Assembly: GCA_009885945.1 (NCBI GenBank)
Contig: VFJR01000006.1
Location: 1-48,824, forward strand
Origin: Anaerolineaceae bacterium
GTDB taxonomy: Bacteria; Chloroflexota; Anaerolineae; Anaerolineales; Villigracilaceae
DNA length: 48,824 bases
Direction of reading: 5' to 3'
Part shown: piece after piece, positions 1 to 48,824 of the stretch
How positions within the stretch are numbered: the stretch's first letter is position 1
How the letters are laid out: the number at the start of each line of letters is the position of its first letter
Made by a program: the position numbers and the translations under genes
The notes under the pieces: generated by a model
The model's database searches: none
Told to the model about the DNA's origin: nothing
Seen by the model: only the letters and a program-made list of their open reading frames with translations

Positions 1-175
1 GTTTTACTAAAAAGTTGATGTCTTTGCGAGCCGCGCTCGCCTGCCCCGATGTACTTGCGGGTTTGAGATTGCTTACTCTGCGAGTATGATGTCGGACGAC
101 GAACAAGTGTTGTGCTGACCGGAGGTGTCGAAGTAAGCCTCCTCGCAACGACATAGCATTTTTGCGTAAGACGAA
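1..175. repeat. REP/MITE-like palindromic element, left end cut by the window
   Basis: This non-coding stretch upstream of nusB begins with TCTTTGCGAGCCGCG near position 21 and ends with CTCGCAACGACATAGCATTT followed by TTGCGTAAG. The ends are imperfectly complementary. The same end sequences bound the element at 41663-41830. Positions 29-61 recur exactly, inverted, at 43916-43948. I see no reading frame that resembles a protein, so I read this as a dispersed repeat and not a gene. Confidence 0.7.
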
Positions 176-243
176 TTAATAACTCACTTTAAAAATAGAA
201 TTAAGTTCAATATCACATTACTGATTGGCAAGAGGTTTAATAA

Positions 244-786
244 ATGAAATCGCGCACCAGGGCTAGAGGCATTGCCCTGCAAGTACTTTACGAAGTGGAT
301 ATGGCAAATCACATTGCGGGGGATGTATTTAAGGAAAGACTCGAGGATGCCAAGCTAAGCGACGATCTAGCGGAATTTTCGCGCAAGATCATTTTTGGCG
401 TACTGCCTTTGGCAGGAGCGATTGATCTGGTAATTTCTAAAAACGCACCCGAATGGCCCATGGATCAAATTGCAGCAATTGACAGAAACATCCTGCGCAT
501 CGCTTGCTGGGAATTTTCTGTAGATGAAGAAACCCCTATTAAAGTAGCAATTAACGAAGCGGTGGAACTGGCAAAATTATACGGCTCAGATTCTGCCCCG
601 CGTTTTATTAATGGTGTATTAGGGGCACTGGCAGACCGCCAGCATGAAATTAAAGAACAGCTTGCGAAAGTATCAAACTCTTTGTTAGAGAAAAAAAATG
701 ACCCTGCTCCAACAACCGATGAAGAGATAAGCCCACCTCCTTTTTCGGAAAAAGATGATGATACTGACAGCGGGCAGCAAGGATAA
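244..786 (+). CDS. nusB: Transcription antitermination factor NusB
   Basis: NusB binds boxA RNA with NusE (S10) and helps assemble the antitermination complex on rRNA operons. The N-terminus (KSRTRARGIALQVLYEVD) and the central segment (DRNILRIACWEF, then INEAVELAKLYGSDSAPRFINGVLGA) are the typical conserved blocks of the all-helical NusB fold. The core ends near residue 142. The last ~38 residues form an acidic, Ser/Pro-rich tail that most NusB proteins lack. An AGAGG sequence lies about eight bases before the ATG. The stop codon lies three bases before the next gene, so nusB is probably the first gene of a nusB-tatA-tatC operon. Confidence 0.93.
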   Translation: MKSRTRARGIALQVLYEVDMANHIAGDVFKERLEDAKLSDDLAEFSRKIIFGVLPLAGAIDLVISKNAPEWPMDQIAAIDRNILRIACWEFSVDEETPIKVAINEAVELAKLYGSDSAPRFINGVLGALADRQHEIKEQLAKVSNSLLEKKNDPAPTTDEEISPPPFSEKDDDTDSGQQG

Positions 787-789
787 ATT

Positions 790-1185
790 ATGGAAATACT
801 CGGCATTGGAATGCCTGAATTAATGTTCATTCTCGTCATCGCCTTGATCGTGCTGGGACCAAAAGACATGGAAAAGGCTGGTAAAACCGTAGGCAAATGG
901 CTGAGAGGCATTGTGACGTCAGATGGCTGGAAGGTCTTTCAGCAAACGTCGCGCGAGGTGCGAAACCTGCCTACTCGTTTGATACGTGAAGCCAATGACG
1001 AAATAGGAAAAATCAACAACGATATGAACAACGCCATTGGCGGAACAAAACCTGCTGCATATTCAACGCCGTCTAGTTCACGCCCTGTGCAACAATCGGT
1101 ACCTGCCCAAGAGTCAAAAGTTGAAACCGATCCTCAGCCGTCACAACAATCTAGTATAGAAGAGACCCTCAAGCCCGATGCGTAA
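790..1185 (+). CDS. tatA: Twin-arginine translocase TatA/TatB family subunit
   Basis: This is a small membrane subunit of the Tat system, which exports folded proteins. Residues 5-22 (GIGMPELMFILVIALIVL) form the single short membrane helix. It is followed by a GPKD turn and an amphipathic helix, the TatA/TatB layout. After about residue 75 the protein is a low-complexity Ser/Pro/Gln tail. The ribosome binding site AAGGA overlaps the nusB stop. The last eight bases overlap the start of tatC, which indicates translational coupling. Only one TatA/B-type gene lies here, so it may serve both roles or another copy may lie elsewhere. Sequence alone does not separate TatA from TatB. Confidence 0.88.
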   Translation: MEILGIGMPELMFILVIALIVLGPKDMEKAGKTVGKWLRGIVTSDGWKVFQQTSREVRNLPTRLIREANDEIGKINNDMNNAIGGTKPAAYSTPSSSRPVQQSVPAQESKVETDPQPSQQSSIEETLKPDA

Positions 1186-2116
1186 TTTTCTTTCACGAGT
1201 ATGGAAAGGCATCACATACCCATTTATCTTATTTTTCAAGGTTATTTCTTTTCCCTTCATATTAATATGGAAGGTAATTTCTTTCCCATTTAAATTAATT
1301 CAGCGCTTTCATAAATTCCTCAACACCAGCCCAGAGGAGCACTCGCTGGGCGATGTGGTCACCAGCATTATCAACGACTCGGATATGCGCTCCTTTATCA
1401 TGCATGAAGTTGAGTTATTTCGACGCCATTTACTGCGCTCGGTGCTGGTACTTGGGCTAGCCGTGCTCGCTATGTTTAAGTATGCCGAGCCTGTTATGGA
1501 TTTTCTATCGCAGCCTGTGGGCGGGCTCAGCCAACTACAAGCCATTGAGGTCACTGAGGAAATCGGTGTTTTTATGCGCGTGGCTATGCTGTGCGGGATT
1601 GCGATTGCATTTCCTTACATTACATTTGAATTCTGGTGGTTTGCGGCGCCAGGCTTGCATCCGCGTGAGAAAAAGATGGGACTGTTAGGAATCCCGGTGG
1701 CGACTGCATTATTCCTCAGCGGTGCGGCGTTTACATTTTTCGTCTTACTTCCATCGGCTTTACCGTTTTTAGGGAGTTTCACAAGCATTGCACAATTTTG
1801 GTCGGCGCGCGAGTATTTTAGTTTTGTAACCGGCTTAATGTTATGGATCGGTGTCTTCTTTGAATTCCCGCTGGTGATCTACATTCTTACCTCTATTGGA
1901 TTGGTCAAACCAAGTTTACTGCTCGAACAGTGGAGATTAGCCATTGTTATTATTGCAATTATTGCCGCAGCAATTACCCCAACGATTGACCCAGTTAATA
2001 TGGGCTTGGTGATGATCCCTATGATCATGTTGTACTTCATCAGCATTGGCTTAAGCTACATCGCCTATGCCGGGCGAAGAAAACGCCAATTGGAAACAGA
2101 ATCAAGTTCCAGTTAA
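1178..2116 (+). CDS. tatC: Sec-independent translocase TatC with a repetitive N-terminal extension
   Basis: TatC is the polytopic receptor that recognises twin-arginine signal peptides. From about residue 85 the sequence fits the family: a cytoplasmic segment before helix 1, the conserved FEFWWFAAPGLHPREKK region, and later helices with FEFPLVIYILTSIGLV and AAAITPTIDPVNM. The length (312) exceeds the usual ~250 because of an extra N-terminal ~60 residues. That extension contains three copies of an 11-residue motif (YPFILFFKVI, SFPFILIWKVI, SFPFKLIQRF), predicted to be amphipathic or membrane-lying. The start codon sits inside the end of the upstream tat gene. Confidence 0.93.
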   Translation: MRNFLSRVWKGITYPFILFFKVISFPFILIWKVISFPFKLIQRFHKFLNTSPEEHSLGDVVTSIINDSDMRSFIMHEVELFRRHLLRSVLVLGLAVLAMFKYAEPVMDFLSQPVGGLSQLQAIEVTEEIGVFMRVAMLCGIAIAFPYITFEFWWFAAPGLHPREKKMGLLGIPVATALFLSGAAFTFFVLLPSALPFLGSFTSIAQFWSAREYFSFVTGLMLWIGVFFEFPLVIYILTSIGLVKPSLLLEQWRLAIVIIAIIAAAITPTIDPVNMGLVMIPMIMLYFISIGLSYIAYAGRRKRQLETESSSS

Positions 2117-2135
2117 GTAAGAACGAGGAGAGAAA

Positions 2136-4634
2136 ATGAATCAATATCGCCGCGCTATAATTTTCGCATTAATTTTATGTATCACAAGTCAAGCTTGTAC
2201 ATTATCCCTGCTGCAATTCCCAAGCATTACAGGTGGAGATAACGGCACAGGTACTCCCGTGGTCATTTCTGGCGCAACCGCTACCCCGCAACCCAAAGCA
2301 CAAACTACTTTTATGGTGACATTACCCGAGCCGCTCGCGCCCGGCGAGACTCTATTGCTGGCAGTTTTAGATGAGGTGACGGGGCTGCCTTTCAATCCAA
2401 CATATTATCCAATGCAAGCCAGCAACGCGCAAACATATTCGGCTGTCCTTCCGCTTACTTTAAATTCACACGTCAAATATAGATATATGCGCCAGAGCGG
2501 CTCATTGATCAACGAAGACCTTACCAACGGAATATCTGTGCGCTATCGCATGTATTACGTCAGCGGACAAGGCGAGGTTCGCGACATTATCAATGATTGG
2601 GGTGATAAAAACTACAGCCGCCCCAATGGCATAGTGAACGGTATGGTTCTCAATGCAGATACTGGCACGCCTGTTCCGAACTTATTGATCACACTGGGCG
2701 GCGCACAAACCGTTACAAATTCCAGCGGACAATTTACATTAAACGGACTTGCAGATGGAACACATAATATAGTTGTGTATGCAATGGACGGCAGCTATCA
2801 GACCTTTCAACAAGGCACAACGGTTGCGCAAGGATTTAATACTTCATTTGAAGTGCGCGTGCGTGCCGCGCCGATGGTGGGCGTGACCTTCCTCGTGCGC
2901 GCGCCAAGCGATACCGTGCCCGGCGCCCCCATAAGACTGGCTGGAAATATCTTACAGCTTGGCAACACCTTTGCTGACCTGCAAGGCGGTGCAAACACCA
3001 GCCCGGATCGTATGCCTGTTATGAATCTGACAGCCGATGGAAGATATTCTTTAACCATCAACTTACCAGCCAGCGCGTACATTCAATACAAATACACGCT
3101 TGGTGACGGCTTTTGGAATTCAGAACATTCAAATGAAGGCGGATTCATTTTGCGTGAGTTTGTTGTGCCTGCTCAATCCTTCACAATTGAAGATAATATC
3201 CAATCATGGAAAGCCGGCGCATCATCGCCAATTTTATTTGAAGTGAACGTTCCCTCTGTTACCCCGCCCGGCGATATTGTTTATATTCAATTCAACCCTT
3301 ATGGCTGGATGGAGCCAATTCCCATGTGGCCGCTTGGCAACAATCAATGGGCATATAAATTGTACGGTCCGTTTCTATCCGCAGGCTCGATTCATTATCG
3401 TTATTGCCGTAACGCGCAATGCAACAGCGCGGATGATTTGACCACCCAGGGAAATTCCAGCAGAGGACGAGAAATATCCACCAGTTTATTAAGCCAAGAT
3501 ATTAAAGATACTGTCAATGCTTGGGCTTGGTACGAAAACCCAGAAGCCACTGCAATTGTAGGCGCATCCATCATCCCGCGCATTGGTGGATTTGTTTCAG
3601 GCGTGGAGTTTCAACCTGGATTCCATCCAAGCTGGTCTGCGTATATGCCGCACGCCTTTGTCTATATTCAAGCTATTGGCGCAAATCAAGTTGTCATTCC
3701 TGCAACATGGACTTATAAAAACACTTCCCCAATTGATTTTGGCCCCGTGCCCGGCTCTGACCCAATGTGGATTGATACTGCCATCATGGTCAGCCAGGCG
3801 CGCGCTTTGAATCTACAAGTGGCACTTTTCCCTACGCCTCGCTTCCCCGCTTCGGGTGGATCCAGCTCCAGTTTCTGGAATTCTGCGCCGAAAGATGGGC
3901 TGTGGTGGCAAACTTGGTTCGATAGTTATCGCGCTTTCGCAATTCATTATGCCGACCTTGCGACTCAATCCGGCTCGCAAACATTAATTCTCGGCGGTGA
4001 TTGGATTACGCCAGCAATGCCAAATGGCGTATTAGCTGATGGAGCCTCATCCGGCGTGCCCGTAGATGCCGAGGCGCGCTGGAAAGCCATCATCACGGAT
4101 GTGCGCGCACACTTCAAAGGAAGCGTGTTATGGGCAATGCCTTATGTTCCTGCCAAACCGCAAACCGCGCTGGAGTTCATCAAAAACACAGACGGCGTTT
4201 ATTTGCTTTGGTCAGCGCCTATCAGCGCCGCGCAAAATCCTAGCAAAGATGAATTGATCACTGAGATTAGCCGCTTATTAGACAACGAAATCTCCCCGAT
4301 CCCATCCATCACTGGCAAGCCAATCATCATCGCTTTGAATTATGCATCCATTAACGGCGCGGCACGCGGATGTGCAATTGACTGCCTAGAATTTTCAACA
4401 TTAAGCCGCCCCAACCCGGATAATCCATCTGTGGCATTGGATTTACAAGCTCAGGCAACAATATATGAAGCCATGTTCACTGCGATTAACGCGCGCCCTT
4501 GGATCTCTGGTGTGGTCAGCAGAGGCTACTACCCTCCCGCCGCCTTGCAAGATAAATCTACATCCATTCACGGCAAACCCGCCGCGGATATTGCCTGGTA
4601 TTGGTTCCCGAGGTTTACGGGGGCAATTAAATAA
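2136..4634 (+). CDS. Multi-module surface lipoprotein with CBM-like domains and a glycosidase-like TIM barrel
   Basis: A lipoprotein signal (LILCITSQAC, Cys about residue 21) implies lipidation and surface anchoring, and the start follows a strong GAGGAG site. Four modules can be seen. About residues 55-155 form a beta domain. About 165-240 form a carboxypeptidase-regulatory-like domain (VNGMVLNADTGTPVPNLLITL). About 245-460 hold two starch-binding/CBM20-like beta domains (for example IQYKYTLGDGFWNSEHS). The C-terminal ~360 residues resemble a glycosidase (beta/alpha)8 barrel with LQVALFPTPRFP, LILGGDWITPA and GSVLWAMPY, close in style to GH113-type proteins. Substrate and catalytic residues cannot be assigned with confidence. 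A role in extracellular polysaccharide binding or degradation is inference. Confidence 0.7.
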   Translation: MNQYRRAIIFALILCITSQACTLSLLQFPSITGGDNGTGTPVVISGATATPQPKAQTTFMVTLPEPLAPGETLLLAVLDEVTGLPFNPTYYPMQASNAQTYSAVLPLTLNSHVKYRYMRQSGSLINEDLTNGISVRYRMYYVSGQGEVRDIINDWGDKNYSRPNGIVNGMVLNADTGTPVPNLLITLGGAQTVTNSSGQFTLNGLADGTHNIVVYAMDGSYQTFQQGTTVAQGFNTSFEVRVRAAPMVGVTFLVRAPSDTVPGAPIRLAGNILQLGNTFADLQGGANTSPDRMPVMNLTADGRYSLTINLPASAYIQYKYTLGDGFWNSEHSNEGGFILREFVVPAQSFTIEDNIQSWKAGASSPILFEVNVPSVTPPGDIVYIQFNPYGWMEPIPMWPLGNNQWAYKLYGPFLSAGSIHYRYCRNAQCNSADDLTTQGNSSRGREISTSLLSQDIKDTVNAWAWYENPEATAIVGASIIPRIGGFVSGVEFQPGFHPSWSAYMPHAFVYIQAIGANQVVIPATWTYKNTSPIDFGPVPGSDPMWIDTAIMVSQARALNLQVALFPTPRFPASGGSSSSFWNSAPKDGLWWQTWFDSYRAFAIHYADLATQSGSQTLILGGDWITPAMPNGVLADGASSGVPVDAEARWKAIITDVRAHFKGSVLWAMPYVPAKPQTALEFIKNTDGVYLLWSAPISAAQNPSKDELITEISRLLDNEISPIPSITGKPIIIALNYASINGAARGCAIDCLEFSTLSRPNPDNPSVALDLQAQATIYEAMFTAINARPWISGVVSRGYYPPAALQDKSTSIHGKPAADIAWYWFPRFTGAIK

Positions 4635-4766
4635 TATAAAAAAACTTTAAACGCCAAGCTGTACAAAAGTCTCCAAGGAAAATCTTGACTTAATTTCCTT
4701 GTATTTACTTTGTGTAACTTGGTGTTTTTTGTATATATTTTTAACTTTAAAATACTTGGAGACAAA

Positions 4767-7334
4767 ATGCAAAAAATAAAAAAAATCATAGCTCGTATCT
4801 TAAGCGCCATCCTCATTCTCGTATTGATCGCAGGCGCAGGCGGTTTTTATTATTTCAAGGTTCATCTGCCTAATAATGTTGCGCCTTTATCTTTCCCGCA
4901 ATTTGACGGCGAGATTCAAGTCGAAGGATTAAATGCCTCCGTTGATGTATACCGTGACCAAATGGGCATCCCGCACATTTACGCATCTACAGCTCACGAT
5001 CTATTCTTCGCGCAAGGCTACGTCCATGCCCAAGAACGCTTCTGGCAAATGGACTTTTGGCGGCACGTCGGCTCGGCGCAGCTTTCTGAAATGTTTGGCG
5101 AAAGCCAATTTGAAACCGATGCCTTCATCCGCACTATGGGTTGGAGAACAGTAGCAGAGGCAGAATGGGAAGCGCTCAATGAAGAATCAAAAACAAACCT
5201 CTATTCATTTACAGCCGGTGTAAACGCGTATCTCAAAGACCACAAAGGCACTGCCGCCAGCCTTGAGTATGCCGTGCTCAAATTGCTGACACCCGATTAT
5301 GAAATTGAAGAATGGACCCCGATTCACTTGCTCACTTGGGGCAAAGCAATGGCTTGGGATCTAAGAGGCAACCTCGGCGAAGAAATTGAACGCGCCGTTT
5401 TGTTAAAAACACTTACACCCGAACAAGTCTCACTATTGTTCCCCGCTTATCCAGCAGACCGCCCCACCATCGTAAATAAAATCGGCGAGGGTCAAAAAAC
5501 CACGTCAAACGTCGAACGTTTAACGTTTGATTATTCATCTCTTCCATTAGATGCTGTTATCCAAAACACCGCATCCCTCGATGCAATGCTCGGTGAATGG
5601 AACGACGGCATCGGCTCCAACTCTTGGGCGATCTCTGGCGAAAAAACCGCAACAGGCAAACCCTTGCTCGCCAACGACCCGCATCTCGGAATTCAAATGC
5701 CTTCCATTTGGTTTCAAATGGCGTTGCATTGCGCACCCAAAACAGACGAGTGTCCTTATGATGTTGCAGGCTTCACCTTCCCCGGCGTGCCCGGCATCGT
5801 GATCGGGCACAACGATAAAATTTCGTGGGGCTTTACCAATGTCGGCCCAGACGTGATGGATCTGTTCATCGAAAAAATAAATCCAGAAAATCCAAACCAA
5901 TATGAAGTCAAGGGCAAATGGGTAGATTTTGAAACGCGCGAAGAAATTATTAAGATCGCAGGCGGTGAAACAAAAACCATCACTGTGCGCATTTCACTCC
6001 ACGGACCGATCATCTCAGATACCTACGGACCTTTACTCAACACTCCGCCCGCAAACCCAGCCGATGATTTCAAACCATTCAAAGATCGAGTCGGCGTAGA
6101 ACTATCTAAACAATACGTGCTGGCACTTTCATGGACCGCGCTAACGCCCTCCACACCTTTTGCCGCCATTTGGGGCTTCAACAAAGCTCAAAACTGGGAT
6201 GACTTCCGCCAAGCCGCGCGTGATTTTCACGTGCCCGCCCAAAATCTTTTATATGCAGATGTAGAAGGCAACATCGGCTACCAAATGCCCGGCGATATTC
6301 CTTTACGCAAAAAAGGCGATGACACCCTGCCCGTGCCCGGCTGGACAGATACTTACAAATGGAATGGCTACATTCCATTTGAAGAATTGCCTTACACTTT
6401 CAATCCCGCCGAAGGATACATTGCCACCGCCAACAATCAAGTGCCGCCTCGTGATTACCCCTATTTCATCAGCGCAGATTGGGATTATGGCTTCCGTGCC
6501 CAACGCATTGTCAATATGATCGAAAATGCGCCTGCCAAAATTGATATTGCCTACATCCAAAAAATGCAAGGCGATAACTACGACCTCAATGCAGAAATAT
6601 ACGTACCTCTTCTTTTAGATATGAAGCCCGCTTCAGAGCTCACGCCCGCGCTGGATACGCTAAAGAATTGGGATTACCAAGCCTCAGCCGATTCCGCGCC
6701 CGCCGCAATCTTCAACGCGTTCTGGCGTCATCTTTTACAAAACACCTTCAACGATGATATGCCCGAAAAGCGTTACTATCCTGATGGCGGCTCACGCTGG
6801 AACGAGGTCATGCTGCACTTGAAAGATGATCCCTATAATACATTTTGGGATGACATCACCACAACAGATATCATCGAAAGCCGCGACGATATACTCAACA
6901 AATCATTTGCAGATGGCGTGGCAGAATTACAAGACACATTTGGCAAAGATATGACTCAATGGAATTGGGGTGAGATGCACGCCGCCACCTTCAAAAATGG
7001 CACACTCGGCGAATCGGGCGTCTTCCTGATCGAAGACCTCTTCAACCGCGGACCTTTCCCCGTTGGCGGCGGTGAAGCCATTGTCAATGCTACCGGCTGG
7101 TCTGTCAAAGACGGCTACGAAACCAACTGGCTGCCCTCCATGCGTATGATCGTGGACTTGGGCAATTTAGATAACTCGGTCACCGTACACACTACCGGCG
7201 AATCAGGTCACGCCTATCACAAACACTACGACGACATGTCCACGCTCTGGGCAAACATTCAATACTATCCCATGTGGTGGGAACGTGATTCAGTTGAAAA
7301 AGACAGCGAAGGGCATTTGATTTTGGTGCCGTAA
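4767..7334 (+). CDS. Penicillin acylase (amidase) family Ntn hydrolase
   Basis: Members are made as a precursor, exported and cleaved autocatalytically to expose an N-terminal Ser nucleophile that hydrolyses amides such as beta-lactams or acyl-homoserine lactones. An N-terminal membrane or signal helix is present. The alpha-chain motif DQMGIPHIYASTAHDLFFAQGY follows, and the nucleophile block GSNSWAISG (Ser about residue 284) precedes LLANDPHLGIQMPS, both diagnostic. Length (855) fits the family. I chose the ATG at 4767 because it follows a TTGGAGACAAA ribosome binding site and gives a clean signal sequence. An in-frame ATG at 4710 would add 19 residues with no clear site. Substrate unknown. 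Confidence 0.9.
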   Translation: MQKIKKIIARILSAILILVLIAGAGGFYYFKVHLPNNVAPLSFPQFDGEIQVEGLNASVDVYRDQMGIPHIYASTAHDLFFAQGYVHAQERFWQMDFWRHVGSAQLSEMFGESQFETDAFIRTMGWRTVAEAEWEALNEESKTNLYSFTAGVNAYLKDHKGTAASLEYAVLKLLTPDYEIEEWTPIHLLTWGKAMAWDLRGNLGEEIERAVLLKTLTPEQVSLLFPAYPADRPTIVNKIGEGQKTTSNVERLTFDYSSLPLDAVIQNTASLDAMLGEWNDGIGSNSWAISGEKTATGKPLLANDPHLGIQMPSIWFQMALHCAPKTDECPYDVAGFTFPGVPGIVIGHNDKISWGFTNVGPDVMDLFIEKINPENPNQYEVKGKWVDFETREEIIKIAGGETKTITVRISLHGPIISDTYGPLLNTPPANPADDFKPFKDRVGVELSKQYVLALSWTALTPSTPFAAIWGFNKAQNWDDFRQAARDFHVPAQNLLYADVEGNIGYQMPGDIPLRKKGDDTLPVPGWTDTYKWNGYIPFEELPYTFNPAEGYIATANNQVPPRDYPYFISADWDYGFRAQRIVNMIENAPAKIDIAYIQKMQGDNYDLNAEIYVPLLLDMKPASELTPALDTLKNWDYQASADSAPAAIFNAFWRHLLQNTFNDDMPEKRYYPDGGSRWNEVMLHLKDDPYNTFWDDITTTDIIESRDDILNKSFADGVAELQDTFGKDMTQWNWGEMHAATFKNGTLGESGVFLIEDLFNRGPFPVGGGEAIVNATGWSVKDGYETNWLPSMRMIVDLGNLDNSVTVHTTGESGHAYHKHYDDMSTLWANIQYYPMWWERDSVEKDSEGHLILVP

Positions 7335-7720
7335 ATAAAAAGTAGAGCGAGATAATATCTCGCTCTACTTTTTTTAACCGCCAACCAACCCCCGATCAAC
7401 ACTCCAAAGATGCTGGCGAATAAGTCAAACCACTCCATAGTACGAGTGGCAAAAAATTGCTGAGACCATTCCTCCGCGGCGATGAATAAGATGAGGATCA
7501 AGCCTGTTGAAAGCGCAACCGGCTTTGGGCGTTGAGTATGAAGCGAGGAGATAAAGGCGCGAGTGAGGAAAAAATTCAATAGTCCGTAAAGGATAAAGTG
7601 TCCGAGCTTGTCCCCATTCGAAAAATCATAAAGAAAAGAAATGCCGCCAAGTTGTCCGCGATCTGCAAGAACGATGACAGTAATAATAAAGAGCGTAAAA
7701 AGAATGGCAGTAAGTTTCAT
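7265..7720 (-). CDS. VanZ-family membrane protein
   Basis: This is a small integral membrane protein with four hydrophobic segments. The motif DKLGHFILYGLLNFFL near residues 36-51 and EEWSQQFFATRTMEWFDLFASIFGVLIGG near 88-115 match VanZ-like proteins, whose general function is unknown. The name comes from a teicoplanin-resistance cluster and does not imply resistance here. The natural family end is around residue 118 (AVKKSR). The remaining ~33 residues are encoded by the terminator palindrome at 7337-7375 and then by the antisense of the acylase 3' end, which suggests that the original stop has been lost. Confidence 0.8.
   Translation of the reverse strand: MKLTAILFTLFIITVIVLADRGQLGGISFLYDFSNGDKLGHFILYGLLNFFLTRAFISSLHTQRPKPVALSTGLILILFIAAEEWSQQFFATRTMEWFDLFASIFGVLIGGWLAVKKSRARYYLALLFIYGTKIKCPSLSFSTESRSHHMG
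7337..7375. terminator. Bidirectional hairpin terminator, copy of a recurring palindrome
   Basis: The palindrome has arms AAAAAGTAGAGCGAGATA and its complement around a one-base centre and is followed by a T-run. It ends the acylase gene on the plus strand. The same sequence recurs at 20310-20347 as a perfect palindrome, so it is a dispersed element as well as a terminator. Confidence 0.85.
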
Positions 7721-7724
7721 AATA

Positions 7725-7755
7725 AAGCGGAGCGAGGTGTTATCTCGCTCCGCTT
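7725..7755. terminator. Hairpin between the VanZ and DedA genes
   Basis: Arms AAGCGGAGCGAG and CTCGCTCCGCTT flank a 7-base loop. The core AGCGAG...CTCGCT is shared with the palindromes at 7337 and 20310. There is no long U-run, so it may be a weak terminator, an mRNA-stabilising hairpin or a repeat relic. Confidence 0.55.
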
Positions 7756-7760
7756 GTTAA

Positions 7761-8396
7761 TTATTTATTACCTTCACGGCGGGCTTTCCACCATTCATAG
7801 ATCATCGGCACAACTGAAAGCAAAACGATCACAATGATCACCAGCTCAAAATTCTTTTGCACAAATTCCAGAGCACCAAAGAAGTAGCCGAGTAAAGAAA
7901 ATACAACCACCCAAACCACACCGCCAACAACATTATAAGTAATGAAATAACTGTAAGTCATTTTGCCGATGCCCGCTACAAAGGGCGCAAAGGTGCGCAC
8001 GATTGGCACAAAGCGCGCCAATACTATTGCCTTGCCGCCATGTTTTTCAAAAAAGGCGTGCGTCTTATCGAAATATTCTTTTTTGATCCACTTGATGTTA
8101 TAAGCGCGCTCGCCTAAATAATGACCAATTGAATAATTGACCGTGTCGCCAAGGATGGCGGCAACGATCAGCAAAACGATAATGTACACAATGTTCAAAG
8201 AACCCTTCGCCGCAAACGCGCCCGCCGCGAACAAAAGCGAATCACCCGGCAAAAATGGCATGATCACCAGACCTGTTTCTACAAAGATCACCGCGAACAA
8301 AATGGCATACGTCCATGTACCATAATCGGCGATGATTTGAGCAAGTTTGTCATCCAAGTGTAAAAACAAATCCATAAAACTTTTAAGTAAATCCAT
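7761..8396 (-). CDS. DedA (SNARE-associated/VTT domain) family membrane protein
   Basis: DedA proteins are polytopic inner-membrane proteins linked to membrane homeostasis, and some flip undecaprenyl phosphate or phospholipids. The sequence shows the hallmark FVETGLVIMPFLPGDSLLFAAGAFAA, then GDTVNYSIGHYLGERAY, then KHGGKAIVLARFVPIVRTFAPFVAGIGKMTY, ending with hydrophobic helices. These are the conserved acidic and Arg-containing motifs of the family. Length (211) is typical. The gene is read in the same direction as the VanZ gene, 40 bases apart with a hairpin between them. Confidence 0.94.
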   Translation of the reverse strand: MDLLKSFMDLFLHLDDKLAQIIADYGTWTYAILFAVIFVETGLVIMPFLPGDSLLFAAGAFAAKGSLNIVYIIVLLIVAAILGDTVNYSIGHYLGERAYNIKWIKKEYFDKTHAFFEKHGGKAIVLARFVPIVRTFAPFVAGIGKMTYSYFITYNVVGGVVWVVVFSLLGYFFGALEFVQKNFELVIIVIVLLSVVPMIYEWWKARREGNK

Positions 8397-8463
8397 TATT
8401 TTTTCTCCATTAATATGTTATTAATATCATAAAATCGATTACTGTTGCGCTATCCCGTTAAAA

Positions 8464-8545
8464 AATAGAACACAGATTAAACGGATTTACACGGATAAAT
8501 AATTAAAAAATCTGCGTTGATCCGTGCGGATCCGTGTTCTATTTC
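8464..8545. repeat. Imperfect palindromic element with GGAT-rich iterations
   Basis: AAATAGAACAC at 8464-8474 pairs with GTGTTCTATTT at 8535-8545. The inner parts (CAGATTAAACGGATTTACAC and ATCCGTGCGGATCCGTG) are also largely complementary. The arms iterate a GGAT motif with roughly 11-12 base spacing. It fills the gap between the DedA gene and the small membrane protein gene, and I see no coding signal in it. Confidence 0.7.
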
Positions 8546-8571
8546 TCTCAGAAGTTTTTTCAACGCGCAGA

Positions 8572-8853
8572 TTATACCTTGCCGTTTTTCTGAGTCAAAT
8601 CAAATTTTTCCCAAGCATAGAAAGCCGCTAAAAACAAAATGCTGAAGAGGCTTGCATTTCCTACATCCAATGCGCCAATCATGCCAAACAACCAGCCGCG
8701 CCAAATGCCGATAAAGTGCCCTGCAAAAAAACCAAGGCAGGCTATTAATATATACAGCCCAAGTTTCGTACGCCCGCCGCCCACAAAGACATGAAACAGC
8801 GAACCGATCAAACCGCCTATCAAAATGGATAACACTATTGAAGGGAACGGCAT
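8572..8853 (-). CDS. Small membrane protein of unknown function
   Basis: This 93-residue protein is highly hydrophobic with three predicted membrane segments (SIVLSILIGGLIGSLFHVFV, GLYILIACLGFFAGHFIGI, SLFSILFLAAFYAW) and a short charged tail. The Gly-rich first helix recalls small bacterial membrane proteins of the GlsB/YeaQ type, but I do not recognise the family. Its start lies four bases after the stop of the S9 peptidase gene, so the two are probably co-transcribed. No clear ribosome binding site is seen, which suggests translational coupling. Confidence 0.65.
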   Translation of the reverse strand: MPFPSIVLSILIGGLIGSLFHVFVGGGRTKLGLYILIACLGFFAGHFIGIWRGWLFGMIGALDVGNASLFSILFLAAFYAWEKFDLTQKNGKV

Positions 8854-8857
8854 AAGA

Positions 8858-10768
8858 CTACGGCTTTAAATGTTTCGCAAAGAAATCTGCGATGGAGGTA
8901 TAACACACCACGCGATTTTCATATTTAAGCACGTCATGCCCTTCGTTCTCAAAGATCAGCAATTCCAAATCTTTACCTTTGGCTTTTAGCTCGCGCACCA
9001 AATCTTCAGATTCAGCCGCCACCACACGCGGGTCATTTCGTCCTTGAATCACCAGCATAGGCGCGCTCATGTTTTCCATATACGTCTTTGGCGAACGTTC
9101 TTTAAGGAATGCCAGACCTTTTTCTGTTTCGGGGTCAGCCAGCGCAATCTTAAAGTAAGGCTTCCAAGTGGATGGGATTCTCTCCATGAATGTGAGCAAA
9201 TCATAAGGACCGAACATATCGCAAGACGCCGCCCACAGATCAGGATGTTTGCCCGCCAGCATCAGAGTCATATATCCGCCATAAGAGCGCCCTACAACTG
9301 CCGCGCGTTTTGCATCCACGCGTTTATCGTTGGGCAAAATCTTTGTCATAGCATGAACATGATCCAAGCGATCCTGCCCGCCCCAATCTTGATCTACATG
9401 CTTGGTGTAAGAAAGTCCATAGCCAGTAGAACCGCGCGCGTTGGGTACAAACACAGCAAATCCACGCAAGGTCAAGAATTGAATCAACGGCATCGAGAAC
9501 CACGCAAAGTCCGGGCGTTCCTGCCCCTGCGGTCCACCATGAATGTAATACACCACAGGGCGCGCACCAGAATATCCAAGTGACTTGGCAGGCAAATATA
9601 AACGCGCCGAGACTCTCAAGCCGTCATGCGAAGTGAAAGAAGCATCTTCCCCGCCAGAAAGATGTTCAAATGGAATGCCGAGGATTTTCTCATTGGTATG
9701 CAGGTTAATTTTGTTGCGCGCTTTTCCTTCGATCGTATAGATCTGCGTCGGCGATGTAGCTGTTGAAATAGAGAAGACATATAGATCAGCGTCTTCATCA
9801 TATGCCATGTGTTCCAGTTTCCCATTATCAAATGGGCGTTTGCCAATCAAAACATGAATCACATTCATCTCAAGTTTTGATTCGTTAAATACGGCTTCAT
9901 AAGCCCACGAACAACCATCAATGTTATACGAGATCAAAAAGCGATTGTCTTTAAGATGCTCAACGCCTGTCATTTCCCCAATACCTTTGTGTTTAATTCC
10001 CTTTATTTTAATTGGCGCTGCTTCTCCTGGCTTGGCAAGCGCGATATACCCAAGGCTGTATCTATCATCCCAAACTGCGCAGGTCACGATCACGCCCTTT
10101 GCGCTCGGAGAAAATAAAGTGGAACCAAGCCCATTCAACGCAACATTTTCGTCATCTTTTCTTTCTTCAATCGGCTTGCCATAAATCGTTTGAAGATCGT
10201 TTCCTTTGTGTAAGCGCACAACATCATCGCCAACTGTGTATCCTTCTCCCAACAAAAGCTGGCTATGATTTTTATTATATGCCGCTGGATATCTACCCCA
10301 CTCGCTCTCGGTAATTTTTTCCAGCTTGCCTGTCTTTAAATTTCCACGATAGGTTTCGATCAAAGCAACATCGCGCCGTTCTGCTGACAGATAAACAATG
10401 TTTTTATCTTTGTCACACTCGCCTGTATGCACACGGTAGCTCGCAAAAAAATTATCGAAAGCAGGTTCAGGGAAACCGCCATTCAACGGAATCATCATTG
10501 GCTGATAATTTTCATCACCATCTTTATCAATCATCACCAAAATTTTGCCGAGCTTTGAAAATACAAAATACGACGCCCCGCCAATCAACTCCGGGTTTTG
10601 CAAAGCAATATGCGGCGGCAACAACGGCTCTGGCACAGACCCGCCATATCGCATGGCATACAAACTTAACTGCCCCGAAAGATTGCTCAAAAAATACAAG
10701 CGCCCGCGGTCGTGCTGTGGGTACATAAACAAACGTGCAGACATCAAAGATTCAACGCGATAATTCAT
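8858..10768 (-). CDS. S9 family (prolyl oligopeptidase-type) serine peptidase
   Basis: This is an acylaminoacyl-peptidase or dipeptidyl-peptidase-like enzyme that cleaves short peptides. Residues ~1-370 form the beta-propeller (WD40-like) lid and residues ~375-636 the alpha/beta hydrolase domain. The oxyanion region YIHGGPQGQERPDF, the nucleophile motif GRSYGGYM (Ser495), the Asp in VIQGRNDPRV and the His in FENEGHDV complete the catalytic triad. There is no signal peptide, so it is probably cytoplasmic. It is followed immediately by the small membrane protein gene. Confidence 0.92.
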   Translation of the reverse strand: MNYRVESLMSARLFMYPQHDRGRLYFLSNLSGQLSLYAMRYGGSVPEPLLPPHIALQNPELIGGASYFVFSKLGKILVMIDKDGDENYQPMMIPLNGGFPEPAFDNFFASYRVHTGECDKDKNIVYLSAERRDVALIETYRGNLKTGKLEKITESEWGRYPAAYNKNHSQLLLGEGYTVGDDVVRLHKGNDLQTIYGKPIEERKDDENVALNGLGSTLFSPSAKGVIVTCAVWDDRYSLGYIALAKPGEAAPIKIKGIKHKGIGEMTGVEHLKDNRFLISYNIDGCSWAYEAVFNESKLEMNVIHVLIGKRPFDNGKLEHMAYDEDADLYVFSISTATSPTQIYTIEGKARNKINLHTNEKILGIPFEHLSGGEDASFTSHDGLRVSARLYLPAKSLGYSGARPVVYYIHGGPQGQERPDFAWFSMPLIQFLTLRGFAVFVPNARGSTGYGLSYTKHVDQDWGGQDRLDHVHAMTKILPNDKRVDAKRAAVVGRSYGGYMTLMLAGKHPDLWAASCDMFGPYDLLTFMERIPSTWKPYFKIALADPETEKGLAFLKERSPKTYMENMSAPMLVIQGRNDPRVVAAESEDLVRELKAKGKDLELLIFENEGHDVLKYENRVVCYTSIADFFAKHLKP

Positions 10769-10784
10769 GATTCACATCCTTTTT

Positions 10785-10850
10785 TATTATGTCATTGCGA
10801 GGGCGTTCTTACTCTATGCCCGAAGCAATCTGCTAAAGATTGCTCACTTT
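10785..10850. repeat. REP-like element (GTCATTGCGAGG...GAAGCAATCT)
   Basis: The gap between the divergent-looking ends of the S9 peptidase and mnmA genes contains TGTCATTGCGAGGGCG, then CCCGAAGCAATCTGC and AGATTGCTCAC. Its parts are shared with the elements at 1-175 and 41663-41830 (TGCGAG, CGAAGCAATC). It lies between the mnmA stop and the S9 peptidase start and has no coding capacity. Confidence 0.6.
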
Positions 10851-10856
10851 AAAATC

Positions 10857-11918
10857 TTATTGAATAATTCCACCGCCGAGCACTTCCTCATCTACATAAA
10901 ATACCGCCGCCTGACCCGCCGTTACATCTCGAACAGGCGCCTCAAACTTAACCGTAGCCTGATTCGCCTCCAGCGGCGTTACCTCAGCCCAAGCCAACTT
11001 CGCAGAATAACGAATCTTAACTTCAGCGCGAAACGGCTCGTTTGGGATATTACCACTTAACCAATTTACATCTCTGGCAAGTAATTCTGTAGAACCAAGT
11101 TCATCTTCAGTACCAACTACTAACGCATTACTTCCAGCTTGCTTGGTCAATACAAACAAAGGCACCGCCGAGGGAACCCCCAACCCTTTACGTTGACCAA
11201 TTGTATAGTTTGCCAAACCATTATGTTGCCCCACCACCTTACCATCGCGCGTTACGATCTGGCCTGGCTTGAGCATTTCAATTGCATTACGTTGTAAAAA
11301 ATTGCGGTAATCATCCCCCGCCAAAAAACACAGATCCTGGCTATCTTTGCGGGAGGCAGTTGGCAGACCAAATCTCTCCGCAATTTGGCGAATCTCCGTT
11401 TTAGGATAATCTCCCACCGGAAAAAGCGCATGTCTCAGCTTCGCCTGATTCAAGACATGCAAAACATAAGATTGATCCTTGCCCTCATCCACTGCCCGAA
11501 ACAAACGCGTCTTTCGGCTTTCATCTTTTATCTGCTTCGCATAATGCCCCGTCGCCATAAACTCCGCGCCCAAAGCCAAGGCATGGTTAAGCAAAAACTC
11601 CCAACGAATCTTTTTATTACAGATCAAACATGGATTTGGCGTCCCACCTTGAGCATATCCCTCCAGGAAATATTCCACCACCGTTTCTCGAAACACATCT
11701 TTCGCATCCACCACATAAAACGGCACATCCAGAATATTGGCTACACGCCGTGCCTGAGCCATCGAATCTGGCGTACAGCAGCGATTTGTATCTTCCTTGC
11801 CAGGCTCTGACCACAGGCGCAGCATCATACCCGTCACGTCATGACCTTGCTCCTTGAGCAAAGCCGCCGCAACAGAAGAATCCACCCCACCAGACATGGC
11901 AACCACTACTTTTGACAT
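10857..11918 (-). CDS. mnmA: tRNA-specific 2-thiouridylase MnmA
   Basis: MnmA adenylates and thiolates U34 of the Lys, Glu and Gln tRNAs, taking sulfur from a cysteine-desulfurase relay. The PP-loop ATPase motif SGGVDSSVAAALL is at residues 9-21. The two catalytic cysteines are Cys97 (GGTPNPCLIC) and Cys197 (DSQDLCFL). GQRKGLGV and the C-terminal beta-barrel are also present, and the length (353) is normal. The cysteine desulfurase gene lies upstream on the same strand, separated only by the GxxExxY element. The tRNA-Gln gene at 21869 encodes a possible substrate class. Confidence 0.97.
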   Translation of the reverse strand: MSKVVVAMSGGVDSSVAAALLKEQGHDVTGMMLRLWSEPGKEDTNRCCTPDSMAQARRVANILDVPFYVVDAKDVFRETVVEYFLEGYAQGGTPNPCLICNKKIRWEFLLNHALALGAEFMATGHYAKQIKDESRKTRLFRAVDEGKDQSYVLHVLNQAKLRHALFPVGDYPKTEIRQIAERFGLPTASRKDSQDLCFLAGDDYRNFLQRNAIEMLKPGQIVTRDGKVVGQHNGLANYTIGQRKGLGVPSAVPLFVLTKQAGSNALVVGTEDELGSTELLARDVNWLSGNIPNEPFRAEVKIRYSAKLAWAEVTPLEANQATVKFEAPVRDVTAGQAAVFYVDEEVLGGGIIQ

Positions 11919-11924
11919 TAATTA

Positions 11925-12409
11925 TTTAACCAGAGATGAACGGAGATGAACATAGATATTAAAACCAACTACTTATTTTTCTTCCAGTTTGGGGATGGGT
12001 ACAAACGTCTAATTTGTATTTTAGGTTTTCCAAAGTTGATAAGTAAACCTGTCGGAAAACCTGTTGCTCTTAAATAATTTAGGGCTTGAGCCAAATGTTC
12101 GTCTGTTAACTCTGAAACTGCCTTCAATTCTATCAATACTTTTCCTTCAACAAGCAAATCTGCGTAGAACTCACCTACAATCACACCGTCAAACAAAACT
12201 TTAATTGGATATTGTTGAATCACATCAATTTTATTTTTTCTCAATAAATGGAAGAATGAATTTTCATACACTTTTTCCACAAACCCAGAGCCGAGAATAT
12301 TACTAACCTCATAAGCAATGCCTATAACTCTCTTGGTTAACTCGTCTAACTCTCCATCACCCATAATAATCCTTCAAAAAATGTTTATCTTGTTTATCTC
12401 TGGTTTAAA
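11925..12409. mobile_element. Candidate mobile gene cassette: GxxExxY gene between inverted repeats
   Basis: A ~29-bp arm at 11925-11953 (core CCAGAGATGAAC then AGATGAACAT) is repeated in inverted orientation at 12381-12409 (reverse complement core CCAGAGATAAAC then AGATAAACAT). The arms differ at three G/A positions plus small indels. They enclose exactly one gene, the GxxExxY ORF. The right arm forms the last codons and stop of the cysteine desulfurase gene. The left arm lies just before the mnmA start. This is the layout expected of an insertion into an ancestral iscS-mnmA pair. No target duplication was confidently identified. Confidence 0.6.
11969..12364 (-). CDS. GxxExxY family protein (PD-(D/E)XK-nuclease-like fold)
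   Basis: The family is named after its motif, seen here as GSGFVEKVYENSF (Gly, Glu and Tyr correctly spaced, about residues 26-38). Further family blocks are YPIKVLFDGVIVGEFYADLLVEGKVLIELKAVSELTDEHLAQALNYLRATG and GLLINFGKPKIQIRR. The D-(x)n-E-x-K arrangement (ADLLVEG...IELKAV) resembles the PD-(D/E)XK nuclease core, but no activity is established for the family as far as I know. GAAGGA precedes the ATG. The gene sits alone between inverted repeats inside the iscS-mnmA cluster. The AT-rich sequence of the ORF differs from its neighbours, consistent with transfer. Confidence 0.9.
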   Translation of the reverse strand: MGDGELDELTKRVIGIAYEVSNILGSGFVEKVYENSFFHLLRKNKIDVIQQYPIKVLFDGVIVGEFYADLLVEGKVLIELKAVSELTDEHLAQALNYLRATGFPTGLLINFGKPKIQIRRLYPSPNWKKNK

Positions 12410-13548
12410 TTACGAGCTTTTTCAACCAATGAAGGCAATATTTTCAAAAACGAATCTACGTCAGCAACCGTATTATCTTTACCCAAAGTAACCCGCAATG
12501 AGCCTAAGCCCCACTCACGCGGCAAGCCCAAGGTGTTCATTACTTCGCTGGGCTCAGGGTTGCCCGTTTTGCACGCCGAGCCAGAAGAACAGGCAAAGCC
12601 AGCAGCATCCAATAGAGTCAATAATAAATTACCATCTACATCTTTAAATACAAAACTGGCATGGTGAGGCAAGCGCACGTTCATATCACCTGTCAATTGA
12701 GAATCGGGAATTGTTTCTAAAACAGCGCCGATGATTTTGTCGCGCAAAGGCTGAACATGTTTAATACGTTGCTCGCGTTCTTGAGCTGTCAACTTTAGCG
12801 ACTCTGCAAAGCCAACGATGTAGGCTACGTTTTGAGTACCTGCACGGAGATTATTCTCTTGTCCGCCGCCAGTGTTGTGAGAAATGAGCGGCGTTCCTTT
12901 ACGAACATATAATGCCCCAACCCCTTTGGGTCCATAAAATTTATGCGAACCCAGCGACATCATATCTACACTTAGAACTTGTACGTCTACGGGCAAATAC
13001 GCCGCCGCTTGAACTGCGTCAGTGTGAAAGAGGATTCCGTTGGCGCGGCAGATTTCAGCGAGGTCGCGAAGCGGGTTGATCGTCCCAATTTCATTATTGG
13101 CATACATCACCGAGACCAATCCAGTATTGTTGCAAATCGCCTTGCTCACAACTTCAGCAGTAACCATGCCCTGCGCGTTGACATCCAACCATTCAGGTAA
13201 AAAGCCGTAATGCTTACCAAGTTGTTCAATTGTTTTTGTAACAGCAGGATGTTCGGCGCGTGAAGCAAGAATCCATTGCGAACCGTTTTTTTCACGCATC
13301 CCTAACGCCCCGCCGCGAATGGCAAGGTTATCTGATTCTGAGCCGCAAGACGTGAAAATAATTTCAGCGGGTAAACAATTTAAAAAAGACGCAACCATCT
13401 CACGCGCAGATTCGATCGCAGCTTCGGCTTTCTGCCCATAACGATGAATGGATGATGGGTTGCCAAAAGATTCCGTGAGGTATGGCATCATCGCATCTAA
13501 GACACGGGGATCAATTGGAGTAGTAGCGGAGTAGTCGAAATAGATCAT
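12394..13548 (-). CDS. iscS: Cysteine desulfurase (IscS/NifS class)
   Basis: This PLP enzyme converts cysteine to alanine and an enzyme-bound persulfide, supplying sulfur for Fe-S clusters and tRNA thiolation. The signature YFDYSATTPIDPRVLDAM starts the protein. PLP-binding features are His100, the TDAVQ segment and Lys203 in SLGSHKFYGPKG. The mobile-loop catalytic Cys326 lies in ACSSGSACKTG. The next functional gene on the strand is mnmA, its expected sulfur acceptor. The last codons (LNQR-stop) are encoded by the inverted-repeat arm of the GxxExxY cassette, so the native C-terminus may have been replaced. The PLP enzyme core is complete. Confidence 0.95.
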   Translation of the reverse strand: MIYFDYSATTPIDPRVLDAMMPYLTESFGNPSSIHRYGQKAEAAIESAREMVASFLNCLPAEIIFTSCGSESDNLAIRGGALGMREKNGSQWILASRAEHPAVTKTIEQLGKHYGFLPEWLDVNAQGMVTAEVVSKAICNNTGLVSVMYANNEIGTINPLRDLAEICRANGILFHTDAVQAAAYLPVDVQVLSVDMMSLGSHKFYGPKGVGALYVRKGTPLISHNTGGGQENNLRAGTQNVAYIVGFAESLKLTAQEREQRIKHVQPLRDKIIGAVLETIPDSQLTGDMNVRLPHHASFVFKDVDGNLLLTLLDAAGFACSSGSACKTGNPEPSEVMNTLGLPREWGLGSLRVTLGKDNTVADVDSFLKILPSLVEKARNLNQR

Positions 13549-13565
13549 GGAAATGAAACGTTGTG

Positions 13566-14645
13566 CTATTTCCTACGAGCTGGACGCGCCGGCGCTTTGG
13601 CTGGCTTTGATTTGGTTTTGGCAGGTTTCGTTTTTGCACCAACAGTTGTAGTTTTCTTCTTGCTCACCAATTTTTTTGCCGATGTAGATTTTACAGCGCT
13701 TGACTTTCTGGTTAAAGATTTAGCCGCTACTAAAGCAAGAGGAATGTCTGACAATTCTTTCAACTTCCTCCCAGTCTTGTTCTGACTCGAAAGGGTGTAT
13801 CCATCCTGCCAGTCACTAGCGAAAGCGGCTTGCAATTTTCCATAGCGGATCAGCAATATCACAATGCCTACAATGGACATTATTAAAGATGCCAGCATTG
13901 TATATGTGACAATCGAGTCACCGATGCGCGGTTGATCCGGGCGGAATAATTCAATCACAGTTCTTGAGAGCCCAGCTAGAATTAGCCACACTCCAAAAAT
14001 TGTGCCTGCTTTAAAGCTTTCTTGATAACGGCGCGCAAGCCATAATAAGAAAAGCACGATTGCTACATTTAATATCATTTCATATGCAAAGGTCGGGTGA
14101 AAGCGCGTCGTTTCCACTGGGAATTGGCTGGCTGGGTAGCTAGGCAAACGATGGTCAGCAGCAATAGAAATACCCCATATTAAATTAGTTGGCGGACCAT
14201 ATAATTCCTGATTAATAAAATTCGCAGGTCTTGCAACTGCCTGCCCTAACAATACAGCAGGCGCAATAGAGTCTAAGAAGAGCCAGATGTCCATGCGATT
14301 CTTGTTCAAGTAATACAATAAGGCAATTCCGCCAAACAATAACCCGCCAAAAAAATGCAGCCCCCCTGCGCGAATATTTAATATTTCCAAAGGTTTAGTC
14401 AAATATAGAGAATTTCCGCCAAGTGTCGCGTTGACTACAAACCATAAACGAGCGCCAATTAAGCCGACAGGCAATACCCAAACCAACGCATCCCAAATCA
14501 CCTCACCATTTTCGCCGCGCCGAGAGATTTCTTTCTCTGCAAGCCAAGTGCCGGCAACTGCGCCCAGCATAACGATCACGCCATACCAATATAGCGGAAA
14601 CTGATATCCAAAAATATTAAACGTGTAAATTACAGGGTCAATCAT
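13566..14645 (-). CDS. lgt: Prolipoprotein diacylglyceryl transferase Lgt with a basic C-terminal tail
   Basis: Lgt moves diacylglycerol from phosphatidylglycerol to the lipobox cysteine, the first step of lipoprotein maturation. The lipoproteins in this window are its likely clients. The first helix FPLYWYGVIVMLGAVAG, the Lgt signature around GQAVARPANFINQELYGPPT, and FHPTFAYEMILNV with the later GLSRTVIELFR all match. The last ~55 residues are a Lys/Ala/Pro-rich, histone H1-like tail that is not part of the enzyme core. I chose the ATG at 14645, since GAGG lies seven bases upstream. A GTG two codons earlier abuts that site. The gene lies 17 bases upstream of iscS. Confidence 0.95.
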   Translation of the reverse strand: MIDPVIYTFNIFGYQFPLYWYGVIVMLGAVAGTWLAEKEISRRGENGEVIWDALVWVLPVGLIGARLWFVVNATLGGNSLYLTKPLEILNIRAGGLHFFGGLLFGGIALLYYLNKNRMDIWLFLDSIAPAVLLGQAVARPANFINQELYGPPTNLIWGISIAADHRLPSYPASQFPVETTRFHPTFAYEMILNVAIVLFLLWLARRYQESFKAGTIFGVWLILAGLSRTVIELFRPDQPRIGDSIVTYTMLASLIMSIVGIVILLIRYGKLQAAFASDWQDGYTLSSQNKTGRKLKELSDIPLALVAAKSLTRKSSAVKSTSAKKLVSKKKTTTVGAKTKPAKTKSKPAKAPARPARRK

Positions 14646-14670
14646 ATTCACCTCATTAAGAATATTTATT

Positions 14671-14690
14671 TCTTCAAACTAGTTTGAAGA
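14671..14690. promoter_or_regulatory. Perfect 20-bp palindrome, candidate operator
   Basis: TCTTCAAACTAGTTTGAAGA is an exact palindrome in the space between lgt (minus) and the ankyrin gene (plus). It overlaps a possible -35 element (TTGAAG) of the plus-strand promoter. It also overlaps the expected start site downstream of a minus-strand TATAAT (complement of 14690-14695). The position suits a dimeric repressor acting on both genes. This is inference from symmetry and position. Confidence 0.5.
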
Positions 14691-14715
14691 TTATATCACC
14701 GCGAAAAGGTATAAT
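14684..14715 (+). promoter_or_regulatory. Candidate sigma70-type promoter of the ankyrin gene
   Basis: A consensus TATAAT at 14710-14715 lies 23 bases before the ATG at 14739. The only -35-like hexamer (TTGAAG, 14684-14689) has a long 20-base spacer, so only the -10 part is convincing. Confidence 0.45.
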
Positions 14716-14738
14716 CTAATAAACACAGGAGACAAGAT

Positions 14739-15134
14739 ATGGAAACTAAACCTGCATTAGACTCAAAAATCGTTTTTGAATTTGTCGGCAAAGCTCATGC
14801 TGATCTTGAACGCGTCAAAGAGCTTCTTGCCCAGCAACCTGGATTGGTAAATGCATCTTGGGATTGGGGCGCTGGCGACTGGGAAACCGCCCTTGGTGCG
14901 GCGGCGCACATGGGACGCAAAGATATTGCCAATTACCTACTTGAACATGGAGCGCGTCTCGATCTATATGCCGCGGCAATGCTTGGCAAACTGGAAATCG
15001 TTCAAACAATTTTAATGACATATCCTGATGCAAAAAATATCCCCGGTCCACACGGCATCCCGTTGATTGTCCACGCGCAAGCAGGCGGAGACGATTCTAA
15101 GCATGTGCTGGAATTCCTGCAATCGCTTCAGTAA
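14739..15134 (+). CDS. Ankyrin-repeat protein
   Basis: This short soluble protein (131 residues) has about three ankyrin repeats. The clearest is GDWETALGAAAHMGRKDIANYLLEHGARLDL at ~45-77, followed by YAAAMLGKLEIVQTILMTYP and a C-terminal copy. An N-terminal helix pair (HADLERVKELLAQQPGLVNASWD) starts the stack. Ankyrin stacks bind other proteins, but no partner can be named. AGGAGA precedes the start. There is no signal peptide. Confidence 0.85.
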   Translation: METKPALDSKIVFEFVGKAHADLERVKELLAQQPGLVNASWDWGAGDWETALGAAAHMGRKDIANYLLEHGARLDLYAAAMLGKLEIVQTILMTYPDAKNIPGPHGIPLIVHAQAGGDDSKHVLEFLQSLQ

Positions 15135-15173
15135 TAAAAAGTCAGTCAAAAAAAACACAAACAAGGAGAGAAA

Positions 15174-15890
15174 ATGAATAAGCCATATCGAGTTCTATTA
15201 ATGATGATGATCAGTTTATTTTTACTAGCCTGCGCCACTATAATGAACGGAGTATCGAGCCCTGATGTTGATAATAACCACCCTTCTACAAAAGCCCTGC
15301 CCACAGAAGCACCAGTTACAACCGGCAATGTTATTTATAAAGACGATTTCAGCACAGAAAATGATGTGGTTGAGACCTATCAAGACAAAGACGGGATGAC
15401 GGGATTTTCAAACGGCGTATTTTCCATACAAAGCTTTAGTGATTTATGGACATGGTCTCGTATTTCAATTGAATCTACAGACAGTTATATAGACGTAGAC
15501 ATTGAACAGGCTTCGGGGCCGCCTGATAACAACGCCGGCTATGGCGTGGTTTGCCGATTAAATCATAATGACACCGACGGATCTTCAGGGTACGTGTTCG
15601 CCATCAGCGGCGACGGATACGGGGTAATTATTAAGATCGAAAAAAACGAGCTTTCTGCTCTTGCAGATTGGAAATTTTCAAGTGCGGTCAATGAAGTCAA
15701 TGCAAGTAATCATATACGGGCATCCTGCATTGGCGATCAATTAACACTAGAAGTTAACGGAGAAGTAATCGCAGAAACCACCGATTCTAGCTACACATCT
15801 GGCGACGCGGGGTTTGCCGCCGCATCCTTTAACGAAACCTTCTTAATCGTGGAAGCTCATTTCGACAATCTTGTTATTAGCGAACCATAA
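15174..15890 (+). CDS. Lipoprotein with a concanavalin-like (DUF1080/LamG-type) domain
   Basis: The N-terminus MNKPYRVLLMMMISLFLLAC carries a lipobox (LLAC, Cys20), so the mature protein should be membrane-anchored. A short disordered linker leads to a beta-rich domain starting YKDDFSTENDVVETY. It has the alternating pattern of jelly-roll domains (GVFSIQSFSDLWTWSRISI, YGVVCRLNHNDTDGSSGYVFAIS, HIRASCIGDQLTLEVNGEVIAET, FDNLVI). Such domains usually bind carbohydrate. The function here is unknown. GGAGAG precedes the ATG, and a perfect bidirectional terminator follows. Confidence 0.78.
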   Translation: MNKPYRVLLMMMISLFLLACATIMNGVSSPDVDNNHPSTKALPTEAPVTTGNVIYKDDFSTENDVVETYQDKDGMTGFSNGVFSIQSFSDLWTWSRISIESTDSYIDVDIEQASGPPDNNAGYGVVCRLNHNDTDGSSGYVFAISGDGYGVIIKIEKNELSALADWKFSSAVNEVNASNHIRASCIGDQLTLEVNGEVIAETTDSSYTSGDAGFAAASFNETFLIVEAHFDNLVISEP

Positions 15891-15901
15891 CATCACTAAA
15901 C

Positions 15902-15947
15902 AGGGATAAAAAAACCGATTCATATTCGAATCGGTTTTTTTATCCCT
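15902..15947. terminator. Strong bidirectional terminator
   Basis: A perfect 20-bp stem (AGGGATAAAAAAACCGATTC with its complement) closes a 6-base loop and has internal A- and T-tracts on both sides. It separates the convergent lipoprotein and ATP-grasp genes. Confidence 0.9.
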
Positions 15948-15983
15948 CAAAAAGAATCAGCGCTTAAACACTGAGTTAGCGCA

Positions 15984-16940
15984 CTACTGAATATTCTTTC
16001 TCGCCAACGCAGAACGAAATATTTTTTCAAAAAACCCTTTATACCCTTGGTCATCGTACAAGATCATATAATCTGCAGGACCATATTCCTCAGGCTTAAA
16101 CATAATACCGCCGTTGGGATTGATCTCCAAAATAAATAGCTCACCCTGCTCATTCATACGAATATCACAGCGTCCATAACCAGCAATACCCATAGCGAGG
16201 AACATTCTTTTCGCAATTTCATGCAAATGTGCGATCAATTCTTCATCGGTCACTCTTTTAAAATCAAAAACTACGTCATAATTCCACTTCACGTCAACAT
16301 GCCAAAATTCTTCTCCAGGCGGAAAAACCAATTCAGCAGGCGGGTATGCAAATGGCTTGCTTAGGTCGTCCGCATTTTCAACCACCAACACATTAAATTC
16401 TTTGCCAACAATAAACTCTTCCATGCGGGCCGCGCCAAACTCTGTACAAATTCTTTCTACTTGTGCACACACTTGCTCTAGCGTATCTGCGCGGGATTCA
16501 CGCGTCATGCCGGTACTGCCATAACTCTTCGGATGTTTGATCATAATTGGATAGCGCAAATTTTTCACCAATTTTTTTGCTTCTTCCGCATTTTTCACCT
16601 GATACCCCTTCACAAAATTAACTCCATTGGCATCTGCGATCGCCTGCATCTCTTCACGGGTAGGGTCATAACAATTGGAGCGCGCCCCGGTAAAAGACAA
16701 GTTCAGCTTTTCCAGCGCATCAACTACTTCAGCTCCCTCATACTCCAAAGGATCATCCCCATCCATCTCGTAGCCTTCACAAAGATTCAAAAAAACATCA
16801 AACTCATTTTTCTCAGCAAGCGGCTTTAAAACATCCATCACAGGCGCGTGCATGGTCACCATCTTCCAATCAAAATCTTTGATATAAGGCGATGGGTCAA
16901 AATTCTTAATTTCTTCGTCAGACAAAATACATACGCGCAT
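15984..16940 (-). CDS. ATP-grasp ligase related to D-alanine-D-alanine ligase
   Basis: ATP-grasp enzymes join a carboxylate to an amine, or to a second amino acid, through an acyl phosphate. The N-terminal domain has VFLNLCEGYEMDGDDPLEYEGAEVVDALEKLNLSFTGA, in the style of D-Ala-D-Ala ligases. The ATP-grasp core shows YPIMIKHPKSYGSTGM, RMEEFIVGKEFNVLVVE, GIAGYGRCDIRMNEQGELFILEINPNGG with the Mg-binding Glu/Asn, and a C-terminal tail. The length is slightly short and Ddl-specific substrate motifs are not all evident. A specific D-Ala ligase role is unproven, and a peptide or other amino-acid ligase is equally possible. Confidence 0.82.
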   Translation of the reverse strand: MRVCILSDEEIKNFDPSPYIKDFDWKMVTMHAPVMDVLKPLAEKNEFDVFLNLCEGYEMDGDDPLEYEGAEVVDALEKLNLSFTGARSNCYDPTREEMQAIADANGVNFVKGYQVKNAEEAKKLVKNLRYPIMIKHPKSYGSTGMTRESRADTLEQVCAQVERICTEFGAARMEEFIVGKEFNVLVVENADDLSKPFAYPPAELVFPPGEEFWHVDVKWNYDVVFDFKRVTDEELIAHLHEIAKRMFLAMGIAGYGRCDIRMNEQGELFILEINPNGGIMFKPEEYGPADYMILYDDQGYKGFFEKIFRSALARKNIQ

Positions 16941-17026
16941 GCGTCACCTCTTAAAATGGAGTAAACGAACATTATCACAAAATCAAGCACGATACAATGT
17001 TAAGCAAAGTCTAATATAATACTGCC

Positions 17027-17845
17027 ATGCCTATTTCAAATCCATTTACTTTCTCCCAATCTTCATTGCAGGATTACCAAGATTGCCCGCGCCGTTTTCA
17101 ATTGCGCTACATAGAAAAACTCGACTATCCCGCTATGGAAAGTGAACCCGCCCTCGACAATGAATTACACCTTAAAGAGGGTGAATTCTTTCACCGCCTT
17201 GTTCAACAACATCTTTTAAATTTACCCGACCAAAAAATCGCCCGCCTTGCCAACTCGCCTAATTTACAAAGATGGTGGCATAATTTTTTTATTCACAAAC
17301 CCGATCTAGATGGCTGGACTCTTTACCCAGAATTCACCCTCTCCGCTCCATTACGGAACTCGCGCCTGCTTGCCAAATTTGACCTGATTGCCATCTCAAG
17401 CGAAGGCAACGCCCGCATCTACGATTGGAAAACATATCGCAAGCGCCCAAAAAATGAATGGTTGGTCATGCGCTGGCAAACACGCGTATACCGCGCCTTA
17501 ATGGTCAGAGCTGGATTGCAACTAAATCAAGGAAAAACCTTTAATCCTGAAAATATAGAAATGACCTACTGGTTCTCAGACTTTCCCACAGAGTCAGCGG
17601 TTTTTCCATACAATGCCGCACAATTTAAACGAGATTGGAGCGCATTGGAAAAACTGGAAGACGAGATCATAAGCGGCAAAGATTTTCCACGCACCGATAA
17701 CGAAAAGACATGCCTATTTTGCACCTATCGTTCTTATTGCGAACGCGGCAAGAAAGCCGGAGACTGGGCTGACGCCGAATCAGAGGCCGAAGCGCAGGAA
17801 ACTTTCGACATCAATTTTGAACAGATTGGAGAAATAGCATTTTGA
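17027..17845 (+). CDS. PD-(D/E)XK nuclease with Fe-S cysteines (AddB/Cas4-like)
   Basis: The sequence begins SQSSLQDYQDCPRRFQLRYIEKL, the typical opening of RecB-type nuclease domains. Catalytic elements are GEFFHRLVQQHL, the Asp in AKFDLIAIS and the D-W-K in RIYDWKTYR. Four cysteines, Cys20, Cys229, Cys232 and Cys238 (C...C-x2-C-x5-C), match the [4Fe-4S] ligand pattern of AddB and Cas4 nucleases. The protein is only 272 residues and lacks a helicase domain. No CRISPR array or cas gene is nearby, so a repair-type role is likelier. Its stop overlaps the next start (TTGA), which indicates coupling. Confidence 0.85.
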   Translation: MPISNPFTFSQSSLQDYQDCPRRFQLRYIEKLDYPAMESEPALDNELHLKEGEFFHRLVQQHLLNLPDQKIARLANSPNLQRWWHNFFIHKPDLDGWTLYPEFTLSAPLRNSRLLAKFDLIAISSEGNARIYDWKTYRKRPKNEWLVMRWQTRVYRALMVRAGLQLNQGKTFNPENIEMTYWFSDFPTESAVFPYNAAQFKRDWSALEKLEDEIISGKDFPRTDNEKTCLFCTYRSYCERGKKAGDWADAESEAEAQETFDINFEQIGEIAF

Positions 17846-18759
17846 AATACTACATTATCGTTAATCCAATTTCAGGGCGCGGACTGGCAGGAAAATCCAT
17901 TCCGCAAATTGAATCTACTATTACAAAGGCTGGGCTTGATTACACTTTAGTGACCACAAATAAACAGTGGCACGCCGCTGAGCTTGCAAAGAATGCCGCT
18001 CAAAGTGGATACGATGTGATCGTATGCGCCAGCGGCGACGGCACACTTAATGAGGCGCTCAACGGTTTAATGCAAGCTCGCAAAACAGGATTTACAAAAA
18101 ATGCCATAGCAGTATTAACGATCGGCACAGGCAATGATTTTGCCGGCAGTGTCGGTATTCCCACAAACTTGAAGGACAGCCTGCAAACATTAATTTTGAA
18201 TCGCAGGAAAAAAGTAGATCTCGGCCTGGTCAAAGGCGGAGACTATCCAGATGGACGCTATTTCTGCAATGGTATCGGCGTGGGCTTTGACGCGGCAGTT
18301 GGACACGAAGCAGTAAAAATCCGTTGGACGCGCGGCTTGCCTGCGTATCTGATCGGCGTGATCAAAACTGTCTTCATTTATTACAACCCACCCACACTAG
18401 AGATTATCCTAGACAACGAGAAACCTATTCAACAAGTTTCGCTGATGGTTTCTGTGATGAACGGTAAGCGCATGGGCGGCGGCTTTCAAATGGCACCCGA
18501 GAGCAAAGCAGACGACGGGTTGTTTGATCTATGCATTGCAGAGAGCGCATCACGAGCAAGAATCCTCGGAATGATTCCCCACTTCCTACGCGGCACGCAG
18601 GGCACCCAGCCTGAGGTTAAGATGAGACGCGCCAAACGGGTCAGCATCCGCTCATTGGACAAAACTTTCCCCGCTCATGCAGATGGTGAATTTATTTGTT
18701 TGGCAGGATCTTCTTTAACTGTAGAGATATTGGCACAGGAATTAGAAATCGTTTTCTAA
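17842..18759 (+). CDS. Diacylglycerol kinase-like lipid kinase (YegS/BmrU family)
   Basis: This family phosphorylates diacylglycerol or related lipids. The sequence shows the glycine-rich IVNPISGRG opening, the catalytic-domain motif VCASGDGTLNEALNGL, IGTGNDFAGSVGIP, the KKVDLGLV strand and a C-terminal beta domain with KRMGGGFQMAPESKADDGLFDLCI. Start is a TTG that overlaps the stop of the upstream nuclease gene, so translation is probably coupled. Length (305) is typical. The link to the nuclease may be merely operonic. Confidence 0.9.
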   Translation: MKYYIIVNPISGRGLAGKSIPQIESTITKAGLDYTLVTTNKQWHAAELAKNAAQSGYDVIVCASGDGTLNEALNGLMQARKTGFTKNAIAVLTIGTGNDFAGSVGIPTNLKDSLQTLILNRRKKVDLGLVKGGDYPDGRYFCNGIGVGFDAAVGHEAVKIRWTRGLPAYLIGVIKTVFIYYNPPTLEIILDNEKPIQQVSLMVSVMNGKRMGGGFQMAPESKADDGLFDLCIAESASRARILGMIPHFLRGTQGTQPEVKMRRAKRVSIRSLDKTFPAHADGEFICLAGSSLTVEILAQELEIVF

Positions 18760-18799
18760 TGTTTGTACCTTATTGCACATGTGTTAAGGTACGCGTAGG

Positions 18800-18829
18800 T
18801 TGACAACACCCCTAACAATTTTGTAAACT
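18800..18829 (+). promoter_or_regulatory. Candidate sigma70-type promoter of the BNR protein gene
   Basis: A consensus -35 TTGACA at 18800-18805 is followed after 18 bases by TAAACT at 18824-18829. The ATG at 18876 lies downstream, with an AGGAGA ribosome binding site. Confidence 0.55.
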
Positions 18830-18875
18830 GTATATAACTCTGGGCGTCCAGAGAAAATTATCACAGGAGAAGTAT

Positions 18876-20291
18876 ATGTCTGTTCGTGTTTCAACCAAAA
18901 AACCGTTCGTCGTATTATCCCTGCTCGTTCTCACAGCGCTAATCGCTTCATTTCTCGGCGCTACGGTTCCTACTGCTCAACAGGAACCTGCCAAAGCCAA
19001 ACGCAAGACTGTTGGTCCTTTGGCATCCGTTATTTCTGCACAGGTACCTGCTGGTGTGATTGCCCCTGCCGCCCCACCCGCTGGTTTTTCTTCCCAGACT
19101 CGGTTGGGGTTTTTTAATGGTGATCAATGGGAGCCTGCGATTGCCTCTGACCGTTTTGGTCACGTCTATATGTTATATCCTCAATACTATGGCGTGCCCG
19201 GTTGTGCCACATGCGGCAACCCAACCCAGATATTACAGATCAGCAACGATCACGGCACAACTTGGGGAGCGCCAACTACAATTTATATTGACGGTGCCAA
19301 CACTGGTCAATGGGATTCTCAACTATCTGTTGACCCTGTAGACGGAAGCACTGTCTACGCATCCTGGATGGAAGCCAACAAAAGCGATATCGCTGTTGCC
19401 AAATCCACTGACTTTGGTCAAACTTGGAGCGTAGTGATTGCAGATGCTACCAATGCCGCAGTAGATAAACCGATCCTGGCTGTGCGCGGGCAAGATGTAT
19501 ATGTATCCTATACCCATACTCAAAAACTATATGTTGCCTCGTCTCACGATGGCGGGCAAACATTTACCCAATCTGAAGTTAAATACACCGGCAAATTAGG
19601 CTGGGCAATGGCGGGCGGCGGATATGTTGCTTCAAATGGCGCAGTGTTCATGGCTTGGGCTGGGTATGAAGCAAACGGCGGTGCTAGAGGAAAAGTCAAT
19701 CTAGTAATTAGCAAATCCACTAACGGCGGCGCTACATGGACGAGCAAAGTTGTAGATGTTTCCCGTGCTCCTGAGAAATGCCCCGCAGATTATTTATGCG
19801 GTTGGGCTTATCTCGGCGCGCAAATCGTTATGACTGGCGACGATGCAGGAAACTTATACGCGCTTTCCAACGCTAGTAATGTAGACTTTGGTCCTGCTCA
19901 TACCTACTTCTACAAATCCACTGACGGTGGCGCAACCTGGAGCACACGCGCAGATGTCTCCACTGCTGGCGCAACCATCTCGCATAATTTCCCTGCAATT
20001 GCCGCAATTGGAAATGGAGATGTGCGTATTTCATGGATGGACGAACGCACCAACGGCTCGTGGAATACTTACTATCGCCGTTCGACCAACGGCGGTTCCA
20101 CATGGACAGCAGAAAAGGATATCTCTGATTACGTCAGCGGATACGCTTATATCACTGCTGATGGCTTCCGCTTCCCATTTGGTGATTACTATGAAATGGA
20201 TATTGACGAACAAGGCACAACTCACATCATCATGGGCGAAGGTAATTCCTACGATTCACCTGGTTCTATTTGGTATGTAAGAGGGCAGTAA
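18876..20291 (+). CDS. Exported BNR/Asp-box repeat (sialidase-fold) protein
   Basis: A hydrophobic N-terminal signal (VVLSLLVLTALIASFLGATV) implies export. The body is a six-bladed propeller marked by at least six Asp-box motifs of the form S-x-D/N-x-G-x-T-W: SNDHGTTW, STDFGQTW, SHDGGQTF, STNGGATW, STDGGATW and STNGGSTW. The fold is that of sialidases and related surface proteins. I do not see the full arginine triad that would prove sialidase activity, so I call only the fold. A palindromic terminator follows. Confidence 0.85.
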   Translation: MSVRVSTKKPFVVLSLLVLTALIASFLGATVPTAQQEPAKAKRKTVGPLASVISAQVPAGVIAPAAPPAGFSSQTRLGFFNGDQWEPAIASDRFGHVYMLYPQYYGVPGCATCGNPTQILQISNDHGTTWGAPTTIYIDGANTGQWDSQLSVDPVDGSTVYASWMEANKSDIAVAKSTDFGQTWSVVIADATNAAVDKPILAVRGQDVYVSYTHTQKLYVASSHDGGQTFTQSEVKYTGKLGWAMAGGGYVASNGAVFMAWAGYEANGGARGKVNLVISKSTNGGATWTSKVVDVSRAPEKCPADYLCGWAYLGAQIVMTGDDAGNLYALSNASNVDFGPAHTYFYKSTDGGATWSTRADVSTAGATISHNFPAIAAIGNGDVRISWMDERTNGSWNTYYRRSTNGGSTWTAEKDISDYVSGYAYITADGFRFPFGDYYEMDIDEQGTTHIIMGEGNSYDSPGSIWYVRGQ

Positions 20292-20309
20292 AGCGTTACA
20301 TAAAACCGT

Positions 20310-20347
20310 AAAAAGTAGAGCGAGATAATTATCTCGCTCTACTTTTT
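20310..20347. terminator. Perfect 38-bp palindromic terminator
   Basis: The arm AAAAAGTAGAGCGAGATAA is followed directly by its exact complement, ending in a T-run. It terminates the BNR gene 22 bases before the glgA start, and it is the same palindrome as at 7337-7375. Confidence 0.88.
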
Positions 20348-20369
20348 AATATGCTGTACAATAGCGCCC

Positions 20370-21809
20370 ATGCCTCGAACCATCAATATCTTGTTTTTAG
20401 CCGCAGAAGCGGAACCTTTCGTAAAAGTCGGGGGGCTTGGCGATGCGGCTGGCGCCTTACCTCGTGCATTACGCGCCCTTTCTACCGATGAAATTAAAAT
20501 TGACGTACGTCTCGTTTTACCTATGCACTCGGTTGTGCATGCAGAAACGCGTCCGCTGGCATCATATTCATTAAAGAGAGGCGACTCCCAGCTTGCGGTT
20601 GAAGCGCACACCACAACGCTAGACGGCATGCCTGTTTACTTCATCAATGGTGAACCAATTCGCAGCAGTGGTTCTGTTTATTCATCTGATCACAAATTAG
20701 ATGCGGAAAAATATGCGTTCTTCTCGTTAGCCGCGCTTGAATTACCGCGTCACATCGGCTGGGATGTTGATATCGTCCACTGCAACGATTGGCATACCGC
20801 TCTTGCCGCATATGGAAATTTAGTGAAACGCTGGGATGAAGGTACACGGCGAGTCGCTTCGATTATCAACGTTCACAATCTCCCTCAAATGGGTCCAGAT
20901 ATAAGCGAGATTGTCAACGCCTATGAATTGCCTCACGCCCAAACAGACCTGCCTGAATGGGCGCGCATCCTGCCAATGCCATTAGGGCTATGGGCATCCG
21001 ATGCGATCGTTGCAATCTCACCTTCTTACGCGCAGGAAATACTTACACCCGAATATGGATATGGTCTGCAGGATTTTCTGCTTGCCCGCAAAGAAACACT
21101 GCATGGCATATTAAACGGCATGGATGCGCAATCATTTAATCCTGAAGATGATCCAGCCATTGGGGTTAATTATTCGATCGAGACATTAATGCAGCGACCT
21201 AAAAACAAAATGGTCTTGCAAGAACGTTTGCGCCTGCCTGTGGAAAATCAAGTTCCGCTATTGGGCATGGTCACACGCATGAATGCACAAAAGGGATTTG
21301 ATATTGCCCTAAAATCTTTGACGGGTTTGCTGAAAACAAATATTCAAATAGCAATTCTAGGCACAGGCGACCCCAAACTTGAAGAGGAAGCGCTTAAGTT
21401 GCAAGAGCTTTTTCCTAAAAAAATAAAGGTTGAAACCCGCTATGATACCGGGCTTGCACGTCAGATTTACGCGGGAGCAGATATGTTTATTATGCCGTCG
21501 CGCTACGAGCCTTGCGGTCTCTCACAGATGCATGCCATGCGCTACGGGTGCGTACCGATAGCGCGAGCTATTAGCGGCTTAAAGGATTCAATCGAAAACA
21601 ATGAAACTGGTTTTCTATTTCAAAAGGAAACAGCGCTATCATTATCTGCTACTATACGCAAAGCAATTAAGGCATATGGCAACCACGAGCAATGGGAAAA
21701 GCTTCAACATGCCGGCATGTTGAAAGACTTCTCTTGGCAGGCTTCAGCCGCAGAATGGTTAAAACTTTATCTATCAATAATTCACAACAAAGATGTGCAG
21801 GGCGCTTAA
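20370..21809 (+). CDS. glgA: Glycogen (starch) synthase GlgA
   Basis: This enzyme extends alpha-1,4-glucan from ADP-glucose (GT5 family). The N-terminal ADP-glucose-binding motif KVGGLGD is at residues 19-25. DIVHCNDWHTAL, GILNGMDAQSFNPEDD, MVTRMNAQKGFDIA and SRYEPCGLSQMHAMRYG are the conserved GT5 blocks. The C-terminal FSWQASAAEWLKLY closes the protein. Length (479) is normal. No other glycogen gene is adjacent, so glgA is probably expressed alone downstream of the palindromic terminator. Confidence 0.95.
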   Translation: MPRTINILFLAAEAEPFVKVGGLGDAAGALPRALRALSTDEIKIDVRLVLPMHSVVHAETRPLASYSLKRGDSQLAVEAHTTTLDGMPVYFINGEPIRSSGSVYSSDHKLDAEKYAFFSLAALELPRHIGWDVDIVHCNDWHTALAAYGNLVKRWDEGTRRVASIINVHNLPQMGPDISEIVNAYELPHAQTDLPEWARILPMPLGLWASDAIVAISPSYAQEILTPEYGYGLQDFLLARKETLHGILNGMDAQSFNPEDDPAIGVNYSIETLMQRPKNKMVLQERLRLPVENQVPLLGMVTRMNAQKGFDIALKSLTGLLKTNIQIAILGTGDPKLEEEALKLQELFPKKIKVETRYDTGLARQIYAGADMFIMPSRYEPCGLSQMHAMRYGCVPIARAISGLKDSIENNETGFLFQKETALSLSATIRKAIKAYGNHEQWEKLQHAGMLKDFSWQASAAEWLKLYLSIIHNKDVQGA

Positions 21810-21823
21810 TATCCCTGCATCGC

Positions 21824-21852
21824 TTGCCCGAATGTATTCGCTATGCTAAAAT
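21824..21852 (+). promoter_or_regulatory. Candidate promoter of tRNA-Gln
   Basis: TTGCCC (21824-21829) and TAAAAT (21847-21852) are separated by 17 bases, ending 16 bases before the mature tRNA 5' end. Confidence 0.55.
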
Positions 21853-21868
21853 ACTGACCGCTGGACTT

Positions 21869-21939
21869 TGGGGGCTCGTCTAATGGCAGGACGATTGACT
21901 CTGACTCAATTAATAGTGGTTCAAATCCATTGCCCCCAG
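21869..21939 (+). tRNA. tRNA-Gln (anticodon CTG)
   Basis: The acceptor arms TGGGGGC and GCCCCCA pair over 7 bp. The anticodon stem ATTGA/TCAAT holds the loop CTCTGAC, which places CTG at 21901-21903. The T-arm is AGTGG-TTCAAAT-CCATT. The 3' CCA is not encoded, so it must be added by the CCA-adding enzyme. A promoter-like sequence and a terminator bracket the gene. Confidence 0.95.
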
Positions 21940-21940
21940 C

Positions 21941-21978
21941 AATAGAAAGAGACTCTTTATAAGAGTCTCTTTCTATTT
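21941..21978 (+). terminator. Terminator of tRNA-Gln
   Basis: A perfect 17-bp stem (AATAGAAAGAGACTCTT with its complement) with a TAT loop lies directly after the tRNA. Confidence 0.85.
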
Positions 21979-22010
21979 AGTACTTCAAACGTGAAATAAG
22001 TTCAAAATCA

Positions 22011-22094
22011 AACACGAATAGCGCGAACGAGCGAATACAGCTAATTTTTTGAAGATTTTATTCGCGAAGTTCGCATTTTCGCGGCATTCGTGTT
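22011..22094. repeat. Imperfect palindromic repeat (CACGAAT...ATTCGTG)
   Basis: AACACGAAT at 22011 pairs with ATTCGTGTT at 22086. Inner GCGCGAACGAGCGAA and TTCGCGAAGTTCGC are partly complementary. This occupies the ~400-base gap between the tRNA and rpsF, and the remainder (22095-22320) shows no gene. Confidence 0.6.
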
Positions 22095-22338
22095 AAGCAG
22101 TTGTTCTGTTTTTAATTTCATATCAGATATTTAATGCTTCTAACCTTCATTTAGATAAAACCCATTGCTCCAAGTAGGAGTTGTAAATGCCAGTTGCTTA
22201 GAGTCAAACCCAAGCTTGAGTGAAGAGAGTCTTTCATTAAAACATTATCAGAAGTAATCCGCGCATAAAGTCTATCCAATTTCTATGGTAAACTTGCGCT
22301 CGTTCAACTCAACAGGTACGTTATAACAATACGTGCCT

Positions 22339-22376
22339 TTCCGCAACTGGCTCACCTACGGTGTGAACAGGAGCAA
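22339..22376 (+). promoter_or_regulatory. Possible structured rpsF leader (S6:S18 autoregulation)
   Basis: GCTC (22350-22353) and GAGC (22371-22374) can form an outer stem around the hairpin CACC-TAC-GGTG, with an unpaired TGAACAG strand. A CCG lies just upstream. An S6:S18 binding motif is known in rpsF leaders of many bacteria. The resemblance here is loose and untested. Confidence 0.3.
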
Positions 22377-22401
22377 ACCCATGGAAAGGAGGATTTCCCT
22401 A

Positions 22402-22686
22402 ATGCACAATTATGAACTCGTTTGTATCTTCCAACCTGACTTGGATGAGAACGCTTTTAAAAGCGTTGTCGAAAAAGTTAAAGGCTGGATCACTGAATCA
22501 GGCGGCGATATTACCAAAGTGGATGTTTGGGGTCGTCGCAGACTCGCTTACAACATTCGCAAGCAACGTGAAGGCCAATATGTTCTTTTCAACATGGCGC
22601 TCAAACCTTCCACTGTCGCCGATCTAGAGCGCAACCTGCGCTTTCAAGAAACAGTTTTACGCCACATGCTGACAGTCGTTGCGTAA
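22402..22686 (+). CDS. rpsF: 30S ribosomal protein bS6
   Basis: bS6 binds with bS18 to the central domain of 16S rRNA. The protein opens MHNYELVCIFQPDLDENAF and has the conserved GGDITKVDVWGRRRLAYNIRKQREGQYVLFNM block, ending with LRFQETVLRHMLTVVA. I chose the ATG at 22402 because a full AAAGGAGG site lies nine bases before it. An upstream in-frame start would put that site inside the gene. It is the first gene of rpsF-ssb-rpsR. Confidence 0.96.
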   Translation: MHNYELVCIFQPDLDENAFKSVVEKVKGWITESGGDITKVDVWGRRRLAYNIRKQREGQYVLFNMALKPSTVADLERNLRFQETVLRHMLTVVA

Positions 22687-22720
22687 CTGAAATTAATAAT
22701 CCGGGATAAGGAGAACCTGT

Positions 22721-23146
22721 ATGAGCCGAGGCTTAAACAAGGTAATGATTATCGGGCATTTAGGGCGCGACCCTGAAATGCGCTACACTCCCGTCGGCAA
22801 GCCTGTTACAACCTTTACGGTTGCAGTCAGCCGCTCATGGAATAGCGCAAACGGAGAAAAGCATAGCGAAACCGAATGGTTCAATATTGTAGTGTGGGGT
22901 TCTTTGGCAGAGATTTGCAAACAATATCTCGTCAAGGGGCAACAAGTCTATATTGAAGGACGTTTGCAAACTCGTAAATGGGATGATAAAGAAGGCGGCA
23001 AACACGTCAGTGTTGAAATTGTTGCCAGCGAAATGATGATGCTTGGCGAAAAACGCGATGCATCCCATGCTCATCACAGCGAACAACCCAGCGCCCACGC
23101 CGACAATCTGCCCACCCCGCCCGAAGAAGACGAATTTCCGTTTTAG
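22721..23146 (+). CDS. ssb: Single-stranded DNA-binding protein SSB
   Basis: SSB coats single-stranded DNA in replication and repair. Residues 1-110 form the OB fold (RGLNKVMIIGHLGRDPEMRYTPVGKPVTTFTVAVSR, then ETEWFNIVVWGSLAEICKQYLVKGQQVYIEGRLQTRKW). A short linker ends in the acidic tip EEDEFPF, which recruits partner proteins. The gene's place between rpsF and rpsR is the conserved bacterial order. Confidence 0.97.
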   Translation: MSRGLNKVMIIGHLGRDPEMRYTPVGKPVTTFTVAVSRSWNSANGEKHSETEWFNIVVWGSLAEICKQYLVKGQQVYIEGRLQTRKWDDKEGGKHVSVEIVASEMMMLGEKRDASHAHHSEQPSAHADNLPTPPEEDEFPF

Positions 23147-23222
23147 TTATTTAAGTACAACGTGAAAGATTAATATCCACTTTTACATAAAATGTAAAAG
23201 CTCAAACAAGTAGGAGTATACA

Positions 23223-23495
23223 ATGGCTGACGATCAAATGATGGGAGGCGAAGGCGGCGACCGCCGTTTTTTTGCCAAACCAAAAACATGTCAATTTTGC
23301 GGCGATAAGTCTATCGTAATTGATTACAAAAAAACAGAATTACTAAAAAAATTCATCACTGAAGATGGAAAGATCCGCCCTCGCCGCCAAACCGGCGCAT
23401 GTGCCAAACACCAGCGCGTAGTAGCCGCCGCCATTAAACAGGCGCGCCACATCGCCATCCTGCCCTTCACCGGCAGGTTTATTGAAGAACGATAA
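23223..23495 (+). CDS. rpsR: 30S ribosomal protein bS18
   Basis: bS18 partners bS6 in the small-subunit platform. The core [50 protein letters not shown] is clear. The N-terminal extension ([12 protein letters not shown]) is followed by CQFCGDK. With the later Cys in GACAKH this could be a partial zinc-binding set. The usual downstream rplI is absent: a terminator and a foldase gene follow. Confidence 0.96.
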
Positions 23496-23545
23496 AAACA
23501 CAATGGCGTGAGCAAATCATCGCACATGCCGTTCAAAACAAGGGC

Positions 23546-23584
23546 AGGTGAGCGTCACTTGCAGTGACGCTCACCTGTTTGCTT
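23546..23584 (+). terminator. Terminator after rpsF-ssb-rpsR
   Basis: A perfect 14-bp stem AGGTGAGCGTCACT with a TGC loop is followed by GTTTGCTT. Confidence 0.85.
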
Positions 23585-23618
23585 ATGTCTTAAAGAGCAA
23601 TTTCAAGGAGCAAGAGTC

Positions 23619-24977
23619 ATGCCTACACCCAATGAGGGCCATAAACCCCCGCCTCACAAAAAACACGTAGCTCGCTTACAGCGCGAACAACAACAAACAA
23701 AGATCATCCTATACATTTTTTTAGCGATCATTATTATTGTTGTCGGCTTGCTGAGCTACGGTTATTATGATGAAAAATATCTACAACCTAACAAGCCTGT
23801 CGCCACAGTGGGCGATGTAAATATCCCCACACACGAATTTCAAGCGCGCGTTCGGCTCGAAGAACGAAGCCTATTACAAAGCTATCAACTGTATCAACAA
23901 TACCAACAGTTTGGCTTTGATGTATCTGCACAGCTAAATCAAATTCAACAATCATTATCTTCCCCCGCCGCACTTGGCAAAACAGTTCTCGACCAAATGA
24001 TCAACGAAGAAATCATCCGCCAAGAAGCCGCCAAGCGCGGTATTTCAGTCAGCGAAGATGAAATTGATGCAAAAGTTCGGGAACTCTATGAATACTTCCC
24101 GAACGGCACACCTACCCCAGCGCCAGAGCAAGCTACCGCCACGGCATTTATCACACCAACCTATGTTGCAGAAACAATTAAACTGCTCACACCAAAAGCG
24201 CCCTTGTTTACAGCCACATCGATTCCTGCAACCGCCACTTTAATTCCAGCCACAGAAACGATTGCAGAAACACCCGCCTCAGCCACAACCGAGCAAGCTG
24301 GTGCAACACCAACAGCCGAATCCACGCTGACGGCTACGCCAACCAACGCTGCCACAGCAACAGCCGCGCCAACATCAACGCCTGCGCCCACAGCTACCCC
24401 CTATACTGAAGAAGGCTTCAAGAAAGCACTTCAAGAAAATATAGACGGCTATGCAACACTTGGCATCACCGAAGCAAATTACCGTAAACTGGTAGAAACC
24501 GACTTACTGCGCGTTAAAATTTATGAAATAATCACCAAAGACATGACCGCAGAAGTTGATCAAGTATGGGCGCGTCATATTCTCGTTGATACTGAAGATG
24601 AAGCCAAACTTGTCAGCCAACGTCTCGCCAACGGTGAAGATTTCTTCAATCTCGCCCTTGAATTATCCAAAGACCCTGGCTCTGCAGAAAGCGGCGGCGA
24701 CCTTGGCTGGTTCGGACGCGGCGCAATGGTAGCTCCTTTTGAAGATGCCGCCTTTGCCCTTAAAGTTGGCGAAATCAGCCAGCCTGTTCAATCTGATTTT
24801 GGATTTCACATCATCCAACTGCTCGCGCGTCAAAACCGACCCGTATCAGATGTAGACTTGACCAGCGCAAAAGACAGCGCCTTCCGCACTTGGTTGGAAG
24901 AATCACGAACCGCATTTAACGTTGAAACTTTCGACTTGTGGATGAACGTATTACCTACACAAGAACCCGCACAATAA
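23619..24977 (+). CDS. Membrane-anchored parvulin-type peptidyl-prolyl isomerase (PrsA/SurA-like foldase)
   Basis: This protein assists folding of exported proteins. A cytoplasmic basic stretch precedes one membrane helix (IILYIFLAIIIIVVGLLSYGYY, ~28-50). A SurA/PrsA N-terminal chaperone domain follows (ATVGDVNIPTHEFQARVRLEE and VLDQMINEEIIRQEAAKRGISVSEDEIDAKV). It is split by a long Ala/Thr/Pro low-complexity insertion at ~165-265. The parvulin domain at ~310-410 contains VWARHILVDTEDEAKLV, SKDPGSAESGGDLGWFGRGAMVAPFEDAAF and SDFGFHIIQLL. AAGGAG precedes the start. The unusual feature is the linker placed between the halves of the chaperone domain. Confidence 0.9.
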   Translation: MPTPNEGHKPPPHKKHVARLQREQQQTKIILYIFLAIIIIVVGLLSYGYYDEKYLQPNKPVATVGDVNIPTHEFQARVRLEERSLLQSYQLYQQYQQFGFDVSAQLNQIQQSLSSPAALGKTVLDQMINEEIIRQEAAKRGISVSEDEIDAKVRELYEYFPNGTPTPAPEQATATAFITPTYVAETIKLLTPKAPLFTATSIPATATLIPATETIAETPASATTEQAGATPTAESTLTATPTNAATATAAPTSTPAPTATPYTEEGFKKALQENIDGYATLGITEANYRKLVETDLLRVKIYEIITKDMTAEVDQVWARHILVDTEDEAKLVSQRLANGEDFFNLALELSKDPGSAESGGDLGWFGRGAMVAPFEDAAFALKVGEISQPVQSDFGFHIIQLLARQNRPVSDVDLTSAKDSAFRTWLEESRTAFNVETFDLWMNVLPTQEPAQ

Positions 24978-24984
24978 ACATAAC

Positions 24985-25023
24985 AATGGTATCCGCAGAT
25001 TGATGAAATCTGCGGATACCATT
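24985..25023 (+). promoter_or_regulatory. Hairpin directly before the tyrS ribosome binding site
   Basis: A 16-bp perfect stem (ATGGTATCCGCAGATT) with a short loop ends one base before GGAG of tyrS. There is no proper U-run, so it could be a terminator of the foldase gene or a leader element controlling tyrS. Confidence 0.6.
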
Positions 25024-25033
25024 TGGAGCATGA

Positions 25034-26248
25034 ATGATGAACATAGATGAACAAGTAGAACTCTTAATGCAAGGCACCGAATACGGCGATGAAGAAACAA
25101 AAAAGAATATGACCGCCGAACTTCGCCAACGCCTGACCGAATCTCAAAAAGAGGGTAGACCTTTACGCGTCTATTGCGGCTACGACCCTACATCTACTGA
25201 CTTACATCTTGGTCATACCATCTCCATGCGTAAACTGCGTCAATTTCAAGATCTTGGCCACGAAGTAACTTTTCTGATCGGCAGTTATACTGCCCTCGTG
25301 GGAGATCCTTCTGATAAGAATAAAGCGCGTCCCGTTCTCACGCAAGAACAAGTTGCATCCAACGCAAAAACATACGCAGAACAAGCCTTTCGTGTATTGG
25401 ATCCACAAAAGACAATAGTGCGCTATAACGGCGAGTGGCTCTCAGAACTTTCCCTGCTCGATCTGATTCGTCTTGGACAAAACTTTACCATCCAACAATT
25501 TTTAGCGCGCGAAAATTTCGACAAGCGCCTCAAATCCGGCGAGCCTGTGTATTTGCACGAAACCTTCTACGCACTCATGCAAGGGTATGATGCCGTCGCT
25601 ATGAAAACAGACGTACAAATTGGCGGCACAGATCAATTATTTAATATCATTGTTGCAGGCAGAAAACTTCAAGAAGCTCTTGGACAAAGACCTCTGGTTG
25701 GTGTCATTTGCGGAATTCTACCCGGCACCGATGGCGTGCAGAGAATGTCGAAATCCACAGGCAACATTGTGCCGATCAACTCTGGCGCAGATGATATGTA
25801 TGGCAAGCTAATGTCCATTCCAGATGCTGCCATGGAAAAGTTTATGAACCTTGTTACACGCTGGTCGCCAAAAGAAATTGAGACTCTTTTACAAGAACTT
25901 GCATCAGGCGCAATGCATCCGCGCGATGCAAAGATGAAGATGTCGCTTGAGATTGTGAGCATCTTCTATGGGGAAGAACAAGCTCAAGCCGCGCAAGAAG
26001 CGTTTATCAAAACATTCCAAAAAAAGGAAGCGCCTGACGAATTGCCCGAATACAAACTACAGGATGGTCAAACTATTCTTGATGTAATCTTGGCAACAAA
26101 CTTGGCGCCCAGCAAAGCCGAGGCACGCAGATTAATAGAACAAAAAGGCGTGAAGCTAGACGGCAAAACACTGGAAAATGGTGCGATCCCCTTTCCTCAA
26201 AAGGGCGTTCTGCAAGTTGGAAAGCGCAAGTATATAAAAATAATTTAA
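25034..26248 (+). CDS. tyrS: Tyrosyl-tRNA synthetase
   Basis: This enzyme charges tRNA-Tyr. The class I HIGH motif appears as HLGH (58-61) within YCGYDPTSTDLHLGHTISMRKL. The KMSKS motif appears as RMSKS near residue 236. The C-terminal S4-type RNA-binding domain contains NLAPSKAEARRLIEQKGVKLDGK. The length (404) and motif spacing fit the TyrRS type of many Gram-negative and Chloroflexi species. A GGAG site lies 7 bases before the ATG at 25034. ATG at 25037 is an alternative. Confidence 0.96.
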   Translation: MMNIDEQVELLMQGTEYGDEETKKNMTAELRQRLTESQKEGRPLRVYCGYDPTSTDLHLGHTISMRKLRQFQDLGHEVTFLIGSYTALVGDPSDKNKARPVLTQEQVASNAKTYAEQAFRVLDPQKTIVRYNGEWLSELSLLDLIRLGQNFTIQQFLARENFDKRLKSGEPVYLHETFYALMQGYDAVAMKTDVQIGGTDQLFNIIVAGRKLQEALGQRPLVGVICGILPGTDGVQRMSKSTGNIVPINSGADDMYGKLMSIPDAAMEKFMNLVTRWSPKEIETLLQELASGAMHPRDAKMKMSLEIVSIFYGEEQAQAAQEAFIKTFQKKEAPDELPEYKLQDGQTILDVILATNLAPSKAEARRLIEQKGVKLDGKTLENGAIPFPQKGVLQVGKRKYIKII

Positions 26249-26277
26249 ATCCGAAAACTCGGCTTAATACAAAACAG

Positions 26278-26303
26278 TAGCGGCAGGCGAAAGCCTGCCG
26301 CTA
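26278..26303. terminator. Palindromic terminator that also contains the stop codon of the HD-GYP gene
   Basis: The 11-bp arm TAGCGGCAGGC and its complement enclose GAAA. On the minus strand the palindrome begins with the TAG that ends the sensor gene. It lies between convergent tyrS and the sensor gene. Confidence 0.8.
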
Positions 26304-29300
26304 TATATTTTCTACCATCTTCAGGAATATGGTTACAACCTGAGGATCAAAGTGCGTGCCGCTTTCTTGCTTAATATGCTCTGAAACCTTTTCTTTACTC
26401 CACGCATCTCGATAAGGACGATCAGAGAGTAAGGCGTCCCACACATCCACCACTGCAAAGATGCGCGCCGCGAGAGGAATCTCTTCGGCTTTTAAGCCAC
26501 GCGGATACCCGCTTCCATCCCAGTACTCATGATGACAATACGGAATGTCTAAAGCGGGCCGCAAATAAGCGATCGGCAATAATAAATCGTATGCATCACG
26601 AGGATGCTTGTGCATTTCAAGCCATTCATCATCATCAAGTTTTCCTGCTTTTCTGAGAATGTGATCTGGAACTCCCATTTTGCCAATATCATGCAGCAGC
26701 GCCCCGCGATAAATATGAATCAAATCTTCATTCCCAATATTCATTTGCCGCGCCAGCATCAAGGTCAAGTCTGTAACGCGACGGGTATGTCCTTGCGTTT
26801 CTTTATCTCGTAATTCAAGCGCCTTGCCCCAACCTTCCAAGGTTGTATCATACGCCATTTCCAATTCCTGCTTTGAGCGTTGTAAATTATCGAACAAATT
26901 CGAGTTATCCAAAGCAATTGTAGCTTGCCCTGCAAGTGTACGTACAAAATCCACCCAATCTGCTGTTGGCACAAAGGAGTGTTTGAAAAAAGCTTCTAAC
27001 ACTCCTTTTCCCTGCCCTTTGCTAACTAACGGAACACCATAATAACTTACATAATCACCGACTACCAAATGTTTCTTGGCGGAATCAACAGAGAGATCTT
27101 CAATATAGACATCATTTCTATTCATAAAAGCGTCAGCGCTTAAAGGATCCCTGAGCGCTGCAGCAAGGTAGCCCAGCGCTGTATTATCAAAACCTCTGCC
27201 AGCAACAAACGTAAGTGTGTTTTGATATTGCTGATATTCAAATATCACCGCACCATCAACACCCATTTCCTTCAACATATAATCCAGCAGAATATTAAGT
27301 GTCACTTTCAAATCAAAACTCGAGGCAATCGCAGAATCAATTTCTCGCAGCGTGGTCAAATGATGAACTTGGCGAACTGTGCTTTCAAAAAGCTCTGCTC
27401 TATAAATAGAACTTCCAGCAATTTCTGCAAGCGTCGAAAGAATATATACATAATTCTGGGTAATTTTGCGCGGCAAGCCCAGCGCAACTCCTATTCCGCC
27501 AATTGTTTTAGTACCCGCTTGAATAGGCACTACAATTGCGCTCCAACCTACTCCATAATGCGCAACAACTTCACGATTTGCCATAGGGTCTGCAAATAGA
27601 TCATCCGAAATATAAGGCTCGCCCGTCATAAACACCCGCCCAATAATCCCAGCTGTTGGTTTAAATTCTTTATTTGGCAGGTTTTCAAAAATGCCGCTCG
27701 CTAATTTTTGCACCAAAACATCATTAATTGGGTCGTGCATCCAAATCGAAACCGAATCAGTATCAATGATCTTTTTTGTCTCGGCTAACAAGATCGGCAG
27801 CATTTCATGCGGTCCTTTTGCAGAACGCATCGCATTAGAAAATCGGCTGATCATTTCCTGTTCGTCGAGCTGACGATACGTCTCATGATATAGACGCGCA
27901 TTTTCAATAGCGATTGCAGCTTGTTGAGCAAGCCTTACGAGAAAATCTAATTCATATGCTTTGAACGCCAGCCCTGGGCCCGTTCGCCAAACAGCAATCA
28001 AACCCACTAATTTTTCTTTAAACAAAATAGGCGCACCCATAATATATTCGTCAGATGCAACTTGAGTGTCTTTGACAATTACTGTGCGTGAATCATGTTC
28101 GGTATTATTAACTATCTCGGCAATTTTACTCAGAGCGATACTTCCCAGAATACCATCGCCTAGCTTAAGTGGATCATTTTTAATCTCTTCAGCTTCTTCA
28201 CCGAAGGCAGCAATTGCCCGCAAAATGTCATTTCCTTCTTCAACCATATATACAGCGCTGGTTTCTGTGTGCATAAGTTCTTTCGAATACAGCGCCACAC
28301 GCTCCATGACGATATTTAATTGCAATGTTTCTGAAATACCTCTTCCTACTTCTGCGATGGCTTCTGCCTCCTTCTCTCGGCGCAGCGTTTCTTCAAACAA
28401 CCTGCTCGCCTCAACTGCAACAGAAATTTGGTGGGCAATACTTATCAGAAAATTCAGTTCAGATTCATCAAAATTGCCGTCAACCCGCATTCTCCATGCA
28501 TTAATTGCTCCAATTGCTTTGTCTCGCAACAAAAGTGGGGCAGACATCATAATTTCTTTGCGCCCTTCATCAATGGAAGTTTCCGGCACGGTATAAGAAC
28601 GACTATCTTTTGCAAAGTCATTGACAACTTCTGGTAATTTATTTAACACAACATTGCCAGTGATGCCTTGCCCCACAACAATTGTGTGCGAAAGCAGTTG
28701 ATCGCGATACTTTCCCTCTGCCGAAACGATCTTGAGGGTACACTCATCGTCTTGCAATAAATAGACAGCCATATGACTTGCAGTTAGCAGGGAAGCTCCT
28801 TGTTGAATCACATCATCTAGAATTGGCAGTACATCACGCGAGGTGGCAATTTTATTGGTTATTTCTGCAAAAGTCTCAATGATTTTTGAGCGCTTTCTTT
28901 CAGTTTCATACAAACGCGCATTCTCAACAGCAACGGAAATATGATCTGCAACTACGATTGCTAGGTTTTCATCAGCCTGTGTGTAACGACTTGGAGTGTT
29001 ACTATCCAAAGTAATCAAGCCAATAATTCGTTCCTTATAGATCAACGGAACAATCATAAATGCGCGAATATTCTCAGCACCCGCCATTTGAATATAGCTA
29101 CTTTCTGCGGTTACATCTGGGATATTTTTTAGCCTTTTTTCATATATAACCTGTTTATTGATTGGGAAATTAATAACTGGAAAAAGTTCATTCTCATTAA
29201 ACAACTCTGACTTAAAACCAAAAGTTGCTACAAGCCGTAAGTCTTCCCTTTCAAGCAACTGAACACTGCCAAAATCAGAAGGAATTAGCTTGAGGAGTTG

Positions 29301-32300
29301 ATTCAGCAGGGATTGCAGAACCAAATTTAGGTCGAGGGAAGATGCGCCTATTTTCATTAAATCCACGATCGCCGCTTCATGCTCTAATTGGATTTGCTTT
29401 ACCTCCAAAAGGCGAATCCTCTCTAAGGCAGAACCCAACCCGTCTGCAATTGTCGCTAAAAACCTTTCGTCGCCTTCGGTAAACATCCCTATTTCATGGC
29501 TTTCTACATTCAAAACGCCAATTACCTTTTCATTGACGCGAATTGGAACACATAATTCAGAGTGTATATCCGTGGCTATTTCTATATAATTTGATTCCTC
29601 TGCAAGATCATATATAATGACAGATTTTCCAGTTGAAGCAGATCTTCCGGTGATTCCGCGGTCTAATGTATAACCTTGCGTCCAATTAGCAACATTTGCC
29701 CCAACATAGGAAGGGTGCGGAATTAATAAGTTGCCTGCTTCATTGATCAATAAAGCTCCACACACATCTGGGTACACGCTAGTAAGGGTTATCACCACGT
29801 TCGTGATAATCTCGTCTTCAGAAATTCCTTGCGCTTCTGCCTGAGCTGCGTTATGTAACACTACCAACTCCCTCAATTGACGCTGAAGGATTTTATTACT
29901 TTCCCACACGGTTCGCTCAACAGCTTTACGATCAGTAACATCTTCTACCAGAGCAATAACTACCTGCTGACCAAAATAATTTCCTTTATAAAAATGAATA
30001 TCACAAGGAAATATCTCACCAGTGCTGCGCAAGCCCAAAAACTCAAAATGCTGAGGCTCGCCATCAAATGCATTTTTTATTCTTTCTGCTATTTTCTCAA
30101 TACTTTTCTGGTTCGGTGAACTTAAAAAAGAAAGTGTTTTTCCAAGCAACGCTTCTCTGGGGTAACCGCTCATAACCGCAGCTCCGTCGTTCACATCCAA
30201 AAACTGACCCTCTTTATTTTGAATATAAACAGCCTGGCCAATGGTATTAAATAGATCCCGAAAGCTAACCTCACTAGCCCGCAATGCTTGCCCGGCCTGC
30301 TCTTGTTCTGTCAGGTCTGTGATTACCGCAATTGTTCCTGAGATCTGCCCGTCTACCCATCGTGGAGAGCCAGTAACCCGCACAGGAATTTCACGCCCAT
30401 CTTGATGGATTAAATGGTTCCTATACGACGAAGTTATTCCTTGGCTTCGCCGCTCTTTTTCTTCTGCTAATATTTCTTTTCTTTCTTCGCTGGAAGTCTC
30501 TTCAGGGCTCTGACCTATAAGTTCGTCCGAGGTCTTGCCAATCATTTTGGCAAAAGCAGGATTAACATATTCAAATACGCCATCTTTGTTTGAAACAGTT
30601 AAACCCTGTGCCATGCTATTCAAAATATTACTTGCAAAATCTCTCTCTGCTTTCAAGGCATTATCTGAAATTTCACGCTGAATAGCCGAACCTAAAAGAT
30701 TACCAGCAACCAAAAGCGCATCCACTTCAGACGGCAGCCAACTTCTGTCTTTATCAACGCACTCGTCGTAGCCGATATATCCCCAAAGCTTTTGCTCCAC
30801 AAAAATCGGCACTGAAACCAGCGAGTATATGCCTTGCACCTCAAGGATTTTTTTCTCCTCTGCTGAATACTCAGTCCAATTTAGCAAAACTGGCTGACCC
30901 TGCTCAAGCAATTCTATCCATGCTACACGCCCAGTTTCAATTATCGGCTGATTTTGCAAATTAGGATTGGCAATTTGAGCGACAATACCATCTCGCACCC
31001 ATTCGAAAATCTGCGACGAACGCCTTATATTATCTGCATCTACTGTTAAATTAAATACATAAACACGGCTCGCCAAAGTAGCCATGCCTAATTTCTCTAG
31101 CACAATACCAATTCCTGCGCGCCAATCATTGAGCATTAAAAATTGCTGTGCGGCAAAACTTACCGCACTTAATATCGAGTCTCTTTTATTTAAAGCAGTT
31201 AAGGCTATTTTCTGCTCGGTAATATCATACAACATTGAAAGAATACAGCGCTGGTTACCTAACCAGAGTGTTTCATAAAACGCTAAGGCTAATCTCTTTT
31301 TTCCAGCTGATATATTTATTTCATCTTCCACTGCAAGCAAGCTTCCCTCAACTTGCAAATGCTGAAGAAAATCAGCGCGGCCCTTCACGCTCACTCCTGT
31401 AACGTCTATGATACTTCGCCCTATAAGTTCATCTCTGTAAAATCCAGTATATTCACAATAAGCGCTGTTAACATCTAAAAATACCCCGTCATCCCATCGT
31501 GTGATACAGATCGCAATCGGGCTGGATTGAAAAATCTTCAAAAACTTCTCTTCACTTTGCAAAATTGCATCTGCCGCAGATTTTTCTTCTGTAATATCTA
31601 ATAGGATGCCCTGCCAATAACGCGGTTTACCTTGTTCGTCTAAGAGAAGCTGTGCCTCTTCCCTTACCCAACGATACTCCCCATCCTTGCGCCGCAGGCG
31701 GTATTCAATATAAAAAACTTCGCCTGTCTCGCTGGAACGAACATCTTCGCGCAAGACTCGATCCTTATCTTCTGGGTGCAAAGAATTTTCCCATATCGCA
31801 TCCCCTTGCGCCCATTCTTCTGGGCTATAGCCTGTCAGTTCAAAGATCTTTGGACTCATATAGTGAGAAATGCTTGCATCATAGAAATCATCCAGGAAAA
31901 CAACAGCGGGTATTTTTTCCACCAACGAGCGGTATCTATCCTGGCTTTCCTGCAACGCCTTTTGCTGTTGGCGAATTTTTATTTGCGCCACCGCATTGGT
32001 TAACACAACCGGCAGACGATTTAAATAATCATGTTTCTTAACAACATAATCCACCGCCCCCGCTTTAAAGGCAGAGATGGCAATTTCATCATCTCCTTGG
32101 TTTGTAATAATTACGATTGCTGGAGGGGAAGTAAATTCCTGGACTGCCTTAATTAAATCCAACCCTGTTCCATCTGGTAGACGAAAATCACATAACACTA
32201 CATCATATTCAATTTCATTTAATTTTAAAAGAGCCTCGTTTATATACCCCGTAGAATCGAGTAAAAACTCTACCTGGCTAGCCTGCAATGTCCGGCGTAC

Positions 32301-32345
32301 AAGCTCAATGTGCGCTACTTCATCTTCAACATACAGAATTTTCAT
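26301..32345 (-). CDS. Giant response regulator: REC, PAS and GAF domains with a C-terminal HD-GYP
   Basis: HD-GYP domains hydrolyse cyclic di-GMP (or related dinucleotides). The modules, with approximate residues, are REC 1-120 with phosphoacceptor Asp53 in VLCDFRLPDG; PAS 132-258 and 262-380; GAF 386-560; PAS 566-685 and 688-805; six GAF domains 819-1810; HD-GYP 1820-2010. The HD-GYP carries the metal motif LLHDIGK and the signature HHEYWDGSGYP. No GGDEF and no histidine kinase domain is present. Its partner kinase is not in the window. At 2014 residues it is far larger than typical HD-GYP proteins. It may integrate several redox or small-molecule signals, but ligands are unknown. Its stop lies at the edge of the terminator palindrome at 26278. 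Confidence 0.93.
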   Translation of the reverse strand: MKILYVEDEVAHIELVRRTLQASQVEFLLDSTGYINEALLKLNEIEYDVVLCDFRLPDGTGLDLIKAVQEFTSPPAIVIITNQGDDEIAISAFKAGAVDYVVKKHDYLNRLPVVLTNAVAQIKIRQQQKALQESQDRYRSLVEKIPAVVFLDDFYDASISHYMSPKIFELTGYSPEEWAQGDAIWENSLHPEDKDRVLREDVRSSETGEVFYIEYRLRRKDGEYRWVREEAQLLLDEQGKPRYWQGILLDITEEKSAADAILQSEEKFLKIFQSSPIAICITRWDDGVFLDVNSAYCEYTGFYRDELIGRSIIDVTGVSVKGRADFLQHLQVEGSLLAVEDEINISAGKKRLALAFYETLWLGNQRCILSMLYDITEQKIALTALNKRDSILSAVSFAAQQFLMLNDWRAGIGIVLEKLGMATLASRVYVFNLTVDADNIRRSSQIFEWVRDGIVAQIANPNLQNQPIIETGRVAWIELLEQGQPVLLNWTEYSAEEKKILEVQGIYSLVSVPIFVEQKLWGYIGYDECVDKDRSWLPSEVDALLVAGNLLGSAIQREISDNALKAERDFASNILNSMAQGLTVSNKDGVFEYVNPAFAKMIGKTSDELIGQSPEETSSEERKEILAEEKERRSQGITSSYRNHLIHQDGREIPVRVTGSPRWVDGQISGTIAVITDLTEQEQAGQALRASEVSFRDLFNTIGQAVYIQNKEGQFLDVNDGAAVMSGYPREALLGKTLSFLSSPNQKSIEKIAERIKNAFDGEPQHFEFLGLRSTGEIFPCDIHFYKGNYFGQQVVIALVEDVTDRKAVERTVWESNKILQRQLRELVVLHNAAQAEAQGISEDEIITNVVITLTSVYPDVCGALLINEAGNLLIPHPSYVGANVANWTQGYTLDRGITGRSASTGKSVIIYDLAEESNYIEIATDIHSELCVPIRVNEKVIGVLNVESHEIGMFTEGDERFLATIADGLGSALERIRLLEVKQIQLEHEAAIVDLMKIGASSLDLNLVLQSLLNQLLKLIPSDFGSVQLLEREDLRLVATFGFKSELFNENELFPVINFPINKQVIYEKRLKNIPDVTAESSYIQMAGAENIRAFMIVPLIYKERIIGLITLDSNTPSRYTQADENLAIVVADHISVAVENARLYETERKRSKIIETFAEITNKIATSRDVLPILDDVIQQGASLLTASHMAVYLLQDDECTLKIVSAEGKYRDQLLSHTIVVGQGITGNVVLNKLPEVVNDFAKDSRSYTVPETSIDEGRKEIMMSAPLLLRDKAIGAINAWRMRVDGNFDESELNFLISIAHQISVAVEASRLFEETLRREKEAEAIAEVGRGISETLQLNIVMERVALYSKELMHTETSAVYMVEEGNDILRAIAAFGEEAEEIKNDPLKLGDGILGSIALSKIAEIVNNTEHDSRTVIVKDTQVASDEYIMGAPILFKEKLVGLIAVWRTGPGLAFKAYELDFLVRLAQQAAIAIENARLYHETYRQLDEQEMISRFSNAMRSAKGPHEMLPILLAETKKIIDTDSVSIWMHDPINDVLVQKLASGIFENLPNKEFKPTAGIIGRVFMTGEPYISDDLFADPMANREVVAHYGVGWSAIVVPIQAGTKTIGGIGVALGLPRKITQNYVYILSTLAEIAGSSIYRAELFESTVRQVHHLTTLREIDSAIASSFDLKVTLNILLDYMLKEMGVDGAVIFEYQQYQNTLTFVAGRGFDNTALGYLAAALRDPLSADAFMNRNDVYIEDLSVDSAKKHLVVGDYVSYYGVPLVSKGQGKGVLEAFFKHSFVPTADWVDFVRTLAGQATIALDNSNLFDNLQRSKQELEMAYDTTLEGWGKALELRDKETQGHTRRVTDLTLMLARQMNIGNEDLIHIYRGALLHDIGKMGVPDHILRKAGKLDDDEWLEMHKHPRDAYDLLLPIAYLRPALDIPYCHHEYWDGSGYPRGLKAEEIPLAARIFAVVDVWDALLSDRPYRDAWSKEKVSEHIKQESGTHFDPQVVTIFLKMVENI

Positions 32346-32462
32346 GGGTTTTTTTACTCTGTAACTACGGCATCCAATCTTTATTATAGAGTACTTTGTT
32401 CATCCTGAGAGCGCGCAATTTTATTGGCAATTTAATAGATTCGGCAAAATTAATTCTTTCTG

Positions 32463-32636
32463 TTATCTTCGACGCCGCGGTCGTGCAAAGCGTCCTCCTA
32501 AAACCAGCGAAATCAAGACCAGCGCAATCGCTATCCACGAAAACAAATTATTATCAGCAGAAATCCCAATCGCTAGAAATATCATACTGACGATCAAAAG
32601 AATAATTGATACTGCCTTACGTTGATTCAAATTCAT
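32463..32636 (-). CDS. Small two-helix membrane protein
   Basis: A 57-residue protein starting MNLNQRKAVS has two hydrophobic segments (VSIILLIVSMIFLAIGISA and FSWIAIALVLISLVLGGRF) and ends with an Arg-rich tail (ARPRRRR). I chose the ATG at 32636, preceded by AAGGAAA. An in-frame ATG at 32663 would add nine residues. No homologue is recognised. It is too small to call with certainty but is consistent with real small membrane proteins. Confidence 0.5.
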   Translation of the reverse strand: MNLNQRKAVSIILLIVSMIFLAIGISADNNLFSWIAIALVLISLVLGGRFARPRRRR

Positions 32637-32680
32637 TATGAATGGTTTCCTTTTTGGGGTCATAACTTTATTTAATAACT

Positions 32681-32761
32681 GATGTTACGCAACGTCCCGC
32701 AGGCTTGAGCAGCTCAACAAGGTTTTTTCAAGGAACCTGCGGGACGTTCTGTGTAAGGTCA
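32681..32761. repeat. Palindromic element with TGACCTTAC-type ends; hairpin CCTGCGGGACGTT
   Basis: Outer ends TGATGTTACGCA (32681) and TGTGTAAGGTCA (ending 32761) are imperfect inverted repeats. An inner 13-bp perfect hairpin is AACGTCCCGCAGG (32691-32703) and CCTGCGGGACGTT (32736-32748). TTAATAA flanks it on both sides (32672-32678, 32763-32769). The TGA of its right end is the stop codon of the following minus-strand hydrolase gene. Confidence 0.65.
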
Positions 32762-34126
32762 ATTAATAAACTTCACTTCTTCGAATGGGCTTGAATTTTC
32801 AAACAAATTCGACTTGCCTTCATTCAATGTAACTTCAAAGAAATCAATCAGGTATGCATACACAATTTCACTTACGCGCGAACCTTTTAAAGGACCTTTC
32901 AAACCAAGTTGAGCGGCAATCGGCGAAAGAAAAGGCAAATCGCTAAAATCCATATGGGCAGTGCCATTAATTTCAATGACCCCGAAGTTATTCTGTAATT
33001 TTGGTCGAAAAATTTTCAAGAGCGCGTTGTTCCTGCTATTCACATTATCCACCCAAACTTGGCTAAACATAAAAAACGAAGGTTGTGAAATTCCTTTTTC
33101 AAGCACATCTTCAGAGACGGGGCGCAAAAATGGATCCATACCCAACACAGCTTTACAGCGTGCATCAGTAACACAAAATTGGATGGCAGCGCCGCCGCCA
33201 GTTGAATGACCATAAGCCCCAATATGTGAAAAATCAATATGTGCTTTGAAAAAAGAAGCCGCTTCACTCTGCGCCTCAAGCTGGTCCAGCGTAAACGACA
33301 TGTCCTCAGCCCATTGATCGCCCAACACTCTGGCGATAGTTTCATAGTTTAGACTGCCATCATCTGACGGCAATGCCTCGGGGTTATTAGGCGCAACAGT
33401 TCCGTCTGGAAAAACGGTCACAATCGCACCATATGTATGCTGTGGGGCAACAACGATAAATCCACGACTCGCCAACTCAATGGCTTGCCCGGTGCTTTGA
33501 GCATTGAAACTCTTCCAACCATGTGAAAATAAAACGATAGGGAAAAGTTTATCTGAATTTACGAACTGTGCATTTTGATAGGCAGGCAATCTCAATAGAG
33601 CAATGTGCTCAAGAAAAAAAGGCGGCATGTCGATAAACGTAGAGAGTGCGGGTGTATATATATCAGGATACGAAACCCATGAAGACTTAACATCTGTGGT
33701 TTTTATTTCGGCAGGATACCAAACTTGGATCATGAATCTGCGCGCTTCGTCTTTAGCGGAATATAATTCCTTACGAGAATTATCTACCAATTCGAAAGAA
33801 GTAGTGCCTACTTGGTAAGGTCCCTTTGGATTGGGAATGGCAGGAACAGGCAAAAGGGTAGGTAAAGCTATAAAAAGGGCAAGCAAACCAATCGTTAAAT
33901 AAGAAGCGGCAGGTTTTATATCAAAAGAAAAATATGCAAACACAGTCAGCATCAAAGTCAATGCATACAGCGGAATCATTTGCCAGCGATACCCTTCACT
34001 ATAAAGATGGGCAATCAAAACCAGAACAGTAAAGGCTGGCAGTAGCGTGACCTGAAAAGGGCGCGGGAATTTCCAAACTAAATAAATCGCGAGCAGGATA
34101 GGAATACATGTTTCAAAAAGTCTCAT
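32759..34126 (-). CDS. Membrane-anchored alpha/beta hydrolase of PAF-acetylhydrolase/dienelactone type
   Basis: Four hydrophobic segments fill the first ~105 residues. The hydrolase domain begins VGTTSFELVDNSRKELY and contains VQVWYPAEI, the oxyanion region VLFSHGWKSFNAQSTG, SRGFIVVAPQHTYG and the nucleophile elbow GAYGHSTGGGAA. Asp in AVLGMDPFLRP and His in NGTAHMDFSD complete a plausible triad. This matches phospholipase/PAF-AH II-like families, so a lipid ester is a reasonable guess for the substrate. The gene diverges from the nucleotidyltransferase gene (36 bp apart), and its stop is contributed by the repeat element. Confidence 0.85.
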   Translation of the reverse strand: MRLFETCIPILLAIYLVWKFPRPFQVTLLPAFTVLVLIAHLYSEGYRWQMIPLYALTLMLTVFAYFSFDIKPAASYLTIGLLALFIALPTLLPVPAIPNPKGPYQVGTTSFELVDNSRKELYSAKDEARRFMIQVWYPAEIKTTDVKSSWVSYPDIYTPALSTFIDMPPFFLEHIALLRLPAYQNAQFVNSDKLFPIVLFSHGWKSFNAQSTGQAIELASRGFIVVAPQHTYGAIVTVFPDGTVAPNNPEALPSDDGSLNYETIARVLGDQWAEDMSFTLDQLEAQSEAASFFKAHIDFSHIGAYGHSTGGGAAIQFCVTDARCKAVLGMDPFLRPVSEDVLEKGISQPSFFMFSQVWVDNVNSRNNALLKIFRPKLQNNFGVIEINGTAHMDFSDLPFLSPIAAQLGLKGPLKGSRVSEIVYAYLIDFFEVTLNEGKSNLFENSSPFEEVKFIN

Positions 34127-34162
34127 TCTGTGATTTTACTTGCTTTGGCGTAAAATATAAAC

Positions 34163-35446
34163 ATGGAATCTTTGCTGCATTTAATGGAAGATGAAAAAAT
34201 ATTGCGGGCTGAGCGTCTGGATGTATTACGGCGTGTTGGGCAGTCTGCAAAAAATCCCGCGTATGTTGTTGGAGGGTTTGTGCGCGATCTATTATTGCGC
34301 AAGCCTGTTTCCGATTTTGATATTGTCAGCGAGGGAGATGCGATTGCGTTTGCGCGTTCTCTCGCAAAACAATATGGCGGACAGGTTACCGCACATGCAA
34401 ACTTTGGCACAGCAAAATGGTTTTTGAACGAAAATTCTTTTGTAGATTTCATCACTGCCCGCAGTGAAATTTATACCCATAACGCCGCGCTTCCTACAGT
34501 GAAATTCGCTTCTTTAAGCGAAGATATTTTGAGACGCGATTTTACAATTAACACATTGGCTATCCGCTTAGATGGAAATCACTTTGGCGAAGTGCGTGAC
34601 GATATAAATGGACAAGCAGATATTAAAAAGGGAATTGTTCGTGTCTTGCACTCAAACTCTTTTTTAGATGATCCTACGCGCATCTATCGCGCTGTGCGCT
34701 ATGAGCAGCGCTATGGATTCAAGATAGATGTAGAAACTGCTGAATTGATTCCTGAAGCAATCAGGCTGATAGAAAAACTCTCCGCCCAACGGATTCGGCA
34801 TGAGTTGGATTTAATATTAGACGAGCCGAATGCGCATCTCATGATCGCGCGTCTAGCTGATTTAAATTTGCTCAAATCGATTCATCCTGCTTTGTCAAAT
34901 GAATTTGCAAGCATATCGATTCTTAATCAAAAGATTATCAACTTTGCTGATCTACAGATCGCAATCGACAATCTTAATGACATTGGTGTATCTATGCCAA
35001 GGCGTGATTTTTTATGGCTATTATGGTTGATGCCCCTTTCTGCAGACTCACTTAAATCTTTAAATACACGGCTTAGTTTTACCGCAAATTTAATGAAGCT
35101 GCTGCTTTCAGGTTCTGAGTTACTAAAAAAAGCAAATCAATTATCTGGTTTAAGCCCAAGTAAATGTGTGCAATTTTTAGATACATTCCATTTGGAATCT
35201 GTTGCAATAGTATATTTATTAAATCAAGACGCTCAAATAAAAAATAAATTGTATACTTATTTACATAGCTGGCGCCATATCAAAGCCAATATCACTGGGG
35301 TGGACTTAAAGGCGCGTGGAGTTCCTGCGGGACCAAAATACAATGAAATTCTATGGAAAATTCGCGCGGCATGGCTAGACGGCATAGTCAACGATAAAAC
35401 TCAAGAAGCCAATTTACTTATGGAATTATTGGAGATTAAATTATGA
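34163..35446 (+). CDS. cca: CCA tRNA nucleotidyltransferase / poly(A) polymerase family protein
   Basis: The protein adds or repairs the 3' CCA of tRNA, or polyadenylates. The nucleotidyltransferase domain has YVVGGFVRDLLLRKPVSDFDIV with catalytic DFD, RSEIYTHNAALPTVKFA, RRDFTINTLAIRLDG and DDPTRIYRAVRYEQRYGF. A C-terminal RNA-binding helical domain follows. The tRNA-Gln in this window lacks an encoded CCA, so such an enzyme is needed. The gene ends ATGA, overlapping the start of the STAND gene. A CCA specificity over poly(A) is likely but not proven by sequence. Confidence 0.9.
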   Translation: MESLLHLMEDEKILRAERLDVLRRVGQSAKNPAYVVGGFVRDLLLRKPVSDFDIVSEGDAIAFARSLAKQYGGQVTAHANFGTAKWFLNENSFVDFITARSEIYTHNAALPTVKFASLSEDILRRDFTINTLAIRLDGNHFGEVRDDINGQADIKKGIVRVLHSNSFLDDPTRIYRAVRYEQRYGFKIDVETAELIPEAIRLIEKLSAQRIRHELDLILDEPNAHLMIARLADLNLLKSIHPALSNEFASISILNQKIINFADLQIAIDNLNDIGVSMPRRDFLWLLWLMPLSADSLKSLNTRLSFTANLMKLLLSGSELLKKANQLSGLSPSKCVQFLDTFHLESVAIVYLLNQDAQIKNKLYTYLHSWRHIKANITGVDLKARGVPAGPKYNEILWKIRAAWLDGIVNDKTQEANLLMELLEIKL

Positions 35447-37740
35447 GCGCACTTGGAAATCAACAGTTGAAAATTGGCGGAAATGTTACAGATGCACAAA
35501 TTGCTGTAGGAAATTACATCCTGCAAATTGGAGATGTGAACGGCGGGATTGTTAATGTAGCGCCGCCTTCTGCACCCATCAAATTTGAACGCCGCACCAA
35601 GCATGTTAGCTTAAAGCCGCGCCCATTTCCGTCTCTGTTAGACAGAGCAGAAGAATCTGCTTCCATTAAATCTGCAATTCATTCATCTGCTTCTGTGACA
35701 TTATTTGGCGAATCTGGCATTGGCAAAACCAGCTTACTGCGTAATGTATTAAATACCGAATAATTTCACGCCTTCCCTGATGGGCTGACCTATCACTCGG
35801 CACATGCAGTAGGGCTTGATGATATTGTCCAGTTACTCTTCGATTCATTCTTTTCAGCCAACACAAATAGCAAGCCAACCGATGGACAGATTCGTGCTGA
35901 ATTAAACAAAATTAACGCTGTGATTGTTTTGGACGATCTTGCGTTAGAGCGCGAGCAAGTGATGTCTTTGTTGAACATTCTGCCTCAATGTCTTTTTATT
36001 TTGGCATCTGAATCACGTTCACTTTGGGGCGAAGGGCGAGTCGTTCCGCTATCTGGGCTGCCCAAAAATGACGCGGTCATGCTCTTCGTGCAAGAGTTAG
36101 GGCGCGAACCACTAAATAATGAAACATCCATTATAGAACAAATCTGTCTGGCTTTAAACGGGCATCCATTTCGAATTTTGGAAATGGCATCCCTTGCCCG
36201 TGAAGGTAAATCATTAAGTGAGATTTTGAAAGAATTGCAAGGAGATGAACCAGATTTGGCCGCTACTGTCTTGGTAGTCAATTCCCTTGATCAGCCTCAA
36301 AAAAATATTGTCGGAATTTTAGGCTCACTAGGCGGTGCGTTGGTAACTCTGGATCACTTACGTGAACTAGCAGATATTCCAAATATAGATGCTTCTCTTA
36401 AGAAATTATCGACGCTTGGATTAATTCAAACGGACGGTTCCAAATACGGAATTGCCAGTTCCATTATTAAAACTCTACCGCAAGCAATAAACTTAACCCT
36501 TTGGGATGATACCGTAATAAAACATTTTGCAAACTGGGTAGTACAAAACCCCGCTCAAGGCTTATTGGAAGATTCACTTGAAGCGCTTGCAAAGATAATC
36601 CAAAAAGCTGGTGAGAAAAAAGACTGGCAACAAGTAGTACGCATAGGCCGCGCGCTGGAAAAAATATTGATTTTGAAAAAACGCTGGCAAGCCTGGGCAG
36701 ATATCCTGGATTTATTATTGCGCGCGGCACGCGCCCTTGGCGACAGAAAACTTGAAGGCTGGGTATTCCATCAACTAGGAAGCCGTGCCATGTGCATGGG
36801 CATCACTGAAACAGCAAGGGGTTTTTTATCACAAGCGTTTCAAATCCGAAAAGCGATTGGTGATCAGGCTGGCATGCAACTTTCTCAGCATAATTTAAAC
36901 GTTTTACTTAAATTATTTCCTATCCCCGAAACCAGTGGATGCAGGCGCTGGTTCACCTGCGGCACAATTGGCGCAGTGGGCAGCGCAGGCATATTTATAT
37001 TAATCCTCTTGTTCACCTACTTTAGCCCATCAAGCCCATCTACTACCCCGCCAACTGATGTACCGCCTATCATAATTACTAATACACAATTTATTGAGAA
37101 AGAAACACTCACACCAACGCCCACATTAATAATCACTCCTTCTATCACAAACACCCCTGAACCACAGATACTCTACGATTTTATTAGCGAAGCCTCAAAT
37201 GCCGCCTGGAGCTTTGGGGTAAATGACCCGGATGGCTTTTATGAATATCCTATTGATTTTATTAAAGACCCCGATGGTTCTTCACCAGAAGCAAATGCAA
37301 ACACAAACATCTCCCCATATGCTGGCTGGGATAGAGACCCAGACCTGGAAGATAAATCGAAAGAAAGCTTGGTAATTCTTGCGTACCCTGCTGGGCACAG
37401 CCATGTTCAGGGCTTATATGATCTGAAACAGTATCTAATACAAACTGATGATCAATTGGTCGTGAAAATTGGATACAAAAATGTGCCCACAAAAATATTT
37501 AGTCTGCTGCCTGATTCAGATGGGGTAAAATTTAAAGTAATTTTTGAAAATTCAGAGGTTGATATTTTTAAAATCTTGCTTGAAGAGGACGAATTCAACG
37601 ATAGAAGAACTCAAACTTTGGTGGTTGAGTTAAGTTCTCTGGCGGGTTTTTCTGGTAATTTCTTGTTACAGGTAGAATCTCACGAAACTTATTACAATGA
37701 TTTTGCGGTGTGGATGGACGCCTATCTTCAACGCCCGTGA
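35443..37740 (+). pseudogene. Membrane-anchored STAND (NB-ARC-like) NTPase interrupted by an in-frame TAA
   Basis: One reading frame runs 766 codons, broken only by TAA at 35761-35763. The first part (106 residues) ends with the Walker A motif GESGIGKTS (residues 89-97). Directly after the stop the same frame continues FHAFPDGLTYHSAHAVGLDD, a normal NB-ARC continuation, and Walker B VIVLDDL is at ~160-166. Then come helical repeats, a membrane helix (GIFILILLFTYF, ~503-527), a Thr/Pro linker and a C-terminal beta domain outside the membrane. A GTG at 35920 could start a second product, but without Walker A. STAND proteins are signalling or defence switches. Readthrough or nonsense inactivation are both possible. 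Start overlaps cca. Confidence 0.8.
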
Positions 37741-37789
37741 GAAAGAATCAATTGATTATAGAGTCTCGCGAACCAGAATCAACTTCAAG

Positions 37790-37817
37790 TTAAGAACGAA
37801 GCGGAGTTCGTTCTTAA
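37790..37817 (+). terminator. Hairpin after the STAND gene
   Basis: TTAAGAACGAA and TTCGTTCTTAA form an 11-bp perfect stem around a short GC loop. The 3' side is AAAATAG, so the U-run is missing and termination is uncertain. Confidence 0.5.
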
Positions 37818-37856
37818 AATAGATTGCAATCATTTAAGCCTTTATAATAGAGCACA

Positions 37857-38447
37857 GTGGAAACAAAAACCAACGACGAGAGACTGCCATACCGATTACG
37901 CGAGCCATTCCTTTCAGCGACGGAATTGGCGCTGTTTCGTGTGTTAACTGAAATGATGGGATCGCGTTATATTATTTGCCCAAAAGTTTCTTTAAACGAC
38001 GTATTTTATATTGTGCGCCCAAACGAAAACGTGCATTTCTTTAATAAATTCTTTCGCAAACATGTAGATTTTTTGCTGTGTGATCCGCGCACCATGAATC
38101 CTGCCTTTGGGGTGGAAATGGTCAAGCCCGTAGCAAAAAGCGAAGTTCGCAAAAGTGATGAGTTTATTCAAGAGGTATTTGTCAGCGCAGGACTGCCGTT
38201 GGTGCATGTTCCCACCAGTGATAAATATCTCGCTTCCGATATTATTTCTTTATTTCAATTGGCAATGACTCGCGTAGGAGGCACAACTTCCCTGCGCGAA
38301 AATTCTATTTTAGACTCCGTACCCATGTGCCCGTTCTGCTCAAAGATGATGGTTCTGCGAGTGCATAGGGATGGAAAGAACATCGGAAAAAAATATTACG
38401 GCTGTATGGATTCGCCGCGATGCAATGGGATAGTACCAATTGATTAG
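37857..38447 (+). CDS. DUF2726 protein with a topoisomerase-type zinc ribbon
   Basis: Residues 1-155 match the DUF2726 nuclease-like region: LREPFLSATELALFRVLTEMMGSRYIICPKVSLNDVF, then FRKHVDFLLCDPRTMNPAFGVEM and LVHVPTSDKYLASDI. The C-terminal ~40 residues (MCPFCSKMMVLRV...YYGCMDSPRCNGIVPI) form a four-Cys zinc ribbon like the one at the end of topoisomerase I. DUF2726 is related to PD-(D/E)XK folds and is suspected to act on nucleic acid. Activity is not established. The GTG start lacks a clear Shine-Dalgarno site, so the exact start is uncertain. Confidence 0.8.
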   Translation: METKTNDERLPYRLREPFLSATELALFRVLTEMMGSRYIICPKVSLNDVFYIVRPNENVHFFNKFFRKHVDFLLCDPRTMNPAFGVEMVKPVAKSEVRKSDEFIQEVFVSAGLPLVHVPTSDKYLASDIISLFQLAMTRVGGTTSLRENSILDSVPMCPFCSKMMVLRVHRDGKNIGKKYYGCMDSPRCNGIVPID

Positions 38448-38461
38448 TTGATCAACAACTG

Positions 38462-39535
38462 CTAAGAAGTTTTATACTCGATCCCAAACGGCTCAAGAAA
38501 ATCTTTAAACTCTTGTATATTTATATATTTCACACACGGGAAGGCGCCAACGTCAGGAGCTCCTTCCCGTAATATTTTTCGCGCTAACAACACTGCTGGC
38601 GAAGATGGGATTCTGCGTCCATTTTTGGCTGTAACAAAAGATGCCGATTTCTGGATTCCATTTTTATCTTCAAAGATAACTGTCACACCACCAGCATAAG
38701 TTCCCCAAGGTTGAAAAAAACCACTCAACCAGAGCAAAACTTTCCCGAGCGCTTGCAATCGCAAAAATGGCAATAATTTCTTGAAAATAGAAAAAAACGA
38801 AAGCGAAATATTGAAAATATCCAATTCTACGCCAGCTTTAAACATAATTTTCTCAGCATCAAACAATTTTGGGAAAACATCAAGGTCAGGCACGTTACAC
38901 AACTGCACGCGTCTTTTGCCAACCGGAGCCGGGAATATAAAATACTCCGGCTGACTCCACCCTGACATTTCCTGCCAACGACTGTGATTCCATACTTTAA
39001 TCGGCGTGCCTGCATAAGACAAAATCGATTCGAGGGTTGCAAGCCCCGGCTTGTTTTTATTTCCTACGCTAAGGTGAGTATAAATTGACTTAAGTCCATC
39101 TGTGTTTTTCATTAATTCAGAAGCCAGCGCGTACGTAACGGCAGGCGTCGTGCTTGCCCCTGTACAAGCAAATACTTTCTTTTCTTTGGCAATTGAATCA
39201 AACTGCGAAAACCCCGCTACAAAATCACGTCCATCGGCAAGGTCAATGTAGTGACATCGGTGCTTAATACAGGTTTCTGGGATCCGATAATCACTTGCAT
39301 AAAACGGACCCGTGGCATTAATCACAAGATGCGCTCCGGAAATAGCCTTTTGCAAAGATTCACTGTCATTAGAATCACAAAAGACAAACGCCGCGCCAAT
39401 AGATTGCGCAAAGGCTTCGCCAGTTTTTTGGTTACGCCCCGCAATTTTAATCTCAGCGTAATCAACCAATTGATCTGCGATCAACCTGCCGAACGTACCG
39501 TATCCGCCGATAATGACAACTGATTTTTTATCCAT
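38462..39535 (-). CDS. Saccharopine dehydrogenase-like (NAD(P)-binding) protein
   Basis: A Rossmann motif ([19 protein letters not shown]) starts the protein, followed by [14 protein letters not shown] and [23 protein letters not shown], characteristic of the saccharopine dehydrogenase/enoyl-reductase-like family. The C-terminal region ([24 protein letters not shown]) is typical of trans-acting-enoyl-reductase-like members. Substrate unknown. I chose the ATG at 39535 after AGAGGAAA. An upstream in-frame ATG at 39553 lies further from any such site. Confidence 0.8.
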
Positions 39536-39625
39536 AATTTCCTCTTGGCTCATTATAACAAGCGCATTTTTTACAGTGGTATAATGCCGTTGCTTTCTAC
39601 AAAAAATCCCATTAATGAGAGAACG

Positions 39626-40765
39626 ATGAAACTTCACGAATATCAATCGAAAAACATATTTTCAAAGTTTGGCATCCCCATCCCCAAAGGACGAGTTGCT
39701 ACTACGGCTGGTGAAGCAAGGCAAATTGCCGAAGAGCTTAACGGACGTGTTGTTATTAAATCACAAGTGCTGGTTGGCGGGCGCGGCAAAGCAGGCGGCG
39801 TAAAAGTTGCCAAAGATCCGCAAGAAGCAGAACAGCTCGCGACCCAGATCCTGGGTATGGAAATTAAAGGTCTGCCGGTTCGCAAAGTATTAGTAGACGA
39901 AGCCGCTGCCATTGACCAAGAAATCTATTTTGCTATTACCAACGATCGCGCCGCAAAAAAACCAGTCATGATCGCATCTGCTGCCGGCGGTATCGATATT
40001 GAAGAAGTTGCCGCAAAGACCCCCGAAAAAATCATCAAAATTCACATTGACCCATTGCTGGGATTACGCGAATATCAATCCCGCGATATCGCCGCATCTA
40101 TGGATCTGCCTCGTGAATACTGGCGTGACTTTAGCAAGATCGCCGCAAACTTATGGAAAGTTTATCAGGCGACTGACGCAACTCTTGCAGAAATTAACCC
40201 CTTGGTGATCACCAAAGACAAACGTATGATCGCTTTGGACGGCAAGATGATAATTGACGACAATGCCTTATATCGCCAAGCTGAACTTGCCGAGATGCGC
40301 GATATAGATGAAGAAGTTCCTGCAGAAACAGAAGCTCGTAAATACGGCTTATCTTTCATTAAACTAGACGGCGACATCGGTTGTATGGTCAACGGCGCGG
40401 GCTTGGCAATGACCAGCATGGATGTGATTAAACTCTTCGGGGGCGAACCAGCCAACTTTTTAGATGTTGGAGGCGGGGCTGGCGCAGAAAAAGTTGCCGC
40501 GGCGATGCGCATCATCCTTTCTGATCCAAATGTGAAAGCCGTTCTCTATAATATCTTTGGCGGAATCACGCGTTGTGATGAAGTAGCGCGCGGTATTCTA
40601 ACTGCGATGGGCGAAGTCAAACCAAAAGTTCCAATGGTGGTACGTTTGGTTGGCACCAATGCGGAAGAGGGGCGCAAACTTCTTGAAAATGCAAATATGA
40701 TCACTGCTGAAACGCTTGCAGACGCTGCAAGAAAAGCCGTTGAAGCCGCGAAAAAAGGGATGTAG
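39626..40765 (+). CDS. sucC: Succinyl-CoA synthetase beta subunit SucC
   Basis: With SucD it interconverts succinyl-CoA and succinate while making ATP or GTP in the TCA cycle. The ATP-grasp domain opens [22 protein letters not shown] and shows [30 protein letters not shown] and the conserved [21 protein letters not shown]. The C-terminal CoA-ligase domain has [14 protein letters not shown] and [14 protein letters not shown]. The start at 39626 follows GAGAG. One base separates it from sucD. Confidence 0.97.
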
Positions 40766-40766
40766 G

Positions 40767-41630
40767 ATGAGTATATTAGTTGATAAAAACACACGCTTGT
40801 TGGTTCAAGGAATCACGGGCAACGAAGGTTTATTTCATACCACCCAAATGGTAGAGTATGGCACAAATGTGGTTGGCGGCGTAACGCCCGGCAAAGGCGG
40901 CGAATGGGTTTTAGACGGAAAAATTCCTGTCTTTGATTCAATGAAACTGGCTGTTGAAGCCACTGGCGCAAACGCGACCATTATTTTTGTGCCCGCCCGT
41001 TTTGCCGCAGACGCTATGTACGAAGCCGCAGATTCTGGTTTGCCGCTCATCATCTGCATTACTGAAGGCGTAGCGGTTCAAGACATGATGAGTGTGCGAA
41101 CGTATCTTGACCAAAAAAAGACGCGCTTGATCGGACCAAATTGCCCAGGCTTATTAACGCCCGGCGAATCCAAAGTAGGCATCATCCCCGGCAACATTGC
41201 CATGCCCGGTAATGTTGGCATTGTTTCACGTTCGGGTACATTGACCTATGAAGTTCTTTACGCAATGAAAAATGTTAACATGGGCGCTTCCACCTGCGTT
41301 GGCATTGGTGGCGACCCGGTCAACGGTACTAATTTCATAGACATATTGGAAATGTTTGAGCATGATCCCAAAACTGAAAAAGTAATGTTGATCGGTGAGA
41401 TCGGCGGAAACGAAGAAGAAAAAGCCGCAGAGTTTATCGCCAACAAAATGACCAAACCTGTTGCCGCATTTATTGCCGGCAGAACCGCGCCAGCCGGGAA
41501 GCGCATGGGACACGCCGGCGCGATCATCGAGGGCGGCGCAGGCACAGCAGAAGACAAGATCAAAGCGCTGGAAAATGCCGGCGTGCGCGTGGCAAAACAT
41601 CCGGAAGAACTTCCGTCACTGCTTAAATAA
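40767..41630 (+). CDS. sucD: Succinyl-CoA synthetase alpha subunit SucD
   Basis: This subunit binds CoA and carries the phosphorylated histidine. [72 protein letters not shown] and [14 protein letters not shown] with active-site His249 are all conserved. The start is one base after the sucC stop, and an ORF extension upstream lies inside sucC and can be ignored. A repeat element follows. Confidence 0.97.
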
Positions 41631-41662
41631 TAGTTGGGCGCTGTCTTGCACAACATTATGAA

Positions 41663-41830
41663 TAACTAACTGACCTTACGCACTTTTTACTAACAATCAT
41701 GTCTTTGCGAGCCGCGCCCTTGGTTTTAGCGGCGAAGCAATCCCCGACATGGTAAGAGCAGATTGCTTCGGACGAAGAACAAGAGCGTCCTCGCAAAGAC
41801 ATAGCATTTTTGCGTAAGGTCAATAACTAA
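41663..41830. repeat. MITE-like element with TGACCTTACGCA inverted ends
   Basis: TGACCTTACGCA (41671-41682) pairs with TGCGTAAGGTCA (ending 41822). Inside, ATGTCTTTGCGAG pairs with CTCGCAAAGACAT. AATAACTA occurs on both sides (41661-41668 and 41822-41829), suggesting a target duplication. It separates sucD from the next gene and contains no ORF of note. Confidence 0.72.
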
Positions 41831-41846
41831 TTCAGGAGCTTGGAAA

Positions 41847-42823
41847 ATGAAAAATATGTTCAATATCATCCCGCAGTTTCTTAAGAACCCCCAAGAATTC
41901 TTTGAAAGCGTCCAGCGCAATGAAGAACTTAAAATAAAAGGGTTCTCGCTTTTTATTTCAACAGTTGTATTTCTGATGATTTACGGGTTTATTACTGGCT
42001 TATCTCATAGTTTGTCACAGGGTTTATCAACAGCCGTAAAAATGCCAGTATTGTTTCTTCTTACTCTCGCCTTCACACTACCAGCCTTATACTTTTTTGC
42101 TCTGGCATTGTTGAACGTCCAGTTTTCAGTGGCGCAAGCGGGCGTAGTTGTCTTAAGTGGAATTGGCGTCGCGGCATTTTTGTTAATGGGTCTATCCCCA
42201 GTTACGTTATTTTTTGTTCTCACTTCGTCAAACTATTCATTCTTCCAATTAATCGCAGTTTTATTCGTTGCCGTCAGTGGTTTTACAGGTTTATATTATG
42301 TTCTTCGTGGATTTACTTGGGTGGATAAAAATCAAGAACTTACAAGCAACTCTGTAGGGAATACATTGCTCAGGGCGTGGGTTGTTTTATATGGTTTTGT
42401 TGGGGCGCAAATGACTTGGCGTCTTAGTCCATTGATTGGCGACCCAAATGAGCCTTTTTATTTATTACGACCATCGAGAGATAATTTTTTTGTTGATGTG
42501 ATAAATGCTTTTCAAAAGTCGTTTGGGGCAGGAAGAACCGATTTTAGCTTTGGCATTGGGGATGTGTTGGCTTTTGCAGTACTAGCAGGACTAATTGGTC
42601 TATTCTTAGGTTCAATTGGTCTATTGTTCGGTTGGGGCAGGAAGAACCGACTTTAGCTTTGGCATTGGGGATGTGTTGGCTTTTGCAGTATTAGCAGGAC
42701 TAATTGGTCTATTCTTAGGTTCAGTTCGGTTTAAGGAAAAAAACTAGTAGGGCAAGAACTTATCAGCCACTACAACAAGAAAAGGAAAAGGAAATTGTTG
42801 CGCCTGCAAAAAACAAAGCATAA
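41847..42823 (+). pseudogene. Polytopic membrane protein (Yip1/actin-binding-WH2-annotated type), C-terminus frameshifted by tandem duplication
   Basis: A membrane protein with about six hydrophobic segments. It has GAQMTWRLSPLIGDPNEPFYLLRPSRDNFF near 190-219, a block I have seen in proteins automatically labelled WH2-domain or Yip1-like. The ORF as it stands ends at 42656 with WGRKNRL. A 98-bp duplication (see 42523-42730) causes this. Joining the first copy's LLFG directly to the sequence after 42730 gives LRKKTSRARTYQPLQQEKEK and further residues, ending at TAA 42821-42823. The lost ~30-residue tail is basic then acidic. The truncated protein may still work. GGAG precedes the ATG. Confidence 0.72.
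42523..42730 (+). repeat. Imperfect tandem duplication
   Basis: The segment beginning TTGGGGCAGGAAGAACCGA at 42523 recurs at 42632 with two substitutions and an 11-base deletion (ATTGGTCTATT missing after the second TTCA). The net 98-base insertion, not divisible by three, shifts the frame of the membrane protein gene. Confidence 0.9.
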
Positions 42824-42838
42824 GTAATCGAAAACGCG

Positions 42839-42917
42839 TCTAACAAAGCGCGCAACAACTGGCGTGTGGAGTTCTGCCGCATTTGCAAGCATTTCACGCA
42901 GCGTGGCTTCGAGTTTT
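42839..42917 (+). repeat. Left half of an attC-like or dispersed repeat split by the IS1 element
   Basis: It begins GTCTAACAAAGCGCGC, with a TCTAAC reminiscent of integron attC ends, and continues to CGAGTTTT (42910-42917). The right half resumes at 43697. The whole resembles ~150-base repeats I associate with Anaerolineae genomes; the resemblance to attC is only partial. Confidence 0.4.
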
Positions 42918-42958
42918 GGTAGTGAGTAAATTCAAGTGATGAGTGATAGACTCAGTGC

Positions 42959-43222
42959 ATGATTACGAAAACAATAGCCTATGAATGTCGCCATTGTGGT
43001 AGCCAAAATATTGTAAAAAACGGCCATAATGGTAGTGGTAGCCAACAATACTGGTGTAAAGATTGTGACAAGCATTGTGTCCTAATACCCCAGCGCGGGT
43101 ATTCTGAGGCTCAAAAAGAGCAAATCATCAGTGCCTATCATGAAAGACCAAGTATGCGCGGTATTCAGCGTATCTTTGGTGTCAGCCCTCAGACACTGGC
43201 TAACTGGCTAAAAAAAAGATGA
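42959..43222 (+). CDS. insA: IS1 InsA-like protein (zinc finger and helix-turn-helix)
   Basis: This is the DNA-binding part of the IS1 transposase and, alone, a likely repressor. A Cys4 zinc finger lies at CRHCGSQNIVKNGHNGSGS followed by QQYWCKDC. A helix-turn-helix follows at MRGIQRIFGVSPQTLANWLKK. The gene ends at TGA just after an A8 tract (43210-43217). The catalytic frame begins in +1 relative to this one. Length (87) matches IS1 InsA. Confidence 0.92.
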   Translation: MITKTIAYECRHCGSQNIVKNGHNGSGSQQYWCKDCDKHCVLIPQRGYSEAQKEQIISAYHERPSMRGIQRIFGVSPQTLANWLKKR

Positions 43223-43688
43223 GCAAAATCCTGAAATCGCGCAGACCTTATCAGCGGCAGAACCTGAAGATGTGCTTGAATTGGATGAGGTTTGGTCATT
43301 TGTGCTCAAAAAAACACAGAAACGCTGGTTGTGGACAGCCATGTGTCGCCGTAGCAGACAAATTGTTGCGTATGTAATCGGTGACCGTAGCGAAGCGACT
43401 TGTCTAAAATTATGGCAGGCTATCCCAGATGCATATAAACGCACTCAGACTTATAGCGACTTCTGGGACGCTTACGCAAAAGTCTTTCCAAAAGCAACAC
43501 ATCAGAGTGTTGGCAAAGAAAGTGGGCAGACCGATCATATGGAACGCTGGAACAACACTTTGAGGCAATGGAACGCGCGCTATGTTCGCAAGACTTTGTC
43601 CTTTTCAAAATCTGATTTCTATCACGAACTTGTCACAAGGCTTTTTATCATCCGTTACAATCTTTCCAAGTTACCACTTACTACTTAA
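43212..43688 (+). CDS. insB: IS1 InsB-like catalytic part of the transposase
   Basis: The frame is read as KKDEQNPEIAQTLSAAEPED and then the DDE core: LELDEVWSFV (first Asp), AYKRTQTYSDFWDAY and HMERWNNTLRQWNARYVRKTLSFSKS (catalytic Glu). There is a GTG at 43272, but expression probably needs a frameshift from insA to give a 242-residue fusion, normal for IS1. The continuous frame would require loss of one A from the A8 tract, or a +1/-2 ribosomal shift, whereas classical IS1 uses -1. Confidence 0.88.
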   Translation, partial: KKDEQNPEIAQTLSAAEPEDVLELDEVWSFVLKKTQKRWLWTAMCRRSRQIVAYVIGDRSEATCLKLWQAIPDAYKRTQTYSDFWDAYAKVFPKATHQSVGKESGQTDHMERWNNTLRQWNARYVRKTLSFSKSDFYHELVTRLFIIRYNLSKLPLTT

Positions 43689-43696
43689 GCACTACC

Positions 43697-43760
43697 CGAG
43701 TTTTTACTGCTCCCAAACAGAGTCCGCGCCTCCCCAGCGTGCTTCGCATAACGCAAACCG
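43697..43760 (+). repeat. Right half of the attC-like or dispersed repeat
   Basis: This resumes the sequence cut by IS1 (duplicated CGAGTTTT, then TTACTGCTCCCAAACAGAG and GCATAACGCAAACC). See 42839-42917. Confidence 0.35.
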
Positions 43761-43787
43761 ATATCACCGAAATAACAGCACAAGCAC

Positions 43788-43846
43788 CGTCCCGAAGGCT
43801 TATTGCGAGTAATTTAATTTCTTGCAGAAACCTTCGGGACGTTTTT
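43788..43846. repeat. Stem-loop CGTCCCGAAGG...CCTTCGGGACG with T-run
   Basis: An 11-bp perfect stem (43788-43798, 43831-43841) with TTTTT following resembles both a terminator and the hairpin core of the element at 32681-32761 (ACGTCCCGCAGG). No gene directly precedes it. Confidence 0.6.
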
Positions 43847-43915
43847 CTAATTACAGTGCAGGTGTAGCGAAGGGTCTCTGAGATGCTCGTAGAAATTCTT
43901 CGCCGCAAACAACAC

Positions 43916-43948
43916 CCCGCAAGTACATCGGGGCAGGCGAGCGCGGCT
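43916..43948. repeat. Exact 33-bp inverted copy of positions 29-61
   Basis: The 33 bases beginning CCCGCAAGTACATCGGGGCA are the exact reverse complement of 29-61. They form part of a mosaic of repeat fragments (43860-43960) before the DUF3592 gene. Confidence 0.85.
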
Positions 43949-44010
43949 AAAGTAATACAAAAAGCTATAAATCAATTCTCAAGTACAATAGAAAAAAAAG
44001 GAAAATTTTT

Positions 44011-44520
44011 ATGGGAACTTTGCAAGAAACAGAAGAGAAGAAAGTTTTTGCCTCGGGGCGAATAACCATGCTAGTCGGCTTCCTAATGGTTTTATTTACC
44101 TGCATCTACTTTACGATAGCAATCGCCCTGGATATTGGCGGAGAAAAAGCCATCGGTAAATTATCAAACGTTTCGAAAGGCTGTTCGCCAAATAAATCCT
44201 GCTGGACCTCAAAAATCGAATTTACAACAAAAGCGGGCGAACAAGCCGGGTTCTATCCGCTAACCTCCCCCATATTTTTCGACGTTGACAACGCGATCAG
44301 CGGAAAACCATACGAAGAGTACAACTATTACGAAGTTCGCTATTTCGAAAGTTACCCTCAACTTGCAAAAGTAAAACTAGTGTTTCACCTTGAAAAAATT
44401 GGCAAATTCGGCTGGTTGTTTTTAGGGCTTGTCTTAATGATATTCGGCAGACTATTTTCACGCCCTAACAACAAACCATTCGTGCTTGATTTAAGGCATC
44501 TAAGAAAAAAGAATAAATAA
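44011..44520 (+). CDS. DUF3592-like membrane protein
   Basis: Two membrane segments (ITMLVGFLMVLFTCIYFTIAIAL at ~18-40 and GWLFLGLVLMIFGRLF at ~133-150) flank an extracytoplasmic beta region containing CSPNKSCW. This is the DUF3592 layout of unknown function. AAGGA precedes the ATG. The gene is isolated between repeat debris and a terminator-like hairpin, in the accessory stretch. Confidence 0.68.
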   Translation: MGTLQETEEKKVFASGRITMLVGFLMVLFTCIYFTIAIALDIGGEKAIGKLSNVSKGCSPNKSCWTSKIEFTTKAGEQAGFYPLTSPIFFDVDNAISGKPYEEYNYYEVRYFESYPQLAKVKLVFHLEKIGKFGWLFLGLVLMIFGRLFSRPNNKPFVLDLRHLRKKNK

Positions 44521-44573
44521 ATTGCATAAACACTCATTAAAATCAGGGGCATTAAAAAGAATAGGGATTACAA

Positions 44574-44612
44574 TTTAGCCATAGGGATTTTTCTCTGTGG
44601 CTAATTTTTTAA
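44574..44612 (+). terminator. Probable terminator after the DUF3592 gene
   Basis: TTAGCCATAGGGA and TCTCTGTGGCTAA form an imperfect stem with loop TTTT, followed by TTTTTTAAG. Confidence 0.55.
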
Positions 44613-44663
44613 GATTAGCCGCCCAGCATCTTTTTACCGTTCTATCATGAACAGGAGAATAAT

Positions 44664-45602
44664 ATGCCCCAAAAATATCTCTCAACACTTTTGCTTGGCT
44701 TTGTATTATTAACCGCCTGTATTGCACAAACACCTGTATCAACCCCAACCGCGACTCTGACACCTGCGCCCACTTCAACCGCAACGCCCACATTAACCCC
44801 CACACCTACAATTGCTCCCCTCCCTACAGAAGGTCCTATTGCAGACCTTGCCAAAAAGCTTGAAGGTACAGGCTATAAACCTGCATGGAATAGCGACCAA
44901 ACAGAATTTGTACTTAACTATACAGATGCAGAGAGCAATATAACTGAAGTATCTGATTTACAAATTAATAAATATGGACAATGGTCAAGAGCATACATCT
45001 TTGAAAATCCATTTGGTTCACCAGAACTTATGACAGCAAAAGGGAAAACTACTGACATAACCAGTGACCTAAATTTTAAAGGCTGGAAAATTGAAAATGG
45101 GGCATGGGTAAGAGAGAAGGCAATTTCTCCAGAGGGTATAGAGACAAACATACAAGTTTTTTCAATTGAAGAAACTATTCAAATATTACGTGCCGTAACA
45201 CAAGAATATGTAGATAAAAATGGAAAAGATGTATTGAAAGATGATAGTGCTATGAGAGAAGCATCAACGGATAGAATGTATGCAACACTAAATAAATTTG
45301 GCGCGAACATTCGAGACACATATTCAATCGGTGGCGTAAATTGGAAAGTGCATGTGCCAAGTGTAGAAAATTGGTATTGGGGAAATAATGAGATTACTTT
45401 GGTGAATAGTAATGGTACAAAAATAGGAAATGAACCACTTTTGTTTAATGCATTTACTGCGGTGGGTAATAATGGTGAATATGCATTTATGGTATGGCAA
45501 GATGTAAATGGAAATTACCAACATGTATTTGTAGATTTTCCTGAAATAAATGAAATAGTAGTTGGTAATTACGACACATATCCAATAAAATTATCAAAGT
45601 AG
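44664..45602 (+). CDS. Lipoprotein of unknown function with Thr/Pro-rich linker
   Basis: Signal and lipobox: LLLGFVLLTAC (Cys19). Next is a ~30-residue Thr/Pro-rich linker (TPTATLTPAPTSTATPTLTP) typical of surface lipoproteins in this group. The globular part (55-312) is mixed alpha/beta, with SDLQINKYGQWSRAYIF and VNWKVHVPSVENWYWGNNEITLVN. I recognise no family. Base composition is lower in GC than in the central metabolic genes, suggesting acquisition or relaxed composition. GGAG lies 12-15 bases before ATG. Confidence 0.7.
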   Translation: MPQKYLSTLLLGFVLLTACIAQTPVSTPTATLTPAPTSTATPTLTPTPTIAPLPTEGPIADLAKKLEGTGYKPAWNSDQTEFVLNYTDAESNITEVSDLQINKYGQWSRAYIFENPFGSPELMTAKGKTTDITSDLNFKGWKIENGAWVREKAISPEGIETNIQVFSIEETIQILRAVTQEYVDKNGKDVLKDDSAMREASTDRMYATLNKFGANIRDTYSIGGVNWKVHVPSVENWYWGNNEITLVNSNGTKIGNEPLLFNAFTAVGNNGEYAFMVWQDVNGNYQHVFVDFPEINEIVVGNYDTYPIKLSK

Positions 45603-45642
45603 TAGGTTGACATTCACTTCAATAAAATAGCATAATGATTGT

Positions 45643-46878
45643 ATGGGGAAAAAGGTGTTATATGTGCTAATTGTTTTATTTCTTGTGTTTTTACTTCCTA
45701 AAAATGTTAGTGCACAAAATACAGGTGGTGGGAGTGGAAGTTGTTCTGGTTGTCAATGTGGATGTAATGGCGCAGGGCAGTGTAATGTAAACTGTCAAAC
45801 GCTGGTCATTCCATCAATAAACTGTGATGGACAATCATGTACTTATGTTATCCAATCTCAAGGATGTAATAACAGATATGATTGTGCAAAAAGCGGAAAA
45901 ATTTTATGTATCGGTGGGGAATGTGGTGGCGCTAAACCAGAATGTATTGCCAGAAATTGCCCTGCAGGAACTGTACCAGACTGGACAATAACAACACCTT
46001 CATGTGCTAGTTGGGCAAAAGAAGCAGTATGTGGTAATTCATGGAAAAGAGTTGATTATGGACCAGGTTGCCGTGAATTAGGTCTATGCAGTGAAGGATT
46101 TAAATGTAAAAAGACCAGAGTTGAAATTGCTACCTGTGTTCCAGTTTGTCCAGGGCTGACTGCTCCTTCTAATGTTACATACACTCCAGGGCTTGTTTCA
46201 TGGACGACAGGAGCCGCAGGTACAGGTCAAACAATTCAAATTTCTAAAAAATTAAGTGATCTACAAGCAAGTTGTGGGGCAGGTACTGCTTGTGTAGTAA
46301 ACGACACCAACGTCTCTGCTAATGCAAGTTCATATCCAGTTTCACTTGAGTATAATAAATTCTACTATGTAGTAATTATTAACAAGGGGACTGCAGGCTG
46401 TGTAAAAAATGTTGCGATCTCATTCCAAACGGAAATATTTAGTTCTTCATGGTGGCAGATTAAAAATGGTGACTTGGTAACCAATGGCGATTTAATTTCA
46501 CCAGTACCGCCTAGCAGATATTTTAGCATCGAAGGCGCTGGCTTATTCCCAGGCGTGCCAGTATTTGGAGGGGCACTAAACCTAACAACCACTAATACAC
46601 AAATATCAACAACAAAATGGAATGCAAATACGCTATCAAATAACAGCAGGCGTTTTGATTATCAATATTTTAGATCACTAGTTCCTACAAGCCTTATACC
46701 AACTGTCTATGATGGAACTACACAAGGAACGATTGTAGATGGCTATGAATGGTACGAAAATAATGGAAATTTAGCACTGGGCACGACTGACTTTGGTACA
46801 AGAAAGGTAATTTTATTTGTAAATGGGGATTTGATGATTAGTCACCCGACAGTTTTAAGAAATGCGGTGGTTGAGTAG
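45643..46878 (+). CDS. Secreted Cys-rich protein, C-terminus replaced by a palindromic repeat
   Basis: A signal peptide (KVLYVLIVLFLVFLLPKNVSA) precedes a Cys-rich region (~30-180; for example SCSGCQCGCNGAGQCNVNC), which may form disulfides or metal clusters. A fibronectin-III-like segment follows (TAPSNVTYTPGLVSWTTG). The final part contains KVILFVNGDLMI, a block I would expect to continue as a beta-helix-like domain. Instead the protein stops at NAVVE-TAG exactly where a palindromic repeat begins (GGTTGAGTAG). It is probably truncated. The AT-rich composition matches its upstream neighbour. Function unknown. Confidence 0.65.
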   Translation: MGKKVLYVLIVLFLVFLLPKNVSAQNTGGGSGSCSGCQCGCNGAGQCNVNCQTLVIPSINCDGQSCTYVIQSQGCNNRYDCAKSGKILCIGGECGGAKPECIARNCPAGTVPDWTITTPSCASWAKEAVCGNSWKRVDYGPGCRELGLCSEGFKCKKTRVEIATCVPVCPGLTAPSNVTYTPGLVSWTTGAAGTGQTIQISKKLSDLQASCGAGTACVVNDTNVSANASSYPVSLEYNKFYYVVIINKGTAGCVKNVAISFQTEIFSSSWWQIKNGDLVTNGDLISPVPPSRYFSIEGAGLFPGVPVFGGALNLTTTNTQISTTKWNANTLSNNSRRFDYQYFRSLVPTSLIPTVYDGTTQGTIVDGYEWYENNGNLALGTTDFGTRKVILFVNGDLMISHPTVLRNAVVE

Positions 46879-46998
46879 CCCTGAGCGTTTTTGCGAAGGG
46901 CGTATCGAAACCACCAATGTGTGAAAACAGCTCGTCCCAAGAGAGTTTTTTATCTTCTGTTGGTTTCGATACGGCGGAAGATCGCCGCCTACTCAACC
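46869..46998. repeat. Palindromic repeat (GGTTGAGTAG ... CTACTCAACC)
   Basis: The ends GGTTGAGTAG and CTACTCAACC are exact inverted repeats. Inner GTATCGAAACC and GGTTTCGATAC also pair. The family is widely seen in bacterial genomes. The first TAG is the stop codon of the upstream gene. Confidence 0.8.
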
Positions 46999-47054
46999 AA
47001 CGGATCACATATTTGACAAAGTGTCGGGTAGCTAGAAAAAATATTTTAATTCTT

Positions 47055-47072
47055 CGTAAGGTCAGTTAGTTA
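47055..47072. repeat. Solitary inverted copy of the MITE terminus
   Basis: CGTAAGGTCAGTTAGTTA is the exact reverse complement of 41663-41680. No partner end is recognisable immediately upstream. Confidence 0.75.
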
Positions 47073-47077
47073 AATCA

Positions 47078-47103
47078 TAGAGCCGCCTTAACAGGCGGCT
47101 CTA
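47078..47103. terminator. Hairpin downstream of acpP
   Basis: TAGAGCCGCCT and AGGCGGCTCTA form an 11-bp stem around TAAC. The hairpin is a candidate terminator for acpP (minus), though the U-run is weak. Confidence 0.55.
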
Positions 47104-47129
47104 CGTTATAATCACAATAATAAATTTGA

Positions 47130-47366
47130 TTATTTGCGATTGGAGTCAATATAATTGACGGCTTCGCCAACAGTGGTAATCTTCTGCGCCGCGTCATCAG
47201 AAATTTCAGCGCCGAACTTATCCTCAAACGCCATGATCAATTCAACCAAATCGAGGGAATCAGCGCCAAGATCCTCACGAAAGCGAGCATCCATGGTTAC
47301 TTTGCCCTCGTCAGCACCGAGCAAATCTACAACAATTCCTTTTAGTTCACTGTACGTGTCAGCCAT
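47130..47366 (-). CDS. acpP: Acyl carrier protein
   Basis: This small acidic protein carries acyl chains on a phosphopantetheine arm. The attachment Ser37 sits in [12 protein letters not shown], and the helix [27 protein letters not shown] is standard. The length (78) is normal. AAGGAG lies upstream of the ATG. No other fatty-acid gene is adjacent in the window. Confidence 0.95.
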
Positions 47367-47463
47367 TATTAATCTCCTTTTTATTTATTGAACTGGCTTA
47401 TTTTATCCATAATCAAAGGCATGTCAAGCCAGCATTATTCGTCAAAATCAGGAACACCAGCCC

Positions 47464-48489
47464 ATGACAAAAGATACGGAACTCGTCACCCGCAAAGCCG
47501 ATCATATAAAAATCAATTTGGAACAGGATGTTCGCTCCGCGCTAACCACAGGGCTTGAGAAATATACATTTATTCATCAAGCCCTGCCGGAATTAGATCT
47601 CAACCGCCTCGATACCAGCCTAAACCTGTTCGGCAAACCATTGGCATCTCCCACGCTGATAAGTTCCATGACCGGCGGCACAGCCGAAGCTCAGACCATC
47701 AACCTGCGCCTGGCAGAAGCCGCTCAAGAATGCGGGGTTGCCATGGGCGTTGGTAGTCAACGCGCCGCCATAGAACACCCCGAGCAAGCCTCCACATTTC
47801 AAGTAAGACGCGCCGCGCCAGATATTTTATTATTTGCCAACATCGGCGCAGTCCAATTCAATTATGGCTACGGTATTGATCAATGCCGCAAAGCCGTAGA
47901 AATGATCCAAGCCGACGCGCTCTATCTGCATCTCAACCCAGTGCAAGAAGCTGTGCAAAAAGGCGGAGATGTAAATTTTGCAGGCATTGCCAAGAAGATA
48001 GAAGAAATATGTAAAAAATTAGAAGTGCCCGTTATCGCCAAAGAAGTAGGCTGGGGCATTTCAGAAAAGACAGCAACATTATTATCCAATTGCGGCGTGC
48101 AAGCCATTGACGTAGCCGGTGCCGGCGGCACAAGCTGGTCACAAGTAGAAATGCACCGCGCCCCCGATGAATTCACAAGACAACTCGCCGCCACATTTAT
48201 AGGCTGGGGCATCCCCACTGCAGAATCAATTATCAGCGTGAAAAGAGCCGTTCCAGGTATGCCCATCTTCGCTAGCGGCGGCATCAAAGACGGGCTCGAT
48301 ATTGCCAAATGTATCGCCCTCGGCGCAACGCTTGGAGGCATGGCTGGCAATTTCCTAAAAGCCGCCGCAATCTCAACAGAGAAAACAATAGAAATGATAA
48401 AGCTAACCAAAAGACAAATAGAAGTAACCATGTTCGCCTGCGGAGCTGGGGCGTTGAAAGACCTTTCTCAGAATTTGACGAAGAGTTAA
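47464..48489 (+). CDS. fni: Type 2 isopentenyl-diphosphate delta-isomerase
   Basis: The FMN-dependent enzyme interconverts IPP and DMAPP for isoprenoid synthesis. The sequence starts [17 protein letters not shown] and has [93 protein letters not shown] and [12 protein letters not shown], the conserved FMN and substrate blocks. Length (341) is normal. Confidence 0.96.
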
Positions 48490-48553
48490 AGATTGAAAAT
48501 TGGCGAATATACTATTCACTTGACACCTGTTCCCTGACATATAAAATACTCTC

Positions 48554-48824
48554 ATGCCCTCCAACATCAAATACCTTAGCATAGGCTTTGGCATCAGCAT
48601 CTTTGCATCCATCCTGCTTTTATCAGGAATGGTCTTTGCAAAAACACTGAGCGAACCAATTAATATACAAGCAACATCTACTCTGGTTCTATATTCTGAT
48701 TCAAATTTTTTAATAGCAACAAATACAGCCGACACAATCAGCGTAATCGCATCTCCTGTTGCAAATATAACAACAACCGCAACAACTCCTGCCGTAACGC
48801 TAACTTCAACATCAACACCAACTA
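48554..48824 (+). CDS. N-terminal part of an exported protein with a Thr-rich linker (runs off the window)
   Basis: The frame opens MPSNIKYLSIGFGISIFASI followed by a hydrophobic signal or anchor and ends in a Thr-rich stretch (ATSTLVLYSDSNF, then TTTATTPAVTLTSTSTPT). It is open to the end of the window. Similar N-termini precede LysM or other cell-wall domains in this group, but the functional part is not visible. No clear Shine-Dalgarno site is seen. Confidence 0.55.
   Translation, partial: MPSNIKYLSIGFGISIFASILLLSGMVFAKTLSEPINIQATSTLVLYSDSNFLIATNTADTISVIASPVANITTTATTPAVTLTSTSTPT

Follow-up and report, generated by a model that had tools for sequence, protein, structure and literature searches.

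A small gene of the GxxExxY family, set between iscS and mnmA in the genome of an Anaerolineaceae bacterium, is enclosed by a pair of inverted, iterated arms, and comparison among relatives gives good support to reading gene and arms as one unit whose types match. As far as flanking sequences can tell, arms around a GxxExxY gene are no local oddity, the pairing recurring in many phyla. We give even odds to the proposal that the gene and its arms make up a compact unit whose arms serve as cognate sites for the nuclease it encodes, which would make it a REPIN-RAYT-like pairing with an unrelated nuclease as its enzyme. The locus lies in the stretch of 48,824 nucleotides analysed here (the window), on the minus strand of which the gene order is iscS, GxxExxY gene, mnmA. 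Its features are the following.

10857-11918, minus strand: mnmA (tRNA_Me_trans), the downstream host gene
11925-11955, plus strand: left arm, TTTAACC followed by units of about 10 nt (AGAGATGAAC GGAGATGAAC ATAG..), 6 bases off the start of mnmA
11969-12364, minus strand: GxxExxY gene (TIGR04256/PF13366), 131 aa, predicted PD-(D/E)XK nuclease fold with D69, E79 and K81 present
12378-12409, minus strand: right inverted arm, overlapping the end of iscS: TTTAAACCAGAGATAAACAAGATAAACA
12394-12408, minus strand: end of iscS supplied by the arm, last four codons and stop (L-N-Q-R-stop)
12394-13548, minus strand: iscS-like cysteine desulfurase (Aminotran_5), the upstream host gene

The initial annotation of this DNA had described inverted arms enclosing a single GxxExxY gene, and this is confirmed, although the arms are imperfect copies reaching about 28-29 nt by gapped comparison (TTTAACCAGAGATGAACGGAGATGAACAT versus TTAAACCAGAGATAAACAAGATAAACAT) and not 29 exact base pairs. 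A repeat search gives a pair of 17 nt (11925-11941 and 12392-12408) that is 88% complementary, and each arm consists of an outer TTTAACC-like word followed by units of about 10 nt. The local score of the pair, 15.5, was reached in none of 5000 first-order Markov resamples from the two 250-base flanks, the best of which scored 15.0; on its own, the arm pair is significant, by a margin that is not wide. Two further details of the annotation stand as well: only 6 bases separate the left arm from the mnmA start at 11918, and the right arm makes the end of iscS, the C-terminus of which reads N-L-N-Q-R-stop, with TTA AAC CAG AGA TAA at 12394-12408 falling within the arm. The nuclease-family gene accounts for the open reading frame of more than 80 aa found between the arms; no transposase gene lies there, and the list of open reading frames holds no second gene between them. 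Elsewhere in the window, a different 47-nt repeat (TGTCATTGCGAGG...GAAGCAATCT) is present twice in inverted orientation (10788-10834 and 41757-41803), one copy being just past the end of mnmA, and a similar sequence follows an arm at another locus (L030). There is also a direct repeat of 99 nt, 96% identical and spaced 109 bases, at 42519-42617 and 42628-42726.

The encoded protein is a clear member of the GxxExxY family by profile score and fold. It scores 133.3 bits against TIGR04256 (cut-off 35) and 128.7 bits against PF13366 (PDDEXK_3; cut-off 22), which are its only profile matches. The family is widespread around it, with matches in 130 of the 150 genomes searched in the same bacterial family and up to 14 in one of them. 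Residues G25, G27, E30, Y33, D69, E79, K81, L107, N110 and F111 are invariant in all 40 diverse proteins aligned, while E30, D69, E79, K81, Q93 and Y97 are kept in 18/18 proteins from the same site; the order D-E-K, with Q and Y downstream, is shared with nucleases of the Cas4/lambda-exonuclease type. Its structure model (mean pLDDT 93.2) matches 4ic1 (SSO0001, which we take to be a Cas4) with a Foldseek E of 1.5e-4, and with Z 9.9 and rmsd 3.8 over 105 residues, on a scale where VIA-align rows under Z 8 may reflect merely a common arrangement. Structure comparison also matches the model to 3syy LHK-Exo and 1avq lambda Exo. Sequence identity to 4ic1 is only 14-19%, a PDB sequence search with the window protein gave no match, and a PHROGs search gave weak hits only. 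The model predicts the fold of a minimal Cas4/lambda-exonuclease-like nuclease, so that the nuclease-like fold claimed at the outset is borne out, both by the structural matches to nucleases and by the conservation of the catalytic residues. Cas4 is defined by the four cysteines of its Fe-S site. The window protein contains no cysteine and therefore no Cas4-type Fe-S site, and no column of the alignment has a cysteine in half of its 40 rows.

Arms were sought around other GxxExxY genes as the best local match between 250-base flanks, a procedure by which a few may be found by chance. At a score of at least 13, inverted arms are present at 60 of 71 distinct loci from the same bacterial family and at 56 of 80 loci in named genomes outside it. 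The former set was drawn mostly from top-scoring hits and the latter is the best 80 of 538 confirmed matches among those listed, so these fractions are not population estimates. The same threshold is reached by 1/28 mnmA and 1/30 iscS control genes, and by 1/114 and 10/286 controls with windows shifted by 900 or 1200 bases (L049, L066, L071, L083, L100, L128 and L157 were dropped from this analysis for short flanks). Arms were found in 14 of 16 named phyla, several of them represented by a single locus and many by metagenome assemblies. In all, 151 elements were scored, 11 of 124 proteins and others having been left out (for stops, lengths under 90 aa, duplication or short flanks, and one for N), and the arm comparisons below keep the 116 of the 151 that score at least 13. 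Absence of arms around other GxxExxY genes had been named as a finding that would speak against the cassette; arms are present around them in the same genome and widely elsewhere.

In its own genome, the window gene has matches on five further contigs: two are intact, one has an internal stop and two are pieces at contig ends, which may be one split gene. All three uncut copies have inverted arms of other sequence in the same style (TTAACCGCCAAG; TTTAGCCACAGAGAGCACAGAG; CGAATTAGCGAAT), and the outer sides of the two contig-end pieces carry TTTAAACACAAAGGACACGAAG. Both pieces (L013, at the end of G000:C37, and L014, at the end of G000:C17) run into ACTTTAGTTTCCGCTAA, as if a repeated insertion sequence had split this gene and broken the assembly.

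Read by eye, the arms repeat a core of about 7 nt, with 1-3 nt of spacer between successive copies. The cores include CACAGAG, CGCCAAG, CACGAAT, CGCGAAT and CACAGAT, with AGGATTT-like cores in Bacteroidota. The core differs among GxxExxY lineages, and mostly also among the GxxExxY genes of one genome, and the left and right arms are of the same type. A clear unit period is seen in 40 of 116 elements, and in these left and right agree at 511/568 core positions and 430/581 spacer positions. Protein identity correlates with arm similarity (r=0.60, n=116 of 151; 0/2000 permutations), and part of this correlation is plain shared descent. A left-right test on trimmed arms (own 0.64, permuted 0.50, 0/10000) was discarded as biased, the arms having been trimmed to the best own pair. 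With untrimmed 110-base windows at 19 iscS-end loci, the own left-right score is 16.8 against 13.6 for permuted pairs (1/10000). The agreement goes no further than arm type, since arms that share a type but come from different genomes also score 16.8, and arms of different type 12.0. With own pairs no more alike than same-type arms elsewhere, the scores give no sign of pairwise conversion.

In the comparison of relatives proposed by the initial annotation, the same site was found to hold the gene with both arms, arms only, one arm, or neither. Among 104 stretches upstream of mnmA, iscS is present in 60 and absent from 44. Two genomes, G013 and G033, contributed two readings each, so that the 60 represent 58 genomes; a GxxExxY gene occupies this place in 13 of these genomes. 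By reading, a gene-less palindrome occupies the iscS-mnmA junction in three genomes (G041, G018 and G014) and a single arm in two (G034 and G051). A few gene-less junctions have another gene or a longer gap, and in several relatives that lack the cassette iscS ends in forms such as KARRLK-stop. In genus g8, the neighbour of iscS is not mnmA, and there too a GxxExxY gene follows iscS: among 52 junctions, 10 have the gene, 12 have arms without the gene (two of them recognised by a one-mismatch word) and 30 have neither. Some gene-less iscS junctions (L164, L180, L188, L253 and L379) contain another iterated repeat, with units of about 8 nt like TACTTGTTTACTTGTCTAC, as if this junction attracted iterated repeats in general. 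In one genome (G077:C1:1506530-1507577) mnmA was matched as two overlapping pieces, which suggests a frameshift or a sequencing error.

At this site, arm type follows the GxxExxY gene and not the host gene. Across 18 of 19 iscS-end loci (G144 was left out for its short IscS), arm similarity correlates with that of the GxxExxY protein (r=0.36; 1/5000 permutations) and not with that of IscS (r=0.06; 1518/5000), and the former relation is unchanged when IscS is allowed for (partial r=0.356; 2/5000). GxxExxY and IscS are themselves weakly correlated (r=0.30; 17/5000). Arm types, which were assigned after arms and tree had been seen, can be explained by 3 changes along the GxxExxY tree but need 9 along that of IscS, which is weakly supported (2 of 15 branches starred). 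GxxExxY data reject two IscS groupings, namely G086+G141+G103 (p 1.6e-5) and the window's own genome with G036 (p 0.020), and IscS data moderately reject two GxxExxY clades (p 0.011 and 0.031). The GxxExxY data are compatible with the seven g8 genes forming a single clade (p 0.073). The simplest reading of these trees is that the gene together with both its arms may have been replaced at an already occupied site. Of the minimal mobile cassette originally claimed, the part that stands is that gene and arms behave as one unit in relatives, with an arm type that follows the gene; a target duplication was not recognised by eye, the cassette-less sites being too diverged to tell.

Eleven of the same-site proteins group in a single clade, one row being unplaced, and the clade has members at other sites too. 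The 11 loci of this clade that are not beside iscS comprise 9 between ruvC and ruvA and 2 at other places. The same gene type thus has a second residence, which makes the link to sulfur metabolism incidental. A special significance of the split iscS-mnmA pair is therefore not supported, and a sulfur-relay meaning of the site is rejected on account of this second residence and of the g8 genes that follow iscS without mnmA.

Arms are also dispersed away from the gene. In the window's own genome, the arm word of the locus, TTAACCAGAGATRAAC, occurs exactly 24 times and TTAACCACAGATRAAC not at all, and 10 of 30 distinct arm copies have a partner. When dispersed arms were counted in 150 genomes with the pattern CCNNNGATRAACNNNGATRAA, 90 genomes had matches, the reversed control giving one match among those listed. 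Genomes with a gene closely related to the one in the window (E <= 1e-35, a limit set after the data had been seen) have more of them: after subtraction of the carriers' own two arms, the median is 8 in 31 carriers and 0 in 119 others (p 1.2e-8), and the 20 genomes without any GxxExxY match average 0.35. The excess was reached in 0/10000 permutations within genera, which leave kinship inside genera uncontrolled. By genus, the p values are 2.8e-5 in g8, 0.010 in g6, 0.05 in g4 and 0.077 in g23, and the excess is not significant in g17 (p 0.31). The carrier effect persists (0/5000) when the count of other GxxExxY genes is taken into account; each additional such gene adds slightly to the dispersed arms (10/5000). 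The enrichment in genomes with this gene type concerns arms of this general kind.

The fit between individual genomes and this rule is mixed. Nine non-carriers hold at least 9 dispersed copies. G048 has a GxxExxY gene with CACAGAT arms (L060) and G023 a gene fragment, and at iscS G121 has, by reading, a damaged gene and G131 the left arm alone; G011, G014, G074, G097 and G098 have 9-10 copies left unexplained. As read from the copies listed, the dispersed core class agrees with the resident gene in G000, G051, G013, G033 and G100, agrees for the first unit alone in G036 and G067 and for about half in G003 and G045, and disagrees in G028 and G049. The dispersed core of G028 fits none of the arms read in that genome, and that of G036 fits only the first unit of one of five.

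Many dispersed palindromes lie within larger units. In 14 palindrome stretches from G036 and G028, outer repeats like AGAGAGTGTTTTGAAA are found on both sides in 9, on one side in 4 and on neither in 1, and such a repeat is on one side in 1 of 6 stretches from other genomes. In the window's own genome, AGGACTTACGCAA-like repeats border 8 of 30 distinct copies, on one side or on both. Of the two outer repeats sought there, one-sided matches to the second are unusable, as random positions match it in 467/3000 cases (71/3000 for the first). Such outer repeats around dispersed palindromes mean that another transposase may spread them, and the idea that the dispersed palindromes are products of the resident gene is weakened by these repeats and by the core misfits. 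Two kinds of unit were noted: a MITE-like one of about 90 bp with AGGACTTACGCAA-like outer repeats and one arm word inside (L005, L006, L020, L026 and L038, all in the window's own genome), and one of about 130 bp with AGAGAGTGTTTTGAAA-like outer repeats and CACAGAT-type arms, present in two genera (L351-L353, L356-L359, L361 and L362). L032, again in the window's own genome, resembles the latter with CAGAGAT-type arms. For the gene-bearing element itself, a plain transposon was considered and rejected, there being no transposase between the arms and no recognised duplication. In a tblastn search with the window protein alone, matches came from 8 of 72,556 plasmid records and from none of the 50,697 phage records, a scarcity not typical of vigorous transposons.

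If the arms are the cognate sites of the nuclease, the Cas4/lambda-exonuclease-like enzyme would recognise the iterated cores and nick or resect DNA there, perhaps at extruded hairpins. Host repair would then copy the arm pair, with or without the gene, and the copied pairs would land at sites carrying or resembling arms, a spread that might parallel the movement of REPINs proposed for RAYTs. Junctions of housekeeping genes, such as the end of iscS and ruvC-ruvA, would be long-lived residences. In our judgement, there is about as much for as against the nuclease acting on the arms and spreading them. The broader proposal of a transposase-free, selfish or semi-domesticated element, in which a minimal Cas4-like nuclease with a 7-nt-core specificity that diversifies from copy to copy propagates matching palindromes in a dozen or more phyla, independently of REPIN-RAYT, is more tentative and falls somewhat short of an even chance.

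The gene-less palindromes, the presence of arms inside units with two different outer repeats, the poor core fit in G028 and G036 and the slight contribution of other GxxExxY genes to dispersed arms would all suit a different scenario. The arms would be independent palindromic repeats in MITE-like units spread by ordinary transposases and the nuclease gene a passenger, acting, if at all, as a host repair or repeat-trimming enzyme. We regard this as unlikely, because it gives no reason for a passenger to be found between arms at most of the loci sampled, in many phyla and with a lineage-specific core, nor for dispersed arms to track carriage within genera taken together. The tracking of carriage by dispersed copies, and of the protein rather than the host gene by arm type, also makes improbable a role of the arms in RNA, whereby operon-internal hairpins or long-range pairing would control the gene and its neighbours and selection for pairing would keep the arms alike. 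Such a role could be suspected from the location of arms at stop and start codons of housekeeping genes and from two gene-less palindromes that fold strongly (-31.3 kcal/mol, z -10.0, and -31.2, z -8.9). However, every palindrome will fold well as RNA and little can be concluded from the fold, and the three Rfam hits are all under the gathering scores of their families. It is improbable too, finally, that the protein is a defence or toxin-like nuclease regulating itself by binding the iterated arms as operators: although its fold is near Cas4 and restriction enzymes and iterated sites would resemble operator arrays, the best PADLOC hits are weak (E 0.0013 to 0.04, four proteins scanned), no second gene is seen between the window arms, and an operator role would give dispersed arms no reason to follow carriage.

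Should the arms indeed be cognate sites, each genome would offer natural protein-site pairs with different cores, a specificity that could be read from sequence. Such a system would explain part of the iterated palindromes seen between genes and would imply that an unrelated enzyme can sustain REPIN-like populations of repeats. In the portions of text returned by a literature search, the GxxExxY family is named in passing with no description of flanking arms; the search found no role for GxxExxY genes, and a link between gene and arms was not found in the open-access journal papers searched. The recurrence of the pairing in many phyla and the excess of scattered arms in carriers suggest a gene-plus-repeat system so far undescribed.

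Among known systems, the nucleases of the Cas4/lambda-exonuclease group are the closest solved folds to the GxxExxY model (4ic1, 3syy and 1avq), although at 131 aa and without cysteine the protein differs from Cas4. Insertion sequences and MITEs are similar in having a single gene between terminal inverted repeats and short gene-less counterparts, but the GxxExxY unit has no transposase gene, no target duplication was seen, and its arm sequence varies among copies in one genome. Replacement at one site would be compatible with the behaviour of a homing endonuclease, which cleaves the insert-less allele and spreads by repair. In REPIN-RAYT systems, according to the passages of the published account drawn on here, distinctive enzyme genes, one per repeat type, have their own repeat alongside, inverted repeat pairs are dispersed between genes, and enzyme and repeat are thought to co-evolve (PLoS Genet 2011, PMC3116915). 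Here too an enzyme gene lies beside its repeat, and the repeats are dispersed also as inverted pairs. However, RAYTs are IS200-like tyrosine (Y1, HUH) transposases whereas GxxExxY proteins are PD-(D/E)XK nucleases, and the arms of the latter are iterated short cores with spacers, with a mixed fit between repeat and enzyme. REPIN-RAYT is the nearest known logic, and the GxxExxY unit is not a member of it, both the enzyme family and the structure of the arms being different.
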